From the NCBI GenBank assembly GCA_015058275.1, contig SVCQ01000002.1, forward strand, positions 7,648 through 52,901: 45,254 nt of DNA. Direction: 5' to 3'. Position 1 is the first letter of the stretch. Each line of letters begins with the position of its first letter. This DNA comes from Clostridiales bacterium. Lineage in GTDB: Bacteria > Bacillota > Clostridia > Peptostreptococcales > Anaerovoracaceae. Under the pieces are notes generated by a model. It saw nothing but the letters and a program-made list of their open reading frames with translations. It ran no database searches and was not told where the DNA came from. Shown here in pieces: positions 1-45,254 of the stretch. The position numbers were made by a program, and so were the translations under genes.

Positions 1-1308
1 GTAGATCTCGGTCTTAATGTTGAGATCGTCCGCTGAGGTAACGAAGGTGTCGAGATCGTACTTCTCATATATATGGATGTCGCTGTCGACCTTTGAAGGC
101 GCGCTGACATATACCCATCCGGTATCGTCGCGGAAGCCGGCATCCGGCTCCTGGACTCCGGCGGAGTTGTTGAGATAGTATCCCGGCAATCTGTCCATGA
201 TGCTTTCCTTTACGGTCCTTGGTGCATCGAAGTCGGAGAAGATGCCCTTGCCGTTTTTGTACAGCTTGTAGGAAGTATCCTCGCCGTTTCTTATGCCGAC
301 CGCAGCGTTCCATGCGTTGACTGCGATTGTCGCGCAGCTGTTGTGCATGATGGAGAACTTGTTGCCGTTGCCGCCGAGCGTGCTGACGAGAGCATCAAGC
401 TGCTTCTGCGTAATGTCGAGATCATATGTGACATTCTCGAACTGATCCCACTCGAGCTTCTGGTTGTAGAGCTCTCTGTTGAAGCAGACTCCGCCGTTTA
501 CGACGCCGTCTGTCCACTTTTTGTAATCCAGTCCGGCCTCTTTGATCAGGGCCTTGCATCTGTTGATGGCCTCCTCGAACGAGATCTGTCTGCTGTCGAC
601 AAGGGAGAAGATGTTCTCGATCGCCGCTGTCTTGCCTTCTCTGCGAAGGCCGCCCCACAGCGAGCTGTTCTGGAGCGAGCCCAGGGCAGCCTGAGGCACG
701 GTGAGGTCGAAGTCGCGGTACATGCCGATGGTGACGATCTCTCCGCGGTCGAGAGTCACGCTGCTCATGTCATTCCTGTAGGTGAAATACTTGTCGGCGT
801 CATTGCCTGTGTGATTGGAACCGGCGGAGATATTCTCCCTGATGTCCTTATAGTATCTGTCGGAGATCTCATAGCCGGCATAAAGATCGTCCACGCTTAT
901 CTTTACTCCGTCCCTGTATGAGGTGAAGAGGAGATAGGCATGACCGTCATAGAACTGCATCTGGTCGTTGTACCTGGCGAGTATCTTGAGCCTGCCGACA
1001 ACAGGAGAGCCGTCGTCATACCTGCTGACGGAGACCTTGCGTGTAAAAGTACCGGACTCCGTGCCGGTTGTGACCGTGGTCTCGCCTTCCTTCATGGCGC
1101 AGAGCCTGCCGCTCTCGTCGACCCAGGCGACCGACGGATCCTTTGAAGTATAGCCCTCAAAACCTGAGAGCATCTCTCCGGCGATCATCCTGACAGTGCC
1201 TCCGCCTGCCTGATCATCAGTCTCCGCGAATGCGGCTGCGGGCATGAGGGCCAGCATGATCAGTACAGACAGCAGAAGTGATGATATCCGTTTGTGTGTT
1301 TGTCTCAT
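1..1308 (-). CDS. Secreted protein with BIG2-like domain and permuted papain-like fold (3' end outside window)
   Basis: An uninterrupted frame of 436 codons starts at ATG 1308-1306 and is still open at position 1, so the C-terminus is missing. A ribosome binding site (AAAGG) lies just upstream. Residues 1-28 form a signal peptide ending in AAAFA. Residues ~48-96 resemble a bacterial Ig-like (BIG2) domain (SKDPSVAWVDESGRL...). The next region contains DGHAYLLF (His123) and, about 200 residues later, HNSCATIAVNAWNA (Cys325). A His before a Cys in such motifs is the order seen in circularly permuted papain-fold (NlpC/P60, DUF4105-like) hydrolases, so a cell-wall or surface amidase/peptidase role is inferred. 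The gene is divergent from alr. Identity is moderate: signal peptide and frame are certain, catalysis is inference. Confidence 0.7.
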   Translation of the reverse strand, partial: MRQTHKRISSLLLSVLIMLALMPAAAFAETDDQAGGGTVRMIAGEMLSGFEGYTSKDPSVAWVDESGRLCAMKEGETTVTTGTESGTFTRKVSVSRYDDGSPVVGRLKILARYNDQMQFYDGHAYLLFTSYRDGVKISVDDLYAGYEISDRYYKDIRENISAGSNHTGNDADKYFTYRNDMSSVTLDRGEIVTIGMYRDFDLTVPQAALGSLQNSSLWGGLRREGKTAAIENIFSLVDSRQISFEEAINRCKALIKEAGLDYKKWTDGVVNGGVCFNRELYNQKLEWDQFENVTYDLDITQKQLDALVSTLGGNGNKFSIMHNSCATIAVNAWNAAVGIRNGEDTSYKLYKNGKGIFSDFDAPRTVKESIMDRLPGYYLNNSAGVQEPDAGFRDDTGWVYVSAPSKVDSDIHIYEKYDLDTFVTSADDLNIKTEIY

Positions 1309-1519
1309 TTGTATACCTTTGTTTTCAATGGATATGAACTGTTGCATGTATTGTACATTATATGGAAGAAAAAAAGCATAGAATATGTGCTCATCACGAG
1401 CTTTTTTGTCGTATAATTATTTCATCAAATGATATACGAAGGTTTCATTTAAAGATAATTTAAGCCCTGCGTATTATGATCGCGGGCAAAGGGTAAGACT
1501 GATCTTAAGGAGAATCGCT

Positions 1520-2689
1520 ATGTATAAAGAAACATTGAGACAGGTATGGGCCGAGATCGACATGTCGGCATTCGACCACAATGTAAAACAGATCAAGGCT
1601 CACATGGAGTGCCCTGAGATGATAGGCGTCATCAAGGCCAACGCGTACGGACACGGTGCGACAGAGTGCGCCAAGGTGCTCCAGCACAACGGAGTCAATT
1701 GCTTCGCAGTCGCTACTCTCGAGGAGGGAGTCAACCTCCGCGAGGACGGCATCGAAGGCGAGATCGTGGTACTGGGATTCACTCCTATAGAGTGCGTGGA
1801 CACAGTAGTCGAATACGGTCTGACACCTGTTGTCATGTTCTACGAATATGTCGAGGCTCTCAACGCCGAGGTCGAGAGACAGGGCGCTGAGCCTGCCAAG
1901 GTGCTCTTCGCGCTCGATACCGGCATGGGCAGGATTGGGTACCGCACCTTCACCGAGGAGGAGAGAGAGTACGGCGTTGAGCGTTACAAACAGATCAGCG
2001 AGCTCCCTAACATCGAGATCGCCGGAGTCATCACTCACTTCTCGACAGCTGACGAGGAGCAGAGAGAGTACACCCAGATGCAGATCTCAAACTACAATGC
2101 TTTCATGGACAAGCTCAATGCAGCCGGGTTCTATCCTAAAAAGATCTGCGCCAACTCTGCTTCGATCATGGTATATCCTGAGATCCACTTCGACGCCTGC
2201 CGTCCGGGCATCATCCTCTACGGACTTGCGCCGAGCAGTTACCTCAAGGACAAGGTCCTCGATCTCAAGCCTGTCATGACAGTCAAGGCCGAGATCGTAA
2301 ATCTCAAAACAGTCCCTAAGGGTACTTCAATCAGCTACGGCCGCAAGTTCACGACGACCAGGGACGAAACCAAGATCGCTACCATCGGACTCGGCTACGC
2401 AGACGGCTATTCAAGACTCAACAGCGGTAAGATCAGCGTTCTTGTCGGCGGCATCAAATGTCCGGTAGTCGGTAATATCTGCATGGACCAGTGCATGGTA
2501 GATGTTACAGAGGTTCCTGATGTACACAGAGGAGACGAGGTAGTCATCCTCGGCAAACAGGGCGATGAGCAGATCACCGCAGACGATCTGGCCGCCATCA
2601 ACGGCACCATCAACTACGAGATCACCTGCTGCTTCGACCTCAGGATCCCTAAGGTATACGTCAATTACCCGGAGGGTATGCTTGAGTAA
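1520..2689 (+). CDS. alr: Alanine racemase
   Basis: This PLP enzyme interconverts L- and D-alanine in the cytoplasm and supplies D-Ala for peptidoglycan. The 389-residue length is normal. The PLP lysine motif VIKANAYGHG places Lys39 as the cofactor lysine, and the second catalytic base is Tyr273 in TSISYGRKF, followed by the conserved IGLGYADGYSR segment. The start is fixed by AAGGAG at 1508-1513, seven bases before ATG. It leads a plus-strand run with a PAP2 phosphatase 14 bp downstream and ung after that, suggesting cotranscription. Confidence 0.97.
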   Translation: MYKETLRQVWAEIDMSAFDHNVKQIKAHMECPEMIGVIKANAYGHGATECAKVLQHNGVNCFAVATLEEGVNLREDGIEGEIVVLGFTPIECVDTVVEYGLTPVVMFYEYVEALNAEVERQGAEPAKVLFALDTGMGRIGYRTFTEEEREYGVERYKQISELPNIEIAGVITHFSTADEEQREYTQMQISNYNAFMDKLNAAGFYPKKICANSASIMVYPEIHFDACRPGIILYGLAPSSYLKDKVLDLKPVMTVKAEIVNLKTVPKGTSISYGRKFTTTRDETKIATIGLGYADGYSRLNSGKISVLVGGIKCPVVGNICMDQCMVDVTEVPDVHRGDEVVILGKQGDEQITADDLAAINGTINYEITCCFDLRIPKVYVNYPEGMLE

Positions 2690-2703
2690 TACGAAAGGGT
2701 TTT

Positions 2704-3360
2704 ATGGATAATTTTACTTTATTTGACGGTAACTTACTGATCGGCATTCAGGATCTGCTGAATGCCGATTGGCTTACTCCGATAATGAAATTCATCACGC
2801 TGTTCGGAGAATCCGGTATATTCTGGATAGTCGTATGTCTGGCGCTGCTCCTCTTTAAGCGCACACGCAGGCTCGGGATCATATGCTCGGTCTCACTGGC
2901 ATTCACATTCATATGCTGCAACCTCCTCATAAAGCCGGCGGTGGATCGAACCCGTCCGTGGGTGATGTTTACAGATGTGGTGCGCTACCTCGCGCCGCCG
3001 GGAGACGCTTCATTCCCGAGCGGACATTCGGCCAACTCCATGGGGCCGGCCTGGGCGATGTTTATCGCGTCCATGCCTATCCGCAGCAAGAGCTACGATG
3101 AAGTCCCGTGCCTCGGATGGAGAGGCGTCGGAGCCGATCCAAAGACCGTGCATCGATTTGGCATAGCGGCCGTGATACTGTCTCTGCTGATAGGTCTGTC
3201 GAGACTGTATCTGGGCATGCATTATCCGTCGGATGTCGCAGTGGGTTTGCTGCTCGGTATGGGGTGCGCCACGGTCATGTTCCAGACGATACGCGCGTAT
3301 GAGATCAACAGGGGTTCTCTGCTGGGGAGCGGGGACATTAAAAAGACTAAAGATAAATGA
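2704..3360 (+). CDS. PAP2-family membrane phosphatase
   Basis: A 218-residue membrane protein of the PAP2/type-2 phosphatidic acid phosphatase superfamily. The three-part active site is complete: KPAVDRTRP (Lys77, Arg84, Pro85; KX6RP), PSGH at 105-108, and SRLYLGMHYPSD (Arg167, His173, Asp177). Several hydrophobic helices surround these motifs. Family members dephosphorylate undecaprenyl pyrophosphate or phosphatidic/phosphatidylglycerol phosphates at the membrane; substrate cannot be read from sequence, though proximity to alr fits lipid-carrier recycling for cell-wall synthesis. It overlaps the next start codon by four bases (ATGA), implying translational coupling to ung. Confidence 0.92.
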   Translation: MDNFTLFDGNLLIGIQDLLNADWLTPIMKFITLFGESGIFWIVVCLALLLFKRTRRLGIICSVSLAFTFICCNLLIKPAVDRTRPWVMFTDVVRYLAPPGDASFPSGHSANSMGPAWAMFIASMPIRSKSYDEVPCLGWRGVGADPKTVHRFGIAAVILSLLIGLSRLYLGMHYPSDVAVGLLLGMGCATVMFQTIRAYEINRGSLLGSGDIKKTKDK

Positions 3361-4052
3361 AGACCATTACAGGTAACAGATGGGACGAGCTGCTGGCTGC
3401 TGAATGGCAGAAGCCGTATTATCAGGAGCTGCGCTCGTTCCTTATTGATGAATACGAGCATGAGACGGTGTATCCGCCGGCGGGCGATATATATAACGCT
3501 CTGAGGCTGACCGACTACGACGATGTCAAGGCCGTCATCTTCGGCCAGGACCCCTACCATGAGCCGGGCCAGGCCCACGGCCTTGCCTTCAGCGTGCCGT
3601 CGGGCATGCCGGAGCCGCCGTCTCTTGTCAATATATTAAAGGAGCTCGATAGCGACCTCGGGATCAGAAGGGGCGCGGATACCGGCAGGGGCATACTCGT
3701 GCCGTGGGCCGAGAACGGAGTGCTCCTTCTCAATACGGCGCTAACCGTCAGGGCCCATCAGGCGGGTTCCCACCGGGGACACGGATGGGAGCGGTTCACA
3801 GACGAGGTGACACGTCTGCTCGCATCGAGGGAGAGACCGATGGTCTTCATCCTCTGGGGAGCCAACGCCAGAGCCAAAAAGAACATCATACTGGATGCTC
3901 AGGGAGACGGCCCGCGCCGCCACCTCATAATCGAGGCGCCGCATCCGAGTCCGCTGTCAGCTCACCGCGGATTCTTCGGCGGCAGATACTTCTCAAGATG
4001 CAATTACTTCCTGGAGGACTGCGGCCTTGAGCCGGTGGACTGGAGCCTTTAG
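3357..4052 (+). CDS. ung: Uracil-DNA glycosylase (family 1)
   Basis: Removes uracil from DNA as the first step of base excision repair. The water-activating motif GQDPYH is present (Asp65, His68), as is the C-terminal motif HPSPLSAHRGFFG with catalytic His196. The 231-residue length matches the family. It starts inside the stop codon of the PAP2 gene (ATGA overlap), so the two are probably translated from one message. Nothing unusual is seen. Confidence 0.97.
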   Translation: MKTITGNRWDELLAAEWQKPYYQELRSFLIDEYEHETVYPPAGDIYNALRLTDYDDVKAVIFGQDPYHEPGQAHGLAFSVPSGMPEPPSLVNILKELDSDLGIRRGADTGRGILVPWAENGVLLLNTALTVRAHQAGSHRGHGWERFTDEVTRLLASRERPMVFILWGANARAKKNIILDAQGDGPRRHLIIEAPHPSPLSAHRGFFGGRYFSRCNYFLEDCGLEPVDWSL

Positions 4053-4127
4053 GGGTGTTGAAATGGACCCGCCTATTTGGTAAGATATGCGGGTGTGAAA
4101 ACAAAAAGAAAAGAGGAATTACCCAAG

Positions 4128-4820
4128 ATGAACACAGAAAAGAAATACAGAAGATCAGCACTTGTAATAGTATGCTATATCCTTGCTGCTCTCATGGCGC
4201 TTTATACATGCTACCAGCTCGGATACACTGTCTACACGATCAGACAGTATTATGCACAGTACAGCATGAACGCAACTCCGATGGAGTATGTCACATACCT
4301 CACTCAGAACGGCCTTCAGCCGCTCGTCAACACGGTGATATTTTTCATGCTTGCAGCCATCCTTGACGCAGTAAGGAAGAACAATCCTGCCAACTACCTC
4401 TCGGATGAGGACATCGCAGACGCAAAGATGGAAAAGAGAGCCGACAAGGATGCGAAGCAATTCGAAAAGAAGGAAGCCGCTGCCGAGAAGGCGGGACGCA
4501 AGCCGGCATCAAAAGAGGAGCCTGTAGTAGCTGACTTCACATCGGACAAAGCAGACAAAGAGGAGACAAAGAAGCCTGCAGCCAGAAAGAACAGCGGCAG
4601 GAAGCCTGCGGCCAAAAAGAATACCGACAAAAAGGCTGACGGCGAAGGCAGGTCCGCTTCCGCAAAGAGCGGCACAGCAAAGAAGAGCAGCGGCAGGAAG
4701 CCTGCAGCCAAAAAGAGCGCTCCTAAAAAGACCGGGGAGCCTAAGGCAAAGACTGCGGCCAAAGAGGAGCCAAAGGCAGAGCCTTCAGTAGAATTCTCAG
4801 CTGAGACAAGGGATGAGTAA
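4128..4820 (+). CDS. Membrane protein with histone H1-like Lys/Ala/Pro-rich tail
   Basis: About 230 residues from ATG 4128, preceded by AGAGG (4112-4116). A longer frame opens at TTG 4077 without a good ribosome binding site, so the ATG is preferred. The N-terminal third has two hydrophobic segments (SALVIVCYILAALMALYTCY and LVNTVIFFMLAAILDAV). The remaining ~130 residues are strongly charged and low-complexity, with recurring GRKPAAKK / KKSSGRKPAAKK units like histone H1 and bacterial HU-tail (PAKKAA) repeats. No catalytic domain is recognised. A terminator follows at 4856-4891. The tail could bind DNA, polyphosphate or teichoic acids; this is speculation. Confidence 0.8.
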   Translation: MNTEKKYRRSALVIVCYILAALMALYTCYQLGYTVYTIRQYYAQYSMNATPMEYVTYLTQNGLQPLVNTVIFFMLAAILDAVRKNNPANYLSDEDIADAKMEKRADKDAKQFEKKEAAAEKAGRKPASKEEPVVADFTSDKADKEETKKPAARKNSGRKPAAKKNTDKKADGEGRSASAKSGTAKKSSGRKPAAKKSAPKKTGEPKAKTAAKEEPKAEPSVEFSAETRDE

Positions 4821-4855
4821 TAAGGGGCAGATCTACAACTGATATGTTAACAACA

Positions 4856-4891
4856 GACCGCGTGACCGGTATCGGTCGTACGCGGTTTTTT
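4856..4891 (+). terminator. Intrinsic terminator after the H1-tail membrane protein
   Basis: ACCGCGT-GACCG, loop GTAT, then CGGTC-(GT)-ACGCGGT runs straight into six T residues. A two-part stem of 12 base pairs with a 2-nt bulge. It separates the preceding gene from the DUF2156 gene and shows that the longer frame opening at 4844 is not the real start of that gene. Confidence 0.85.
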
Positions 4892-4906
4892 GCAAAAGGG
4901 GGATAC

Positions 4907-5839
4907 ATGATCGACTGGAAAGAGATCACTCTGGCCGACAAGCCGGCAATAGAAGACAGAATATGCGCGAGCGGATGCCACGGAGCGGACTACAGTTTCA
5001 CCAATCTGTACATCTGGCGCAAGGCGTACAAGCCTATGATCGCCATGGGCGGCGAGAGGCTGCTTGTAGGCATGCCGCAGTGGAAGATCTACGCCTATCC
5101 GAAGGGCGGCGGCGATGTCAGACCGGGCATCGAGATGCTGCTCGAAGAGGCGCACAGCCAGGGCGACAAGCTCGTGATAAGAGGTCTCACCGACAAGACT
5201 CTGCAGGAATTCCTGCCTCTTTACGGGGACAGGTTTGAGATAAGCGAGGACAGGGACAACGCGGACTATATCTATTCCGTGGAGAAGCTCTGCGAGCTTC
5301 CGGGCAGGCATCTGTCGTCCAAGAGGAACCACATCAAGCACTTTGAGAGGAACGGCGAGTGGGAGTTCCACAGGATAGCCGCCGACTCATGCGGCATGGT
5401 CACCTCATGTGAGGGTGCAGGCTCTGCCAAAGTCTCGTCGCTTGATGAGGCCAGAGCCTTTGTGGACTCGTTTTATAAGGAAAAGAACGATCCTGAGCTC
5501 GAGGATGAGGCCGGCGCCATCGAGGAGATGTTCGCCAACTACAAGGAGCTCGGCTTCCTTGGCGGACTGCTCTACCAGAAGGGCGAGCCGGTGGCGTTCA
5601 CCGCGGGTACCAGACTCGATAATGAGGTGTTCGATACCCATTTCGAAAAGGCGATGCCGGGAGTCGAGGCGGCATACACCATGGTCAACCGCGAATTCGC
5701 GAGGCTGGTGAGAGCTGAGTACCCGGACATACAGTACTTCAACCGCGAAGAGGACATGGGCATCGAAGGCCTGAGACGCGCCAAGGAGAGCTATCATCCG
5801 GACATACTCCTGATGAAGTACTTCGCGCGCGAGAAGTAA
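4907..5839 (+). CDS. DUF2156 / phosphatidylglycerol lysyltransferase C-terminal-domain protein
   Basis: A 310-residue cytosolic protein with the DUF2156 fold (two tandem GNAT-like halves), related to the catalytic domain of MprF/FemX-type aminoacyl transferases. Indicative segments are DYSFTNLYIWRKAY near the N-terminus, SSKRNHIKHFER, and a C-terminal YPDIQYFNREEDMGIEGLR. It has no membrane segments, so it is the stand-alone form whose substrate is not established. The start is set by AAAGGGGG just before ATG 4907, downstream of the terminator at 4856-4891. The next gene, a GNAT acetyltransferase, begins 3 bp after its stop, so the two are probably a functional pair. Confidence 0.85.
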   Translation: MIDWKEITLADKPAIEDRICASGCHGADYSFTNLYIWRKAYKPMIAMGGERLLVGMPQWKIYAYPKGGGDVRPGIEMLLEEAHSQGDKLVIRGLTDKTLQEFLPLYGDRFEISEDRDNADYIYSVEKLCELPGRHLSSKRNHIKHFERNGEWEFHRIAADSCGMVTSCEGAGSAKVSSLDEARAFVDSFYKEKNDPELEDEAGAIEEMFANYKELGFLGGLLYQKGEPVAFTAGTRLDNEVFDTHFEKAMPGVEAAYTMVNREFARLVRAEYPDIQYFNREEDMGIEGLRRAKESYHPDILLMKYFAREK

Positions 5840-5842
5840 AAT

Positions 5843-6787
5843 ATGATCAGAGCTATAAGTAATGATTATGCAATAAAGACGACGGATGAACCGGGCGTAT
5901 ACGAGGGTCTGCGCGAACTCTGGTGCGTGACCTTCGGCGATGAGCCTGAGTACGTCGATGCCACCTACGATTACTTCGGAGGGGATATAAGGGGCTATGC
6001 GGCCGTGGACAGGGACGGACAAGTGGCCTCCTGTCTTACTCTCTATAAGTGCGGAGTATTTGAGGACAGACCTGTGTATGTGTCCTATGCTGTATGCACG
6101 CGCGAGGACTCAAGAGGTCTCGGCCTTGCGGGCAGCCTGTCAAAGGCGGTCATGGAGGAAGTAATCTCGCAGGGAGGCATATCCATAGTCTCTCCGGCGG
6201 AGAGATCCCTCGAGGACTTCTATGCGGGCCTTGGATATGAGCCGTACTTCTTCGTATCCGAGAGGGCGGTGATGTCGCCCGACCTTGATGCGGACGAATT
6301 CGACGACTTTGACGATTACGACATGGATTTCGGCACAGATGAGACTGAGCCGCTGAGCCCGGCGCTGGAGCTGAAGCGCATCGATGCCGGCTCTTACAGC
6401 AGATACAGGGAAGCCTTCCTCTCGGGCAGGCCCCATGTGGAGCTGAGCCCCGCCATGATGAGGCTGGCTGAGGCCGAGAGCATGGGCGGATGCGGGCTGT
6501 ACTCGATCAACGGGGGAGATGCCGTGTGCATAGTCGAAGAGGCGGGTCCGGCGAGAGTCGTCCTGACTGAACTCCTGGTGAGCCCGGTGCTGCTCGAGAT
6601 CTCAGGCGATATAGATTCGGAGATCGCGTCGATGATCGCAAAGCACTTCGATGCCGCCGAGACTGTTTACAGGACTCCCGGATGGGGAAGATGCCAGAGC
6701 ATGGCTGCGGGACTGACGGCCGTAAAGGATACAGATGAGTTCGGATACATGTATGAAGAGGCGTATTACGGATTCCCTGTGGATTAG
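5843..6787 (+). CDS. GNAT-family N-acetyltransferase
   Basis: A 314-residue protein whose N-terminal half carries the acetyl-CoA binding region VCTREDSRGLGLAGSLSKAV (motif A, R/Q-x-x-G-x-G/A variant) and the typical FYAGLGYEPYF segment. The C-terminal half looks like a second, degenerate domain (EIS/SCP2-like arrangement), with an acidic linker (DADEFDDFDDYDMDF) between them. It follows the DUF2156 gene by 3 bp and precedes a secreted phosphatase gene. Substrate unknown. Confidence 0.8.
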   Translation: MIRAISNDYAIKTTDEPGVYEGLRELWCVTFGDEPEYVDATYDYFGGDIRGYAAVDRDGQVASCLTLYKCGVFEDRPVYVSYAVCTREDSRGLGLAGSLSKAVMEEVISQGGISIVSPAERSLEDFYAGLGYEPYFFVSERAVMSPDLDADEFDDFDDYDMDFGTDETEPLSPALELKRIDAGSYSRYREAFLSGRPHVELSPAMMRLAEAESMGGCGLYSINGGDAVCIVEEAGPARVVLTELLVSPVLLEISGDIDSEIASMIAKHFDAAETVYRTPGWGRCQSMAAGLTAVKDTDEFGYMYEEAYYGFPVD

Positions 6788-6815
6788 CAGGATCATAAAG
6801 GAGAGGCTTTAACAG

Positions 6816-8138
6816 ATGAAAAATGAGCATTTGCATTTAAGGATATTGGCTGTACTGACTCTTGCCGTCACCATGCTTGCATCATCGCTGTGCATGGGAC
6901 GCTCGCCGCTTACATACCACGTAAGCGCTGAGGATGTACCGTCTATAGATGCCGGCATGGACATAAACGACATATCCAAGTTCGGCAACATCAAGCTGGT
7001 AAAGGACGGCCGTCTCCTGACAAAGGCAGACCTCTCTGCTGCGGGGATCAGTTACGGCGACATCGTGACGGTGAGCTTCCTGGATCAGGAGATCACAATG
7101 CCCGTTGCAGGCGATTACTCCGAAGTGGGCAAGGGAGATGCGCTGCTGCGTGAGGATGACAATGAGGCGGAGCTCGCGATCAATATGGGAGCCTTCGCAT
7201 CCGAATACATCGCCGACAAATCCAGCTTCGAGGACGGGACCTTTGCATGGACATACAAGAAGGGCGTCAGCGATGTGACATTCCACATCGAGCTCAAGCA
7301 AAAGGGCGGACTCTTCACGGAGTACGGAGAGAGCGACCTTGTGTACTCAGACAAGAGAGAGGACTTCCCGGATCTAAGTGACGAGCAGTTTGCCAACTTC
7401 AGGGTCATCTCCACGACGGGGATGGGCAAGGATGTCCTGTACAGGACGGCTTCGCCTGTCAACCCGAGGAGAGGCCGCAATACATATGCCGACGCAGCCT
7501 GCAAAGAGCACGGCATCAAGGCATTCGTGAATCTCGCAGACAGCAAAGACGAACTCGCCGGCTTCCCGGGATTTGACGAGACCTACTACTCGACGGCGGA
7601 TTACATCCCGCTCAGCATGGGCCTGGACTTTGAGGACAAGGACTTCAGAGACAAGCTGGCCAGGGGACTCAGGTTCATCATAGAGCATGACGGACCGTAT
7701 GCCATCCACTGCACCGAAGGCAAGGACAGAGCGGGAGTGGTAGCGGCCCTGCTTGAATGCTTCATGGGAGCGTCATATGATGAGATCGCCGCTGACTACA
7801 TGGTGACTTTTTACAACTACTACGGCATAACGCCCGACGATGAGCGCTATGATAAGATAGTCGAGGAGAATATCGACGCCACACTCGGGGCTCTGTACGG
7901 GACGGATGATATTAAATCGGCGGATCTCGCTGCGGAGGCTGAGGATTACTTTAAGGAGTGCGGACTCACAGACGATGAGATCGATTCTCTGAGGGGAAGG
8001 CTCGGCGGAGAGAAGAGCGAGGCAGGCAATTACAGGGCGTTCCTTGGATTCGCCGCGGCCATTGCTCTGTGCATCGTCATCGCAGCCGTATACAGGAAGA
8101 AAAAACAGTCCAAAAACTCTGACAAGGAGGAAGCATAA
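6816..8138 (+). CDS. Exported, membrane-anchored tyrosine-type protein phosphatase
   Basis: A 440-residue protein with a signal peptide (residues ~1-30), an extracytoplasmic domain, a phosphatase domain of the Tyr_phosphatase_3 type and a C-terminal membrane helix (~406-426) followed by a Lys-rich tail. The active-site loop is HCTEGKDRAG with nucleophile Cys299 and Arg305 (CX5R). ISTTGMGKDVLYRTASP and NLADSKDEL are typical upstream segments. AGGAG lies ~10 nt before ATG 6816. The stop overlaps the next start (TAATG), so it is coupled to thrH. Orientation (catalytic domain outside the cell) follows from the signal peptide and C-terminal anchor; the substrate may be a phosphoprotein or phosphoinositide. 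Confidence 0.85.
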   Translation: MKNEHLHLRILAVLTLAVTMLASSLCMGRSPLTYHVSAEDVPSIDAGMDINDISKFGNIKLVKDGRLLTKADLSAAGISYGDIVTVSFLDQEITMPVAGDYSEVGKGDALLREDDNEAELAINMGAFASEYIADKSSFEDGTFAWTYKKGVSDVTFHIELKQKGGLFTEYGESDLVYSDKREDFPDLSDEQFANFRVISTTGMGKDVLYRTASPVNPRRGRNTYADAACKEHGIKAFVNLADSKDELAGFPGFDETYYSTADYIPLSMGLDFEDKDFRDKLARGLRFIIEHDGPYAIHCTEGKDRAGVVAALLECFMGASYDEIAADYMVTFYNYYGITPDDERYDKIVEENIDATLGALYGTDDIKSADLAAEAEDYFKECGLTDDEIDSLRGRLGGEKSEAGNYRAFLGFAAAIALCIVIAAVYRKKKQSKNSDKEEA

Positions 8139-8737
8139 TGAACATAGTATGTCTTGACATGGAAGGCGTGCTGGTCCCTGAGATATGGATCGCATTCAGC
8201 AAGGAGAGCGGCATACCGGAGCTCTCGCGCACTACAAGAGACGAGCCCGATTACGACAAGCTCATGCGCTGGCGCATAGGAGTGCTCAAAGAGCACGGCC
8301 TCAAGCTCAAGGATGTGCAGGATACCATCGCAAGGATAGATCCGCTTCCGGGCGCAAAGGAATTCCTCGATGAGCTCAGATCCATCACCCAGGTGATAGT
8401 GCTGAGCGACACCTTCTCGCAGTTCGCGCAGCCTCTGATGAAGAAGCTTGGCTGGCCGGCTCTCTTCTGCAACGAACTGGTCATTGATGAAGAGGGATAT
8501 ATCGAGGGAGTCAGGATGAGGTGCGAGGAGTCAAAGCTCACCACCGTAAAGGGCCTGCAGTCGATAGGCTTCGATACCATTGCAGCAGGCGACAGCTACA
8601 ACGACCTCGGCATGATACAGGCGAGCAAGGCGGGTTTCCTCTTCAGGACGACAGAGCAGATCAAAAAGGACTATCCGCAGTACCCTGCTTTTGAGGACTA
8701 CGGTGAATTCCTCGAGGCGATAAAGGGCGCTCTGTAG
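8138..8737 (+). CDS. thrH: ThrH-type HAD phosphatase/phosphotransferase
   Basis: A 199-residue HAD-superfamily protein. The N-terminus CLDMEGVLVPEIWIAFS with Asp7 as nucleophile, the motif VLSDTFSQFAQPLM and the C-terminal GDSYNDLGM are diagnostic of ThrH, which dephosphorylates phosphoserine and can transfer the phosphate to homoserine. It therefore may serve serine synthesis or bypass homoserine kinase. It overlaps the preceding phosphatase gene by 1 base (TAATG). No serine or threonine pathway genes are nearby. Confidence 0.92.
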   Translation: MNIVCLDMEGVLVPEIWIAFSKESGIPELSRTTRDEPDYDKLMRWRIGVLKEHGLKLKDVQDTIARIDPLPGAKEFLDELRSITQVIVLSDTFSQFAQPLMKKLGWPALFCNELVIDEEGYIEGVRMRCEESKLTTVKGLQSIGFDTIAAGDSYNDLGMIQASKAGFLFRTTEQIKKDYPQYPAFEDYGEFLEAIKGAL

Positions 8738-8775
8738 ATATATTAGATTTCCTACCAAATAAATAGGAATTCTTC

Positions 8776-8804
8776 TTGATTTTGCCTCCGATCGGATGTA
8801 GTAT
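8776..8804 (+). promoter_or_regulatory. Candidate sigma-A promoter of the DUF1858 gene
   Basis: TTGATT at 8776-8781 and TAGTAT at 8799-8804 with a 17-bp spacer. Predicted start of transcription is ~50-60 nt before the DUF1858 start codon. A weak hairpin (TTCCTA/TAGGAA) lies just upstream at ~8750-8772 without a T-run. Confidence 0.45.
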
Positions 8805-8866
8805 ATTCCAGACGATCGAAATGAGGCGGATATCTGATCCGCAGTTAAGCAATAAAGGAGACAACA

Positions 8867-9061
8867 ATGATTACAAAAGATATGGTTATCGGAGAAGTTA
8901 TCAACGAACATCCTGATCTCGTACGCACATTCTTTGCCAACGGCATGATGTGCATCGGATGCCCTGCTTCGCAGGGAGAGTCCATCGGCGAGGCTGCTCA
9001 GGTACACGGCATTGATGCAGACCAGCTGGTCAACGCTCTCAATGAGGCGCTCGGCGCATAG
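8867..9061 (+). CDS. DUF1858 domain protein (hybrid-cluster-protein-associated redox disulfide)
   Basis: A 64-residue stand-alone DUF1858 protein: MITKDMVIGEVINEHPDLVRTFF..., then MMCIGCPAS with the CxxC pair, ending in the typical helix DADQLVNALNEAL. The family is small, common in anaerobes and thought to be a redox or metal-binding module. AAAGGAG lies upstream of ATG 8867. It is monocistronic: its own promoter is predicted upstream and a terminator at 9096-9133. Confidence 0.92.
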   Translation: MITKDMVIGEVINEHPDLVRTFFANGMMCIGCPASQGESIGEAAQVHGIDADQLVNALNEALGA

Positions 9062-9095
9062 TACTTTACAGGTAATAATTCAGGACAATACGAAT

Positions 9096-9133
9096 AGCGG
9101 CGCGGAGTATATAAAAACTCCCTGCCGCTTTTT
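9096..9133 (+). terminator. Intrinsic terminator after DUF1858 gene
   Basis: AGCGGC-(GC)-GGAGT, loop of about 9 nt, ACTCC-(CT)-GCCGCT followed by TTTT. Symmetric internal loop in an 11-bp stem. Confidence 0.85.
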
Positions 9134-9182
9134 GCAAATATAAATGCATGAGTGTAAAATCAGATGGTACAGGAGGGACAAG

Positions 9183-9944
9183 ATGTATTTTGAAGTAAGC
9201 AAAGAAGTATTCGACAAGCTGCCGGATTTCGTGATAGGAGTCGTCGCCGTACAGGGCATAGACAATTCAAAGGAAGTGCCGGCCATAGAGGATATGCTGG
9301 ACAGGTATGCTGAGGAGTGCAGACAGTATTTCGAGGCGTCCGGCAATAAAGCCAAGGACGACCCTTGCGTCACGCCTTACCGCGAGGCGTTCAGGGCCAT
9401 AGGCATCAACCCGAACAGATACGCATGTTCCATCGAGGCGCTCATGGACAGGATAGCCAAGGGCAAGGGAATGCCTCACATCAACCCTGCAGTCGACCTC
9501 GGCAATGCGGTATCGCTCAGATACAGGCTGCCTATAGGCGCCCACGACATGTATACCTTCCTGAGACCTGACGGCACGGGCAGGGGAAGCGAGGATGCCG
9601 GCATCGAGATCAGAGCTGCGGGTCCGGACGATCACTTCAGACCGTTCGGCGCTCCTGAGGGCGAGTTCGACGATCCGGAGCCGGGCGAGATCGTATACGT
9701 ATCGGGCAATGAAGTCAGGACCCGCCGCTGGACCTGGAGACAGAGCGAGCAGGGCAAGATGACTGACAGGACATCTGCCGTATTCTATCCGATCGACGGC
9801 TTTGAGGGAGTCAATTCGGATGATGTCAAAAAGGCAATGAAGGAATTCACAGAGCTCGTAGCCAATTACTTCGCAAGGTCCGGAAGCCGCTGCACCGTAG
9901 CGACCGGCTTTGTGGACAAAGACAATCCGAGATTCGAGTTCTGA
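9183..9944 (+). CDS. B3/B4 domain protein (PheT-like editing-domain homologue)
   Basis: A 253-residue protein made of the B3/B4 domain also found in the beta subunit of phenylalanyl-tRNA synthetase, where it hydrolyses mischarged tRNA. Visible hallmarks are KLPDFVIGVVAVQGIDN, the stretch YREAFRAIGINPNRYACSIEAL, and PHINPAVDLGNAVSLRYRLPIGAHD. Stand-alone versions may deacylate mischarged tRNA. The start is set by AGGAGGG at 9171-9177; an upstream in-frame ATG at 9144 lacks a site. The next gene (cdd) starts 15 bp after its stop. Confidence 0.88.
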   Translation: MYFEVSKEVFDKLPDFVIGVVAVQGIDNSKEVPAIEDMLDRYAEECRQYFEASGNKAKDDPCVTPYREAFRAIGINPNRYACSIEALMDRIAKGKGMPHINPAVDLGNAVSLRYRLPIGAHDMYTFLRPDGTGRGSEDAGIEIRAAGPDDHFRPFGAPEGEFDDPEPGEIVYVSGNEVRTRRWTWRQSEQGKMTDRTSAVFYPIDGFEGVNSDDVKKAMKEFTELVANYFARSGSRCTVATGFVDKDNPRFEF

Positions 9945-9959
9945 TCACTGGGAGAGATC

Positions 9960-10400
9960 ATGTATACAGGCGATATCAGAAAAGACGAAGACATGAAGAG
10001 GCTTCTCATAGAGAAGGCCATAGAGGTGCTGCCTAATTCGCATGCGCCTTATTCAAAATACAATGTAGCCGCTGCGGCGCTCTTTGACTCCGGCGAGATA
10101 TATACCGGCGTCAATGTTGAGAGCGCATCTCTCGGCGCCACGATCTGCGCGGAGCGCAATGCCATATTCCACGCTGTCGCAGAGGGCGAGAAACATCTCA
10201 TCGCAGTAGCCGTGGTCGGTGGACTTAACGGAGACCGCAGCGAGTACTGCGTGCCTTGCGGCATCTGCAGGCAGGTGATGAGGGACTTCGGAGACAAGGA
10301 CAGCATGATCATCCTCTCCGCAAAGACTCCTGATGACTACATGGAGAAGACTCTCGACGAGATGCTGCCTGACAGCTTCGGACCGGAGTCTCTCGACTGA
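9960..10400 (+). CDS. cdd: Cytidine deaminase
   Basis: Deaminates cytidine and deoxycytidine in pyrimidine salvage. The zinc site is intact: CAERNA (Cys63, catalytic Glu65) and PCGICRQ (Cys100, Cys103). The homotetrameric short form is normally ~130-140 residues; this is 146 from ATG 9960, where GGGAGAG is a good binding site. An internal ATG at 9993 would remove 11 residues and is less well supported. Confidence 0.95.
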   Translation: MYTGDIRKDEDMKRLLIEKAIEVLPNSHAPYSKYNVAAAALFDSGEIYTGVNVESASLGATICAERNAIFHAVAEGEKHLIAVAVVGGLNGDRSEYCVPCGICRQVMRDFGDKDSMIILSAKTPDDYMEKTLDEMLPDSFGPESLD

Positions 10401-10419
10401 CGCCGGGCGCGATAATTAT

Positions 10420-11697
10420 ATGAATAAAAGCATCAGCAACGAAATCAAACTTGGACTTCTTACCGTATTGCTCGGCGCATTCTGCGGCGCTGTGATATGG
10501 ATGTTCCTGAGATTGCTGGGGATATGTACCGGCCTCATCTGGGATACTCTCCCGGAGAGGGCCGGTTTTGAGTACCTCCCCGTCGTGATATGCGCTTTGG
10601 GCGGCCTGATCGCCGGCCTTGTGAGGAAGAGATACGGAGACTATCCCGAGGAGCTCCATCAGGTGCTCGGCAGGATCAGAAATGAAAAGCACTACGACTA
10701 CAGCCGCATGGGCGTTATCCTGGTCAGCGCCTTCATACCTCTTGTGATCGGCGCGAGCGTCGGTCCCGAGGCGGGTCTGACAGGCATAATCGCGGGCCTT
10801 TGCTACTGGGTCGGAGACAATGTGAAGTACGCCAGGGAGCAAGCGGAGGAATACTCGAGGATAGGGGCCGCGGTCACTCTCGGAAGCCTCTTCCACGTGC
10901 CGCTCTTCGGCATATTCGCAGTCGAAGAGGATCCTGACGGAGAAGGCGCGGTGCCGGCGATGCCGAAGGCATCGCGGCTGCTTCTCTACGGACTCTCAGC
11001 AGGCGCAGCATGGCTGGTCATGAAGGGACTCGGCAGCCTGCTCGGCACCGCGTCGGAGGGCTTCCCTTCATTTGACTTCGCAGAGCCTGCGGCCGCAGAC
11101 TTTGCGATGATGCTCGTATACATACCGGCAGGCATCGCGCTTTATATCGCGTTCGCCTGCTCAGAGAAACTCACAGGCAGAGCAGCCGGGATCATCCCGC
11201 CTGTCGCCCGTGAGAGCCTGTGCGGGGTCCTTGTCGGCCTGGCGGCAATCTTCGTCCCGGCAGTCACATTCTCGGGCGAAAGCGAGATGGGCATGCTCCC
11301 TGAGACATTCGTAAGCTATGCTCCGGCGACACTGGCAGGGATATGCCTCCTCAAGCTGATCATGACGGCCCTGTGCATACGCTTCGGGCTGAAGGGCGGA
11401 CATTTTTTCCCGCTCATATACGCATGCTCGTGCATGGGCTTCGCTCTGGCGCTCATCGTATTCGGAAGCCTTGCAGGCATAAGCGATGTATCTGCCCTGA
11501 CCGGACATGCGGTGTTCGCTGCGGCGATAATAACCGCGGCTACACTGGGAGCCCAGATGAAGCAGCCGGTGGCAGTCACAATGCTGCTCATGATATGCTT
11601 CCCGGTCCGCTTCCTGCTCTGGATATTCATTTCGGCGGCTCTTGCGGGCAGGACCGGCATATTATCAGATGTGAATAACCGCGGAGTAGTGGTATAA
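10420..11697 (+). CDS. ClC-family chloride channel/transporter
   Basis: A 425-residue multi-pass membrane protein. GASVGPEAGLTG is the second ClC selectivity motif variant (GxxGPExG), and GLKGGHFFPLIYAC corresponds to the GxFxP motif. Start at ATG 10420 gives an N-terminus that runs directly into the first helix; no clear ribosome binding site is present, so coupling to cdd, 19 bp upstream, is likely. ClC proteins exchange chloride (or fluoride) for protons; the ion cannot be assigned. The last codons overlap a terminator. Confidence 0.88.
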   Translation: MNKSISNEIKLGLLTVLLGAFCGAVIWMFLRLLGICTGLIWDTLPERAGFEYLPVVICALGGLIAGLVRKRYGDYPEELHQVLGRIRNEKHYDYSRMGVILVSAFIPLVIGASVGPEAGLTGIIAGLCYWVGDNVKYAREQAEEYSRIGAAVTLGSLFHVPLFGIFAVEEDPDGEGAVPAMPKASRLLLYGLSAGAAWLVMKGLGSLLGTASEGFPSFDFAEPAAADFAMMLVYIPAGIALYIAFACSEKLTGRAAGIIPPVARESLCGVLVGLAAIFVPAVTFSGESEMGMLPETFVSYAPATLAGICLLKLIMTALCIRFGLKGGHFFPLIYACSCMGFALALIVFGSLAGISDVSALTGHAVFAAAIITAATLGAQMKQPVAVTMLLMICFPVRFLLWIFISAALAGRTGILSDVNNRGVVV

Positions 11698-11728
11698 TCA
11701 AACAGATATACTCACTACTCCGTTTTTT
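11682..11728 (+). terminator. Intrinsic terminator of the ClC gene
   Basis: CGGAGTAGTG pairs perfectly with CACTACTCCG (10 bp) across a 21-nt loop and is followed by six T. The left arm lies inside the last codons of the ClC gene. The loop contains a candidate extended -10 promoter for the exporter genes. Confidence 0.85.
11690..11698 (+). promoter_or_regulatory. Candidate extended -10 promoter for the peptide-export genes
   Basis: TGGTATAAT is a perfect extended -10 (TGnTATAAT). It overlaps the ClC stop codon and the left terminator arm. A transcript starting at ~11705 would contain only the right arm and so escape termination. No convincing -35 is visible. Confidence 0.4.
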
Positions 11729-11753
11729 ATTGCGGAGATCATACAGGAGACCG

Positions 11754-13256
11754 ATGGCAGATATTTTCAGGAAATCAATAACAGATAAATTATCCTCGCC
11801 CGAACAGCTGGACAGATCCATCAGGATCATCCCGCCTTCGTTCTGGATCGCCGTTGCCGGAGGAGGCCTTATTATTGCGGTCGCACTTTTGTGGTCCGTA
11901 TTCGGAAGGCTCCCGGTCAGTGTCTCCGCGGGAGGCATGTACATGGGCAGGGACGGCATACACTCGGTCGTAGCTCAGGCAGAGGGCGTAGTAGATACCG
12001 TATATGTGTCTGAGGGCCAGGACGTCAAAAGCGGCCAGGAGATAGCAAGCCTCAGCGACAAGACTTATGCAGATGAGATGCAGGTCCTTCAGGAGCGCAG
12101 GGGGAGCGTCGAGGCGGTCACCTTCTATTCGTATGACGATGATGCGACTCCGGACAACAAAGCCCTGATCGACATAAAGTCGCAGCGCGTGGTGTCGGGC
12201 TCAGGCCTCACCACCGACCAGGAGCTCCTGCGCCAGAAGTCAAAGGACCTCAAAAAGGCCCGCAAGGCAGCCGGATCGTCTCATGACAGGATGATCGCTG
12301 CCGAGGCTGAGTACAAAAAAGCCGCCGCTGAATTCACCGCAGCCCAGGAGGCCTATGCGGCAGCTGAGGAGGCATACAAAAAGGATCCTGCGTCCGAGGA
12401 GAAGGCAAAGGCATACGAGGCTGCAGCCATCGCAATGAACGCGGCCAAGGCGGCTTCATCGGCTGCCGAGACAGCGTACAGCACTGCGGCCCAGACATAC
12501 AATACCAATTATTCCGAACAGAAGTCGCTTGAGGGAGCCGTATCCCAGCTTGAGGCCCAGGTGAGGGCAGACAAAAAGAACAAAGGCAGCCAGGACAGCG
12601 CACTTGAGATGCAGTTCGATTCCGCAAAGGAGAGCGCGCTGGCTCAGATAGACAGCGATATCAGGAAGCTTCAAAAGCAGATAGATGCCCTGACACTGAG
12701 ATCAAGTGCCGACGGCAAGGTGACGGGCCTCAATATAGCGGCCGGCAATGCAGTGCAGGCCGGAGCGACCATATGCAGGATAACCACCGGAAACGAAGAC
12801 GACTCCGAGGTCATCTGCTATATACCGGTAGCTGAGGGACGCAAGATCAAAAAGGGCATGGACGTCTATGTATATCCGTCCACAGTGAACCGCCAGGAGC
12901 AGGGCCACATGGTGGCCAGTGTGACTTCCGTATCTGACTATGTCGTCTCGCAGGAGGAGATGCTCAATCAGCTCGGCGATGCGACGCTGGTGCAGGCATT
13001 CCTGCAGAACGGTCCTGTGGTCAGAGCGGTCTGCGATCTCGAAAAGGATGCGAGCACCGCCAGCGGATACAAGTGGTCCAGCAAAAAGGGCGCGGATATA
13101 ACGCTCGAGGAGGGTACGGTAGTAACGGCAGATATAGTGACCGAAAAGAAAGCCCCTATAACCATGCTGATACCTTACCTCAAGGAGAAGTTCTCGGGAG
13201 ACGAGCCGGTCGTCCCGACACAGCCTCAAAAGACAGAGCAGAGTACAGCAAACTGA
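11754..13256 (+). CDS. HlyD-type secretion adaptor of NHLM peptide export system
   Basis: A 500-residue periplasmic-adaptor-type protein. One membrane helix (~39-62, FWIAVAGGGLIIAVALLWSVF) is followed by a biotinyl-lipoyl-like segment (VVAQAEGVVDTVYVSEGQDVKSGQEIASL), a long Ala/Lys/Glu coiled coil (~165-320) and the second lipoyl half (LRSSADGKVTGLNIAAGNAVQAGATI). This layout and the two ABC exporters downstream match the NHLM bacteriocin secretion protein family. AGGAGA at 11745-11750 fixes the start. In Gram-positives such adaptors sit on the outer face of the membrane. Confidence 0.88.
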   Translation: MADIFRKSITDKLSSPEQLDRSIRIIPPSFWIAVAGGGLIIAVALLWSVFGRLPVSVSAGGMYMGRDGIHSVVAQAEGVVDTVYVSEGQDVKSGQEIASLSDKTYADEMQVLQERRGSVEAVTFYSYDDDATPDNKALIDIKSQRVVSGSGLTTDQELLRQKSKDLKKARKAAGSSHDRMIAAEAEYKKAAAEFTAAQEAYAAAEEAYKKDPASEEKAKAYEAAAIAMNAAKAASSAAETAYSTAAQTYNTNYSEQKSLEGAVSQLEAQVRADKKNKGSQDSALEMQFDSAKESALAQIDSDIRKLQKQIDALTLRSSADGKVTGLNIAAGNAVQAGATICRITTGNEDDSEVICYIPVAEGRKIKKGMDVYVYPSTVNRQEQGHMVASVTSVSDYVVSQEEMLNQLGDATLVQAFLQNGPVVRAVCDLEKDASTASGYKWSSKKGADITLEEGTVVTADIVTEKKAPITMLIPYLKEKFSGDEPVVPTQPQKTEQSTAN

Positions 13257-13275
13257 CAGACAGTGAGGAGGATGG

Positions 13276-15420
13276 ATGAGCAATAATTATGCCAAGACTC
13301 CAACGGTCTATCAGATGGAGGCGACCGAGTGCGGTGCAGCCTCCCTGGCCATGGTGCTCGGCTATTACGGCAAGTTCGTACCTCTCGAACAGCTCCGCAT
13401 AGAGACGGGAGTATCGAGAGACGGATGCAATATGGGTAATATAATGACCGCCGCAAAGAAACTCGGCTTCGAGGTACACGGTTACCGCAAGGGGCTCGAG
13501 GGTCTTTTTGCGCTGCCTGTTCCGTGCATCATACACTGGAACTTCAACCACTTCGTGGTCTGGGAGGGGCGCAAGGGCGATCATTGCTATATAAACGACC
13601 CGGCAGTCGGACGCCGCAAGCTCACTGTCGACGACATCGATGAGTGCTATACGGGAGTTGTCCTGACATTCAAGCCGACCGATGCCTTTGAGAAGTCCAA
13701 CGAAAAGGAAAGCCTGTGGACCTTCGTCAGGGAGAGGCTCAAAGGACAAAAGGCGGGCATATCCGCTCTCATCACGCTTGGATTCTTCCTCGTCATACCG
13801 GGAGTGGTAATACCGCTGTTCTCCAAGGTGTTCATAGACGACATACTGCTGGGAGGCAACCGCGACTGGCTGATCTCTCTTATTGCGGTGATGCTGTTTA
13901 CGATGCTCTTCCAGGCATTCCTTACATACTACAGGTCTACGCTGCTCCTGAGGCTTCAGGACAAGATGATACTCGTCAATGCGTACAAGTTCCAGTCTCA
14001 CATGCTGAGGCTGCCGATCACTTTCTTCAGCCAGAGATATGCGGGCGACCTGTCGACCCGAATCGAAAACAACAATAACATCAGCGTCTTCCTCACGAGC
14101 AATCTCGCCGAGGCGGTGCTGAATTCAATAGTGGCTCCGCTGTATCTTGTAATACTGCTGTTCTTCAGTCCGCTGCTGACACTCATCGCGCTTGTCTTCA
14201 TGGTCATCAATCTGCTCCTGATGAACAAAGCCGCCTCATACCTCAGCGACATGTCCATGAAGGCCCAGCAGGATCAGAGCAAGATGATCGGCACCCTGTT
14301 CTCGGGTATCACGGTCACAGATACCCTCAAGGCATCAGGCACTGAGAATGAATTCGTGAGCCGTCTCCAGGGCAATTACGCCAAGAGCATACTTATGGAG
14401 CAGTCCATGGGATACACCCAGGAGATGCTCAACACCATACCTGAGGTGTCCTCCAATATTCTTAACATAGTCACGCTGGTGGTCGGCGGAGTGCTGGTGA
14501 TCAGGGGCAACATGACAGCAGGCATGCTCGTTGCATATTCGAGCCTGCTTACGTCCTTTACAGCTCCGGTCAACTCGCTCGCCGGATTCATCCAGAACAT
14601 ACAGACCACCAAGGCCGACATGGCCCGTGTCAACGACATAGACAAGTATAAGGTCGATGAGCGCTACGCCCGCGACGAGTACGAAAAGACCGATGAGAAG
14701 CTCACAGGATCTGTTGAGCTTAAAGACGTATCCTTCGGATACGACATACTCAAAGCTCCTCTCGTCGAGAACTTCGGCTTCACCCTCACGCCGGGCAAGT
14801 CGGTAGCCCTTGTCGGCGCATCCGGAAGCGGCAAGTCGACTGTAGCCAAGCTCTGCTCGGGACTCTACGCTCCGTGGTCAGGCGAGATACTCTTTGACGG
14901 CTGTCCTTCGGCCTCGGTTTCGCCGGAGGTCATGTCCTCGAGCGTCTCGACTGTGAGCCAGGACATAATGATGTTCTCCGGCAGCGTCAGGGACAACCTG
15001 ACGATGTGGGACAGGTTCATCATGGATGAGGACATAGTCAATGCAGCCAGGGACGCCTGCATACACGACTTCATCGTATCCAAGCCGGGCGCCTACGAAT
15101 ACCATCTGACTGAGGGAGGCTCCAACCTCTCCGGAGGTCAGAGACAGAGGATAGAGATAGCAAGAGCTCTGGTGAGCAACCCGAGCATCCTGATAATGGA
15201 CGAGGCGACCAGCGCGCTCGACCCTATAGCCGAAAAGCAGATAATCGACAACATCAAGAGGCGCGGATGCAGCTGCATCATAGTCGCCCACAGGCTGTCG
15301 GCTATCAGAGACTGCGATGAGATAATAGTGCTCGAAAACGGCAGGATAGTGCAGCGCGGCACGCACGAAGAACTCTCAAAGGTGCCGGGCCACTACCAGA
15401 GGCTCATCGAAACAATGTGA
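13276..15420 (+). CDS. C39 peptidase-containing ABC exporter (NHLM/NHLP type)
   Basis: A 714-residue three-domain exporter. Residues 1-~135 form a C39 cysteine peptidase with Cys19 (ATECGAASLAMVLGYYG), His92 (NFNHFVVWEG) and Asp108 (NDPAVGRR), which cleaves leaders after a double glycine. A six-helix transmembrane domain follows (~155-450). The ATPase has Walker A GASGSGKST (514-522), signature LSGGQRQR (~618) and Walker B ILIMDEATSALD. It lies 19 bp after the adaptor gene. All catalytic residues are present, so it should both mature and export the peptide encoded at 18123. Confidence 0.95.
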   Translation: MSNNYAKTPTVYQMEATECGAASLAMVLGYYGKFVPLEQLRIETGVSRDGCNMGNIMTAAKKLGFEVHGYRKGLEGLFALPVPCIIHWNFNHFVVWEGRKGDHCYINDPAVGRRKLTVDDIDECYTGVVLTFKPTDAFEKSNEKESLWTFVRERLKGQKAGISALITLGFFLVIPGVVIPLFSKVFIDDILLGGNRDWLISLIAVMLFTMLFQAFLTYYRSTLLLRLQDKMILVNAYKFQSHMLRLPITFFSQRYAGDLSTRIENNNNISVFLTSNLAEAVLNSIVAPLYLVILLFFSPLLTLIALVFMVINLLLMNKAASYLSDMSMKAQQDQSKMIGTLFSGITVTDTLKASGTENEFVSRLQGNYAKSILMEQSMGYTQEMLNTIPEVSSNILNIVTLVVGGVLVIRGNMTAGMLVAYSSLLTSFTAPVNSLAGFIQNIQTTKADMARVNDIDKYKVDERYARDEYEKTDEKLTGSVELKDVSFGYDILKAPLVENFGFTLTPGKSVALVGASGSGKSTVAKLCSGLYAPWSGEILFDGCPSASVSPEVMSSSVSTVSQDIMMFSGSVRDNLTMWDRFIMDEDIVNAARDACIHDFIVSKPGAYEYHLTEGGSNLSGGQRQRIEIARALVSNPSILIMDEATSALDPIAEKQIIDNIKRRGCSCIIVAHRLSAIRDCDEIIVLENGRIVQRGTHEELSKVPGHYQRLIETM

Positions 15421-15425
15421 TATTC

Positions 15426-15448
15426 ATCCCCGGACTGATGCCGGGGAT
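15426..15448 (+). promoter_or_regulatory. Intercistronic hairpin between the two exporters
   Basis: ATCCCCGG and CCGGGGAT form a perfect 8-bp stem with a 7-nt loop. There is no T-run, so it is more likely an mRNA stability or processing element than a terminator; the next gene begins 15 bp later. Confidence 0.5.
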
Positions 15449-15462
15449 ACGGAAGGTGCAAA

Positions 15463-18021
15463 GTGCAGCAGATAATCCTCAGAGGTGGAGATATCCACTA
15501 CACAAATGAAGACCGCGCCGTATACAAGGTGATGCAGGGTACTGTCCTCGTCTATCTGATCCCGGTCAGGGACGGAGTGGACGGAAGGAGACTGCTCATA
15601 GGCGAAATGGAAGCCGGATCAAGGATACCGGGCTTTTACCATGCCTCTGAACTCTACGGAGAGTGGAGGTTCGGCCTTGCTGCGCTGGATACCGCCAGCC
15701 TCGTCCTCGAAGACGGCAAGGCGGATGATGAGCTTATCGCGGAATTCTCCGCGGCAACGGGGATACGCATAGACCTATCCAGCAATCTGAACGAAGCGGT
15801 GATCGAGCAGTACGAAAAGACCGCCGTCAAGGAGGAGGGCTATCTCTACGCCGCAAAGCTCGAAAAGAAAAGGACCAGAGAGCAGTCTCTCGGACTCATA
15901 CATGACTACTTCGATACAGGAAGATCCGTTGCCCGCGATGCGGGATTTGAGGAGACGGGCAGGACTCTTTACGATGCTGCCGCGTACCTCTGCGCTGCCC
16001 AGAAGATAAAGATCGCACCGGTCGACCGCATAACAGAAAGCTGCGGCCGCAGATACGACATCAACGACCTGGCGAGGATATCTCACTTCGTAATACGTGA
16101 GGTAGTGCTCGAAAAGGGCTGGTGGCGCGGAGACTACGGCGCCCTGCTCTGCTACTCGGAAGATGACAGGAGACCTGTAGCCTGTGTCCCTAAGGGGCCG
16201 AAGAGCTACGAATTCTACGATCCGGGTTCGGGAAGATCCGGCAAACTGGACTCTGCGACCGCGGAGACCTTTGCCCCAAAGGCCGTCATGTTCTACAGGC
16301 CGTTCCCTGAGAAGGTCCTTACCAGATGGGATATCTTTAGCTTCGGAATGCAGAAGGTATACAGGAGCGATATCCTGAGGATGCTCGGGCTCACGCTGCT
16401 GGGTACGCTGATCGGACTCCTTGTGCCGTTCCTCAACGAGCAGGCATATGACAAATTCATCCCGATGGGCAACGCTCCGGGGCTCGCACAGCTCGGCGCC
16501 GTGCTGCTGGCATGCTCGCTCGGCAATATCCTGTTCACAGTGGTAAGGAACCTCGCATCATTCAGGTCGATGAGCAGCATGAAATACGCTGTACAGGCCG
16601 CGACCTTCGACAGACTCTTCAGTCTGCCGGAGAGCTTCTTCAGAGATTATGACGCTGCCGAGCTCGGCCAGAGGGCTCTTGGTGTATCGCAGATTTATTC
16701 CGTGCTGGCACAGAACCTGCTCACATCGCTTCTGACAGCGGTGTTCGCCCTGCTTTATCTGTGGAGGATGTTCAACTACTCCTCAGCTATGTCCGTCAGG
16801 GCGCTGGTGATGCTCGTAGCCGTGATGGCCATACTGACGACCCTGGGCTTCAGGCAGATCAAATACGAAGAGCAAAAGAGACGTGTAGACTTAAAGGCGC
16901 AGTCGATATCATTCCAGAACATCCTCGGCATCAGCAAGATCCGCAATGCATGGTCGGAGGACCGTGCGGTGCTGAGATATCTCGGGCGCTTCGTCGAGTC
17001 ACGCAGGATAAACAGGAAGAAAGAAGGCTACACCATGATAGTCAATACGGTGTCCGTATCGATCAACACGCTCTTCTCAGTGATTTTCTATTACATGATG
17101 ATACGCAAAGACGTCAATCTGAGCATCGGTGAGTTCACGGCCTTCGCTGCGGCTTTCGGCTCGTTTGCAGGAGCCATGCTCTCGCTTGTACAGAGCTTCC
17201 TGATGATCAACGAGATAAAGCCGATATACGATTACGCGAGACCTATACTCGAGACTCTGCCTGAGGTGAGCGAGGACGCCGGCATGCCGGGCGACATCGA
17301 GGGTGAGATAGAGGTCAGCAGGGTGACCTTCGGTTATGATCCGGATGAGCCGCCTGTGCTGAGAGACCTTAACCTCCACATAAAGCCGGGCGAGTACGTC
17401 GGCATCGTCGGTACATCGGGCTGCGGTAAATCCACTCTGCTCAAGCTCCTGCTCGGATTCGAGAAGCCTCAGCTCGGCAAGATATATTTTGATAAAAGGG
17501 ATATAGACGAGCTCGACAAAAGAGAGCTCCGCAAGAAGTTCGGAGTCGTGCTGCAAAACGGCGGCTTGATAACAGGCAGCATATATGAGAACATAACCAT
17601 CACATCACCTGGCGCCACGGTCGAGAGAGTCGAGGAGACACTGAGAGAGGTAGGGCTTGAAGAGGACATAAAGGCGATGCCTATGGGCCTCCACACAGTC
17701 ATTGCGGAAGGTGCAGGCACGATATCCGGAGGCCAGGCGCAGAGGCTCCTCATAGCGCGGGCCATAGTCGGCAGGCCAAAGGTGATATTCCTCGATGAGG
17801 CCACCAGCGCACTTGATAACGTGACGCAAAGACAGGTGGTGGATACCCTTGAGAGCATAGACGCCACCAAGCTCGTCATAGCTCACAGGCTGTCGACGGT
17901 GCGCAACTGCGACCGCATAATTGTCATGGATCAGGGCAATATAGCCGAGCAGGGCAGCTACGAGGAGCTTATGGCAAAGAAGGGCCTGTTCTATGACCTT
18001 GCCATACGCCAGCTGTCTTAA
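15463..18021 (+). CDS. NHLP/NHLM-type ABC exporter permease-ATPase without active peptidase
   Basis: An 852-residue protein beginning at GTG with GGAAGG upstream. The first ~280 residues form a soluble domain characteristic of the second NHLM transporter; it lacks the Cys/His peptidase signature. Transmembrane segments follow (~300-580), then an ATPase with Walker A GTSGCGKST (650-658), signature ISGGQAQRLLIARA and Walker B VIFLDEATSALD. The pairing with the C39 exporter and HlyD adaptor is the standard NHLM export trio, in which the two ABC proteins probably form a heterodimer. Confidence 0.92.
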   Translation: MQQIILRGGDIHYTNEDRAVYKVMQGTVLVYLIPVRDGVDGRRLLIGEMEAGSRIPGFYHASELYGEWRFGLAALDTASLVLEDGKADDELIAEFSAATGIRIDLSSNLNEAVIEQYEKTAVKEEGYLYAAKLEKKRTREQSLGLIHDYFDTGRSVARDAGFEETGRTLYDAAAYLCAAQKIKIAPVDRITESCGRRYDINDLARISHFVIREVVLEKGWWRGDYGALLCYSEDDRRPVACVPKGPKSYEFYDPGSGRSGKLDSATAETFAPKAVMFYRPFPEKVLTRWDIFSFGMQKVYRSDILRMLGLTLLGTLIGLLVPFLNEQAYDKFIPMGNAPGLAQLGAVLLACSLGNILFTVVRNLASFRSMSSMKYAVQAATFDRLFSLPESFFRDYDAAELGQRALGVSQIYSVLAQNLLTSLLTAVFALLYLWRMFNYSSAMSVRALVMLVAVMAILTTLGFRQIKYEEQKRRVDLKAQSISFQNILGISKIRNAWSEDRAVLRYLGRFVESRRINRKKEGYTMIVNTVSVSINTLFSVIFYYMMIRKDVNLSIGEFTAFAAAFGSFAGAMLSLVQSFLMINEIKPIYDYARPILETLPEVSEDAGMPGDIEGEIEVSRVTFGYDPDEPPVLRDLNLHIKPGEYVGIVGTSGCGKSTLLKLLLGFEKPQLGKIYFDKRDIDELDKRELRKKFGVVLQNGGLITGSIYENITITSPGATVERVEETLREVGLEEDIKAMPMGLHTVIAEGAGTISGGQAQRLLIARAIVGRPKVIFLDEATSALDNVTQRQVVDTLESIDATKLVIAHRLSTVRNCDRIIVMDQGNIAEQGSYEELMAKKGLFYDLAIRQLS

Positions 18022-18048
18022 AACTTCAGCAATGTCTTAAAAAGGGAA

Positions 18049-18078
18049 TTGGATTGTATATGCTATAGTTAATATAAT
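18049..18078 (+). promoter_or_regulatory. Promoter of the precursor peptide operon
   Basis: TTGGAT (18049-18054), 18-bp spacer, perfect TATAAT (18073-18078). Transcription would begin at ~18085. A small hairpin, CGGGT-GTAT-ACCCG (18084-18097), would be at the extreme 5' end of the message, followed by AAGGAGG before the precursor ATG. This gives the precursor, U32-like and ligase genes expression independent of the exporters. Confidence 0.65.
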
Positions 18079-18122
18079 CAAATCGGGTGTATACCCGGCA
18101 GATGCTTTTAAGGAGGATATCA

Positions 18123-18374
18123 ATGGATTACAACAAAATCATTGAACACTTCGCTCAGAAGGTGGATGAATCAAGAAGAGACGAGTTCATAGCAAAGGCG
18201 TCAAAGGTAGAGGATGCCTCAGAGGCAGAAGCACTCGGAAAAGAGTATGGCATCGTACCTGATGCGGAAGACAGGAAATTAATGCTCGAAATGGCCGGCG
18301 ATATGGATCTTTCGGATGACGTGCTTCGTCAGGTTGCAGGAGGAATTAATCCTTACAGTAATTGGGCAGGTTAA
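18123..18374 (+). CDS. Ribosomal peptide precursor with Nif11-like double-glycine leader
   Basis: An 83-residue protein from ATG 18123 (AAGGAGG 8 nt upstream; an upstream in-frame ATG at 18087 has no site). The leader is helical and acidic and resembles Nif11/NHLP leaders: N-terminal MDYNKIIEHFAQ, a middle repeat-like helix, and the terminal LSDDVLRQVAGG typical of C39 substrates. Cleavage after Gly74 would release INPYSNWAG, only nine residues, with no Cys, Ser-rich or Thr-rich tract for lanthionine or azole chemistry. It lies directly after two NHLM exporters and before two putative modifying enzymes. Evidence for the leader is strong; what happens to the core is unknown. Confidence 0.85.
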   Translation: MDYNKIIEHFAQKVDESRRDEFIAKASKVEDASEAEALGKEYGIVPDAEDRKLMLEMAGDMDLSDDVLRQVAGGINPYSNWAG

Positions 18375-18379
18375 ATTAA

Positions 18380-19321
18380 TTGAATATAATGGATATGTCC
18401 TGGCGTGTTCCTGCACTATTCAATAACGACAGAGCTGCACTGAGGCTGACTCGGCTGCTCAGACCTTATCTGTGCAGGAATCTTTTTGATGCGGTCTACG
18501 GCGCTCCGATGACTGCATGGTCAGGAGGCAGGTCCAGCCTGGTTAGCGAAAGACTGGAAGAAGAACCGCTGCGCAGGTATTTTGAAGCTTACAGAGACGA
18601 AGGCATCAGATGCTCTCTGACTCTGACAAGGATGAATCCAAACAAAGAGGACTTCAGTGACCCGTATTGCAACCTGCTCCTCGATATGCTCGATGAGTAT
18701 GACGGCGAGGCTATAGTGTTCAATGATGGTCTCGCTGCATATATCAGACAGTCGCATCCCGGGATACCTCTCGTGGCATCGAATATAAAGCCTGCAACGG
18801 ACTTTGTTAAAGGCTGGCCCGGTTGCTCTGATGAGTATGAATACTACATGAGACTGCTCGAAGACTATGACCGCATAGTCATAAGGAACGAAGCGGCTCT
18901 CAACGGGGATATGAGGGAACGCCTGAGGGACATAGCTGACCGCTGTGAGATAATAGTCAATCCAAGATGCGTGCCGGATTGCCCCCGCTGTCTCGAACAC
19001 TATCAGAATATTGAGAAGGCGATAGAGGACATTAACCATAAAGCCGGATGCTATTATTCAAACGATGATCAGCGTGTCTACAGCATGGCGCTTGATCATG
19101 GACAGATCCGTGAATTCGCAACCGAAGGCTTTACTCATTACAAGATCGAGGGGCGAAATGTCCCATCGGGCATATTCGTCAAATACTGCATGAATTTCAT
19201 TCTCGAAAAAGAGAGGAAAGCTGAGATACAAAATGCATTGGATAACAGAGACGTTATTGAACTTGTGATGCTTCTGACTAAGAACGAAGATCGTGAAACT
19301 CGCGTACAGATACCGCAGTAA
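18380..19321 (+). CDS. U32-like TIM-barrel enzyme with Cys cluster
   Basis: Up to 313 residues. The start could be TTG 18380 (GGCAGG in the end of the precursor gene), ATG 18389 or ATG 18395; coupling to the precursor is likely. The fold resembles the peptidase U32 family: IVFNDGLAAY, IVIRNEAAL, IIVNPRCVPDCPRCLEHY and the hallmark HYKIEGR (253-259, TTG numbering). Cys197, Cys201, Cys204 and Cys224 could bind an Fe-S cluster. Characterised U32 proteins (UbiU/UbiV, TrhP, RlhA) carry out oxygen-independent hydroxylations. Acting on the precursor peptide is inferred from position only. Confidence 0.72.
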   Translation: MNIMDMSWRVPALFNNDRAALRLTRLLRPYLCRNLFDAVYGAPMTAWSGGRSSLVSERLEEEPLRRYFEAYRDEGIRCSLTLTRMNPNKEDFSDPYCNLLLDMLDEYDGEAIVFNDGLAAYIRQSHPGIPLVASNIKPATDFVKGWPGCSDEYEYYMRLLEDYDRIVIRNEAALNGDMRERLRDIADRCEIIVNPRCVPDCPRCLEHYQNIEKAIEDINHKAGCYYSNDDQRVYSMALDHGQIREFATEGFTHYKIEGRNVPSGIFVKYCMNFILEKERKAEIQNALDNRDVIELVMLLTKNEDRETRVQIPQ

Positions 19322-19341
19322 TAAGCAGCACAGGGGACCTG

Positions 19342-20970
19342 ATGAAACTCAGCAGAAAGATAATAGATTCAATTTCGCAAAGAATGCAGGATACTGTAAT
19401 GGTATATCCCGGAAAGGATATATCAGGGGAGGATTTTCTCTCAATGACAGCATCCTGCGCTTATGCGCTTAAGGCAAGGGGTATCAGGAAGGGCCAATGG
19501 GTCGCGGTCTGTTCTTTAACTACAGCGGAGGCTGTCGCAGCAGCGATCGCATGTCACCATATCGGTGCGGCCGTCCTGATGATCAATCCATCGCTCAGTA
19601 AAGAGAAGATACGTTCGGTCCTCAGTGACAACGGCGTCCGGGTGATACTTGTTCATGAGATGCTCCACGGAGGGATCAGGAAGTCTCTGGACGGAAGCAG
19701 TATAGAAACAGAGGTAATACTCTCATATACAGATTCCATGCCGGCGCCTTTGAAGCTATTAAAAGGCTTTGGCGCAATGCCGCAGATAGAGATCGATCCG
19801 GTACCAGACGTGGAACTGGTGACCTGGCATGACCTCGTAAAAGATGCAGACTGCTCGGATGCTATGCGCGTTCTGGCTGAGACAGAGGTGGACACTGATC
19901 CTGAGGCGGCGGCCTTGATGGTGTGGTCATCAGGATCAACAGGTGATCCTAAGGGGATAATCCTATCAGAGCGGGCGATACTCGCAGAGATCAGGATCAC
20001 CGGAGGGATTTATGTCGCTACGGTTGTCGATGATTCGATTGCAATACTCAGGAATATGTGGTCTGCATCCACATATATCATGCTGACGCTTGCGATGCTG
20101 GTGATGCCCCGGAAGATAATCATCCCGGCAGGGCAGGCTCTTGCGCATATGATCTCTAAGCAGCATGCCAGCATGGTCTTCAGCACGGCAGATGGTTATC
20201 TGAACTGCATTGCATCCGGAGAGCTGGATGAAGCGGATATGTCCGGCCTTAAGCTTGCATTCTGCGGAGGGGAACGCACTCTTCCGTCAACTGAGAAAAT
20301 CGTGAATGATTATTTCAGAGAACATGGATGTAGTTGCTGGCTGACAGATTCCTGGGGACTGAGTGAGTTCTCGTCTCTTGTTGCAGACAACATTGTTGTC
20401 TACAGAAAGGGGAGCGTCGGCAGACCATTCCCTGAGGTGCGCATAGAAGCCTTTGATCCGGATCATCCGTGCAGGCCTCTAGAGAGGGGGCAGATCGGCG
20501 AGCTCTTTGTGATATCGCCGGCAGTCATGAGCGGATACTATAATGATGAAGAGGCTACGAAAGCTTTCTTCTTTACGGATGAGGACGGCAACGTGTGGGG
20601 TCGTACGGGCGATGCCGGACATGTCGACGAGGACGGTTTTGTATATGTGCACGGTCGCATAGACAGCGTGTTTTACCCGGACGGAGTCCATGCCGTTTAT
20701 CCTTCGGAGATAGAGAATGTCCTGGCGGAGGATGCACGTGTGCTGTGCTGCGCTGTGGTACTCAATAATGAGGACGGCGCTATAACAGCTCACATTCAGG
20801 CGTCTTTGCACGATGAGGCAGAGCAGGACAAACTCGAAGATTCTCTGAGAGATCTTGCCGGGAGAGGCCTGGCTGAAGAGAAGAGACCTGCCCGCTATGT
20901 GTTCTGGCCTAAGGGGCTTCCGATAAACGAGTGCGGCAAAACAGACCGCAGGAAGCTCGAAAGATACTGA
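19342..20970 (+). CDS. AMP-forming adenylating enzyme (acyl-CoA synthetase/ligase superfamily)
   Basis: A 542-residue ANL-superfamily protein. The AMP-binding P-loop is VWSSGSTGDPKG (from residue 194), the A5-like motif is TDSWGLSEFS, the hinge region GRTGDAGHVDEDGFVYVHGRID, and the C-terminal catalytic Lys region NECGKTDRRKLERY. AGGGGA precedes ATG 19342. It activates a carboxylate as an adenylate; no carrier-protein domain is present in the window. As last gene of the precursor operon it could activate an acyl group, an amino acid or the peptide C-terminus. Substrate unknown. Confidence 0.85.
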   Translation: MKLSRKIIDSISQRMQDTVMVYPGKDISGEDFLSMTASCAYALKARGIRKGQWVAVCSLTTAEAVAAAIACHHIGAAVLMINPSLSKEKIRSVLSDNGVRVILVHEMLHGGIRKSLDGSSIETEVILSYTDSMPAPLKLLKGFGAMPQIEIDPVPDVELVTWHDLVKDADCSDAMRVLAETEVDTDPEAAALMVWSSGSTGDPKGIILSERAILAEIRITGGIYVATVVDDSIAILRNMWSASTYIMLTLAMLVMPRKIIIPAGQALAHMISKQHASMVFSTADGYLNCIASGELDEADMSGLKLAFCGGERTLPSTEKIVNDYFREHGCSCWLTDSWGLSEFSSLVADNIVVYRKGSVGRPFPEVRIEAFDPDHPCRPLERGQIGELFVISPAVMSGYYNDEEATKAFFFTDEDGNVWGRTGDAGHVDEDGFVYVHGRIDSVFYPDGVHAVYPSEIENVLAEDARVLCCAVVLNNEDGAITAHIQASLHDEAEQDKLEDSLRDLAGRGLAEEKRPARYVFWPKGLPINECGKTDRRKLERY

Positions 20971-20986
20971 ATAAAGATAAAGAAAA

Positions 20987-21016
20987 AGAGATGTGATCCT
21001 TTCGGAAAACATCTCT
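20987..21016 (-). terminator. Terminator of rplM-rpsI, possibly shared with the convergent ligase gene
   Basis: AGAGATGT and ACATCTCT form an 8-bp stem with a 14-nt loop. Read on the minus strand it ends in CTTTTTCTTT, a good T-run after rpsI. On the plus strand the tail is CGTTGTTTG, so it is weaker for the ligase operon. Confidence 0.75.
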
Positions 21017-21049
21017 CGTTGTTTGCTCCGTATGAAGCGCGATGCCTGA

Positions 21050-21451
21050 TTATCTCTTCGAGAACTGGCTTGCTCTTCTTGCCTTCTTGAGACCAGGTTT
21101 CTTTCTTTCCTTCATCCTTGGGTCTCTTGTCAGGAAGCCTGCTGCCTTGAGTGCAGGTCTGTAAGCCTCTTCGTCGACCTCGCAGAGTGCTCTTGCGATG
21201 CCGTGTCTGAGAGCTCCGGCCTGACCTGTGAAGCCGCCGCCGTTAACTGTGGCGATGACATCAAAGCTGCCGAGGGTTCCTGTCAGCTCGAGAGGTCTCT
21301 TGACTTCGTTCTTGACGATGTCCTTCTCACCGAAGTAAGCGTCGAGGTCTCTCTTGTTGATGATGATGTTGCCTGCTCCAGGGAGAAGTCTAACTCTGGC
21401 TACGGATGACTTTCTTCTGCCTGTTGCCTGATACATAGTCTTAGCTGCCAT
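21050..21451 (-). CDS. rpsI: 30S ribosomal protein S9
   Basis: A 133-residue protein with the S9 hallmarks [38 protein letters not shown] and the basic C-terminus [12 protein letters not shown] that reaches the ribosomal P site. It follows rplM after 16 bp with AGGAGGAG before the start, the usual rplM-rpsI operon. Confidence 0.98.
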
Positions 21452-21467
21452 TTGTCACTCCTCCTTT

Positions 21468-21896
21468 CTACCAAGTCCATACTTCCGGCTTCTGAGCTGC
21501 ATGTGGGTGCTCAGGGCCTGCGTAAACTTTGAGCTTTTTGAACATCTGACGACCGAGTCTGCCCTTAGGCATCATGCCCTTAACAGCGTGATAGATGATC
21601 TCCTCTGGCTTTTTGGCTCTCATCTCTCCGAGTGTTGTCTCCTTGAGTCCGCCCGGATAACCGCTGTGTCTCTTGTAGATCTTGTCAGATTCTTTCTTGC
21701 CTGTTACAGCTACCTTCTCGGCGTTGATAACTACTACGTAGTCACCTGTGTCGATGTGAGGTGTGTAGATAGGCTTCTTTTTGCCTCTCAGGATCATAGC
21801 TGCCTCAACGGCGAGCTTACCGAGAGTCTTGCCTTCTGCATCGATGACATACCACTTACGCTCGATGTCCGATGGCTTTGCGATGTAAGACTTCAT
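21468..21896 (-). CDS. rplM: 50S ribosomal protein L13
   Basis: A 142-residue protein of normal length: [52 protein letters not shown] and [18 protein letters not shown]-type region (here [20 protein letters not shown]). First gene of the operon with rpsI. AAAGG lies upstream. A ~200-nt structured leader precedes it. Confidence 0.98.
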
Positions 21897-22100
21897 CTTG
21901 ATTCCTTTCTACCTACTGGGATCTGCATTAATGCTTTACGTCCGGAAGCCCAGTACCCTTGCAATGCAGAGCTTGTTCGGTCCGCCTACTCGGTACTGAC
22001 ACTCAGTACTTGTTCGGCATGACTAGTAATAAATTATTAGCGCCTTGGCTGCCGGCCTTACGGCCTGCCTTGGCTTTGATACGTGAGCTTACGCGCACGC
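21897..22100 (-). promoter_or_regulatory. Structured rplM leader with predicted pseudoknot
   Basis: The ~200-nt untranslated leader between the strong promoter and rplM contains several helices (minus-strand sense): GGCC-GUAA-GGCC (around 22053-22064), GUACUGA-GUG-UCAGUAC (21993-22009), and two interleaved helices near the start codon. Helix 1 pairs UCUGCAUU (21963-21970) with AAUGCAGA (21922-21929), and helix 2 pairs UACUGGG (21949-21955) with CCCAGUA (21914-21920), an a-b-a'-b' order that defines an H-type pseudoknot ending ~6 nt before the ribosome binding site. CCGAACAAG occurs twice. An L13 autoregulatory leader is known from Firmicutes; whether this is that class is untested. Confidence 0.6.
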
Positions 22101-22106
22101 TTAATT

Positions 22107-22135
22107 AGTATAAGGCCCGCAATCCTTGAAGTCAA
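22107..22135 (-). promoter_or_regulatory. Strong promoter of rplM-rpsI
   Basis: On the minus strand TTGACT (22130-22135) and TATACT (22107-22112) are separated by exactly 17 bp. Divergent from the EamA gene that begins at 22161. Confidence 0.85.
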
Positions 22136-22160
22136 GCAGAAAAAGGGATATATTTTATCC

Positions 22161-23081
22161 ATGAGCGATAAAATGAAGGGCAATGTATTACTGCTGCTGA
22201 CAGCGATCATGTGGGGCTCGGGATTCATATCCTCGAAGTTCGGAAACGCGGCCATGCCGTCGATCACATTCAACGCAGTCAGGCAGCTTATGGCGGCTGC
22301 AGTGCTGGCTCCACTGGCATTCCGCAGCATCAGTAAAAGCGGCTATCTGTCGGCCGAGCAGAATTCGAGTGAGCAGCTCACCTACAGGAAGACCAAGCTC
22401 GTCAAAGCGGCGCTTCTCTGCGGCATCTTCCTGCTGATCGGATCCATGAGCCAGCAGATAGGACTGAGGACCGTCAGTGCAGGCAAGTCGGGGTTCATTA
22501 CATCTATATATATAGTGTTCACTCCACTCTTTGCCACCATCGTGGGATCAAAGGTCAAAAAACGCACTGCGCTCTGCATCGCGCTTGCGATGATCGGCTT
22601 TGCGCTGATGAGCCTCAAGGGCGGACTCGGGGGAGCTACCAGGGGAGACTGGCTGACGCTTTTGAGCGCGGCGGGCTTTGCGGCCCAGATCGTTGCGATC
22701 AACTGTTTCCTCGACAAGGACAACGCGGTCATCATCTCGCAGCTCCAGTTCTTTGTCAGCGGAGCGATAGGGCTTGTGATCGCGCTCATAGTCGACGGGC
22801 TTGTCCTGCCGGCGGTGATCGCGGGCATTCCTGTGCTGCTGTACCAGACCTTCGTGCCTACGGCCGGAGGCTATACTCTCCAGACCCTGGGCCAGAAGTA
22901 CGCTGAGCCGTCGATCGCGGCCCTGATCATGAGCCTGGAGGCTGTCTTTGCCATGATCTTCGGCGCGCTGATCCTCCACGAGATGATGAGCGTAAGGGAG
23001 ATCGCAGGTGCGGCCATCATATTTGCGGCGACCATAATCGGACAGATCGAGCCAAAGCCTTCCGCAAAAGAAGACAATTGA
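22161..23081 (+). CDS. EamA/DMT-family transporter
   Basis: A 306-residue protein with ten hydrophobic helices arranged as two EamA halves (AIMWGSGFISSKFG near the N-terminus; PTAGGYTLQTLGQKYAEPSIAALIMSLEAVFAMIFG in the second half). ATG 22161 is chosen because upstream in-frame codons fall in the divergent rplM promoter. Probable metabolite or amino-acid exporter; substrate unknown. A 12-bp palindrome TGATCGCGATCA overlaps its stop codon (23079-23090). Confidence 0.9.
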   Translation: MSDKMKGNVLLLLTAIMWGSGFISSKFGNAAMPSITFNAVRQLMAAAVLAPLAFRSISKSGYLSAEQNSSEQLTYRKTKLVKAALLCGIFLLIGSMSQQIGLRTVSAGKSGFITSIYIVFTPLFATIVGSKVKKRTALCIALAMIGFALMSLKGGLGGATRGDWLTLLSAAGFAAQIVAINCFLDKDNAVIISQLQFFVSGAIGLVIALIVDGLVLPAVIAGIPVLLYQTFVPTAGGYTLQTLGQKYAEPSIAALIMSLEAVFAMIFGALILHEMMSVREIAGAAIIFAATIIGQIEPKPSAKEDN

Positions 23082-23169
23082 TCGCGATCAGTGACTCCGG
23101 ACGCATCGCTGCGTTGTATAATAGATGCAACACTAATATCGCATTATGCAGTTAATAAAGGAGAAGATC

Positions 23170-23847
23170 ATGAAATACGAAATCAAGAATGCACCGTTTA
23201 CTGTTATGACACTCCATCTTGAGCAGGGCGAAACCGTCAAGTGCCAGAGCGGAGCCATGGCCTGGAAGACCCCGGGCATCACAATGCAGACCAAGACAGG
23301 CGGCATCGGCGGGATGTTCAAAAAGGCCATCGTAGGCGAGTCTCTCGCACTCAATGAGTACACAGCCGAGCAGGCAGGCGAGCTGACTCTGGCCAAGAAG
23401 GGCCCGGGAGACATCATGGCCTTTAATGTAAGTGAGTCGCCTATCATCGCACAAAAGACATCCTTCCTCGCTTCGACAGCGGGCGTTGAGATGAGCGTAT
23501 ACCTCCAGAAAAAACTCTCAACAGGATTCTTCGGCGGCGAAGGTTTCCTGATGCAGAAGTACGAAGGAGCGGGATATGTCTGGCTCGAGATCTACGGAGC
23601 AGTCCAGGAGAGAACTCTCGAAGCCGGCGAGAAGCTCGTCGTAAGCAGCGGATACGTAGCAGCCATGGATGCGAGCTGCACAATGGATATAGAGTCGGTC
23701 AAGGGATTCGCCAATGTGGTCCTGGGCGGAGAGGGACTCTTCCTGACTACGGTCACAGGACCGGGCAGAGTATGGCTACAGACAATGCCTATAACCGCGC
23801 TGGCGATGAACCTCTACGAGTATATGCCGCATCCAAGCAGTAACTAA
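23170..23847 (+). CDS. AIM24 family protein (TIGR00266 type)
   Basis: A 225-residue beta-rich protein: LEQGETVKCQSGAMAWKTPGI, GGIGGMFKKAIVGESLALNEYTA and GPGDIMAFNVSE are characteristic of the AIM24/TIGR00266 family, whose biochemical role is not established. AAAGGAG precedes ATG 23170. A TATAAT at 23117-23122 may be its -10. Its stop overlaps the next start by one base. Confidence 0.9.
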   Translation: MKYEIKNAPFTVMTLHLEQGETVKCQSGAMAWKTPGITMQTKTGGIGGMFKKAIVGESLALNEYTAEQAGELTLAKKGPGDIMAFNVSESPIIAQKTSFLASTAGVEMSVYLQKKLSTGFFGGEGFLMQKYEGAGYVWLEIYGAVQERTLEAGEKLVVSSGYVAAMDASCTMDIESVKGFANVVLGGEGLFLTTVTGPGRVWLQTMPITALAMNLYEYMPHPSSN

Positions 23848-24965
23848 TGGGCAATATATTTGACTATCTTGAATGGAGAGGGGATCTTGCGTTTGCGCTG
23901 GATCCCTTCAATGATGTAGACAACCTCGTGCTGTCGGAGCTTTCGTATGTCGACTTCGACGGCATGGTCCTTTATGCCGGAGAACCGGTGACTCTCGCAA
24001 AGGTCAGGGACATGTACTTCAGCGAGCACCCGGCGAGCGAGATCAAAAAGGACGGCGACCATATAGCGAAGGCGCCTCTTCTGATGAATGGCATGCTCAC
24101 AGGTGAGAGATTCTGTAACGCGATGTTGACAGGGTACGTCGACATGATCGACACTGAGTCCGAGCTCCAGATGGCCGCAGTGACATTCCTGCTGGATGAC
24201 GGCACGGCTTATGTCTCGTTCAGAGGCACTGACAGCAGCGTAGTCGGCTGGAAGGAAGACTTCAACATGAGCTACAAGCCGGTGACCCCGGGACAAAAAG
24301 CGGCGGCATCTTATCTCAGTGATATAGGGTCGCGCATAGACAGGCCGCTTCGTGTGGGAGGTCACTCCAAGGGCGGCAACTTCGCCGTATACGCATCGGC
24401 CTTTTGCGATGAAGCCGTAAGGGAGAGGATCATCAGGGTTTACACGAATGACGGCCCGGGATTCAGAAGCGAGCTGATGGACACAGAGGAGTACAAGGCT
24501 GTAGTGCCAAAGGTCAGGAGCATAGTCCCTGAGACATCGATCATAGGGCATCTGCTCAGAAGCGAATTCGACCATACATATATCAGGAGCAATGGTATCG
24601 GTCTGGGCCAGCATGACGCGCTGACGTGGCTGGTCGAGAGAAACGGCTTTGTAAGCTGCGGGCAGTCCGGCCTCGGCTCGATAATCACGCGTTCGCAGAG
24701 AGACTGGCTCAGCAAGATAAACGACGAGGAGAGGGAGTCATTTGTAAACACGCTGTTCTCGATCTTTGACGGAGAGGGAATGGAGTCCTTTGGGGAGATG
24801 AGCAATCAGAAGCGCAGGACCCTGGATACCATTCTGAGCAACATTAAGAACATGCCGAAGGAGAGACAGCAGGAGGCGACCCGGATACTCGGGGAGCTGA
24901 TGCTGAGCAGCAAGGATGCCGCGCTCGACGCGCTCAGCGATCTGCTGGATAGGTTCAAGGATTAA
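23847..24965 (+). CDS. Mbeg1-like alpha/beta hydrolase (DUF2974)
   Basis: A 372-residue protein. The N-terminus GNIFDYLEWRGDLAFALDPFNDVDNLVLSELSY-like opening, FRGTDSSVVGWKEDFNMSY and the nucleophile elbow GGHSKGGNFAVYAS (Ser174) are hallmarks of the Mbeg1-like (DUF2974) family of lipase-fold enzymes. The start overlaps the AIM24 stop (TAATG), implying coupled translation. The final ~90 residues are helical. Substrate unknown. Confidence 0.88.
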   Translation: MGNIFDYLEWRGDLAFALDPFNDVDNLVLSELSYVDFDGMVLYAGEPVTLAKVRDMYFSEHPASEIKKDGDHIAKAPLLMNGMLTGERFCNAMLTGYVDMIDTESELQMAAVTFLLDDGTAYVSFRGTDSSVVGWKEDFNMSYKPVTPGQKAAASYLSDIGSRIDRPLRVGGHSKGGNFAVYASAFCDEAVRERIIRVYTNDGPGFRSELMDTEEYKAVVPKVRSIVPETSIIGHLLRSEFDHTYIRSNGIGLGQHDALTWLVERNGFVSCGQSGLGSIITRSQRDWLSKINDEERESFVNTLFSIFDGEGMESFGEMSNQKRRTLDTILSNIKNMPKERQQEATRILGELMLSSKDAALDALSDLLDRFKD

Positions 24966-25002
24966 TGTAAATGGGAAACGAGGAATGCAATTGTCGTCAA
25001 AA
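24966..25002. repeat. Boundary with repeat tail (ATTGTCGTCA), copy 1
   Basis: Between two converging genes, GGAAACGAGGAATGCAATTG then TCGTCAA closely matches the tail of the repeats at 32781 and 36194 (pattern GGAAcnAnGnAnGCnATTGTCGTCA). It marks the step from the conserved gene run into the accessory block. Confidence 0.5.
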
Positions 25003-25785
25003 CTATTTGAAGGCAGCTATCATGAATAACGGAGTTGAAGAAAAATTGGTCTGTTCCTGCAGGGTCCAGACCTTCTTCCATATGTCTTCATGGACCTCAA
25101 CATCCATGCCAAGCTGAGACAGCACGTTAACATCCCAGGCCGGCCTTGTCAGCGCAGATAGGGGAAGTCTGCGGGCGATATCTTCCATAACATCAAAGTT
25201 TTCACCTATATTCTGGTCGCCAAGACCAAGTTCAGCGCTCTTTAGACGGTCAGATTCATATTTTGTTTTTGCTGAATCGTCAAACAGGTAGTTGTACCAG
25301 TTGGAATCAAAATTCAGTAATAGTCCTCCGGAACGCAGCACCCTGCACCATTCTGAATATGCAGACTCAGGATGAGGCAGATTCCAGGTGAGATTGCGTG
25401 AAACAACAACATCAAATGACTCAGACTGAATGTCAAGGCATTCCGCACTCATCTCTCTGAAATCGATTTTTTTCGCCAGATCTCCGGCGTTGTTCACAGC
25501 TTCTGCAAGCATTGCCGGAGACAGGTCCACAGCGGTTACTTTATAACCCATTTCCGCAAGCAGTATAGCGAAAAATCCCGGACCTGTGCCGATATCCAGC
25601 ACGCTTATATCTTCTGCAGGTCTGTTCGGGAAATGGGATTCGATCGCTTCCCGCAAAACAGCCGACCACTTGTGCCGGCTCTCACCTGATAATTCTTCCT
25701 TATTTACATCAGAATAACTCACAGACCTCTGTGACCAGTATGAGCGATTCTTTTCAAACAAACTATTATGATCAATCATTGCCAT
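25003..25785 (-). CDS. Class I SAM-dependent methyltransferase (paralogue 1)
   Basis: About 260 residues with a Rossmann methyltransferase core: motif I VLDIGTGPGFFAILLAEMGY, acidic loop VTAVDLSPAMLAEA and motif VVVSRNLTWNLPHPESAYSEW. Starts at 25803, 25785 and 25779 are all possible; the last overlaps the upstream stop as ATGATTGA. It is in one operon with the AstE-like gene. It is clearly paralogous to the plus-strand methyltransferase at 26895 (shared SRNLTW-LPHP-AY-EW-RVL-GG-LLN). The acceptor is unknown, probably a small molecule. Confidence 0.85.
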   Translation of the reverse strand: MAMIDHNSLFEKNRSYWSQRSVSYSDVNKEELSGESRHKWSAVLREAIESHFPNRPAEDISVLDIGTGPGFFAILLAEMGYKVTAVDLSPAMLAEAVNNAGDLAKKIDFREMSAECLDIQSESFDVVVSRNLTWNLPHPESAYSEWCRVLRSGGLLLNFDSNWYNYLFDDSAKTKYESDRLKSAELGLGDQNIGENFDVMEDIARRLPLSALTRPAWDVNVLSQLGMDVEVHEDIWKKVWTLQEQTNFSSTPLFMIAAFK

Positions 25786-26728
25786 TCGATTTAAAAACCC
25801 CATATGAGATCATCGGACCGTTTTTCAGAATATTCAGTGAAGCGCACTGATGGATGATTATCCCGGTTTCTTCCGCCTTGATTTCGTGAATTATATTGCC
25901 AAAATAATCCCGTATAGTTCCAAGCAGCTCCTCGGCAAAGAACGTATCACCAGCATGATACTCAGGATACCAGCATCCTGTAGCAGGGGAGAATAGTTCA
26001 CGTTCAAAAAGGGGTGTCTTGGTATATGCCGTGTGGGCGCCTTTCAGCATCCCCAGATATTTCATAATATTGATCACATCAGCCTTGTCGGCATCGATTT
26101 CCTCACGTGGATACTGTGAAAGCTGTCCGCGCTCGATCAGAACACTCGGAATACCGCTGACGGATGCCATATTATATGCGCCGCCTGTCCTGCAGCGTGA
26201 TCTGACGACAAACTCAGTATTGACACAAGACGCCATTGCTGCAGATTTCTCTTCGCATGCGGTATCACCTAAGAAATATACATACGGAAAAAGCTCCTCA
26301 TAACCATCCCCGCTGTGAAGATCGATAAATGCATCTGCATGTCTGATGAAGGTATTGAAAATCAGATGCGCCAGCCGGTCTGCGGCTGTCCCGTTTTCAT
26401 CACCCGGGAATACACGGTTCAGGTTCTTGCCGTCTTCGTACACCATGCTCATGGTCCTGTTCTCAAAGCCGGACGTATTAGCGAGCGGAACTATGATCAG
26501 AGTTCCGGCAAGATATTCCGGATCTATTTCAGAAGACAATTCAATAGCGGCCTGGATGCCGACATATTCTGCATTGTGAATGCCTGCCGTAACAAGCAAA
26601 ACAGGGCCGTCCGCCGCACCCGAAATGATGACATGAGGGACATGGATCTCAGTCCCGTCAACGTGAATATGATCTTTTATGATCCTGCCCGGAGCAAGAT
26701 CGTGTCCTGCGATCTTTCTGATACTCAT
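25772..26728 (-). CDS. AstE/aspartoacylase-type zinc hydrolase (M14-like)
   Basis: About 318 residues from ATG 26728 (longer frames to 26824 run through an inverted repeat and have no better site). Zinc ligands are visible as GIHNAEY (HxxE) and IDLHSGDG (His). NLNRVFPGDENGTAADRLAH is typical of the succinylglutamate desuccinylase/aspartoacylase superfamily, which removes acyl groups from amino acids. A C-terminal beta domain follows. It leads a two-gene minus-strand operon with a methyltransferase, divergent from a second methyltransferase and an importer, suggesting deacylation of an imported or secreted small compound. Confidence 0.85.
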   Translation of the reverse strand: MSIRKIAGHDLAPGRIIKDHIHVDGTEIHVPHVIISGAADGPVLLVTAGIHNAEYVGIQAAIELSSEIDPEYLAGTLIIVPLANTSGFENRTMSMVYEDGKNLNRVFPGDENGTAADRLAHLIFNTFIRHADAFIDLHSGDGYEELFPYVYFLGDTACEEKSAAMASCVNTEFVVRSRCRTGGAYNMASVSGIPSVLIERGQLSQYPREEIDADKADVINIMKYLGMLKGAHTAYTKTPLFERELFSPATGCWYPEYHAGDTFFAEELLGTIRDYFGNIIHEIKAEETGIIIHQCASLNILKNGPMISYGVFKSNGND

Positions 26729-26771
26729 ATTTAAAAAATAGCAAAGACAGTGGTTGATCATAAGCCCCGGA

Positions 26772-26822
26772 GGGGGATATGCAGCGGATTTTTTGTGAAA
26801 AAAATCCCGCAGATATCCCCCC
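26772..26822. repeat. Large inverted repeat in divergent promoter region
   Basis: GGGGGATAT-N5-GGATTTTTT and its complement AAAAAATCC-N5-ATATCCCCC flank a 3-4-nt centre at ~26796: two 9-bp matched blocks separated by a 5-nt mismatch block, about 50 bp in all. It sits between the minus-strand AstE-like/methyltransferase pair and the plus-strand methyltransferase-importer genes. It may be a shared operator or a cruciform-forming element. Confidence 0.75.
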
Positions 26823-26894
26823 ACCCGGCTTGTTAGAACTTTTTTACTGCCTTAATCTTTTAATGTGACGAAATGATTTCAGAAAGAATAAATC

Positions 26895-27650
26895 ATGAGT
26901 GAATTGTCCAGTATTCCATTTGAAAGAGAATCCGTAAATGTCAAGACTGCTGTAACTTCGTACTGGTCGAAGAGGGCCGGTTCTTTTTCTGCGCACAAAC
27001 ACGATGAAGCGCACAGCTACAAAGCTGAGCTGTGGAGAAATGAGCTTTGCGAGCGGCTCCCTGCAGGAGATGGTCTTAGAATACTGGATGTAGGCTGCGG
27101 AGCAGGATTCTTTGAGATGGTACTCGCACCTTTAGGATACAGGATGACCGGTATCGATCTGACGCCGGAAATGATCTCACAGGCAAAACAGCTCTGCGCC
27201 AGACACCGCGCTGCAGCAGCTGAATTCTATGTCATGGATGCTGAGCATCTGGATTTCCCTGATGGATATTTTGACGCTGTTATTTCGCGCAATCTTACCT
27301 GGACGCTTCCGCACCCTGCAGAAGCATACAAAGAATGGTATCGCGTGCTGAAAACGGGAGGTATACTCCTGAATTATGACGCTGAGTATGCCAAGGGCTT
27401 TCATAAATATGACCAGGCCGAGAATCTTGCTCATGAGAAAGTAACGGATGATTTGGTTGAAGAATGCCACAACATTTATCACATGCTGTCGGTAAGTGCG
27501 CTGGACAGACCTGAATGGGATCTGCAGGTCCTTGATAAGATCGGATTCAGCGAAGTAGAGGCAGACAGGGGCGCGGGCGACAGGCTCTACGCGGAGAAAG
27601 ACCAGTTCTATATGCCTGACAGGATGTTCTGCATCAGAGCGGTCAAATAA
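26895..27650 (+). CDS. Class I SAM-dependent methyltransferase (paralogue 2)
   Basis: A 251-residue methyltransferase with motif I ILDVGCGAGFFEMVLAPLGY, acidic loop MTGIDLTPEMISQA and VISRNLTWTLPHPAEAYKEW. It shares its whole layout with the gene at 25003-25785, including the N-terminal SYWSKRAGSFS/SYWSQRSVSYS segment, so the two arose by duplication. The importer permease gene follows after 85 bp. Substrate unknown. Confidence 0.88.
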   Translation: MSELSSIPFERESVNVKTAVTSYWSKRAGSFSAHKHDEAHSYKAELWRNELCERLPAGDGLRILDVGCGAGFFEMVLAPLGYRMTGIDLTPEMISQAKQLCARHRAAAAEFYVMDAEHLDFPDGYFDAVISRNLTWTLPHPAEAYKEWYRVLKTGGILLNYDAEYAKGFHKYDQAENLAHEKVTDDLVEECHNIYHMLSVSALDRPEWDLQVLDKIGFSEVEADRGAGDRLYAEKDQFYMPDRMFCIRAVK

Positions 27651-27735
27651 ACGACGCAGGTCGATAGGGAAGCCCTTGTATCAGGTATAGATAATCAGTA
27701 GTAATAACAGTTCTATTTTAGGCGAGGCATAAGAC

Positions 27736-28674
27736 GTGAGAAAATATGTAATCCGGAGATTTCTTCAACTGATCCCAGTGCTGATAGGCATCACCTTCCT
27801 GTCATTTGCCATGATGCGAATCGCAGGCAGCGATGCTATTACAGAACTGTATGGTGACAAAGGTGCTGTAAGCCAGGAGATCATAGATGCAAAGCGCGCT
27901 GAACTCGGTCTGGACAAGCCGTTCTTAGAACAGTACTTTTCATGGCTTGGCGGGATGCTGACCGGAGATATGGGCAAAAGTTATGTTTCCGGCAGGGATG
28001 TTTTTGAGACGTTCGTATCCAAGCTTCCGGCCACACTGTTATTGACTGCATTATCAATAATCGTAACGATCATCATCTCGATTCCGCTGGGGGTACTTGC
28101 CGCAGTCAGGCACGATAAGATAACGGATTATTTTTTGCGGTTTTTGAGTTTCATTGGCAATTCTCTGCCTAATTTCTTCGTAGCGCTCCTGCTGATGGAG
28201 ATCCTTTCTATAAAACTCGGCTGGCTTCCGGTCATTTCAAACGGTTTGACTTTGCAGAGCGCGATAATGCCTACCCTGACCCTTGCAATCGCTATGTCGG
28301 CAAAATACATGCGTCAGGTCAGGGCTACAGTGCTGGAAGAACTTAACAAGGATTACGTCACCGGAGCCAAAGCACGCGGCGTAAGAAACAGTGTGATCCT
28401 CTGGAAAAGCGTCATCAAATCCTCGATGCTCACGATCATCACACTGCTTGCGCTTTCTATCGGCAGCCTTCTCGGCGGAACGGCCATCATTGAGAGTATC
28501 TTTATGTGGGACGGTGTCGGCAAGCTTGCTGTAGACGCTATCACGATGCGCGACTACCCGCTTATCCAGGCTTATGTGGTCTGGATGGCGATAATATATG
28601 TACTGGTCAATCTCATCACGGATCTGCTGTATCACGCTCTTGATCCGCGTATCCGTCTGGGGGTGGCCGAATGA
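27736..28674 (+). CDS. Opp/Nik-type ABC importer permease 1
   Basis: A 312-residue inner-membrane permease starting at GTG 27736. It has the N-terminal RRFLQLIPVLIGITFLSFAMMRIAGSD, the conserved ELGLDKPFLEQYFSWLGGMLTGDMGKSY, and the EAA loop TGAKARGVRNSVILWKSVIKSS. This is the NikB/DppB family. The stop overlaps the start of permease 2. Confidence 0.93.
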   Translation: MRKYVIRRFLQLIPVLIGITFLSFAMMRIAGSDAITELYGDKGAVSQEIIDAKRAELGLDKPFLEQYFSWLGGMLTGDMGKSYVSGRDVFETFVSKLPATLLLTALSIIVTIIISIPLGVLAAVRHDKITDYFLRFLSFIGNSLPNFFVALLLMEILSIKLGWLPVISNGLTLQSAIMPTLTLAIAMSAKYMRQVRATVLEELNKDYVTGAKARGVRNSVILWKSVIKSSMLTIITLLALSIGSLLGGTAIIESIFMWDGVGKLAVDAITMRDYPLIQAYVVWMAIIYVLVNLITDLLYHALDPRIRLGVAE

Positions 28675-29525
28675 TGAACGAACCTACTGTCAGAATTCAG
28701 AAAGTCAGGAAAGACACAGTCAAAATCAGACTGATAATATTTGCAGCGTTAGCAGTGATTCTGCTTGTATGCTCGATCTTCTCTGATCATTTGACGCCGT
28801 ACGATCCATATATTCAGGATCTTTCCAACGCAAAGGCATTGCCATCCGCCGAGCATCTGTTCGGTACTGATCAATACGGACGCGATATGCTCTCCCGGGT
28901 GATAATCGGAAGCCGCACGAGCATATACTCTACGCTCATCCTGGTAGCCATCATCACTGTGATCGGGACCTGCATCGGCATATTCTGCGGATGGAACGGC
29001 AAGTGGATCGATACGGTGCTGATGCGCATATCCGATGTGTTCCTCGCTTTCCCGGGGCTGGTATTCGCTCTCGCTGTCGCAGGTGTGCTTGGCGGAGGCC
29101 TCCAGAATGCGATCATCGCACTGGCGGCGATCTCCTGGCCAAAATACGCAAGAATTGCCCGAAGCCAGACACTTTCCCTGAAAGAAACACCTTTCCTCAA
29201 AGCGGCCAGATTATCGGGCAGCAGCACAAGCAAGATAATATTCAAACACATATTGCCGAACATAGTCGGCCCGATCCTCGTTACATCGATGCTCGATATC
29301 GGAACTATGATGATGGAGCTTGCCGGACTCAGCTTCCTCGGACTTGGTGCCAAACCGCCAACAGCTGAATGGGGAAGCATGATGAGCGATACCCGCGGTC
29401 TTATGACAACATCTCCTTGGATAACTCTTTCACCGGGTCTTGCTATCTTTATCTCTGTCATGATCTTCAACCTCCTTGGAGACACCATCAGAGACTATGT
29501 GGACCCTAAGAGCAGAAGGAGGTAG
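28671..29525 (+). CDS. Opp/Nik-type ABC importer permease 2
   Basis: A 284-residue permease of the NikC/DppC family. N-terminal soluble stretch then a helix, the segment YDPYIQDLSNAKALPSAEHLFGTDQYGRDMLSRVI, the EAA loop AARLSGSSTSKIIFKHILPNI, and GLSFLGLGAKPPTAEWGSM. Overlaps permease 1 by four bases. Confidence 0.94.
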   Translation: MMNEPTVRIQKVRKDTVKIRLIIFAALAVILLVCSIFSDHLTPYDPYIQDLSNAKALPSAEHLFGTDQYGRDMLSRVIIGSRTSIYSTLILVAIITVIGTCIGIFCGWNGKWIDTVLMRISDVFLAFPGLVFALAVAGVLGGGLQNAIIALAAISWPKYARIARSQTLSLKETPFLKAARLSGSSTSKIIFKHILPNIVGPILVTSMLDIGTMMMELAGLSFLGLGAKPPTAEWGSMMSDTRGLMTTSPWITLSPGLAIFISVMIFNLLGDTIRDYVDPKSRRR

Positions 29526-29529
29526 CAGC

Positions 29530-30309
29530 ATGGCAGAGATAATACGCTATGATCGCGTAGACATTTCATATAACGGTAAGACTGTCGTAAGGGATATCAG
29601 CTTTACAGTCGACGAAGGTGAGATACTGGGTATTGTAGGCGAATCCGGGTCCGGCAAATCGACTCTTATCAAGGCTGCGATGGGACTTCTCGGCCCGACG
29701 GGAATGGTCACAAGAGGAGATATCTGGTACAAAGGGAAAAACCTTGCGGACCTGTCAGAAAAAGAGATCCGCAAGCTCAACGGCCCTGAACTGGGAATGA
29801 TATTCCAGATCGCGGGCAGCTCTTTCTGCCCGATCCGCACGGTGGAATCGCAGCTATATGAGAGCATGACCGAACACGAGGACATAACCAGGGAGGAGTT
29901 CAGAACGAAAGCCGCGGAGCTGCTCGGGAAGCTTGGCTTTGACAATGCGGACCGCATCCTCGGGAGTTACCCTTTCGAACTGTCCGGAGGTATGCAGCAA
30001 CGTGTGGGCATCGCAGCCGCAATGCTGCTAAACCCGGGCGTTCTGATGGCCGACGAACCGACTTCAGCGCTGGACGTTTCTGTCCAGAAGCAGGTAGTGG
30101 AGGAGATGCTGCTGGTACGAAAGACATTCGGCACCTCTATTATTCTGGTAACTCACAACATCGGAGTCATCGGCGCAATGGCAGATAAGGTACTGGTCAT
30201 GAAGAACGGAGAGATGGTTGAGTACGGCAGTACAGATCAGATTCTCAATCACCCTCAGGAAACCTATACACAGACATTGATGGCCGCGGTGCCAAGGCTC
30301 AAGAGGTAG
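29530..30309 (+). CDS. Opp/Nik-type ABC importer ATPase 1
   Basis: A 259-residue ATPase. AGGAGG at 29518-29523 fixes the ATG at 29530. Walker A GESGSGKST (37-45), signature LSGGMQQR, Walker B VLMADEPTSALD. The length is on the short side for DppD, without the long C-terminal oligopeptide extension, more like NikD. Confidence 0.93.
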   Translation: MAEIIRYDRVDISYNGKTVVRDISFTVDEGEILGIVGESGSGKSTLIKAAMGLLGPTGMVTRGDIWYKGKNLADLSEKEIRKLNGPELGMIFQIAGSSFCPIRTVESQLYESMTEHEDITREEFRTKAAELLGKLGFDNADRILGSYPFELSGGMQQRVGIAAAMLLNPGVLMADEPTSALDVSVQKQVVEEMLLVRKTFGTSIILVTHNIGVIGAMADKVLVMKNGEMVEYGSTDQILNHPQETYTQTLMAAVPRLKR

Positions 30310-30314
30310 CAGGT

Positions 30315-31079
30315 ATGGAACCAATCCTACAGGTAAGAGACCTGACAAAAGTATTTAAACGCAAAGGACAGCCTGATTACACCGCTGTAGACCATATGAA
30401 CTTTGATCTGATGCCGGGAGAATGCCTCGGCATTATCGGCGAGAGCGGCAGCGGCAAGACTACAGTGGTCAACATGATCACACGCCTTCTCGACGCGACA
30501 GAAGGTACGATAGTCCTCGATGGCAAAGACATTACCAACTTACGCGGTAGGGATCTGCGTGATGTTTACCGCAAGATGCAGATGGTGTTTCAGACACCTA
30601 CGGACTCATTCGATCCGAGATGCAGACTGGGAGATGGGATCGGTGAAAGCCTGCGCAACAACGGATGGTCGCAATCAGATACAAAGAATGAAGTGATAAA
30701 GCTGCTTGGGAAATGCGGACTTGATCCCGAGTTTGCGGACAGGTATCCGCATCAGGTGAGCGGCGGACAGTGCCAGAGGGCTGCGATCGCCAGAGCACTG
30801 GCGATCAGGCCGAAGCTCCTCATCTGCGATGAGGCGACATCCGCACTTGACGTAACTATCCAGAAAGAGATAATTCAGCTCCTCAGCGATCTGAGGAACC
30901 AGCACGGGGAAGCGCTGTCCATTCTGTTCATATGTCATGATATCGCGTTGGTGCAGCAATTCTGCGACCGTGTACTGGTTATGTACAAGGGAAAGCTGGT
31001 CGAACAGGGTGTTCCGGACGAGGTGATCAAAAATCCGAGGGACGCTTATACAATGAGGCTGATAGACAGCATCCTGTGA
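30315..31079 (+). CDS. Opp/Nik-type ABC importer ATPase 2
   Basis: A 254-residue ATPase of the NikE/DppF family. Walker A GESGSGKTT, signature VSGGQCQR, Walker B LLICDEATSALD and H-loop FICHDIALV are all present. It starts 5 bp after ATPase 1 and completes a heterodimeric ATPase pair. Confidence 0.93.
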   Translation: MEPILQVRDLTKVFKRKGQPDYTAVDHMNFDLMPGECLGIIGESGSGKTTVVNMITRLLDATEGTIVLDGKDITNLRGRDLRDVYRKMQMVFQTPTDSFDPRCRLGDGIGESLRNNGWSQSDTKNEVIKLLGKCGLDPEFADRYPHQVSGGQCQRAAIARALAIRPKLLICDEATSALDVTIQKEIIQLLSDLRNQHGEALSILFICHDIALVQQFCDRVLVMYKGKLVEQGVPDEVIKNPRDAYTMRLIDSIL

Positions 31080-31161
31080 CAGCACTATGAATCCTTACGG
31101 TGGAACATCAATTTAATTGATTTCACATATATCCATACTTTTTTAGAAAGGAACAAAGACT

Positions 31162-32709
31162 ATGAAAAAACTATTTTCTGTTCTCCTGGCTCTGTGCCTC
31201 TCAATGGCTCTGCTGACCGGATGCGGAGGTGGCGGAGATACGTCATCGGGTGATAAAACCATGGTGATCGGAGACACAACCTTCAATGCGGAAAACTGGG
31301 AAGAAACCATCGATCCGCACACCACCTATAACGGATGGCCATGCATCCGCTACGGCGTAGGTGAGACTCTGGTTCACTATACTGACACGATGGAGCTGGA
31401 GCCTTGGCTGGCAGAATCATGGGAAAACGACGGAGCACTGGTATGGACCATAAAGCTGCGTGACGGGATCAAATTCTCGAGCGGACGCGCTATGGATGCA
31501 GAAGCTGTAAAGCAGTGCTTTGATCACCTTCTTGCAAACCACGACAGAGCTCCAAGCGACACCAAGATTACAGATATCAAGGCTGACGGTCAGGTTCTTA
31601 CTATCACTACTTCCGAACCTAACCCGGCTCTGATGAACTATCTGGGAGACCCTTACGGCTGCATCATCGATGTAGACGCTTCTGACTTCGATAAGGGCAT
31701 TGTTATCGGAACCGGTCCATATGTTGCAGTTGACATGGTCACGGATGATCATCTGACACTTGAACCGAACAAAGATTACTGGGACGGAACTCCTAAGCTG
31801 GACAGCCTCACGATCCGTACACTCTCCAATGGAGATACACTCGCTGCAGCTCTTGAGGCAGGAGACATTGATGCTGCATACGGTATGGCTTATGAAGCTT
31901 ATCCGAAGTTCGAGAATGACAACTATCAGTTCTCAGCCATTCAGACTTCGCGTGCTTTCTTCGGATCAATGAACATGACAAGTCCTATCATCCAGGATCC
32001 TGCCGTGCGTAAAGCTATCGCTATGGGAATCGACAAAGAAGGTTTCGTTACTACATTGCTCGATGGCCATGGAGTTGTCGGTAACGGCGCATTCCCTGAT
32101 GGGTTCAGCAATTTCGGTGGAGAGAATGTAAGGGCTGAAAAATACGATCCTGAAGGCGCTAAGAAGGTGCTCGAGGAGGCAGGCTGGACTGATAGTGACG
32201 GAGACGGGATCCGCGAGAAGGATGGTACAAAACTCGTTATTCGCTGGCTGACTTATCCGAGCCGTCAGGAGCTTCCTCTTCTTGCTGAGTCCGTACAGGC
32301 AAGCCTTAAGAATATCGGAATCGAAGTTGATATCAACAACACCGCAAACCGCCGTGAATTCCTGGCTGACATGTCCTCATGGGATATCTACGCGTCCGCA
32401 CTGGTAACAGCTCCTTCCGGAGACCCGCAGTACTTCTTCACAACGAGCTGCCTGCCTGGAATGGACTACAATTTCGGAGCTTATGAGAATGCAGAGGTCA
32501 ATGATATGATCGAACAACTCTCCACTGAGTTCGATCCTGAAAAGCGCGCTCAGCTCGCTATCGATCTCCAGCAGGCTATCCTTGATGACAACGCATTTGT
32601 ATTCTGTTCTTTCCTGGAAATGAACATGATATCCAAGTCCAATGTAAAGAACTGGACAGCTCATGCCTGCGACTACTACGAAGTAACCGCAGATCTCGAC
32701 ATCGAATAG
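31162..32709 (+). CDS. Family 5 extracellular solute-binding lipoprotein
   Basis: A 515-residue lipoprotein with lipobox LLTGC (Cys21) followed by a Gly/Ser linker. The SBP_bac_5 features are LAESWENDGALVWTIKLRDGIKFSSG, TGPYVAVDMVTDDHLTLEPNKDYWDG and the C-terminal YDPEGAKKVLEEAGWTDSDGDG. Sequence feel is closer to NikA-like nickel or metallophore binders than to broad oligopeptide binders, but this is uncertain. It is the last gene of the importer and ends before a terminator. Confidence 0.93.
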   Translation: MKKLFSVLLALCLSMALLTGCGGGGDTSSGDKTMVIGDTTFNAENWEETIDPHTTYNGWPCIRYGVGETLVHYTDTMELEPWLAESWENDGALVWTIKLRDGIKFSSGRAMDAEAVKQCFDHLLANHDRAPSDTKITDIKADGQVLTITTSEPNPALMNYLGDPYGCIIDVDASDFDKGIVIGTGPYVAVDMVTDDHLTLEPNKDYWDGTPKLDSLTIRTLSNGDTLAAALEAGDIDAAYGMAYEAYPKFENDNYQFSAIQTSRAFFGSMNMTSPIIQDPAVRKAIAMGIDKEGFVTTLLDGHGVVGNGAFPDGFSNFGGENVRAEKYDPEGAKKVLEEAGWTDSDGDGIREKDGTKLVIRWLTYPSRQELPLLAESVQASLKNIGIEVDINNTANRREFLADMSSWDIYASALVTAPSGDPQYFFTTSCLPGMDYNFGAYENAEVNDMIEQLSTEFDPEKRAQLAIDLQQAILDDNAFVFCSFLEMNMISKSNVKNWTAHACDYYEVTADLDIE

Positions 32710-32741
32710 TCTGCTTAAGCAGCAAATGCAAATAATGAAAA

Positions 32742-32779
32742 CCGCAGTCCCTTATATCGCAGGAGACTGCGGATTTTTT
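32742..32779 (+). terminator. Terminator of the ABC importer operon
   Basis: CCGCAGTC pairs with GACTGCGG (8 bp) across a 15-nt loop and is followed by ATTTTTTG. It is immediately followed by the tRNA-3'-end-like repeat at 32781. Confidence 0.85.
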
Positions 32780-32780
32780 G

Positions 32781-32931
32781 TTTGGTGCGCCCGGTTGAAC
32801 CCTCAAATCGCTGTAATGCAGTGATTTCAAGCGCTTCGGAGATTTGCAAAAAACAGCCAAATGACGGAACGATGCATACAAAGGAATTCAGATCCTTTCA
32901 ATGGTCGGAATGTGGACAGATATTGTCGTCA
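32781..32931. repeat. Decayed tRNA-Arg 3'-end repeat, copy A
   Basis: TTTGGTGCGC-C-CGG-TTGAACCC reproduces the complement of the tRNA-Arg 3' end at 43487 with one substitution and a 6-nt deletion. It continues with AAATCGCTG, CAGTGATTTCAA, GATTTG-AAAA, GATGCAT, GTCGGAA and ATTGTCGTCA, in the same order as copy B at 36194. The stretch between the importer and the TetR gene contains this repeat and no other gene. Confidence 0.6.
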
Positions 32932-33021
32932 GAAGCTTCAAGGATTGTGATATCATCAGATAAGCATAATTAGACTTATGGCGCAGATCGTATCGGGTGA
33001 TTGTTCAGAGGGGTGTGTGAA

Positions 33022-33576
33022 TTGAAAAGGAAGACGTCAAAAGAAATATTAGCAGACTCATTCAGGGAACTTGCGCAGACCAGAAGTGTCGACAGGATCA
33101 CAGTGAAGGACATCACGGAAAACTGCGGCTATTCATCTGCAACTTTTTACCGGCAGTTCAAAGATAAGTATGATCTTATCGCCTGGGAATATTCGAGGAA
33201 TGCATCATCGATCATGAATAAGGTTGGGATAGATGGCTATGTCTGGAGAGAGACACTTATCGATGGGGCAAAGTATTTTGAAAAGGAACAGTCTTATCTT
33301 GCAAATCTGTTTCTGCATACTTCCGGTCTTGAGTCTTTCATGAAATACATGACAGAAACAAATGATAACTATCTCCAGTGCCTGATAATGCAGGTTCTGA
33401 ACGTGGATAAACTGGATGTAAAAACGAGTATGTATATCCATCTGTATTGCCATGGAACCGTGTCCCTGACTTGCGACTGGGTTTTGGGCAAGTATCAGGC
33501 GACTTCGGAGGAACTTGCAGAGATCTTTGAGAAATCGTTGCCGGAGCCACTTTGGAAATACCTGATCGAACAATGA
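33022..33576 (+). CDS. TetR-family transcriptional regulator
   Basis: About 184 residues from TTG 33022 (AGAGGGG 8 nt upstream; a TTG at 33001 would add 7). The N-terminal helix-turn-helix is VDRITVKDITENCGYSSATFYRQFKDKYDLIAWEY, typical of DhaS-like TetR proteins. The C-terminal ligand domain is unassigned. It is between the importer and the redox operon and could control either. A terminator overlaps its stop. Confidence 0.9.
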   Translation: MKRKTSKEILADSFRELAQTRSVDRITVKDITENCGYSSATFYRQFKDKYDLIAWEYSRNASSIMNKVGIDGYVWRETLIDGAKYFEKEQSYLANLFLHTSGLESFMKYMTETNDNYLQCLIMQVLNVDKLDVKTSMYIHLYCHGTVSLTCDWVLGKYQATSEELAEIFEKSLPEPLWKYLIEQ

Positions 33577-33603
33577 GAGAGTTTGAAATAAATCTCTCAT
33601 TTT
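33574..33603 (+). terminator. Terminator of the TetR gene
   Basis: TGAGAGA (including the stop codon) pairs with TCTCTCA over a 12-nt loop and is followed by TTTT. Seven base pairs, moderate strength. Confidence 0.65.
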
Positions 33604-33650
33604 GAGAAATTTTAAGACAATTCTGAATTGAACGTCCTTCGTGCATATGA

Positions 33651-33695
33651 ATAATAATTGTTGTGCACAATATAAAAGTACACAACAATTATTAT
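33651..33695. promoter_or_regulatory. Perfect 15-bp inverted repeat operator before the redox operon
   Basis: ATAATAATTGTTGTG and CACAACAATTATTAT are exact complements separated by 15 bp, and the pair is bracketed by CATATG on both sides (33644-33649, 33702-33707). An inner palindrome TTGTGCACAA (33661-33670) overlaps the left arm. A possible promoter, TTGAAC (33629-33634) -17 bp- ATAATA, ends inside the left arm. This is the likely binding region of the MarR regulator at 34191. Confidence 0.75.
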
Positions 33696-33724
33696 GATCA
33701 ACATATGCAAGGAGGACTTTAATT

Positions 33725-34174
33725 ATGACAAAGATAGAATTTCTTCAGGAACTGGCAAAGGGATGGTTCGGCAATTCACAGCAGCACTCGATCCAGGCAC
33801 AGCTCCTCAAGCAGCGCGGGTTCGGTAAGCTCGGAGATAAGATCATGGCTGAATCAGACGAAGAATGGGAAGAGGCTAAGAAGGTCAATGCGCGTCTCAT
33901 AGAACTTGGCGTTACACCTAAGGTAGAACTCACAGAATATCCTGTATTCACTGATGTGAAGGAAATGCTCGAGTATGACTGCAAGGACGCAGCAGAGGCA
34001 CTCCCTATGATGAGCCAGGCACTGAGCCTCTTCGAAGACGATTATGTTACAAAGAACATGATCCAGGAGTTCATCGTAGATGAGCAGGATCATTTCAACT
34101 GGGTCAGACAGCACCTCTCGCTTATGGAAGAGATCGGGATGGACAATTATCTGATCGAGCAGCTGGGCGACTGA
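33725..34174 (+). CDS. Ferritin-like domain protein
   Basis: A 149-residue, mostly helical protein. Candidate di-iron ligands occur as E-rich helices and the C-terminal IVDEQDHFNWVRQHL (ExxH-like DEQDH). It is similar in size to bacterioferritin/rubrerythrin-like four-helix proteins, though the N-terminal ExxH is not obvious, so iron binding is inferred. AAGGAGG precedes ATG. First gene of an operon with MarR, a beta-lactamase-fold-rubredoxin protein and a flavodoxin-like reductase, pointing to peroxide or oxygen defence. Confidence 0.75.
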   Translation: MTKIEFLQELAKGWFGNSQQHSIQAQLLKQRGFGKLGDKIMAESDEEWEEAKKVNARLIELGVTPKVELTEYPVFTDVKEMLEYDCKDAAEALPMMSQALSLFEDDYVTKNMIQEFIVDEQDHFNWVRQHLSLMEEIGMDNYLIEQLGD

Positions 34175-34190
34175 TAAGGCAGCGATTGAG

Positions 34191-34640
34191 ATGAAGAACG
34201 CACAGACACCTGACAAGTACGACTGCATACGGATAAGCAATCAGATATGCTTTCCTTTGTATGCCTGTGCGAAAGAAATCGTCAGGCAATACAGAAAGCC
34301 GCTTGAAAATCTGAATCTTACCTATACACAGTATGTGGTGATGATGGTTCTCTGGGAGTGCGGAGATATGACAGAAGGGGAATTGGGCAGGATCGTACGT
34401 CTTGATTCAGGAACGCTTGCACCTCTGCTCAAAAGACTCGAAAAGCAGGGGTATGTGAACAGAACCAGACCGGATGACAACGAGCGCAAGCTTCTGATAT
34501 CATTAACAACAGAAGGGGATGCACTCAAGGAAAAAGCACTGGATGTTCCCTGCAAAGTTTCAGATTGCATGAAACTGTCCAAGGCAGAACTTGAGCAGCT
34601 GAAATCACTGCTGGATAAAATGATGATGAATATGAATTGA
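34191..34640 (+). CDS. MarR-family regulator
   Basis: A 149-residue winged-helix protein: [64 protein letters not shown] is the OhrR/MarR core. The N-terminus has [22 protein letters not shown]-like residues and Cys residues as in peroxide-sensing OhrR. It lies inside the operon it probably autoregulates through the inverted repeat at 33651-33695. Confidence 0.92.
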
Positions 34641-34656
34641 CAAGGAGAATTACAAG

Positions 34657-35598
34657 ATGGAAATCAAGGCAGTAAAGTTCAGAAAAGACGGGTTCTACGG
34701 CCAGCCGTTCGCATTCGGCGGTGAAGAAGGACCGGAAAAGTTCGATCCTGAAGTCAGATATCGCGGAAGTCTGCAGAATTATCTCATAGATACGGGCGAT
34801 GAGGTTATCCTGGTAGATACGGGACTCCCGGCAGGAACTCCTGAAGAAGTACCTGATGAGACAAGTCCTGCATACACAGGAAAAGATATCAGCAGCTATA
34901 TGGAAGCGCTTGAGGCACTCGGTTATAAGCCTGAGCAGGTGACAAAGATTCTGCTGACACACAAGCATTCAGACCATTCAGGAGAAATCAGATCATTCCC
35001 GAATGCAAAGATCTACGTAAATGAAGATGAAATGTCGGCAGATGAGCTTCAGGGCGTTGAGAACCTTGTACCTGTTAAATTCACAGACGGAGCTTATCAT
35101 AATTTCCCTGAGAGCCAGAAGATAGCTGAAGGGATCTACATGATCAAAGCCAAGGGCCACACTAACGGCAACAGTATAATCATTGCTGAAAATGAAGGCC
35201 TTTTCTATATGCTGCACGGCGACATCACTTACGTAGATGAAGCTCTTTATGAGAATAAACTCTCTGTAGTCTTTGACGACCTTGGTGCAGCCCGTGAGAC
35301 TCTGGACCGCGTACGCGAGTTTATCAGAAACAATCCGACAGTGTACTGCGGAACACATACTCCACAGGGCTACGAGAACCTCGAAGCCAAGCGTGTAATG
35401 GATCTCGACAACCCGGTTCCTACAGTATATGCAGAGGTCGATTTCAGCAAGGCTCAGGGAACAGGCAAATGGGTATGCTCGATATGCGGTTATGTATATG
35501 ACCCTGCAGAGCACGACGGAGTAGCATTCGAAGATCTTCCGGAAGACTGGAAGTGCCCGCGCTGCAAACAGCCTAAGGAAAAATTCAACAGAGCGTAG
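34657..35598 (+). CDS. Metallo-beta-lactamase-fold protein fused to C-terminal rubredoxin
   Basis: A 313-residue fusion. Residues 1-~260 are a metallo-beta-lactamase fold with [11 protein letters not shown] (His102, His104, Asp106, His107) and later AKGHTNGNS and HGD metal ligands. Residues 271-313 are a complete rubredoxin with C274xxC277 and C300PRC303. The hydrolase domain resembles AHL-lactonase-like proteins, but rubredoxin fusion suggests redox chemistry, as in flavodiiron systems. The downstream flavodoxin-like protein could be a partner. Both metal sites look intact. Confidence 0.9.
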
Positions 35599-35617
35599 AT
35601 ATAAGGAGATAAAAGGG

Positions 35618-36130
35618 ATGAAAATCACAATTCTGAACGGAAGCCCAAGAAAAGAGAACACGGCAGCCATGGCAGAAGCCTTTGCGGAAGGCGCAAGGGA
35701 AGCAGGTCATGAGGTAGAGATCCTTCAGGTAGGCAAGATGAAGATCAACGGATGCCTCGGCTGTGAGTACTGCCACACAAAAGGAGAAGGCAAATGCGTA
35801 CAGAAGGATGACATGGATAAGGTCATCCCTGCATATATGGACAGCGACATGCTCGTATTCGCAACTCCTGTCTACTATTTCGATATGACAGCTCAGCTGG
35901 CAGCAGCTATCCAGAGAGTATACTGCATCGGAAAGCCGGCAAAGGCAACAAAGGCAGCGATGCTCATCAGCTCGGGCTCACCTGGAACAGGTGAGGGAGC
36001 AGCCGTATCCTACAAAAACATGCTCGCGTACATGGGCATTGAAGATGCCGGAGTATGCGCGCTTGCCGGAGAAGAGTGCAAGTCAGAAGAAAAGCTTGCG
36101 GAGATCCGTGCGTGGGCGAAGAGCCTGTAG
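35618..36130 (+). CDS. Flavodoxin-like NAD(P)H-dependent FMN reductase
   Basis: A 170-residue protein: ILNGSPRKENTAAMAEAF is the FMN phosphate-binding loop, GCLGCEYCHTKGEGKC carries a Cys motif seen in iron-sulfur flavoprotein-like members, and ATPVYYFDMTAQLAAAIQR is the second flavin loop. Last gene of the redox operon; likely electron donor or quinone/FMN reductase. Confidence 0.93.
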   Translation: MKITILNGSPRKENTAAMAEAFAEGAREAGHEVEILQVGKMKINGCLGCEYCHTKGEGKCVQKDDMDKVIPAYMDSDMLVFATPVYYFDMTAQLAAAIQRVYCIGKPAKATKAAMLISSGSPGTGEGAAVSYKNMLAYMGIEDAGVCALAGEECKSEEKLAEIRAWAKSL

Positions 36131-36162
36131 AACTGAGAGCGATCAGTACAATACTTAAAAAG

Positions 36163-36190
36163 GCCAGGGCACAAAAGTGTCCTGGCTTTT
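36163..36190 (+). terminator. Terminator of the redox operon
   Basis: GCCAGGGCAC pairs with GTGTCCTGGC (10 bp, one G-U) over an AAAA loop and is followed by TTTT. Repeat copy B begins at once after it. Confidence 0.88.
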
Positions 36191-36193
36191 AAC

Positions 36194-36322
36194 GTGGTGC
36201 GCGCGGCTGGTTAACAAAATCGCTGAACCCCAGTAATTTCAAGGAGTACAACGATTTTGAAAAATTGGCAAGAATCGGGAACTATGCATTCAAGTGTCGG
36301 AACAAAGCACGCTATTGTCGTC
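36194..36322. repeat. Decayed tRNA-Arg 3'-end repeat, copy B
   Basis: TGGTGCGCGCGGC matches 13 bases of the complement of the tRNA-Arg 3' end, then AAATCGCTG, CAGTAATTTCAA, GATTTTGAAAA, CTATGCAT, GTCGGAA and ATTGTCGTCA follow in the order of copy A. Overall similarity to copy A is roughly two thirds by eye. Confidence 0.6.
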
Positions 36323-36347
36323 AAATAATAGCTTAGATAAATAATCG

Positions 36348-36375
36348 TTGAAAGATTATAGGAGGATGATATAAT
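36348..36375 (+). promoter_or_regulatory. Promoter of candidate small RNA
   Basis: TTGAAA (36348-36353), 16-bp spacer, perfect TATAAT (36370-36375). Predicted start at ~36382. An ATG with AGGAGG in front overlaps the -10 box and would therefore not be in this transcript. Confidence 0.6.
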
Positions 36376-36381
36376 GTCTTT

Positions 36382-36479
36382 ACATTATTAAATACGGTAG
36401 GTCTTTTCCGGCCAGACCAGTCGCAGGTATGAGTGCGTCAGGATATACGTGATACAGGCACGTTGTCCTGACGCTTTTT
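36382..36479 (+). ncRNA. Candidate ~98-nt small RNA or leader upstream of ORF6N gene
   Basis: The segment between a good promoter and an intrinsic terminator (GCGTCAGGA at 36435-36443 with TCCTGACGC at 36466-36474, then five T) has no credible reading frame. A second hairpin, GGTCT/AGACC, lies at 36400-36418. It could be a free-standing small RNA or an attenuator/riboswitch controlling the gene at 36540. I do not recognise a known riboswitch consensus. Confidence 0.4.
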
Positions 36480-36500
36480 GTATATAAACAGGAGATAATC

Positions 36501-36525
36501 GTGAAGTCACATTTTGCGACTTCAC
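36501..36525. promoter_or_regulatory. Inverted repeat before ORF6N ribosome binding site
   Basis: GTGAAGTC and GACTTCAC form a perfect 8-bp repeat with a 9-nt loop, five bases before GGAGGG. It could be a repressor operator or an RNA hairpin that modulates translation. Confidence 0.55.
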
Positions 36526-36539
36526 AGGAAGGAGGGTTT

Positions 36540-37466
36540 ATGGCAAATACGAATAGAAAAACTGAAATTGTTCCGGTAACAATCCAAGAAAACGACATCG
36601 GAAATCTGATATATACAATCAGAGATAAGCAAGTAATGCTGGATTGTGATTTGGCGAAGTTGTATCAGGTTGAAACGGGGGCATTGAATCGTGCAATGAA
36701 GCGTAATGAGAAAAGGTTCCCTGAAGACTTTTGTTTTCAACTGACAGAGGAAGAGTTTTTGAGATGCCAAACTGGCATCTCAAAAACTGCTGATACAGCA
36801 GGCCGCGGAGGCAGAAGGTACATGCCATATGCTTTTACGGAGCAAGGGATATCAATGCTCTCTGCAGTGCTTCATAGTGATGTAGCTATAAATGTAAGTA
36901 TAGATATTATGAGAGCATTCGTTGAAATGCGAAAGTTTTTTGTTGCAAACTCGCTTCTGTTGAGCCGCATTGATGAGTTGGAAGTTAAGCAATTGGAATA
37001 CCAGAAAAGTACTAACGAGAAATTTGGCAAGGTATTTCAGTATATTGAGGATCATGCAGAATCAGAGCAGAAAATATTCTTTGATGGACAGATTTATGAT
37101 GCTTTCAGCCTGATTATATCTATCATCCGGAAAGCTTGCAGCGAAATTATCCTGATTGACGGATATGTTGATATAGATACGTTGAACATCCTTGCGAAGA
37201 AAAATGCCGGTGTGGATGTGAAGATTTACACATATGCAAGTGCGAAACTGTCAAACAGAGACGTGGCCAGCTTCAACGCACAGTATCCGACGCTAACAGT
37301 AAAGAAGACTCAGGTCTTCCATGATCGATTCATTATTCTTGATAGAAAGACAGCTTATCATGTTGGTGCATCCATCAAGGATGCTGGGAGAAAATGCTTT
37401 GGTATTACTCTTTTGGAGGATAATGGAGTGGTAACAGAATTGTTGAACCGGTTGTATAACCATTGA
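36540..37466 (+). CDS. ORF6N-domain protein with PLD-like C-terminal domain
   Basis: A 308-residue protein from ATG 36540 with a strong GGAAGGAGGG site; GTG 36501 would add 13 residues. Residues ~15-110 are an ORF6N/KilA-like phage DNA-binding domain (YTIRDKQVMLDCDLAKLYQVETGALNRAMKRN-type core; FCFQLTEEEF; YAFTEQGISMLSAVL). After a coiled coil, the C-terminal half (~185-308) has VFHDRFIILDRK and HVGASIKDAG, as in the degenerate PLD-like domain that often accompanies ORF6N. Such proteins are typical of prophages and islands. No other phage genes are nearby. Its AT-richer codon use stands out from flanking housekeeping genes by eye. Confidence 0.88.
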   Translation: MANTNRKTEIVPVTIQENDIGNLIYTIRDKQVMLDCDLAKLYQVETGALNRAMKRNEKRFPEDFCFQLTEEEFLRCQTGISKTADTAGRGGRRYMPYAFTEQGISMLSAVLHSDVAINVSIDIMRAFVEMRKFFVANSLLLSRIDELEVKQLEYQKSTNEKFGKVFQYIEDHAESEQKIFFDGQIYDAFSLIISIIRKACSEIILIDGYVDIDTLNILAKKNAGVDVKIYTYASAKLSNRDVASFNAQYPTLTVKKTQVFHDRFIILDRKTAYHVGASIKDAGRKCFGITLLEDNGVVTELLNRLYNH

Positions 37467-37814
37467 CAGTGCAAGAGTAACCATAAAATGCATAAGAAAA
37501 AGCCGCAACCCTCGCAATTGCAAGATGTTACGACTATTGTGGTGGAGCGTAGCGGCCGATTGCAGCCGCTCAGCCTTCGCTTCGCTCGCCTTCCCGGGCA
37601 ATCCGCGCATAGGACTTTCCATGACTCCGACTGCGCCTGCCGGCTTGTCGCTCGTCAGGACAAGTCTCGAACGAGGCTCGAAGACTTTGGGCTTGGCTGA
37701 AACGCTTGAAATGAAAGGAGTTGAGCACGCCATCCCGTTTCATCCAACCACAAATCCAACCACCTGTGACAAAAACAGTGCGATACGCTCTACACAGCTA
37801 TATGTCCCTGCCGC
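37467..37814. repeat. Gene-free region with repeat block D
   Basis: No convincing gene. The stretch 37548-37693 is a diverged copy of 43290-43420: both contain GCGGCCGA-TGCAGCCGCTC, a CTTCG-rich palindromic patch, TCCGCGCAT-GGACTTTCCATGA and CGTCAGGACAAGTCTC in the same order. Open frames through it on either strand are low-complexity and differ between copies. Confidence 0.6.
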
Positions 37815-38459
37815 TTAATCGATGCTCGTTGCATTCATTCCGAGACTGCTGAATTCCGCCGATTTTACTTTCAGTTCCTTTGTGCCCGCCTCGGCATCGT
37901 AGTTATCGGCATCCTTCCCATCTGCTCTTCCGTCGAACTCAACTTTGTAAACAAACGGGCCATAACTCATCCAGAACTCCATGTCGTCAAGGAAGAAGCT
38001 TCCCTCATAGGTCCATCCTTCGTCAACAAGCTCCTGTCCGGTCTTTCCTTTCAATGCATCGAGCTCATCCTGAGTCAGAATCTGATCACTCAGGATCTCG
38101 AATTTATTTATCTCAAGCGGTGCGACGATCTCATTCTGCTTCTCTTCAAAGCCGTCTTCCATGATGTCGATACCGAAATATGCCTGCATGACATCTTCAG
38201 GCATGTCAGCCCTGACGCGGTAATACGTATCACCGTATTTGAAGGCGCACACTACCCTGCCGTTGCCGACCTCGCGCTGAGGCTCTGTTTTGTTTTCCAG
38301 AGCTTCGACATCTCCGATAGTCTTGAGCGAATCTGCTGTCAGCACTTCTGCAGAATCGGAGCTGCTGTCCGATCCATCGCTATTGTTTGATCCGCCGCAT
38401 CCCGCCAGCACTGATACCACTATCACAAGGGCTAACGCAAATGATAAATACTTTTTCAT
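37815..38459 (-). CDS. Lipoprotein of unknown function
   Basis: A 214-residue predicted lipoprotein with lipobox VLAGC (Cys20) and a Ser/Asp-rich linker, then a globular domain with no recognised family. It contains GNGRVVCAFKYGDTYYRVRADMP and LTQDELDALKGKTGQELVDEGW, the latter like SmpA/DUF4-type small repeat motifs in secreted Clostridial lipoproteins. It begins 8 bp after the upstream small membrane protein gene and is the last gene of a three-gene surface operon. Confidence 0.82.
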   Translation of the reverse strand: MKKYLSFALALVIVVSVLAGCGGSNNSDGSDSSSDSAEVLTADSLKTIGDVEALENKTEPQREVGNGRVVCAFKYGDTYYRVRADMPEDVMQAYFGIDIMEDGFEEKQNEIVAPLEINKFEILSDQILTQDELDALKGKTGQELVDEGWTYEGSFFLDDMEFWMSYGPFVYKVEFDGRADGKDADNYDAEAGTKELKVKSAEFSSLGMNATSID

Positions 38460-38467
38460 GATTATTT

Positions 38468-38737
38468 CTATTCTGCGATAGTATCGCTGTCCCCTGTCTC
38501 CGGCTCGCTTGCGACCTTCGGTTCAATCGTGACGTCCACCGTGTCGCTGTTCCCTGCATCGTCAGCCGCTTCCGGACCGGTCTTGCCCTTGTTGAACGCG
38601 CTGAGACACGCGATAAGGGCTCCGCCGACGAATACAGCGAGCCACGCGTGCTTGTAAGTTCCGGCTAGCGTACCCCAGATTATCATGACCACCACGGAGG
38701 CGATGCTTATGATCGTGTTGATGTTTTTGTTCTTCAT
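38468..38737 (-). CDS. Small two-helix membrane protein
   Basis: An 89-residue protein from ATG 38737 with AGAAAGGAAG in front (a longer frame to 38806 overlaps the upstream gene). Two hydrophobic segments (TIISIASVVVMIIWGTLAG and AWLAVFVGGALIACLSAF) are followed by an acidic tail. Middle gene of the surface operon. No family recognised. Confidence 0.75.
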   Translation of the reverse strand: MKNKNINTIISIASVVVMIIWGTLAGTYKHAWLAVFVGGALIACLSAFNKGKTGPEAADDAGNSDTVDVTIEPKVASEPETGDSDTIAE

Positions 38738-38759
38738 GGTATTCTTCCTTTCTGATCGA

Positions 38760-40796
38760 TTATCTGTTCCTGCCGGACCACTTTCTGCCTGCTGCAACCC
38801 CGGCAAGTCCTAACGCGGATACGGCCATCAGCACGATCCATGCATACAAGGTGCTGTCATCTCCGGTCTTCACGCCGGATGATTTGCCCTTGTCCTTGCT
38901 TCCGGTGTCTGTCGCTTCGGCGGTCTTCCATATGGCCTTGAATGTATGATCTTCGCTGACCGTATATTTATCTCCCGCATTGTATTTGGAGCCTTCCCAG
39001 TAATCGAATTCATATCCCGTCCTGGTCGGCAGAGGAAGCGTGATGACAGTGCCAAACGCAACTTTTTGGGTGACCTTGCCGGTCTTTTCGTTGAGCGTGC
39101 CGCCGTTAAGATCATATGTGATGATGAATTCATCGGTCGTCGGCACAGGCACGTAATCCGGCTCTGTATACGGGAATTTGACATATTTGTACTCCCAAAG
39201 CCATTTTTCAGATGACGGGTTCCATTGCCATGCGCCTTCCGAAGTTGCATATTCTTTATTGATCAAAGCTCCGGCATTCTTGAGGCCCTGACCTGCCGAC
39301 CAGCAGTCAAACGCCGATCCGCCCCCTGCGATCATCTCAAGCGACGAATCTGCATCAACTTCGCTGTTACCGATATCGTTTGTCCCGGTCACACCCTTGT
39401 TTGATGTGCCGGAAGCCTTGACCGTTACTACGGCTCCGTCCTGCACCTTTATCGGGCACCAAAGATACATGCCTTTGCATTTCCCGTTTGGTCCCACAGC
39501 CACGTTCAGCGAGGCTGTTTTAACAACAAGCCCCTCATCTGCATCTATGCCGCAGGTTGTGAGATTCCCGTTTGCATTGTTCTTACCGAGCTCGATCGAC
39601 AGACTGTCAGAGGCTCCGCCCGTAATGGTCAGTGTGCCCCAACATTCTACGCCGCTGATGAATTCCTTTGGCTTATCACCTTGATTATAACCAGTTCCGG
39701 TCAACTGTATTTTGCTGCTGCCTGAAAGGACTAAATTGAGATCTCCTGTGGCATATATACCTGCCACAATGTTGCCTTCTTTCAGAGAAAAATCTTTCAG
39801 GTCAATGACAGCATCTGTGAGCGTAAGTGTGTTGCTTCCCTTGTCATACTCGATCGTGCCGGTATGGTACTCATGGCCGGAGTCTACCGTGCCTGATCCT
39901 GTGATCTCTCTTCCGTTTATCAGGAGCCTGCCTGCATCTACCAGAGCCCGGCTTCCTTTGAATTCTACATATTTATAATCAGTGAGAACTGATGTTGGAT
40001 CCCACTTCGTAGGTTCCGGTTGTGTTCCGTTCTTGTCAGTACTGACCCAAGCATTATCCTTCATGGTCTCCGACAGGATATAGTACTGAAACGCATTATT
40101 GTTTGACTTTGTCACGAGCCATGAATCATCTTCGACCGATGATTTCCCGAAGGACCTGTCATATACACCGGTCAGAGTGCCGCCGTCAACAGTCACTTTT
40201 GCGCTATTCTTCAAGTTGAAGCCCTGGTAGGTCGCGCTTATGCCATTGCCACCCTCTGTGCCATTAACACCCATGGTGACATCGAGAGTACTGCCGTCGA
40301 CTGTCAGCTTTCTGCTGCTGTCGATGCCGTAGTATTTCAATACTCTTGCACCCGGCTTATCGATGCTGATACTGAGTGATCCGCTGCCGCTTATGGTGAG
40401 TGCATCCTCGGCCATTATGCCGTAAACATACTCTTTAGAGTTATAGACCTCGCTTTGTTCACTTACTATGATGCTGTTGGTTCCGATCAGTCTGACAGTG
40501 ATCTCACTCCATGCATTGATGCCGCAGGCATAGTTGTTATCTATCGAAGTATTCCGGTATTTGCTAAGATCAAGTTCCGCGTTGTTCAGTGTCAGAGTTT
40601 TCGTGTTTCTGTCGTAACTGACCTTGCCGTCGCCAAGAACATCATTGCTGTTGGCGTTCGTTACCTGTACTCCAAGAACATAAAGCGAATCGCCCCAGCC
40701 GCGATCAGGTTCATCGTTGGCGAAAACTGCAAGAGGCATCATCGCAATGGCAAGGCAAAGTGTCAAAAGCATTGCCGCACATTTATTCAGTTTCAT
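38760..40796 (-). CDS. Cell-surface protein with repeat domains and KTGD-type anchor
   Basis: A 678-residue secreted protein. Signal peptide (1-26, ending AVFA); two related beta-rich repeats, one opening DSLYVLGVQVTNANSNDVLG with KTLTLNNAELDL, the other RLLINGREITGSGTVD with NTLTLTDAVIDL, resembling right-handed beta-helix or carbohydrate-binding repeats. A Listeria-Bacteroides (InlB B) repeat follows at ~560-630 (YDLNGGTLNEKTG, RTGYEFDYWEG, AGDKYTV, FKAIWK). The C-terminus has GVKTGDDS, a hydrophobic helix and a basic tail, a sortase-like or KTGD-type anchor. AAAGGGGGAG precedes ATG. Adhesion or matrix binding is likely. Confidence 0.88.
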   Translation of the reverse strand: MKLNKCAAMLLTLCLAIAMMPLAVFANDEPDRGWGDSLYVLGVQVTNANSNDVLGDGKVSYDRNTKTLTLNNAELDLSKYRNTSIDNNYACGINAWSEITVRLIGTNSIIVSEQSEVYNSKEYVYGIMAEDALTISGSGSLSISIDKPGARVLKYYGIDSSRKLTVDGSTLDVTMGVNGTEGGNGISATYQGFNLKNSAKVTVDGGTLTGVYDRSFGKSSVEDDSWLVTKSNNNAFQYYILSETMKDNAWVSTDKNGTQPEPTKWDPTSVLTDYKYVEFKGSRALVDAGRLLINGREITGSGTVDSGHEYHTGTIEYDKGSNTLTLTDAVIDLKDFSLKEGNIVAGIYATGDLNLVLSGSSKIQLTGTGYNQGDKPKEFISGVECWGTLTITGGASDSLSIELGKNNANGNLTTCGIDADEGLVVKTASLNVAVGPNGKCKGMYLWCPIKVQDGAVVTVKASGTSNKGVTGTNDIGNSEVDADSSLEMIAGGGSAFDCWSAGQGLKNAGALINKEYATSEGAWQWNPSSEKWLWEYKYVKFPYTEPDYVPVPTTDEFIITYDLNGGTLNEKTGKVTQKVAFGTVITLPLPTRTGYEFDYWEGSKYNAGDKYTVSEDHTFKAIWKTAEATDTGSKDKGKSSGVKTGDDSTLYAWIVLMAVSALGLAGVAAGRKWSGRNR

Positions 40797-40836
40797 GGTC
40801 TCCCCCTTTTAAATATGTAACGAATCCTTTGAAAAG

Positions 40837-40907
40837 ATTTTACCATTTACATGTGTCTGGTGTTTTTCGCTTAAGCGCAGGCGGTCGATATCGGCGACTG
40901 AGTGGTA
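40837..40907 (-). promoter_or_regulatory. Promoter of the surface operon with dyad element (copy 1)
   Basis: On the minus strand a predicted -10 TAAAAT (40837-40842) lacks a -35. A 29-bp element (40879-40907) shares 24 of 29 bases with one at 42978-43006. Its core is GTCG-N7-CGAC (40884-40898), centred ~49 bp upstream of the -10 edge, that is about -61, the usual position of a class I activator. Confidence 0.55.
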
Positions 40908-40953
40908 CTGCTGTTATGCATGTGCCGGCCGTCCTCGGGAGACTGATTTATGC

Positions 40954-40959
40954 TATACT
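40954..40959 (+). promoter_or_regulatory. Extended -10 of the LytTR gene
   Basis: TGCTATACT (TGnTATACT, hexamer 40954-40959) lies only ~9 bp before ATG 40969, so transcription would begin within a few bases of the start codon. Confidence 0.45.
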
Positions 40960-40968
40960 ATTGAGGCC

Positions 40969-41436
40969 ATGAAAAAAACCAATATAAGATTTGAGCAGGA
41001 TAAGAACAAGAAGGATATTGATGTGGTCTTCAGCGCATCGGAAGAAGATGAGCAGATAAGGTCTTTGATGGACAGAGTGCGTGATCCTCTCGCGGGGACT
41101 CTGACCGTCTACGATTCTGCTTCTTCGGCTGTCACCATACCCGAAACGGATATCGTGAGCATATCGACCCACAACAAGAAGCTGAATGTCACGACTGAAG
41201 ACGGAGTCTACGAACTCCGGATGCCGCTTTACGAGGCGATGAAGTTGCTGCACCCGGGCGCATTCATGCAGATCTCTCGCTACGAGGTGGTCAATCTCGA
41301 CAAGGTGAAGCGTTTCGACTTCTCTATTGCGGGGCAGCTGCAGATAGAAATGAAGAACGGAATGAAAACATGGGCATCGAGAAGGTTCATATCGGATATA
41401 AAGAAAAGACTGAAAGAAAGAGAGAACATCAGATGA
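40969..41436 (+). CDS. LytTR-domain transcriptional regulator
   Basis: A 155-residue protein without a receiver domain. The LytTR DNA-binding domain occupies the C-terminal ~100 residues: IVSISTHNKKLNVTTEDGVYELRMPLYEAMKLL, FMQISRYEVVNLDKV and TWASRRFISDIKKRL. Stand-alone LytTR proteins paired with DUF3021 membrane proteins act as small regulatory systems in which the membrane protein inhibits the regulator. It overlaps the DUF3021 gene by four bases and is divergent from the surface operon, its likely target. Confidence 0.93.
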   Translation: MKKTNIRFEQDKNKKDIDVVFSASEEDEQIRSLMDRVRDPLAGTLTVYDSASSAVTIPETDIVSISTHNKKLNVTTEDGVYELRMPLYEAMKLLHPGAFMQISRYEVVNLDKVKRFDFSIAGQLQIEMKNGMKTWASRRFISDIKKRLKERENIR

Positions 41437-41915
41437 CAGACAACAATATTGTAAAGAGGATAATAAAACTCGCCGCGATCGGCTTCCTGGTCGGGATGGC
41501 AGTCGGAAACCTAATAGCGATCATCTTCTCTTACTTTTCGGGAGGCGAAACGCTGGTGTTCGCGCCGGAGCTTGTCGAAAAGACCGGAAGCGCCGCCGGG
41601 GCTCTTGCCCTGCAGACTTTCATGTCGGGACTGCTGGGCGCCATAGACTTCGGCTCTGTCATACTGTACGATCTGGAGAGACCTCCTCTGACGCTCGTCA
41701 GCATCATCCACTGCACGATATGTCTTGCGGCGTATTTTCCTATCGCATTTTATCTCCACTGGATCAGTCCCACCGCAAAAGACATCGGTCTGATGGCATG
41801 CATAATGATTGCTGCTTACATGGTGATCTGGCTGATCATGTATGTGCGCTGCCGTATCGAGGTCCGCGAAATGAACGAGCTGCTCGGCGCGGACATGCAG
41901 GCGGAGAAAGCCTGA
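41433..41915 (+). CDS. DUF3021 membrane protein (LytTR partner)
   Basis: A 160-residue protein with four hydrophobic segments (KLAAIGFLVGMAVGNLIAIIFSYF; LLGAIDFGSVILY; LVSIIHCTICLAAYFPIAFYL; GLMACIMIAAYMVIWLIMYVRC) and a basic N-terminus, the DUF3021 pattern. ATGA overlap with the LytTR gene indicates coupled synthesis and supports a membrane-anchored anti-regulator role. Confidence 0.92.
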   Translation: MTDNNIVKRIIKLAAIGFLVGMAVGNLIAIIFSYFSGGETLVFAPELVEKTGSAAGALALQTFMSGLLGAIDFGSVILYDLERPPLTLVSIIHCTICLAAYFPIAFYLHWISPTAKDIGLMACIMIAAYMVIWLIMYVRCRIEVREMNELLGADMQAEKA

Positions 41916-41948
41916 CCTCAGCGGAATGCAGATAGCAAGAATAAAGTA

Positions 41949-41987
41949 ATACCGGCGGGATCATTTGTAACCCTGCCGGTATTTTTT
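41949..41987. terminator. Bidirectional terminator between DUF3021 and lipoprotein genes
   Basis: AATACCGGCGGG pairs with CCCTGCCGGTATT over an 11-nt loop, followed by T residues on the plus strand; A residues precede it, so it can also serve the converging lipoprotein gene. Confidence 0.85.
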
Positions 41988-42018
41988 CTTTGTCCGTTAT
42001 TCGTTTCCTATTGCGGTT

Positions 42019-42873
42019 TTAATTTGTTTTCGACAGTACCATGAGGTACTCGTTTCCGTTCAGCAGCTCACTGCCGTCGAGTACGATGTCGTCTCCGAGC
42101 TTCTTGACCGGATACGTGTGAGTGCCGGTGACATCGGTCGATGTCATCGTTGCACCGTCTGAGGTCACTTCCCATGTGCCCGCGTTGCCATTCATCTCGG
42201 CCGTGCCATCCTCTTTGAAGTTGATGCTTACTTCTTCACCACTGCTTGTCGCATTCTTGAGAGCTTCGGCGTCGCCGTACATGGCTATGCCCATCAGTTT
42301 CATTCCTGTCAGGGTCCACTTGCCGACAAGTTCATCCTTGGACGTGATATCTTTAGCGTCAGCCATGTTGAAGTCTTTTGCATCAGCAAAGATTCCGTCT
42401 TTAGTATAGATCAGCGAAGCTTCCTTCTCCTCCTGTACGATCGTGAGCCAGAGCGCATCTTCTTTATAGCTGATGTCGGCTGTCTCGCCAACCTTGTCGG
42501 TCTCAGTCTCAGGTGTAATGGTGATGACATCATCAGACTTCAGTTCCCATGTGAAATTGGCCGACTCATCCCCGAGGTTGATCACGCCTGTTTTGTTTGC
42601 ATTGATGGTTAAAGTAACGTTACCGTTGCCCTCATCGCTCAGTTCGAGCAGCTCTGTGAAGTTGCCCGCCATGTAAACGCCCTCGGATTCCGCTGCAGCG
42701 AGTTTCCAGTCCCCCGCGAACTTCTCTTCCGGATCAGCCGCCGGTTCCGCTGTCTCTGTGCCGCTGCCGGAATCACTTGATTCGCCCCCTGAAGATCCGC
42801 CGCATGCAGCCAATATGCCCATCGACATGATCATACAGATTGCGATCAGAAGTGTAAGTAGTTTCTTCTTCAT
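42019..42873 (-). CDS. Lipoprotein with two lipocalin-like halves
   Basis: A 284-residue lipoprotein: signal peptide with lipobox ILAAC (Cys24), Ser/Gly/Asp/Glu linker, then two repeats that each open with a W-containing strand, FAGDWKLAAAESEGVYMAG and LVGKWTLTGMKLMGIAMYG, and end with threonine-rich strands (ITPETETD, TSTDVTGTH). This is the layout of lipocalin-like/DUF4923-type beta domains. AAAGGG precedes the start. It shares a promoter element with the surface operon at 40796. Confidence 0.85.
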   Translation of the reverse strand: MKKKLLTLLIAICMIMSMGILAACGGSSGGESSDSGSGTETAEPAADPEEKFAGDWKLAAAESEGVYMAGNFTELLELSDEGNGNVTLTINANKTGVINLGDESANFTWELKSDDVITITPETETDKVGETADISYKEDALWLTIVQEEKEASLIYTKDGIFADAKDFNMADAKDITSKDELVGKWTLTGMKLMGIAMYGDAEALKNATSSGEEVSINFKEDGTAEMNGNAGTWEVTSDGATMTSTDVTGTHTYPVKKLGDDIVLDGSELLNGNEYLMVLSKTN

Positions 42874-42936
42874 TGTTTATCCCTTTCCTGCCGGACCGGC
42901 TTGCGGTCCATTCCCAAAAGTTTTACTGCCAATTGA

Positions 42937-43006
42937 ATTTTACAAAAAATAATGGGCGTACCGTGGCTCGCATACGTAGGCGGTCGGATTCTGCGACTGA
43001 GCGGTA
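42937..43006 (-). promoter_or_regulatory. Lipoprotein promoter with dyad element (copy 2)
   Basis: Predicted -10 TAAAAT at 42937-42942 without -35, and a 29-bp element at 42978-43006 with the core GTCG-N7-CGAC (42983-42997), centred ~48 bp upstream of the -10 edge (about -60). The spacing is within one base of copy 1. Confidence 0.55.
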
Positions 43007-43272
43007 TCATGTATTCTCATGTTCTGCCCGCAATTCTTGAGTTTTTATTCCTTTTGCTTTTAGGTTAATATCTAGAATCTTTATGTCACGCAATCAGATC
43101 CAGGGGCATGAAACGCAGCGATTGCAAGGGCTTCAGCGATTTACTTTAACGGCTCGTACGCAGCCGCTCTGTCTTCGTGCTTCGCACTTGTCAATCGCAG
43201 GCGTACTGCGTAAATGACCTTCCAACGCCTCTGCCTGCGCTGACGCTTGGCAATCGGCGGGATAGGTCATCT

Positions 43273-43292
43273 TGGTGCGCGCGGCGGGGATA
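43273..43292. repeat. Duplicated tRNA-Arg 3' end (copy C)
   Basis: TTGGTGCGCGCGGCGGGGAT is identical to the complement of the 3'-terminal bases of tRNA-Arg(CCG) at 43487, in the same orientation, 214 bp further from the tRNA body. Such a 3'-end duplication is what integration into a tRNA gene leaves behind. Confidence 0.7.
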
Positions 43293-43447
43293 GCGGCCGA
43301 CTGCAGCCGCTCTGCCTACACACTTCGTGCTTGCCAGTCGCGGGCAGTCCGCGCATGGGACTTTCCATGACTCCGGCTTCGTCTCACGACTCGCCGATCG
43401 TCAGGACAAGTCTCAACGAACCCGTCGCGGGTTCTCACCCTACCGAA

Positions 43448-43485
43448 CGCAAACAAACAGACCGGCGTGAAGCCGGTCTGCTTGT
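43448..43485 (-). terminator. Terminator of tRNA-Arg
   Basis: On the minus strand CAGACCGGC and GCCGGTCTG pair perfectly (9 bp) over a 5-nt loop and are followed by TTTGTTTG. It begins one or two bases after the CCA end of the tRNA. Confidence 0.85.
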
Positions 43486-43486
43486 T

Positions 43487-43562
43487 TGGTGCGCGCGGCG
43501 GGGATTGAACCCGCGACCTTCTCATTCGGAGTGAGACACTCTATCCACTGAGCTACGCGCGC
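43487..43562 (-). tRNA. tRNA-Arg (anticodon CCG)
   Basis: A 76-nt tRNA including encoded CCA. Acceptor GCGCGCG pairs with CGCGCGC, D-arm GCTC/GAGT, anticodon stem TCTCA/TGAGA with loop CTCCGAA giving anticodon CCG (reads CGG), T-arm CGGGG(TTCAATC)CCCCG-type with TTCAATC loop. All arms fold. No clear promoter is seen directly upstream, so it may be cotranscribed with gpsA. Confidence 0.95.
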
Positions 43563-43571
43563 ATATCTGAA

Positions 43572-43595
43572 GGACAGGGGACGGTGCCCCTGTCC
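43572..43595. repeat. Palindrome between gpsA and tRNA-Arg
   Basis: GGACAGGGG-ACGGTG-CCCCTGTCC is a perfect 9-bp inverted repeat with a 6-nt loop. It lacks a T-run on the gpsA strand. Similar GGGGACGGT palindromes are frequent dispersed repeats in Firmicutes genomes; it may instead be an RNA processing site between gpsA and the tRNA. Confidence 0.6.
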
Positions 43596-43630
43596 GATTC
43601 ATTTTTGTAGTAATAGTTGCTTGTCTGTGC

Positions 43631-44632
43631 TTAGAGGTAGTCCACCTCGTAGCCTCTCGGCCTGCCCATGAGGGTCTCCATGGCATCCTCTACGGTTATA
43701 TTGCCGTTGATGACATCGTAGATGGCCTCGGAGATAGGCATCTCGACTCCCATGGCGGAGGCGAGCTCATGCACTACCTCGGCTGTGTACATACCCTCGG
43801 CTACCATGCCGATCTCCTTGATCGCATCCTCAGGCTTGTAGCCCTGGCCGATGAGCCTGCCGCAGCGGAAGTTGCGGGAGTGGATGCTGGTGCATGTGAC
43901 TATCATATCGCCTATGCCGGCAAGACCGGCGAAGGTCTCAGGCTTGGCTCCCATTGCGACGCCGAGTCTTGTGGTCTCTGCGCAGCCTCTTGTAAGCATC
44001 GCGGCGAGAGTGTTGTCTCCATATCCCAGACCGTCGATGATGCCTGAGCCTACAGCGAGCACATTCTTGAGCGAAGCCGCGAGCTCCATGCCGAGCATAT
44101 CGTCGTTGAGATAGACTCTGAATCTGTTGGTTGTAAAGAGGTCGGCCATTGCGGCTGCGGATGACTCCTTGCGTGAAGACATCGCTACGGCTGTCGGGAC
44201 TCCGATGCCGACTTCCTCGGCGTGGGACGGACCCGAGATGCATACGTATCTGTCGAGGTCGAAGTACTCGCCGATGACCTCGGACATCCTCTTGTGGGTC
44301 TTTTGCTCTATGCCTTTGGAGATGCATGTGATGATCGCATCCTTGCGGATAAACGGTATGGCCGAGCTGATCGCGCTCCTGACGTGCTGGGCCGGGAGGG
44401 CAAAGATCACGAAGTCTGCCTCTTTGAGAGCCTCCTCGTTGGTCTTGCAGAAGTGGTAGTCACCCTTGAGCATGACGCCCGGGAGATAGTCTTTGTTCTC
44501 CATGTCGGCTTCCATGCGGGCGAGGTGATCCTGATCAATGTCGAAGATATTGACTCTGCAGCCCTTGGCTGCGACTATGGTCGAGAGTGCTGTGCCGAAG
44601 CTGCCTCCGCCTATGAATGCTACTGTCTTCAT
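43631..44632 (-). CDS. gpsA: NAD(P)-dependent glycerol-3-phosphate dehydrogenase
   Basis: Reduces dihydroxyacetone phosphate to sn-glycerol-3-phosphate for phospholipid synthesis. A 333-residue protein from ATG 44632 (an ATG at 44644 directly abuts the AAGGAG site and is less likely). Nucleotide-binding loop VAFIGGGSFGTALS, substrate segment ISGPSHAEEVGIGVPT, catalytic Lys in ELAASLKNVLAVGSG and RNFRCGRLIGQG near the C-terminal domain. All are standard. Confidence 0.97.
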   Translation of the reverse strand: MKTVAFIGGGSFGTALSTIVAAKGCRVNIFDIDQDHLARMEADMENKDYLPGVMLKGDYHFCKTNEEALKEADFVIFALPAQHVRSAISSAIPFIRKDAIITCISKGIEQKTHKRMSEVIGEYFDLDRYVCISGPSHAEEVGIGVPTAVAMSSRKESSAAAMADLFTTNRFRVYLNDDMLGMELAASLKNVLAVGSGIIDGLGYGDNTLAAMLTRGCAETTRLGVAMGAKPETFAGLAGIGDMIVTCTSIHSRNFRCGRLIGQGYKPEDAIKEIGMVAEGMYTAEVVHELASAMGVEMPISEAIYDVINGNITVEDAMETLMGRPRGYEVDYL

Positions 44633-44758
44633 CCTGTCTGGCATCTCCTTACTTAACTTATTTAGGAATAGCAGAGCCGGTCACTCTGCTGCCTGCACCG
44701 GTTTGCAGTGTGTTAATTATACACATTTTCGTACATAAATGAAAATCAGGGCGCGTTG

Positions 44759-44767
44759 TGGTAGAAT
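44759..44767 (+). promoter_or_regulatory. Candidate extended -10 promoter of YcxB-like gene
   Basis: TGGTAGAAT fits TGnTATAAT with one change; no -35 is evident. AAGGAG lies at 44785-44790. Confidence 0.4.
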
Positions 44768-44797
44768 ATCGGAAGATTGATCTTAAGGAGTTGACAA

Positions 44798-45254
44798 ATG
44801 GCTGTAAACAAGAACAACAGAGTCATCAGATTCGAACTGAATGACGATGACTACAACGCATTCGGACGCTACCGCATCATGTACACGGCCCAGGGCCGCA
44901 GGATGGTCAACAGGCAGCGCCTCACATATCTTATCTCAGGTATCTGCATCGCAGTGCTCTTCACGGTCTTCCATGTAGACCCGTCCTTTACCAAGCTGGC
45001 ATATGCTGTCGCATTCATCATAGGTGTGGGCGGTACGTTCATGGCAGAGAGGATCATCCTGAGGCAGCAGAAGCAGTCGATCGAAAAGGGCTCTGACACT
45101 CTCGAGAGGATACATCCTACGGAGAATGTAGTAAGGCTCGATGAGGAGACCTTCGAGACAAAAGCCGGAGAGGATGTCCAGACATTCAGTTACGCCGACA
45201 TCAAGCTGATAGATCTCACCGAGGAGGCCATCTACGTATGGATGAGCGATGAGA
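44798..45254 (+). CDS. YcxB-like membrane protein (3' end outside window)
   Basis: 152 codons from ATG 44798 (AAGGAG at 44785-44790), open to the window end. An N-terminal soluble strand (RVIRFELNDDDYNAFGRYRI), two membrane helices (LTYLISGICIAVLFTVFHV and LAYAVAFIIGVGGTFMAERII) and a following PH-like beta domain (HPTENVVRLDEETFETKAG, FSYADIKLIDLTEEAIYV) are the YcxB pattern. Function unknown in the family. Confidence 0.8.
   Translation, partial: MAVNKNNRVIRFELNDDDYNAFGRYRIMYTAQGRRMVNRQRLTYLISGICIAVLFTVFHVDPSFTKLAYAVAFIIGVGGTFMAERIILRQQKQSIEKGSDTLERIHPTENVVRLDEETFETKAGEDVQTFSYADIKLIDLTEEAIYVWMSDE

Follow-up and report, generated by a model that had tools for sequence, protein, structure and literature searches.

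A six-gene locus in a 45,254-nucleotide stretch of DNA (here called the window) is read as an NHLM exporter joined to a three-gene maturation cassette, which from its gene content would probably yield a secreted, post-translationally modified short peptide. The cassette comprises a precursor with a double-glycine (GG) leader, a cysteine-containing protein of predicted U32 fold and an AMP-forming ligase, and we think it quite likely that these three form one maturation unit, since a diverged copy of the whole set is present on a second contig. NHLM export is already known; what is new here is the enzyme set, U32 protein plus ligase, found with an NHLM-exported peptide.

The window comes from contig C19 in the draft genome (1.82 Mb, 36 contigs, 83% complete) of an uncultured bacterium, and the locus (positions 11754-20970; Table 1) is bounded by a ClC channel gene ending at 11697 and by the convergent genes rpsI and rplM. 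On its 3′ side, the ClC channel gene has a long inverted repeat followed by a T run, read by eye as a terminator and not listed by the scan. A first-pass annotation, made from the window sequence without database searches, had described six genes on one strand with short gaps, and this description has stood: all are on the plus strand, and the largest gap, 101 bp, lies just 5′ of the precursor gene and contains a promoter-like motif. Its gene assignments were also confirmed. The HlyD adaptor, the C39 peptidase-ABC exporter and the second ABC exporter all exceed their NCBIfam cut-offs, the 83-residue precursor has its Gly-Gly preceded by hydrophobic residues at the expected positions, and the U32-like and adenylating proteins are recovered by predicted fold and by Pfam, respectively. 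Pfam and NCBIfam scans agree with the annotation that LanM, YcaO, radical SAM and nitrile-hydratase-type enzymes are absent from the six genes.

Table 1. Features of the window locus and of the second cassette on contig C36.
Feature	Sequence	Position	Strand	Remarks
HlyD-type adaptor of NHLM exporter	window	11754..13256	+	TIGR03794 251 bits, cut-off 156.2; AGGAG before ATG 11754
C39 peptidase-ABC exporter	window	13276..15420	+	TIGR03796 995 bits, cut-off 853.3
Second NHLM ABC exporter subunit	window	15463..18021	+	TIGR03797 818.5 bits, cut-off 709.4
Promoter-like motif TGTCTT-N18-TATAT	window	18033..18061	+	90 bp before precursor start
Precursor, 83 aa	window	18123..18374	+	74-aa leader ending VAGG, predicted core INPYSNWAG; strong AAGGAGG site upstream
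U32-fold Cys protein, candidate Fe-S maturase	window	18395..19321	+	start chosen from comparison with C36; 18389 is also possible
AMP-forming (ANL) ligase, acyl-CoA-ligase-like, candidate maturase	window	19342..20970	+	PF00501 168.6 bits, cut-off 29.9
Ligase	C36	186-1814		first gene of C36 cassette
Precursor, 89 aa	C36	1825-2094		core CNSPVCGEWGYCEDK after AAG; between ligase and U32
U32 protein	C36	2096-3007		last gene of C36 cassette

The C39 domain of the first exporter protein (Peptidase_C39, 125.6 bits) aligns with LahT150 (PDB 6mpz, E 2.2e-47), and the motifs ECGAAS, HWNFNHFVV and YINDPA are kept; the Cys, His and Asp that we take to be the catalytic residues are all in place, as the annotation had noted. 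The second ABC protein has no C39 match, and its profile finds only two places in the host genome, on contigs C19 and C21. The C39-ABC protein is predicted to remove the leader and to export the product. LahT150 has been reported to cleave many GG leaders, those of Nif11 type included, in the part of that report available (PMC6363468). The locus resembles NHLM/Nif11 export systems in its three exporter scores, in the closeness of its C39 domain to LahT150 and in its leader end, DLSDDVLRQVAGG, which is similar to the published ELSDEELEAVAGG (in the accessible part of PMC2887384). It differs from these systems in that its six genes include the U32 protein and the ligase in place of LanM, YcaO or radical SAM, and in that the leader scores below the Nif11 cut-off (TIGR03798, 16.7 bits against 32.3), a weak resemblance rather than membership.

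The leader has Val at -4 and Leu at -7 and -12 before the Gly-Gly, in keeping with the hydrophobic pattern of the double-glycine leader logo used for comparison (PMC2887384, seen in part); at -8 it has Val, where the ComA consensus, as given in the available text of PMC6363468, has Glu. The precursor has no Pfam match. Its nine-residue core contains neither Cys nor Lys and is a small target for modification. An AlphaFold model built from two sequences gives the leader five helices and leaves the core unstructured, with low to modest confidence (pLDDT 71.8).

Searches of the host genome with the U32-like protein and with the precursor profile each led to one other place, the same one, on contig C36. 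Here the gene order is ligase, precursor, U32 instead of precursor, U32, ligase, and the precursor stop and U32 start are one base apart. The two copies share 337/541 residues in the ligase (62%), 49/83 in the precursor (59%) and 207/302 in the U32 protein (69%). Within the precursor, 46 of 74 leader positions are identical, against 3 of 15 columns in the core alignment that the first-pass annotation had called for; one Asn, one Pro and one Trp are kept, and the C36 core, CNSPVCGEWGYCEDK, has one Ser and three Cys where the window has INPYSNWAG. The C36 leader ends in AAG, outside the listed GG/GA/GS motifs. Between the copies, dN is 0.28 in the precursor, 0.205 in the U32 protein and 0.267 in the ligase, with dS of 0.92, 1.14 and 1.56 in the same order, and third codon positions hold more differences than the other two. 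Since dN is below dS and differences are in excess at third positions, both copies have been kept as proteins; they are intact and under purifying selection.

That three genes stay together despite this divergence and a change in order is good evidence for one function, and chance adjacency of the U32 and ligase genes was rejected as very unlikely. The proposal of the first-pass annotation that the U32 protein and the ligase are the maturases fits the diverged second copy, which gives stronger grounds for a three-gene maturation unit than that annotation had. No NHLM exporter was found on C36, where the C39-ABC profile gave only one 111-bit ATPase-type match; therefore, unless C36 breaks off short of an exporter gene, the simplest reading is that the C36 peptide is exported in trans. 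The upstream context of the C36 cassette is hidden because the contig begins in a repeat. This repeat is seen seven more times, never further than 260 bp from where a contig ends.

The window U32-like protein is predicted to fold as a U32-type TIM-barrel, with a Pfam U32 (PF01136) score of 11.9 bits (E 0.13) below the gathering cut-off of 22.4; among 57 aligned family members, 11 reach E 0.01 with this model (best 7.4e-5). It contains Glu185 and Cys 92, 192, 196 and 219 (numbered from 18395), and every one of the 57 aligned rows keeps Cys 92, 192 and 196. The available parts of two reports link studied U32 members that have a similar Glu/Cys set to hydroxylation and Fe-S clusters (PMC6599085, PMC6747719), one of which gives CX6CX15CX3/4C as the usual spacing of U32 Fe-S hydroxylation proteins (PMC6747719); the spacing in the window protein is different, CX99CX3CX22C. 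The protein is like TrhP, RlhA and UbiU/UbiV in its predicted fold and its conserved Glu and Cys, and like UbiV in having a four-Cys set with one Cys far upstream. It differs from all of these in its Pfam score, its Cys spacing, the adjoining peptide precursor and its position on a separate deep branch of an uncharacterised family. The family name and the predicted fold would also suit a peptidase that trims the leader or the core, a reading that we regard as very improbable, since the C39 domain already serves leader removal and the studied members with a comparable Glu/Cys set point to hydroxylation and Fe-S chemistry (PMC6599085, PMC6747719, each available in part).

A scan of genome contigs, from which records very near the host genome may be absent, confirmed 426 U32-like relatives. 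The best 80 of these, which were analysed, come from Lachnospiraceae, Oscillospiraceae, Treponema, Fibrobacter and others and are 23-29% identical in their best segments, the closest one outside the host at 29%. A tree of 57 rows sets the window and C36 proteins apart on a branch of their own, whose length is 7 changes per column and whose placement is unsure; so the pair is a derived offshoot of a family of anaerobes that is widespread and uncharacterised. With this U32-like family ('HLPGLFEFYELYK'), from anaerobes of rumen and gut, the window protein shares Cys 92, 192 and 196 and, as the alignment behind the model implies, the fold, whereas its identity to aligned members is only 21-27% and the best 80 of the 426 loci contain neither such a precursor nor an NHLM-level exporter. 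Pfam and NCBIfam gave no function for the family, a PDB profile search with it returned two matches at chance level only, and PADLOC had no match for the precursor, the U32-like protein or the ligase.

Both ligase copies keep SSGSTG-PKG, RTGD and GK, which we take to be the core adenylation motifs of ANL enzymes. In the window copy the C-terminal PF13193 domain scores 18.8 bits, below its cut-off of 24.5. The best NCBIfam models are those of long-chain-fatty-acid--CoA ligases (207 bits), against 132.5 bits for the amino-acid adenylation domain, and the cut-off is passed for none of the 25 models listed. There is a precedent for an adenylating enzyme in a ribosomal peptide pathway, NosI of nosiheptide, which acts in side-ring formation with the carrier NosJ and with NosK, as far as the available part of the report goes (PMC5585349). 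The window cassette is similar in pairing an adenylating enzyme with a ribosomal peptide product and differs in having no carrier protein or hydrolase/transferase-like gene, and thiopeptide machinery is absent from the locus; neither a carrier protein nor an acyltransferase was seen in either cassette. A quite unlikely alternative makes the precursor itself the scaffold, with the leader peptide as carrier, onto which the ligase loads an acyl or aryl acid for the U32 protein to modify while tethered, a small molecule or acyl-peptide being released on export. The preference of the ligase for acyl-CoA ligase models, the absence of a separate carrier and the nosiheptide example, in which the ligase-loaded group is modified while tethered (PMC5585349, in part), would all suit such a scheme, but the two cores differ too strongly for a pure carrier and the precursor model is of low confidence.

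Elsewhere in the host genome, contig C14 has a distant ANL ligase (22% identity over 249 residues), followed by a GG precursor of 76 aa and then by a LanM (442 bits, cut-off 304), so that acyl-activating ligases recur beside peptide precursors in this genome. The LanM, or the SCIFF radical-SAM maturase on contig C6, could in principle modify the cassette peptides in trans, leaving the U32 protein and the ligase secondary, and the Ser and three Cys of the C36 core would provide residues for this. We consider it improbable: each of these enzymes comes with a peptide gene of its own, the LanM with a neighbouring GG precursor and the SCIFF maturase with a small peptide, and the window core, having no Cys, could not form a lanthionine within itself.

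The promoter-like motif bears on how the cassette is expressed. In the form TGTCTY-N17..19-TATAW it matches once in the 45 kb window, against an expectation of 0.15, and a match turned up in 15 of 100 shuffles, so that taken alone it is not significant; a generic sigma-70 scan of the window did not list it. Fourteen stretches totalling 210 kb (twelve from the host genome, some overlapping, and two from a sister species; not a random set, as it takes in contig ends found through a repeat) gave 13 matches, against 1.25 expected from simple shuffles. Five of these precede GG-leader ORFs (the window, two on C14 and two on C11), one the C36 ligase and two secreted-looking proteins at the starts of C19 and C26; the other five include one before the transporter gene that precedes the C14 ligase and another before a GGDEF gene. 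Twelve further host-genome stretches (229 kb) had one match, and two stretches of the first set gave none when rescanned. All five GG-leader ORFs that the strict pattern picks out in the stretches have the motif within 100 bp of the start, the window ORF being counted by hand from its true start. Among GG-leader genes outside that ORF pattern the motif is kept less well: on C28 the two boxes are closer together, on C15 the first box is one base off, and the C21 precursor has no match. Because the motif precedes both the window precursor and the first gene on C36, precursor, U32 and ligase look like a unit that an exporter serves, and the motif supports, and does not prove, that each gene order is transcribed separately from the exporter genes.

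A single draft genome contains the cassette, and no cross-species co-occurrence stands behind the three-gene unit. No close relative outside the host was found in the genomes, plasmids and viral contigs searched. Among 99 relatives there were four matches at E 0.001, the host genome and three weak ones, and among 349 genomes of the family six at E 1e-10, the non-host ones reaching at most 45.7 bits against 689 and 675 in the host. Plasmids gave three records of at most 26.9% identity and viral contigs no match. In 393 genomes of the order the precursor profile found the host and two weak matches (E about 1e-4), which were rejected as other NHLM precursors, and the ligase pair found only the host genome at E 1e-70 among 297 genomes (four candidates scored per genome listed). 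The search for precursor-U32-ligase co-occurrence that the first-pass annotation had proposed has given a second cassette in the host and none in the other genomes searched.

Twenty NHLM loci of the order, one of them the host's second system, have no U32 or ligase match at E 1e-3 and one weak precursor match (L138, 7e-4). Conversely, the best 80 of the 426 distant U32 loci, in stretches of 3 to 21 kb, have no precursor match and no NHLM-level exporter (the best second-ABC match has E 1.8e-54, whereas all 20 NHLM loci reach 1.9e-133 or better); in two of the 80 (L040 and L089) a gene weakly similar to the ligase lies on the opposite strand at a distance of about 5 kb. The annotation had held that U32 and ligase loci without precursor or exporter would speak against its reading. 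Eighty distant U32 loci without either do exist and tell in part against it, but these are relatives of 21-29% identity from other sub-branches, and both close copies adjoin a precursor and a ligase.

These surveys also bear on the reading, in our view unlikely, that INPYSNWAG is secreted unmodified as a GG-leader bacteriocin or signal peptide, the U32 protein and the ligase making something else, such as a factor for self-protection or an independent small molecule. A short core is in keeping with a signal peptide, the distant U32 relatives (best 80 of 426) lie away from such precursors, and in two NHLM loci with GG precursors, L127 from the same genus and L125, the host's second, none of the genes scanned is a known maturase. 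Against this, the three cassette genes are found together again in a diverged, reordered copy, with almost no space between precursor and U32 genes on C36, and L126 (G008, same genus as the host) has a YcaO gene (157.5 bits) beside its precursors, plus a radical SAM gene, which lowers the probability of an unmodified peptide slightly. The host genome itself, 83% complete, gave no YcaO match.

In the pathway that we favour, the U32 enzyme and the ligase would recognise the leader that both precursors share and act on the core. A [4Fe-4S] cluster is probably bound by the U32-type protein on C92, C192, C196 and C219, and this protein may carry out an oxygen-independent oxidation of the core, most simply a ring hydroxylation, a step that we regard as possible but doubtful. 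The ligase would adenylate a carboxylic acid, which could be a peptide carboxylate or a small acid of acyl or aryl type, and join it to the core; attachment of an acyl group in this way is more doubtful still. The C39 domain would then cut after the Gly-Gly, and the two ABC proteins with HlyD would export the product. We tentatively suggest, at somewhat less than an even chance, that this is a new RiPP class, defined by a Nif11-like GG-leader precursor, a U32-fold Fe-S enzyme with an AMP-forming ligase, swappable cores and NHLM export.

If so, this would be the first U32-family enzyme to act on a peptide product, as far as the literature searched shows: none was among the matches listed for the topics U32, RiPP, NHLM and adenylating enzymes, and the U32 proteins of the cited papers, in the parts available, act on RNA or in quinone synthesis (PMC6599085, PMC6747719). 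It would provide peptide chemistry with an anaerobic oxidising enzyme, and a first functional lead on a U32-like family with 426 detected loci. Two natural cores behind one kind of leader make the altered residues directly testable.

Finally, the rpsI region was fetched from 14 relatives. In five of these a block of ThrH, DUF1858, B3/B4 and Cda genes, named from their sequences, lies 0.7 to 3.5 kb from rpsI, with other genes in between and no match to the exporter or cassette (E 1e-8, 40% of length); in the other nine the block is not within the fetched stretch, some stretches being short. Since the five relatives have other genes, and no exporter or cassette, at the rpsI slot, the window locus looks like an insertion at a variable slot near rpsI.

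The Cda - rpsI junction (window 10400-21050) is a variable slot, occupied in relatives by different genes that read from their sequence as PTS-like, transporter-like and flavoprotein-like.

A set of genes for exported peptides and secreted proteins in the source genome seems to be marked by a promoter-like motif, TGTCTY-N17..19-TATAW (Table); none was found for the C21 precursor. A repeat also lies near eight contig ends, and is oriented into the contig in every case. Its inverted arms, TTGCCARAYTWAATGCA and TGCATTWAYTTTGGCAA, are both present in six of the eight copies, with those on C19 and C15 having the second arm only. ORFs with GG leaders follow it on C14 (twice), C28, C11 and C15, secreted-looking proteins on C19 and C26, and the cassette on C36 also comes after a copy. 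The repeat might function in regulation or as a site of recombination.

Table. Features of the source genome, of the same-genus genome G008 and of a U32-like relative (L-numbers, fetched stretches with their own coordinates)
Feature	Position	Strand	Remark
Motif TGTCTY-N17..19-TATAW	window 18033-18061; L006:81; L215:91; L216:11409; L162:276 and 1198; L007:119; L159:93		
Repeat	L006:1-64; L215:13-72; L216 end; L158 end; L159:14-77; L162:196-255; L007:76-99; L227:76-105		
Second NHLM exporter, own GG precursor, ECF sigma factor gene	L125:7392-13491		C21
Third C39-ABC	C21:45574-47736		score below NHLM cut-off
Small Cys-rich peptide gene, SCIFF-type radical SAM maturase	L217:5006-6650		C6
ANL ligase	L216:383-2155	-	C14
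GG precursor	L216:122-352	-	C14, same row
LanM	L215:7368-10067	-	C14, same row
G008 features	L126:1288-3841 and 12714-13637; L127:11435-12444		
Tandem U32-like genes	L016:9887-11766		

Among the other peptide systems of this genome, the GG precursor of the second NHLM exporter is 175 aa long, and the C6 maturase matches TIGR03974 at 661 bits (cut-off 425). The C14 row is possibly a lanthipeptide locus with ligase tailoring. A transporter gene bearing the promoter-like motif lies ahead of it.

G008 carries two NHLM loci. L126 has a YcaO (157.5 bits) and a Nif11 precursor, with a radical SAM gene farther along; in L127 the GG precursor is short and is accompanied by a DUF7005 gene and a sigma factor, with no known maturase among the genes scanned.

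The U32-like family (HLPGLFEFYELYK) is large and uncharacterised, with gut and rumen anaerobes as hosts (L016 and other loci, L012-L091); the tandem pair in L016 is reminiscent of the paired UbiU/UbiV.
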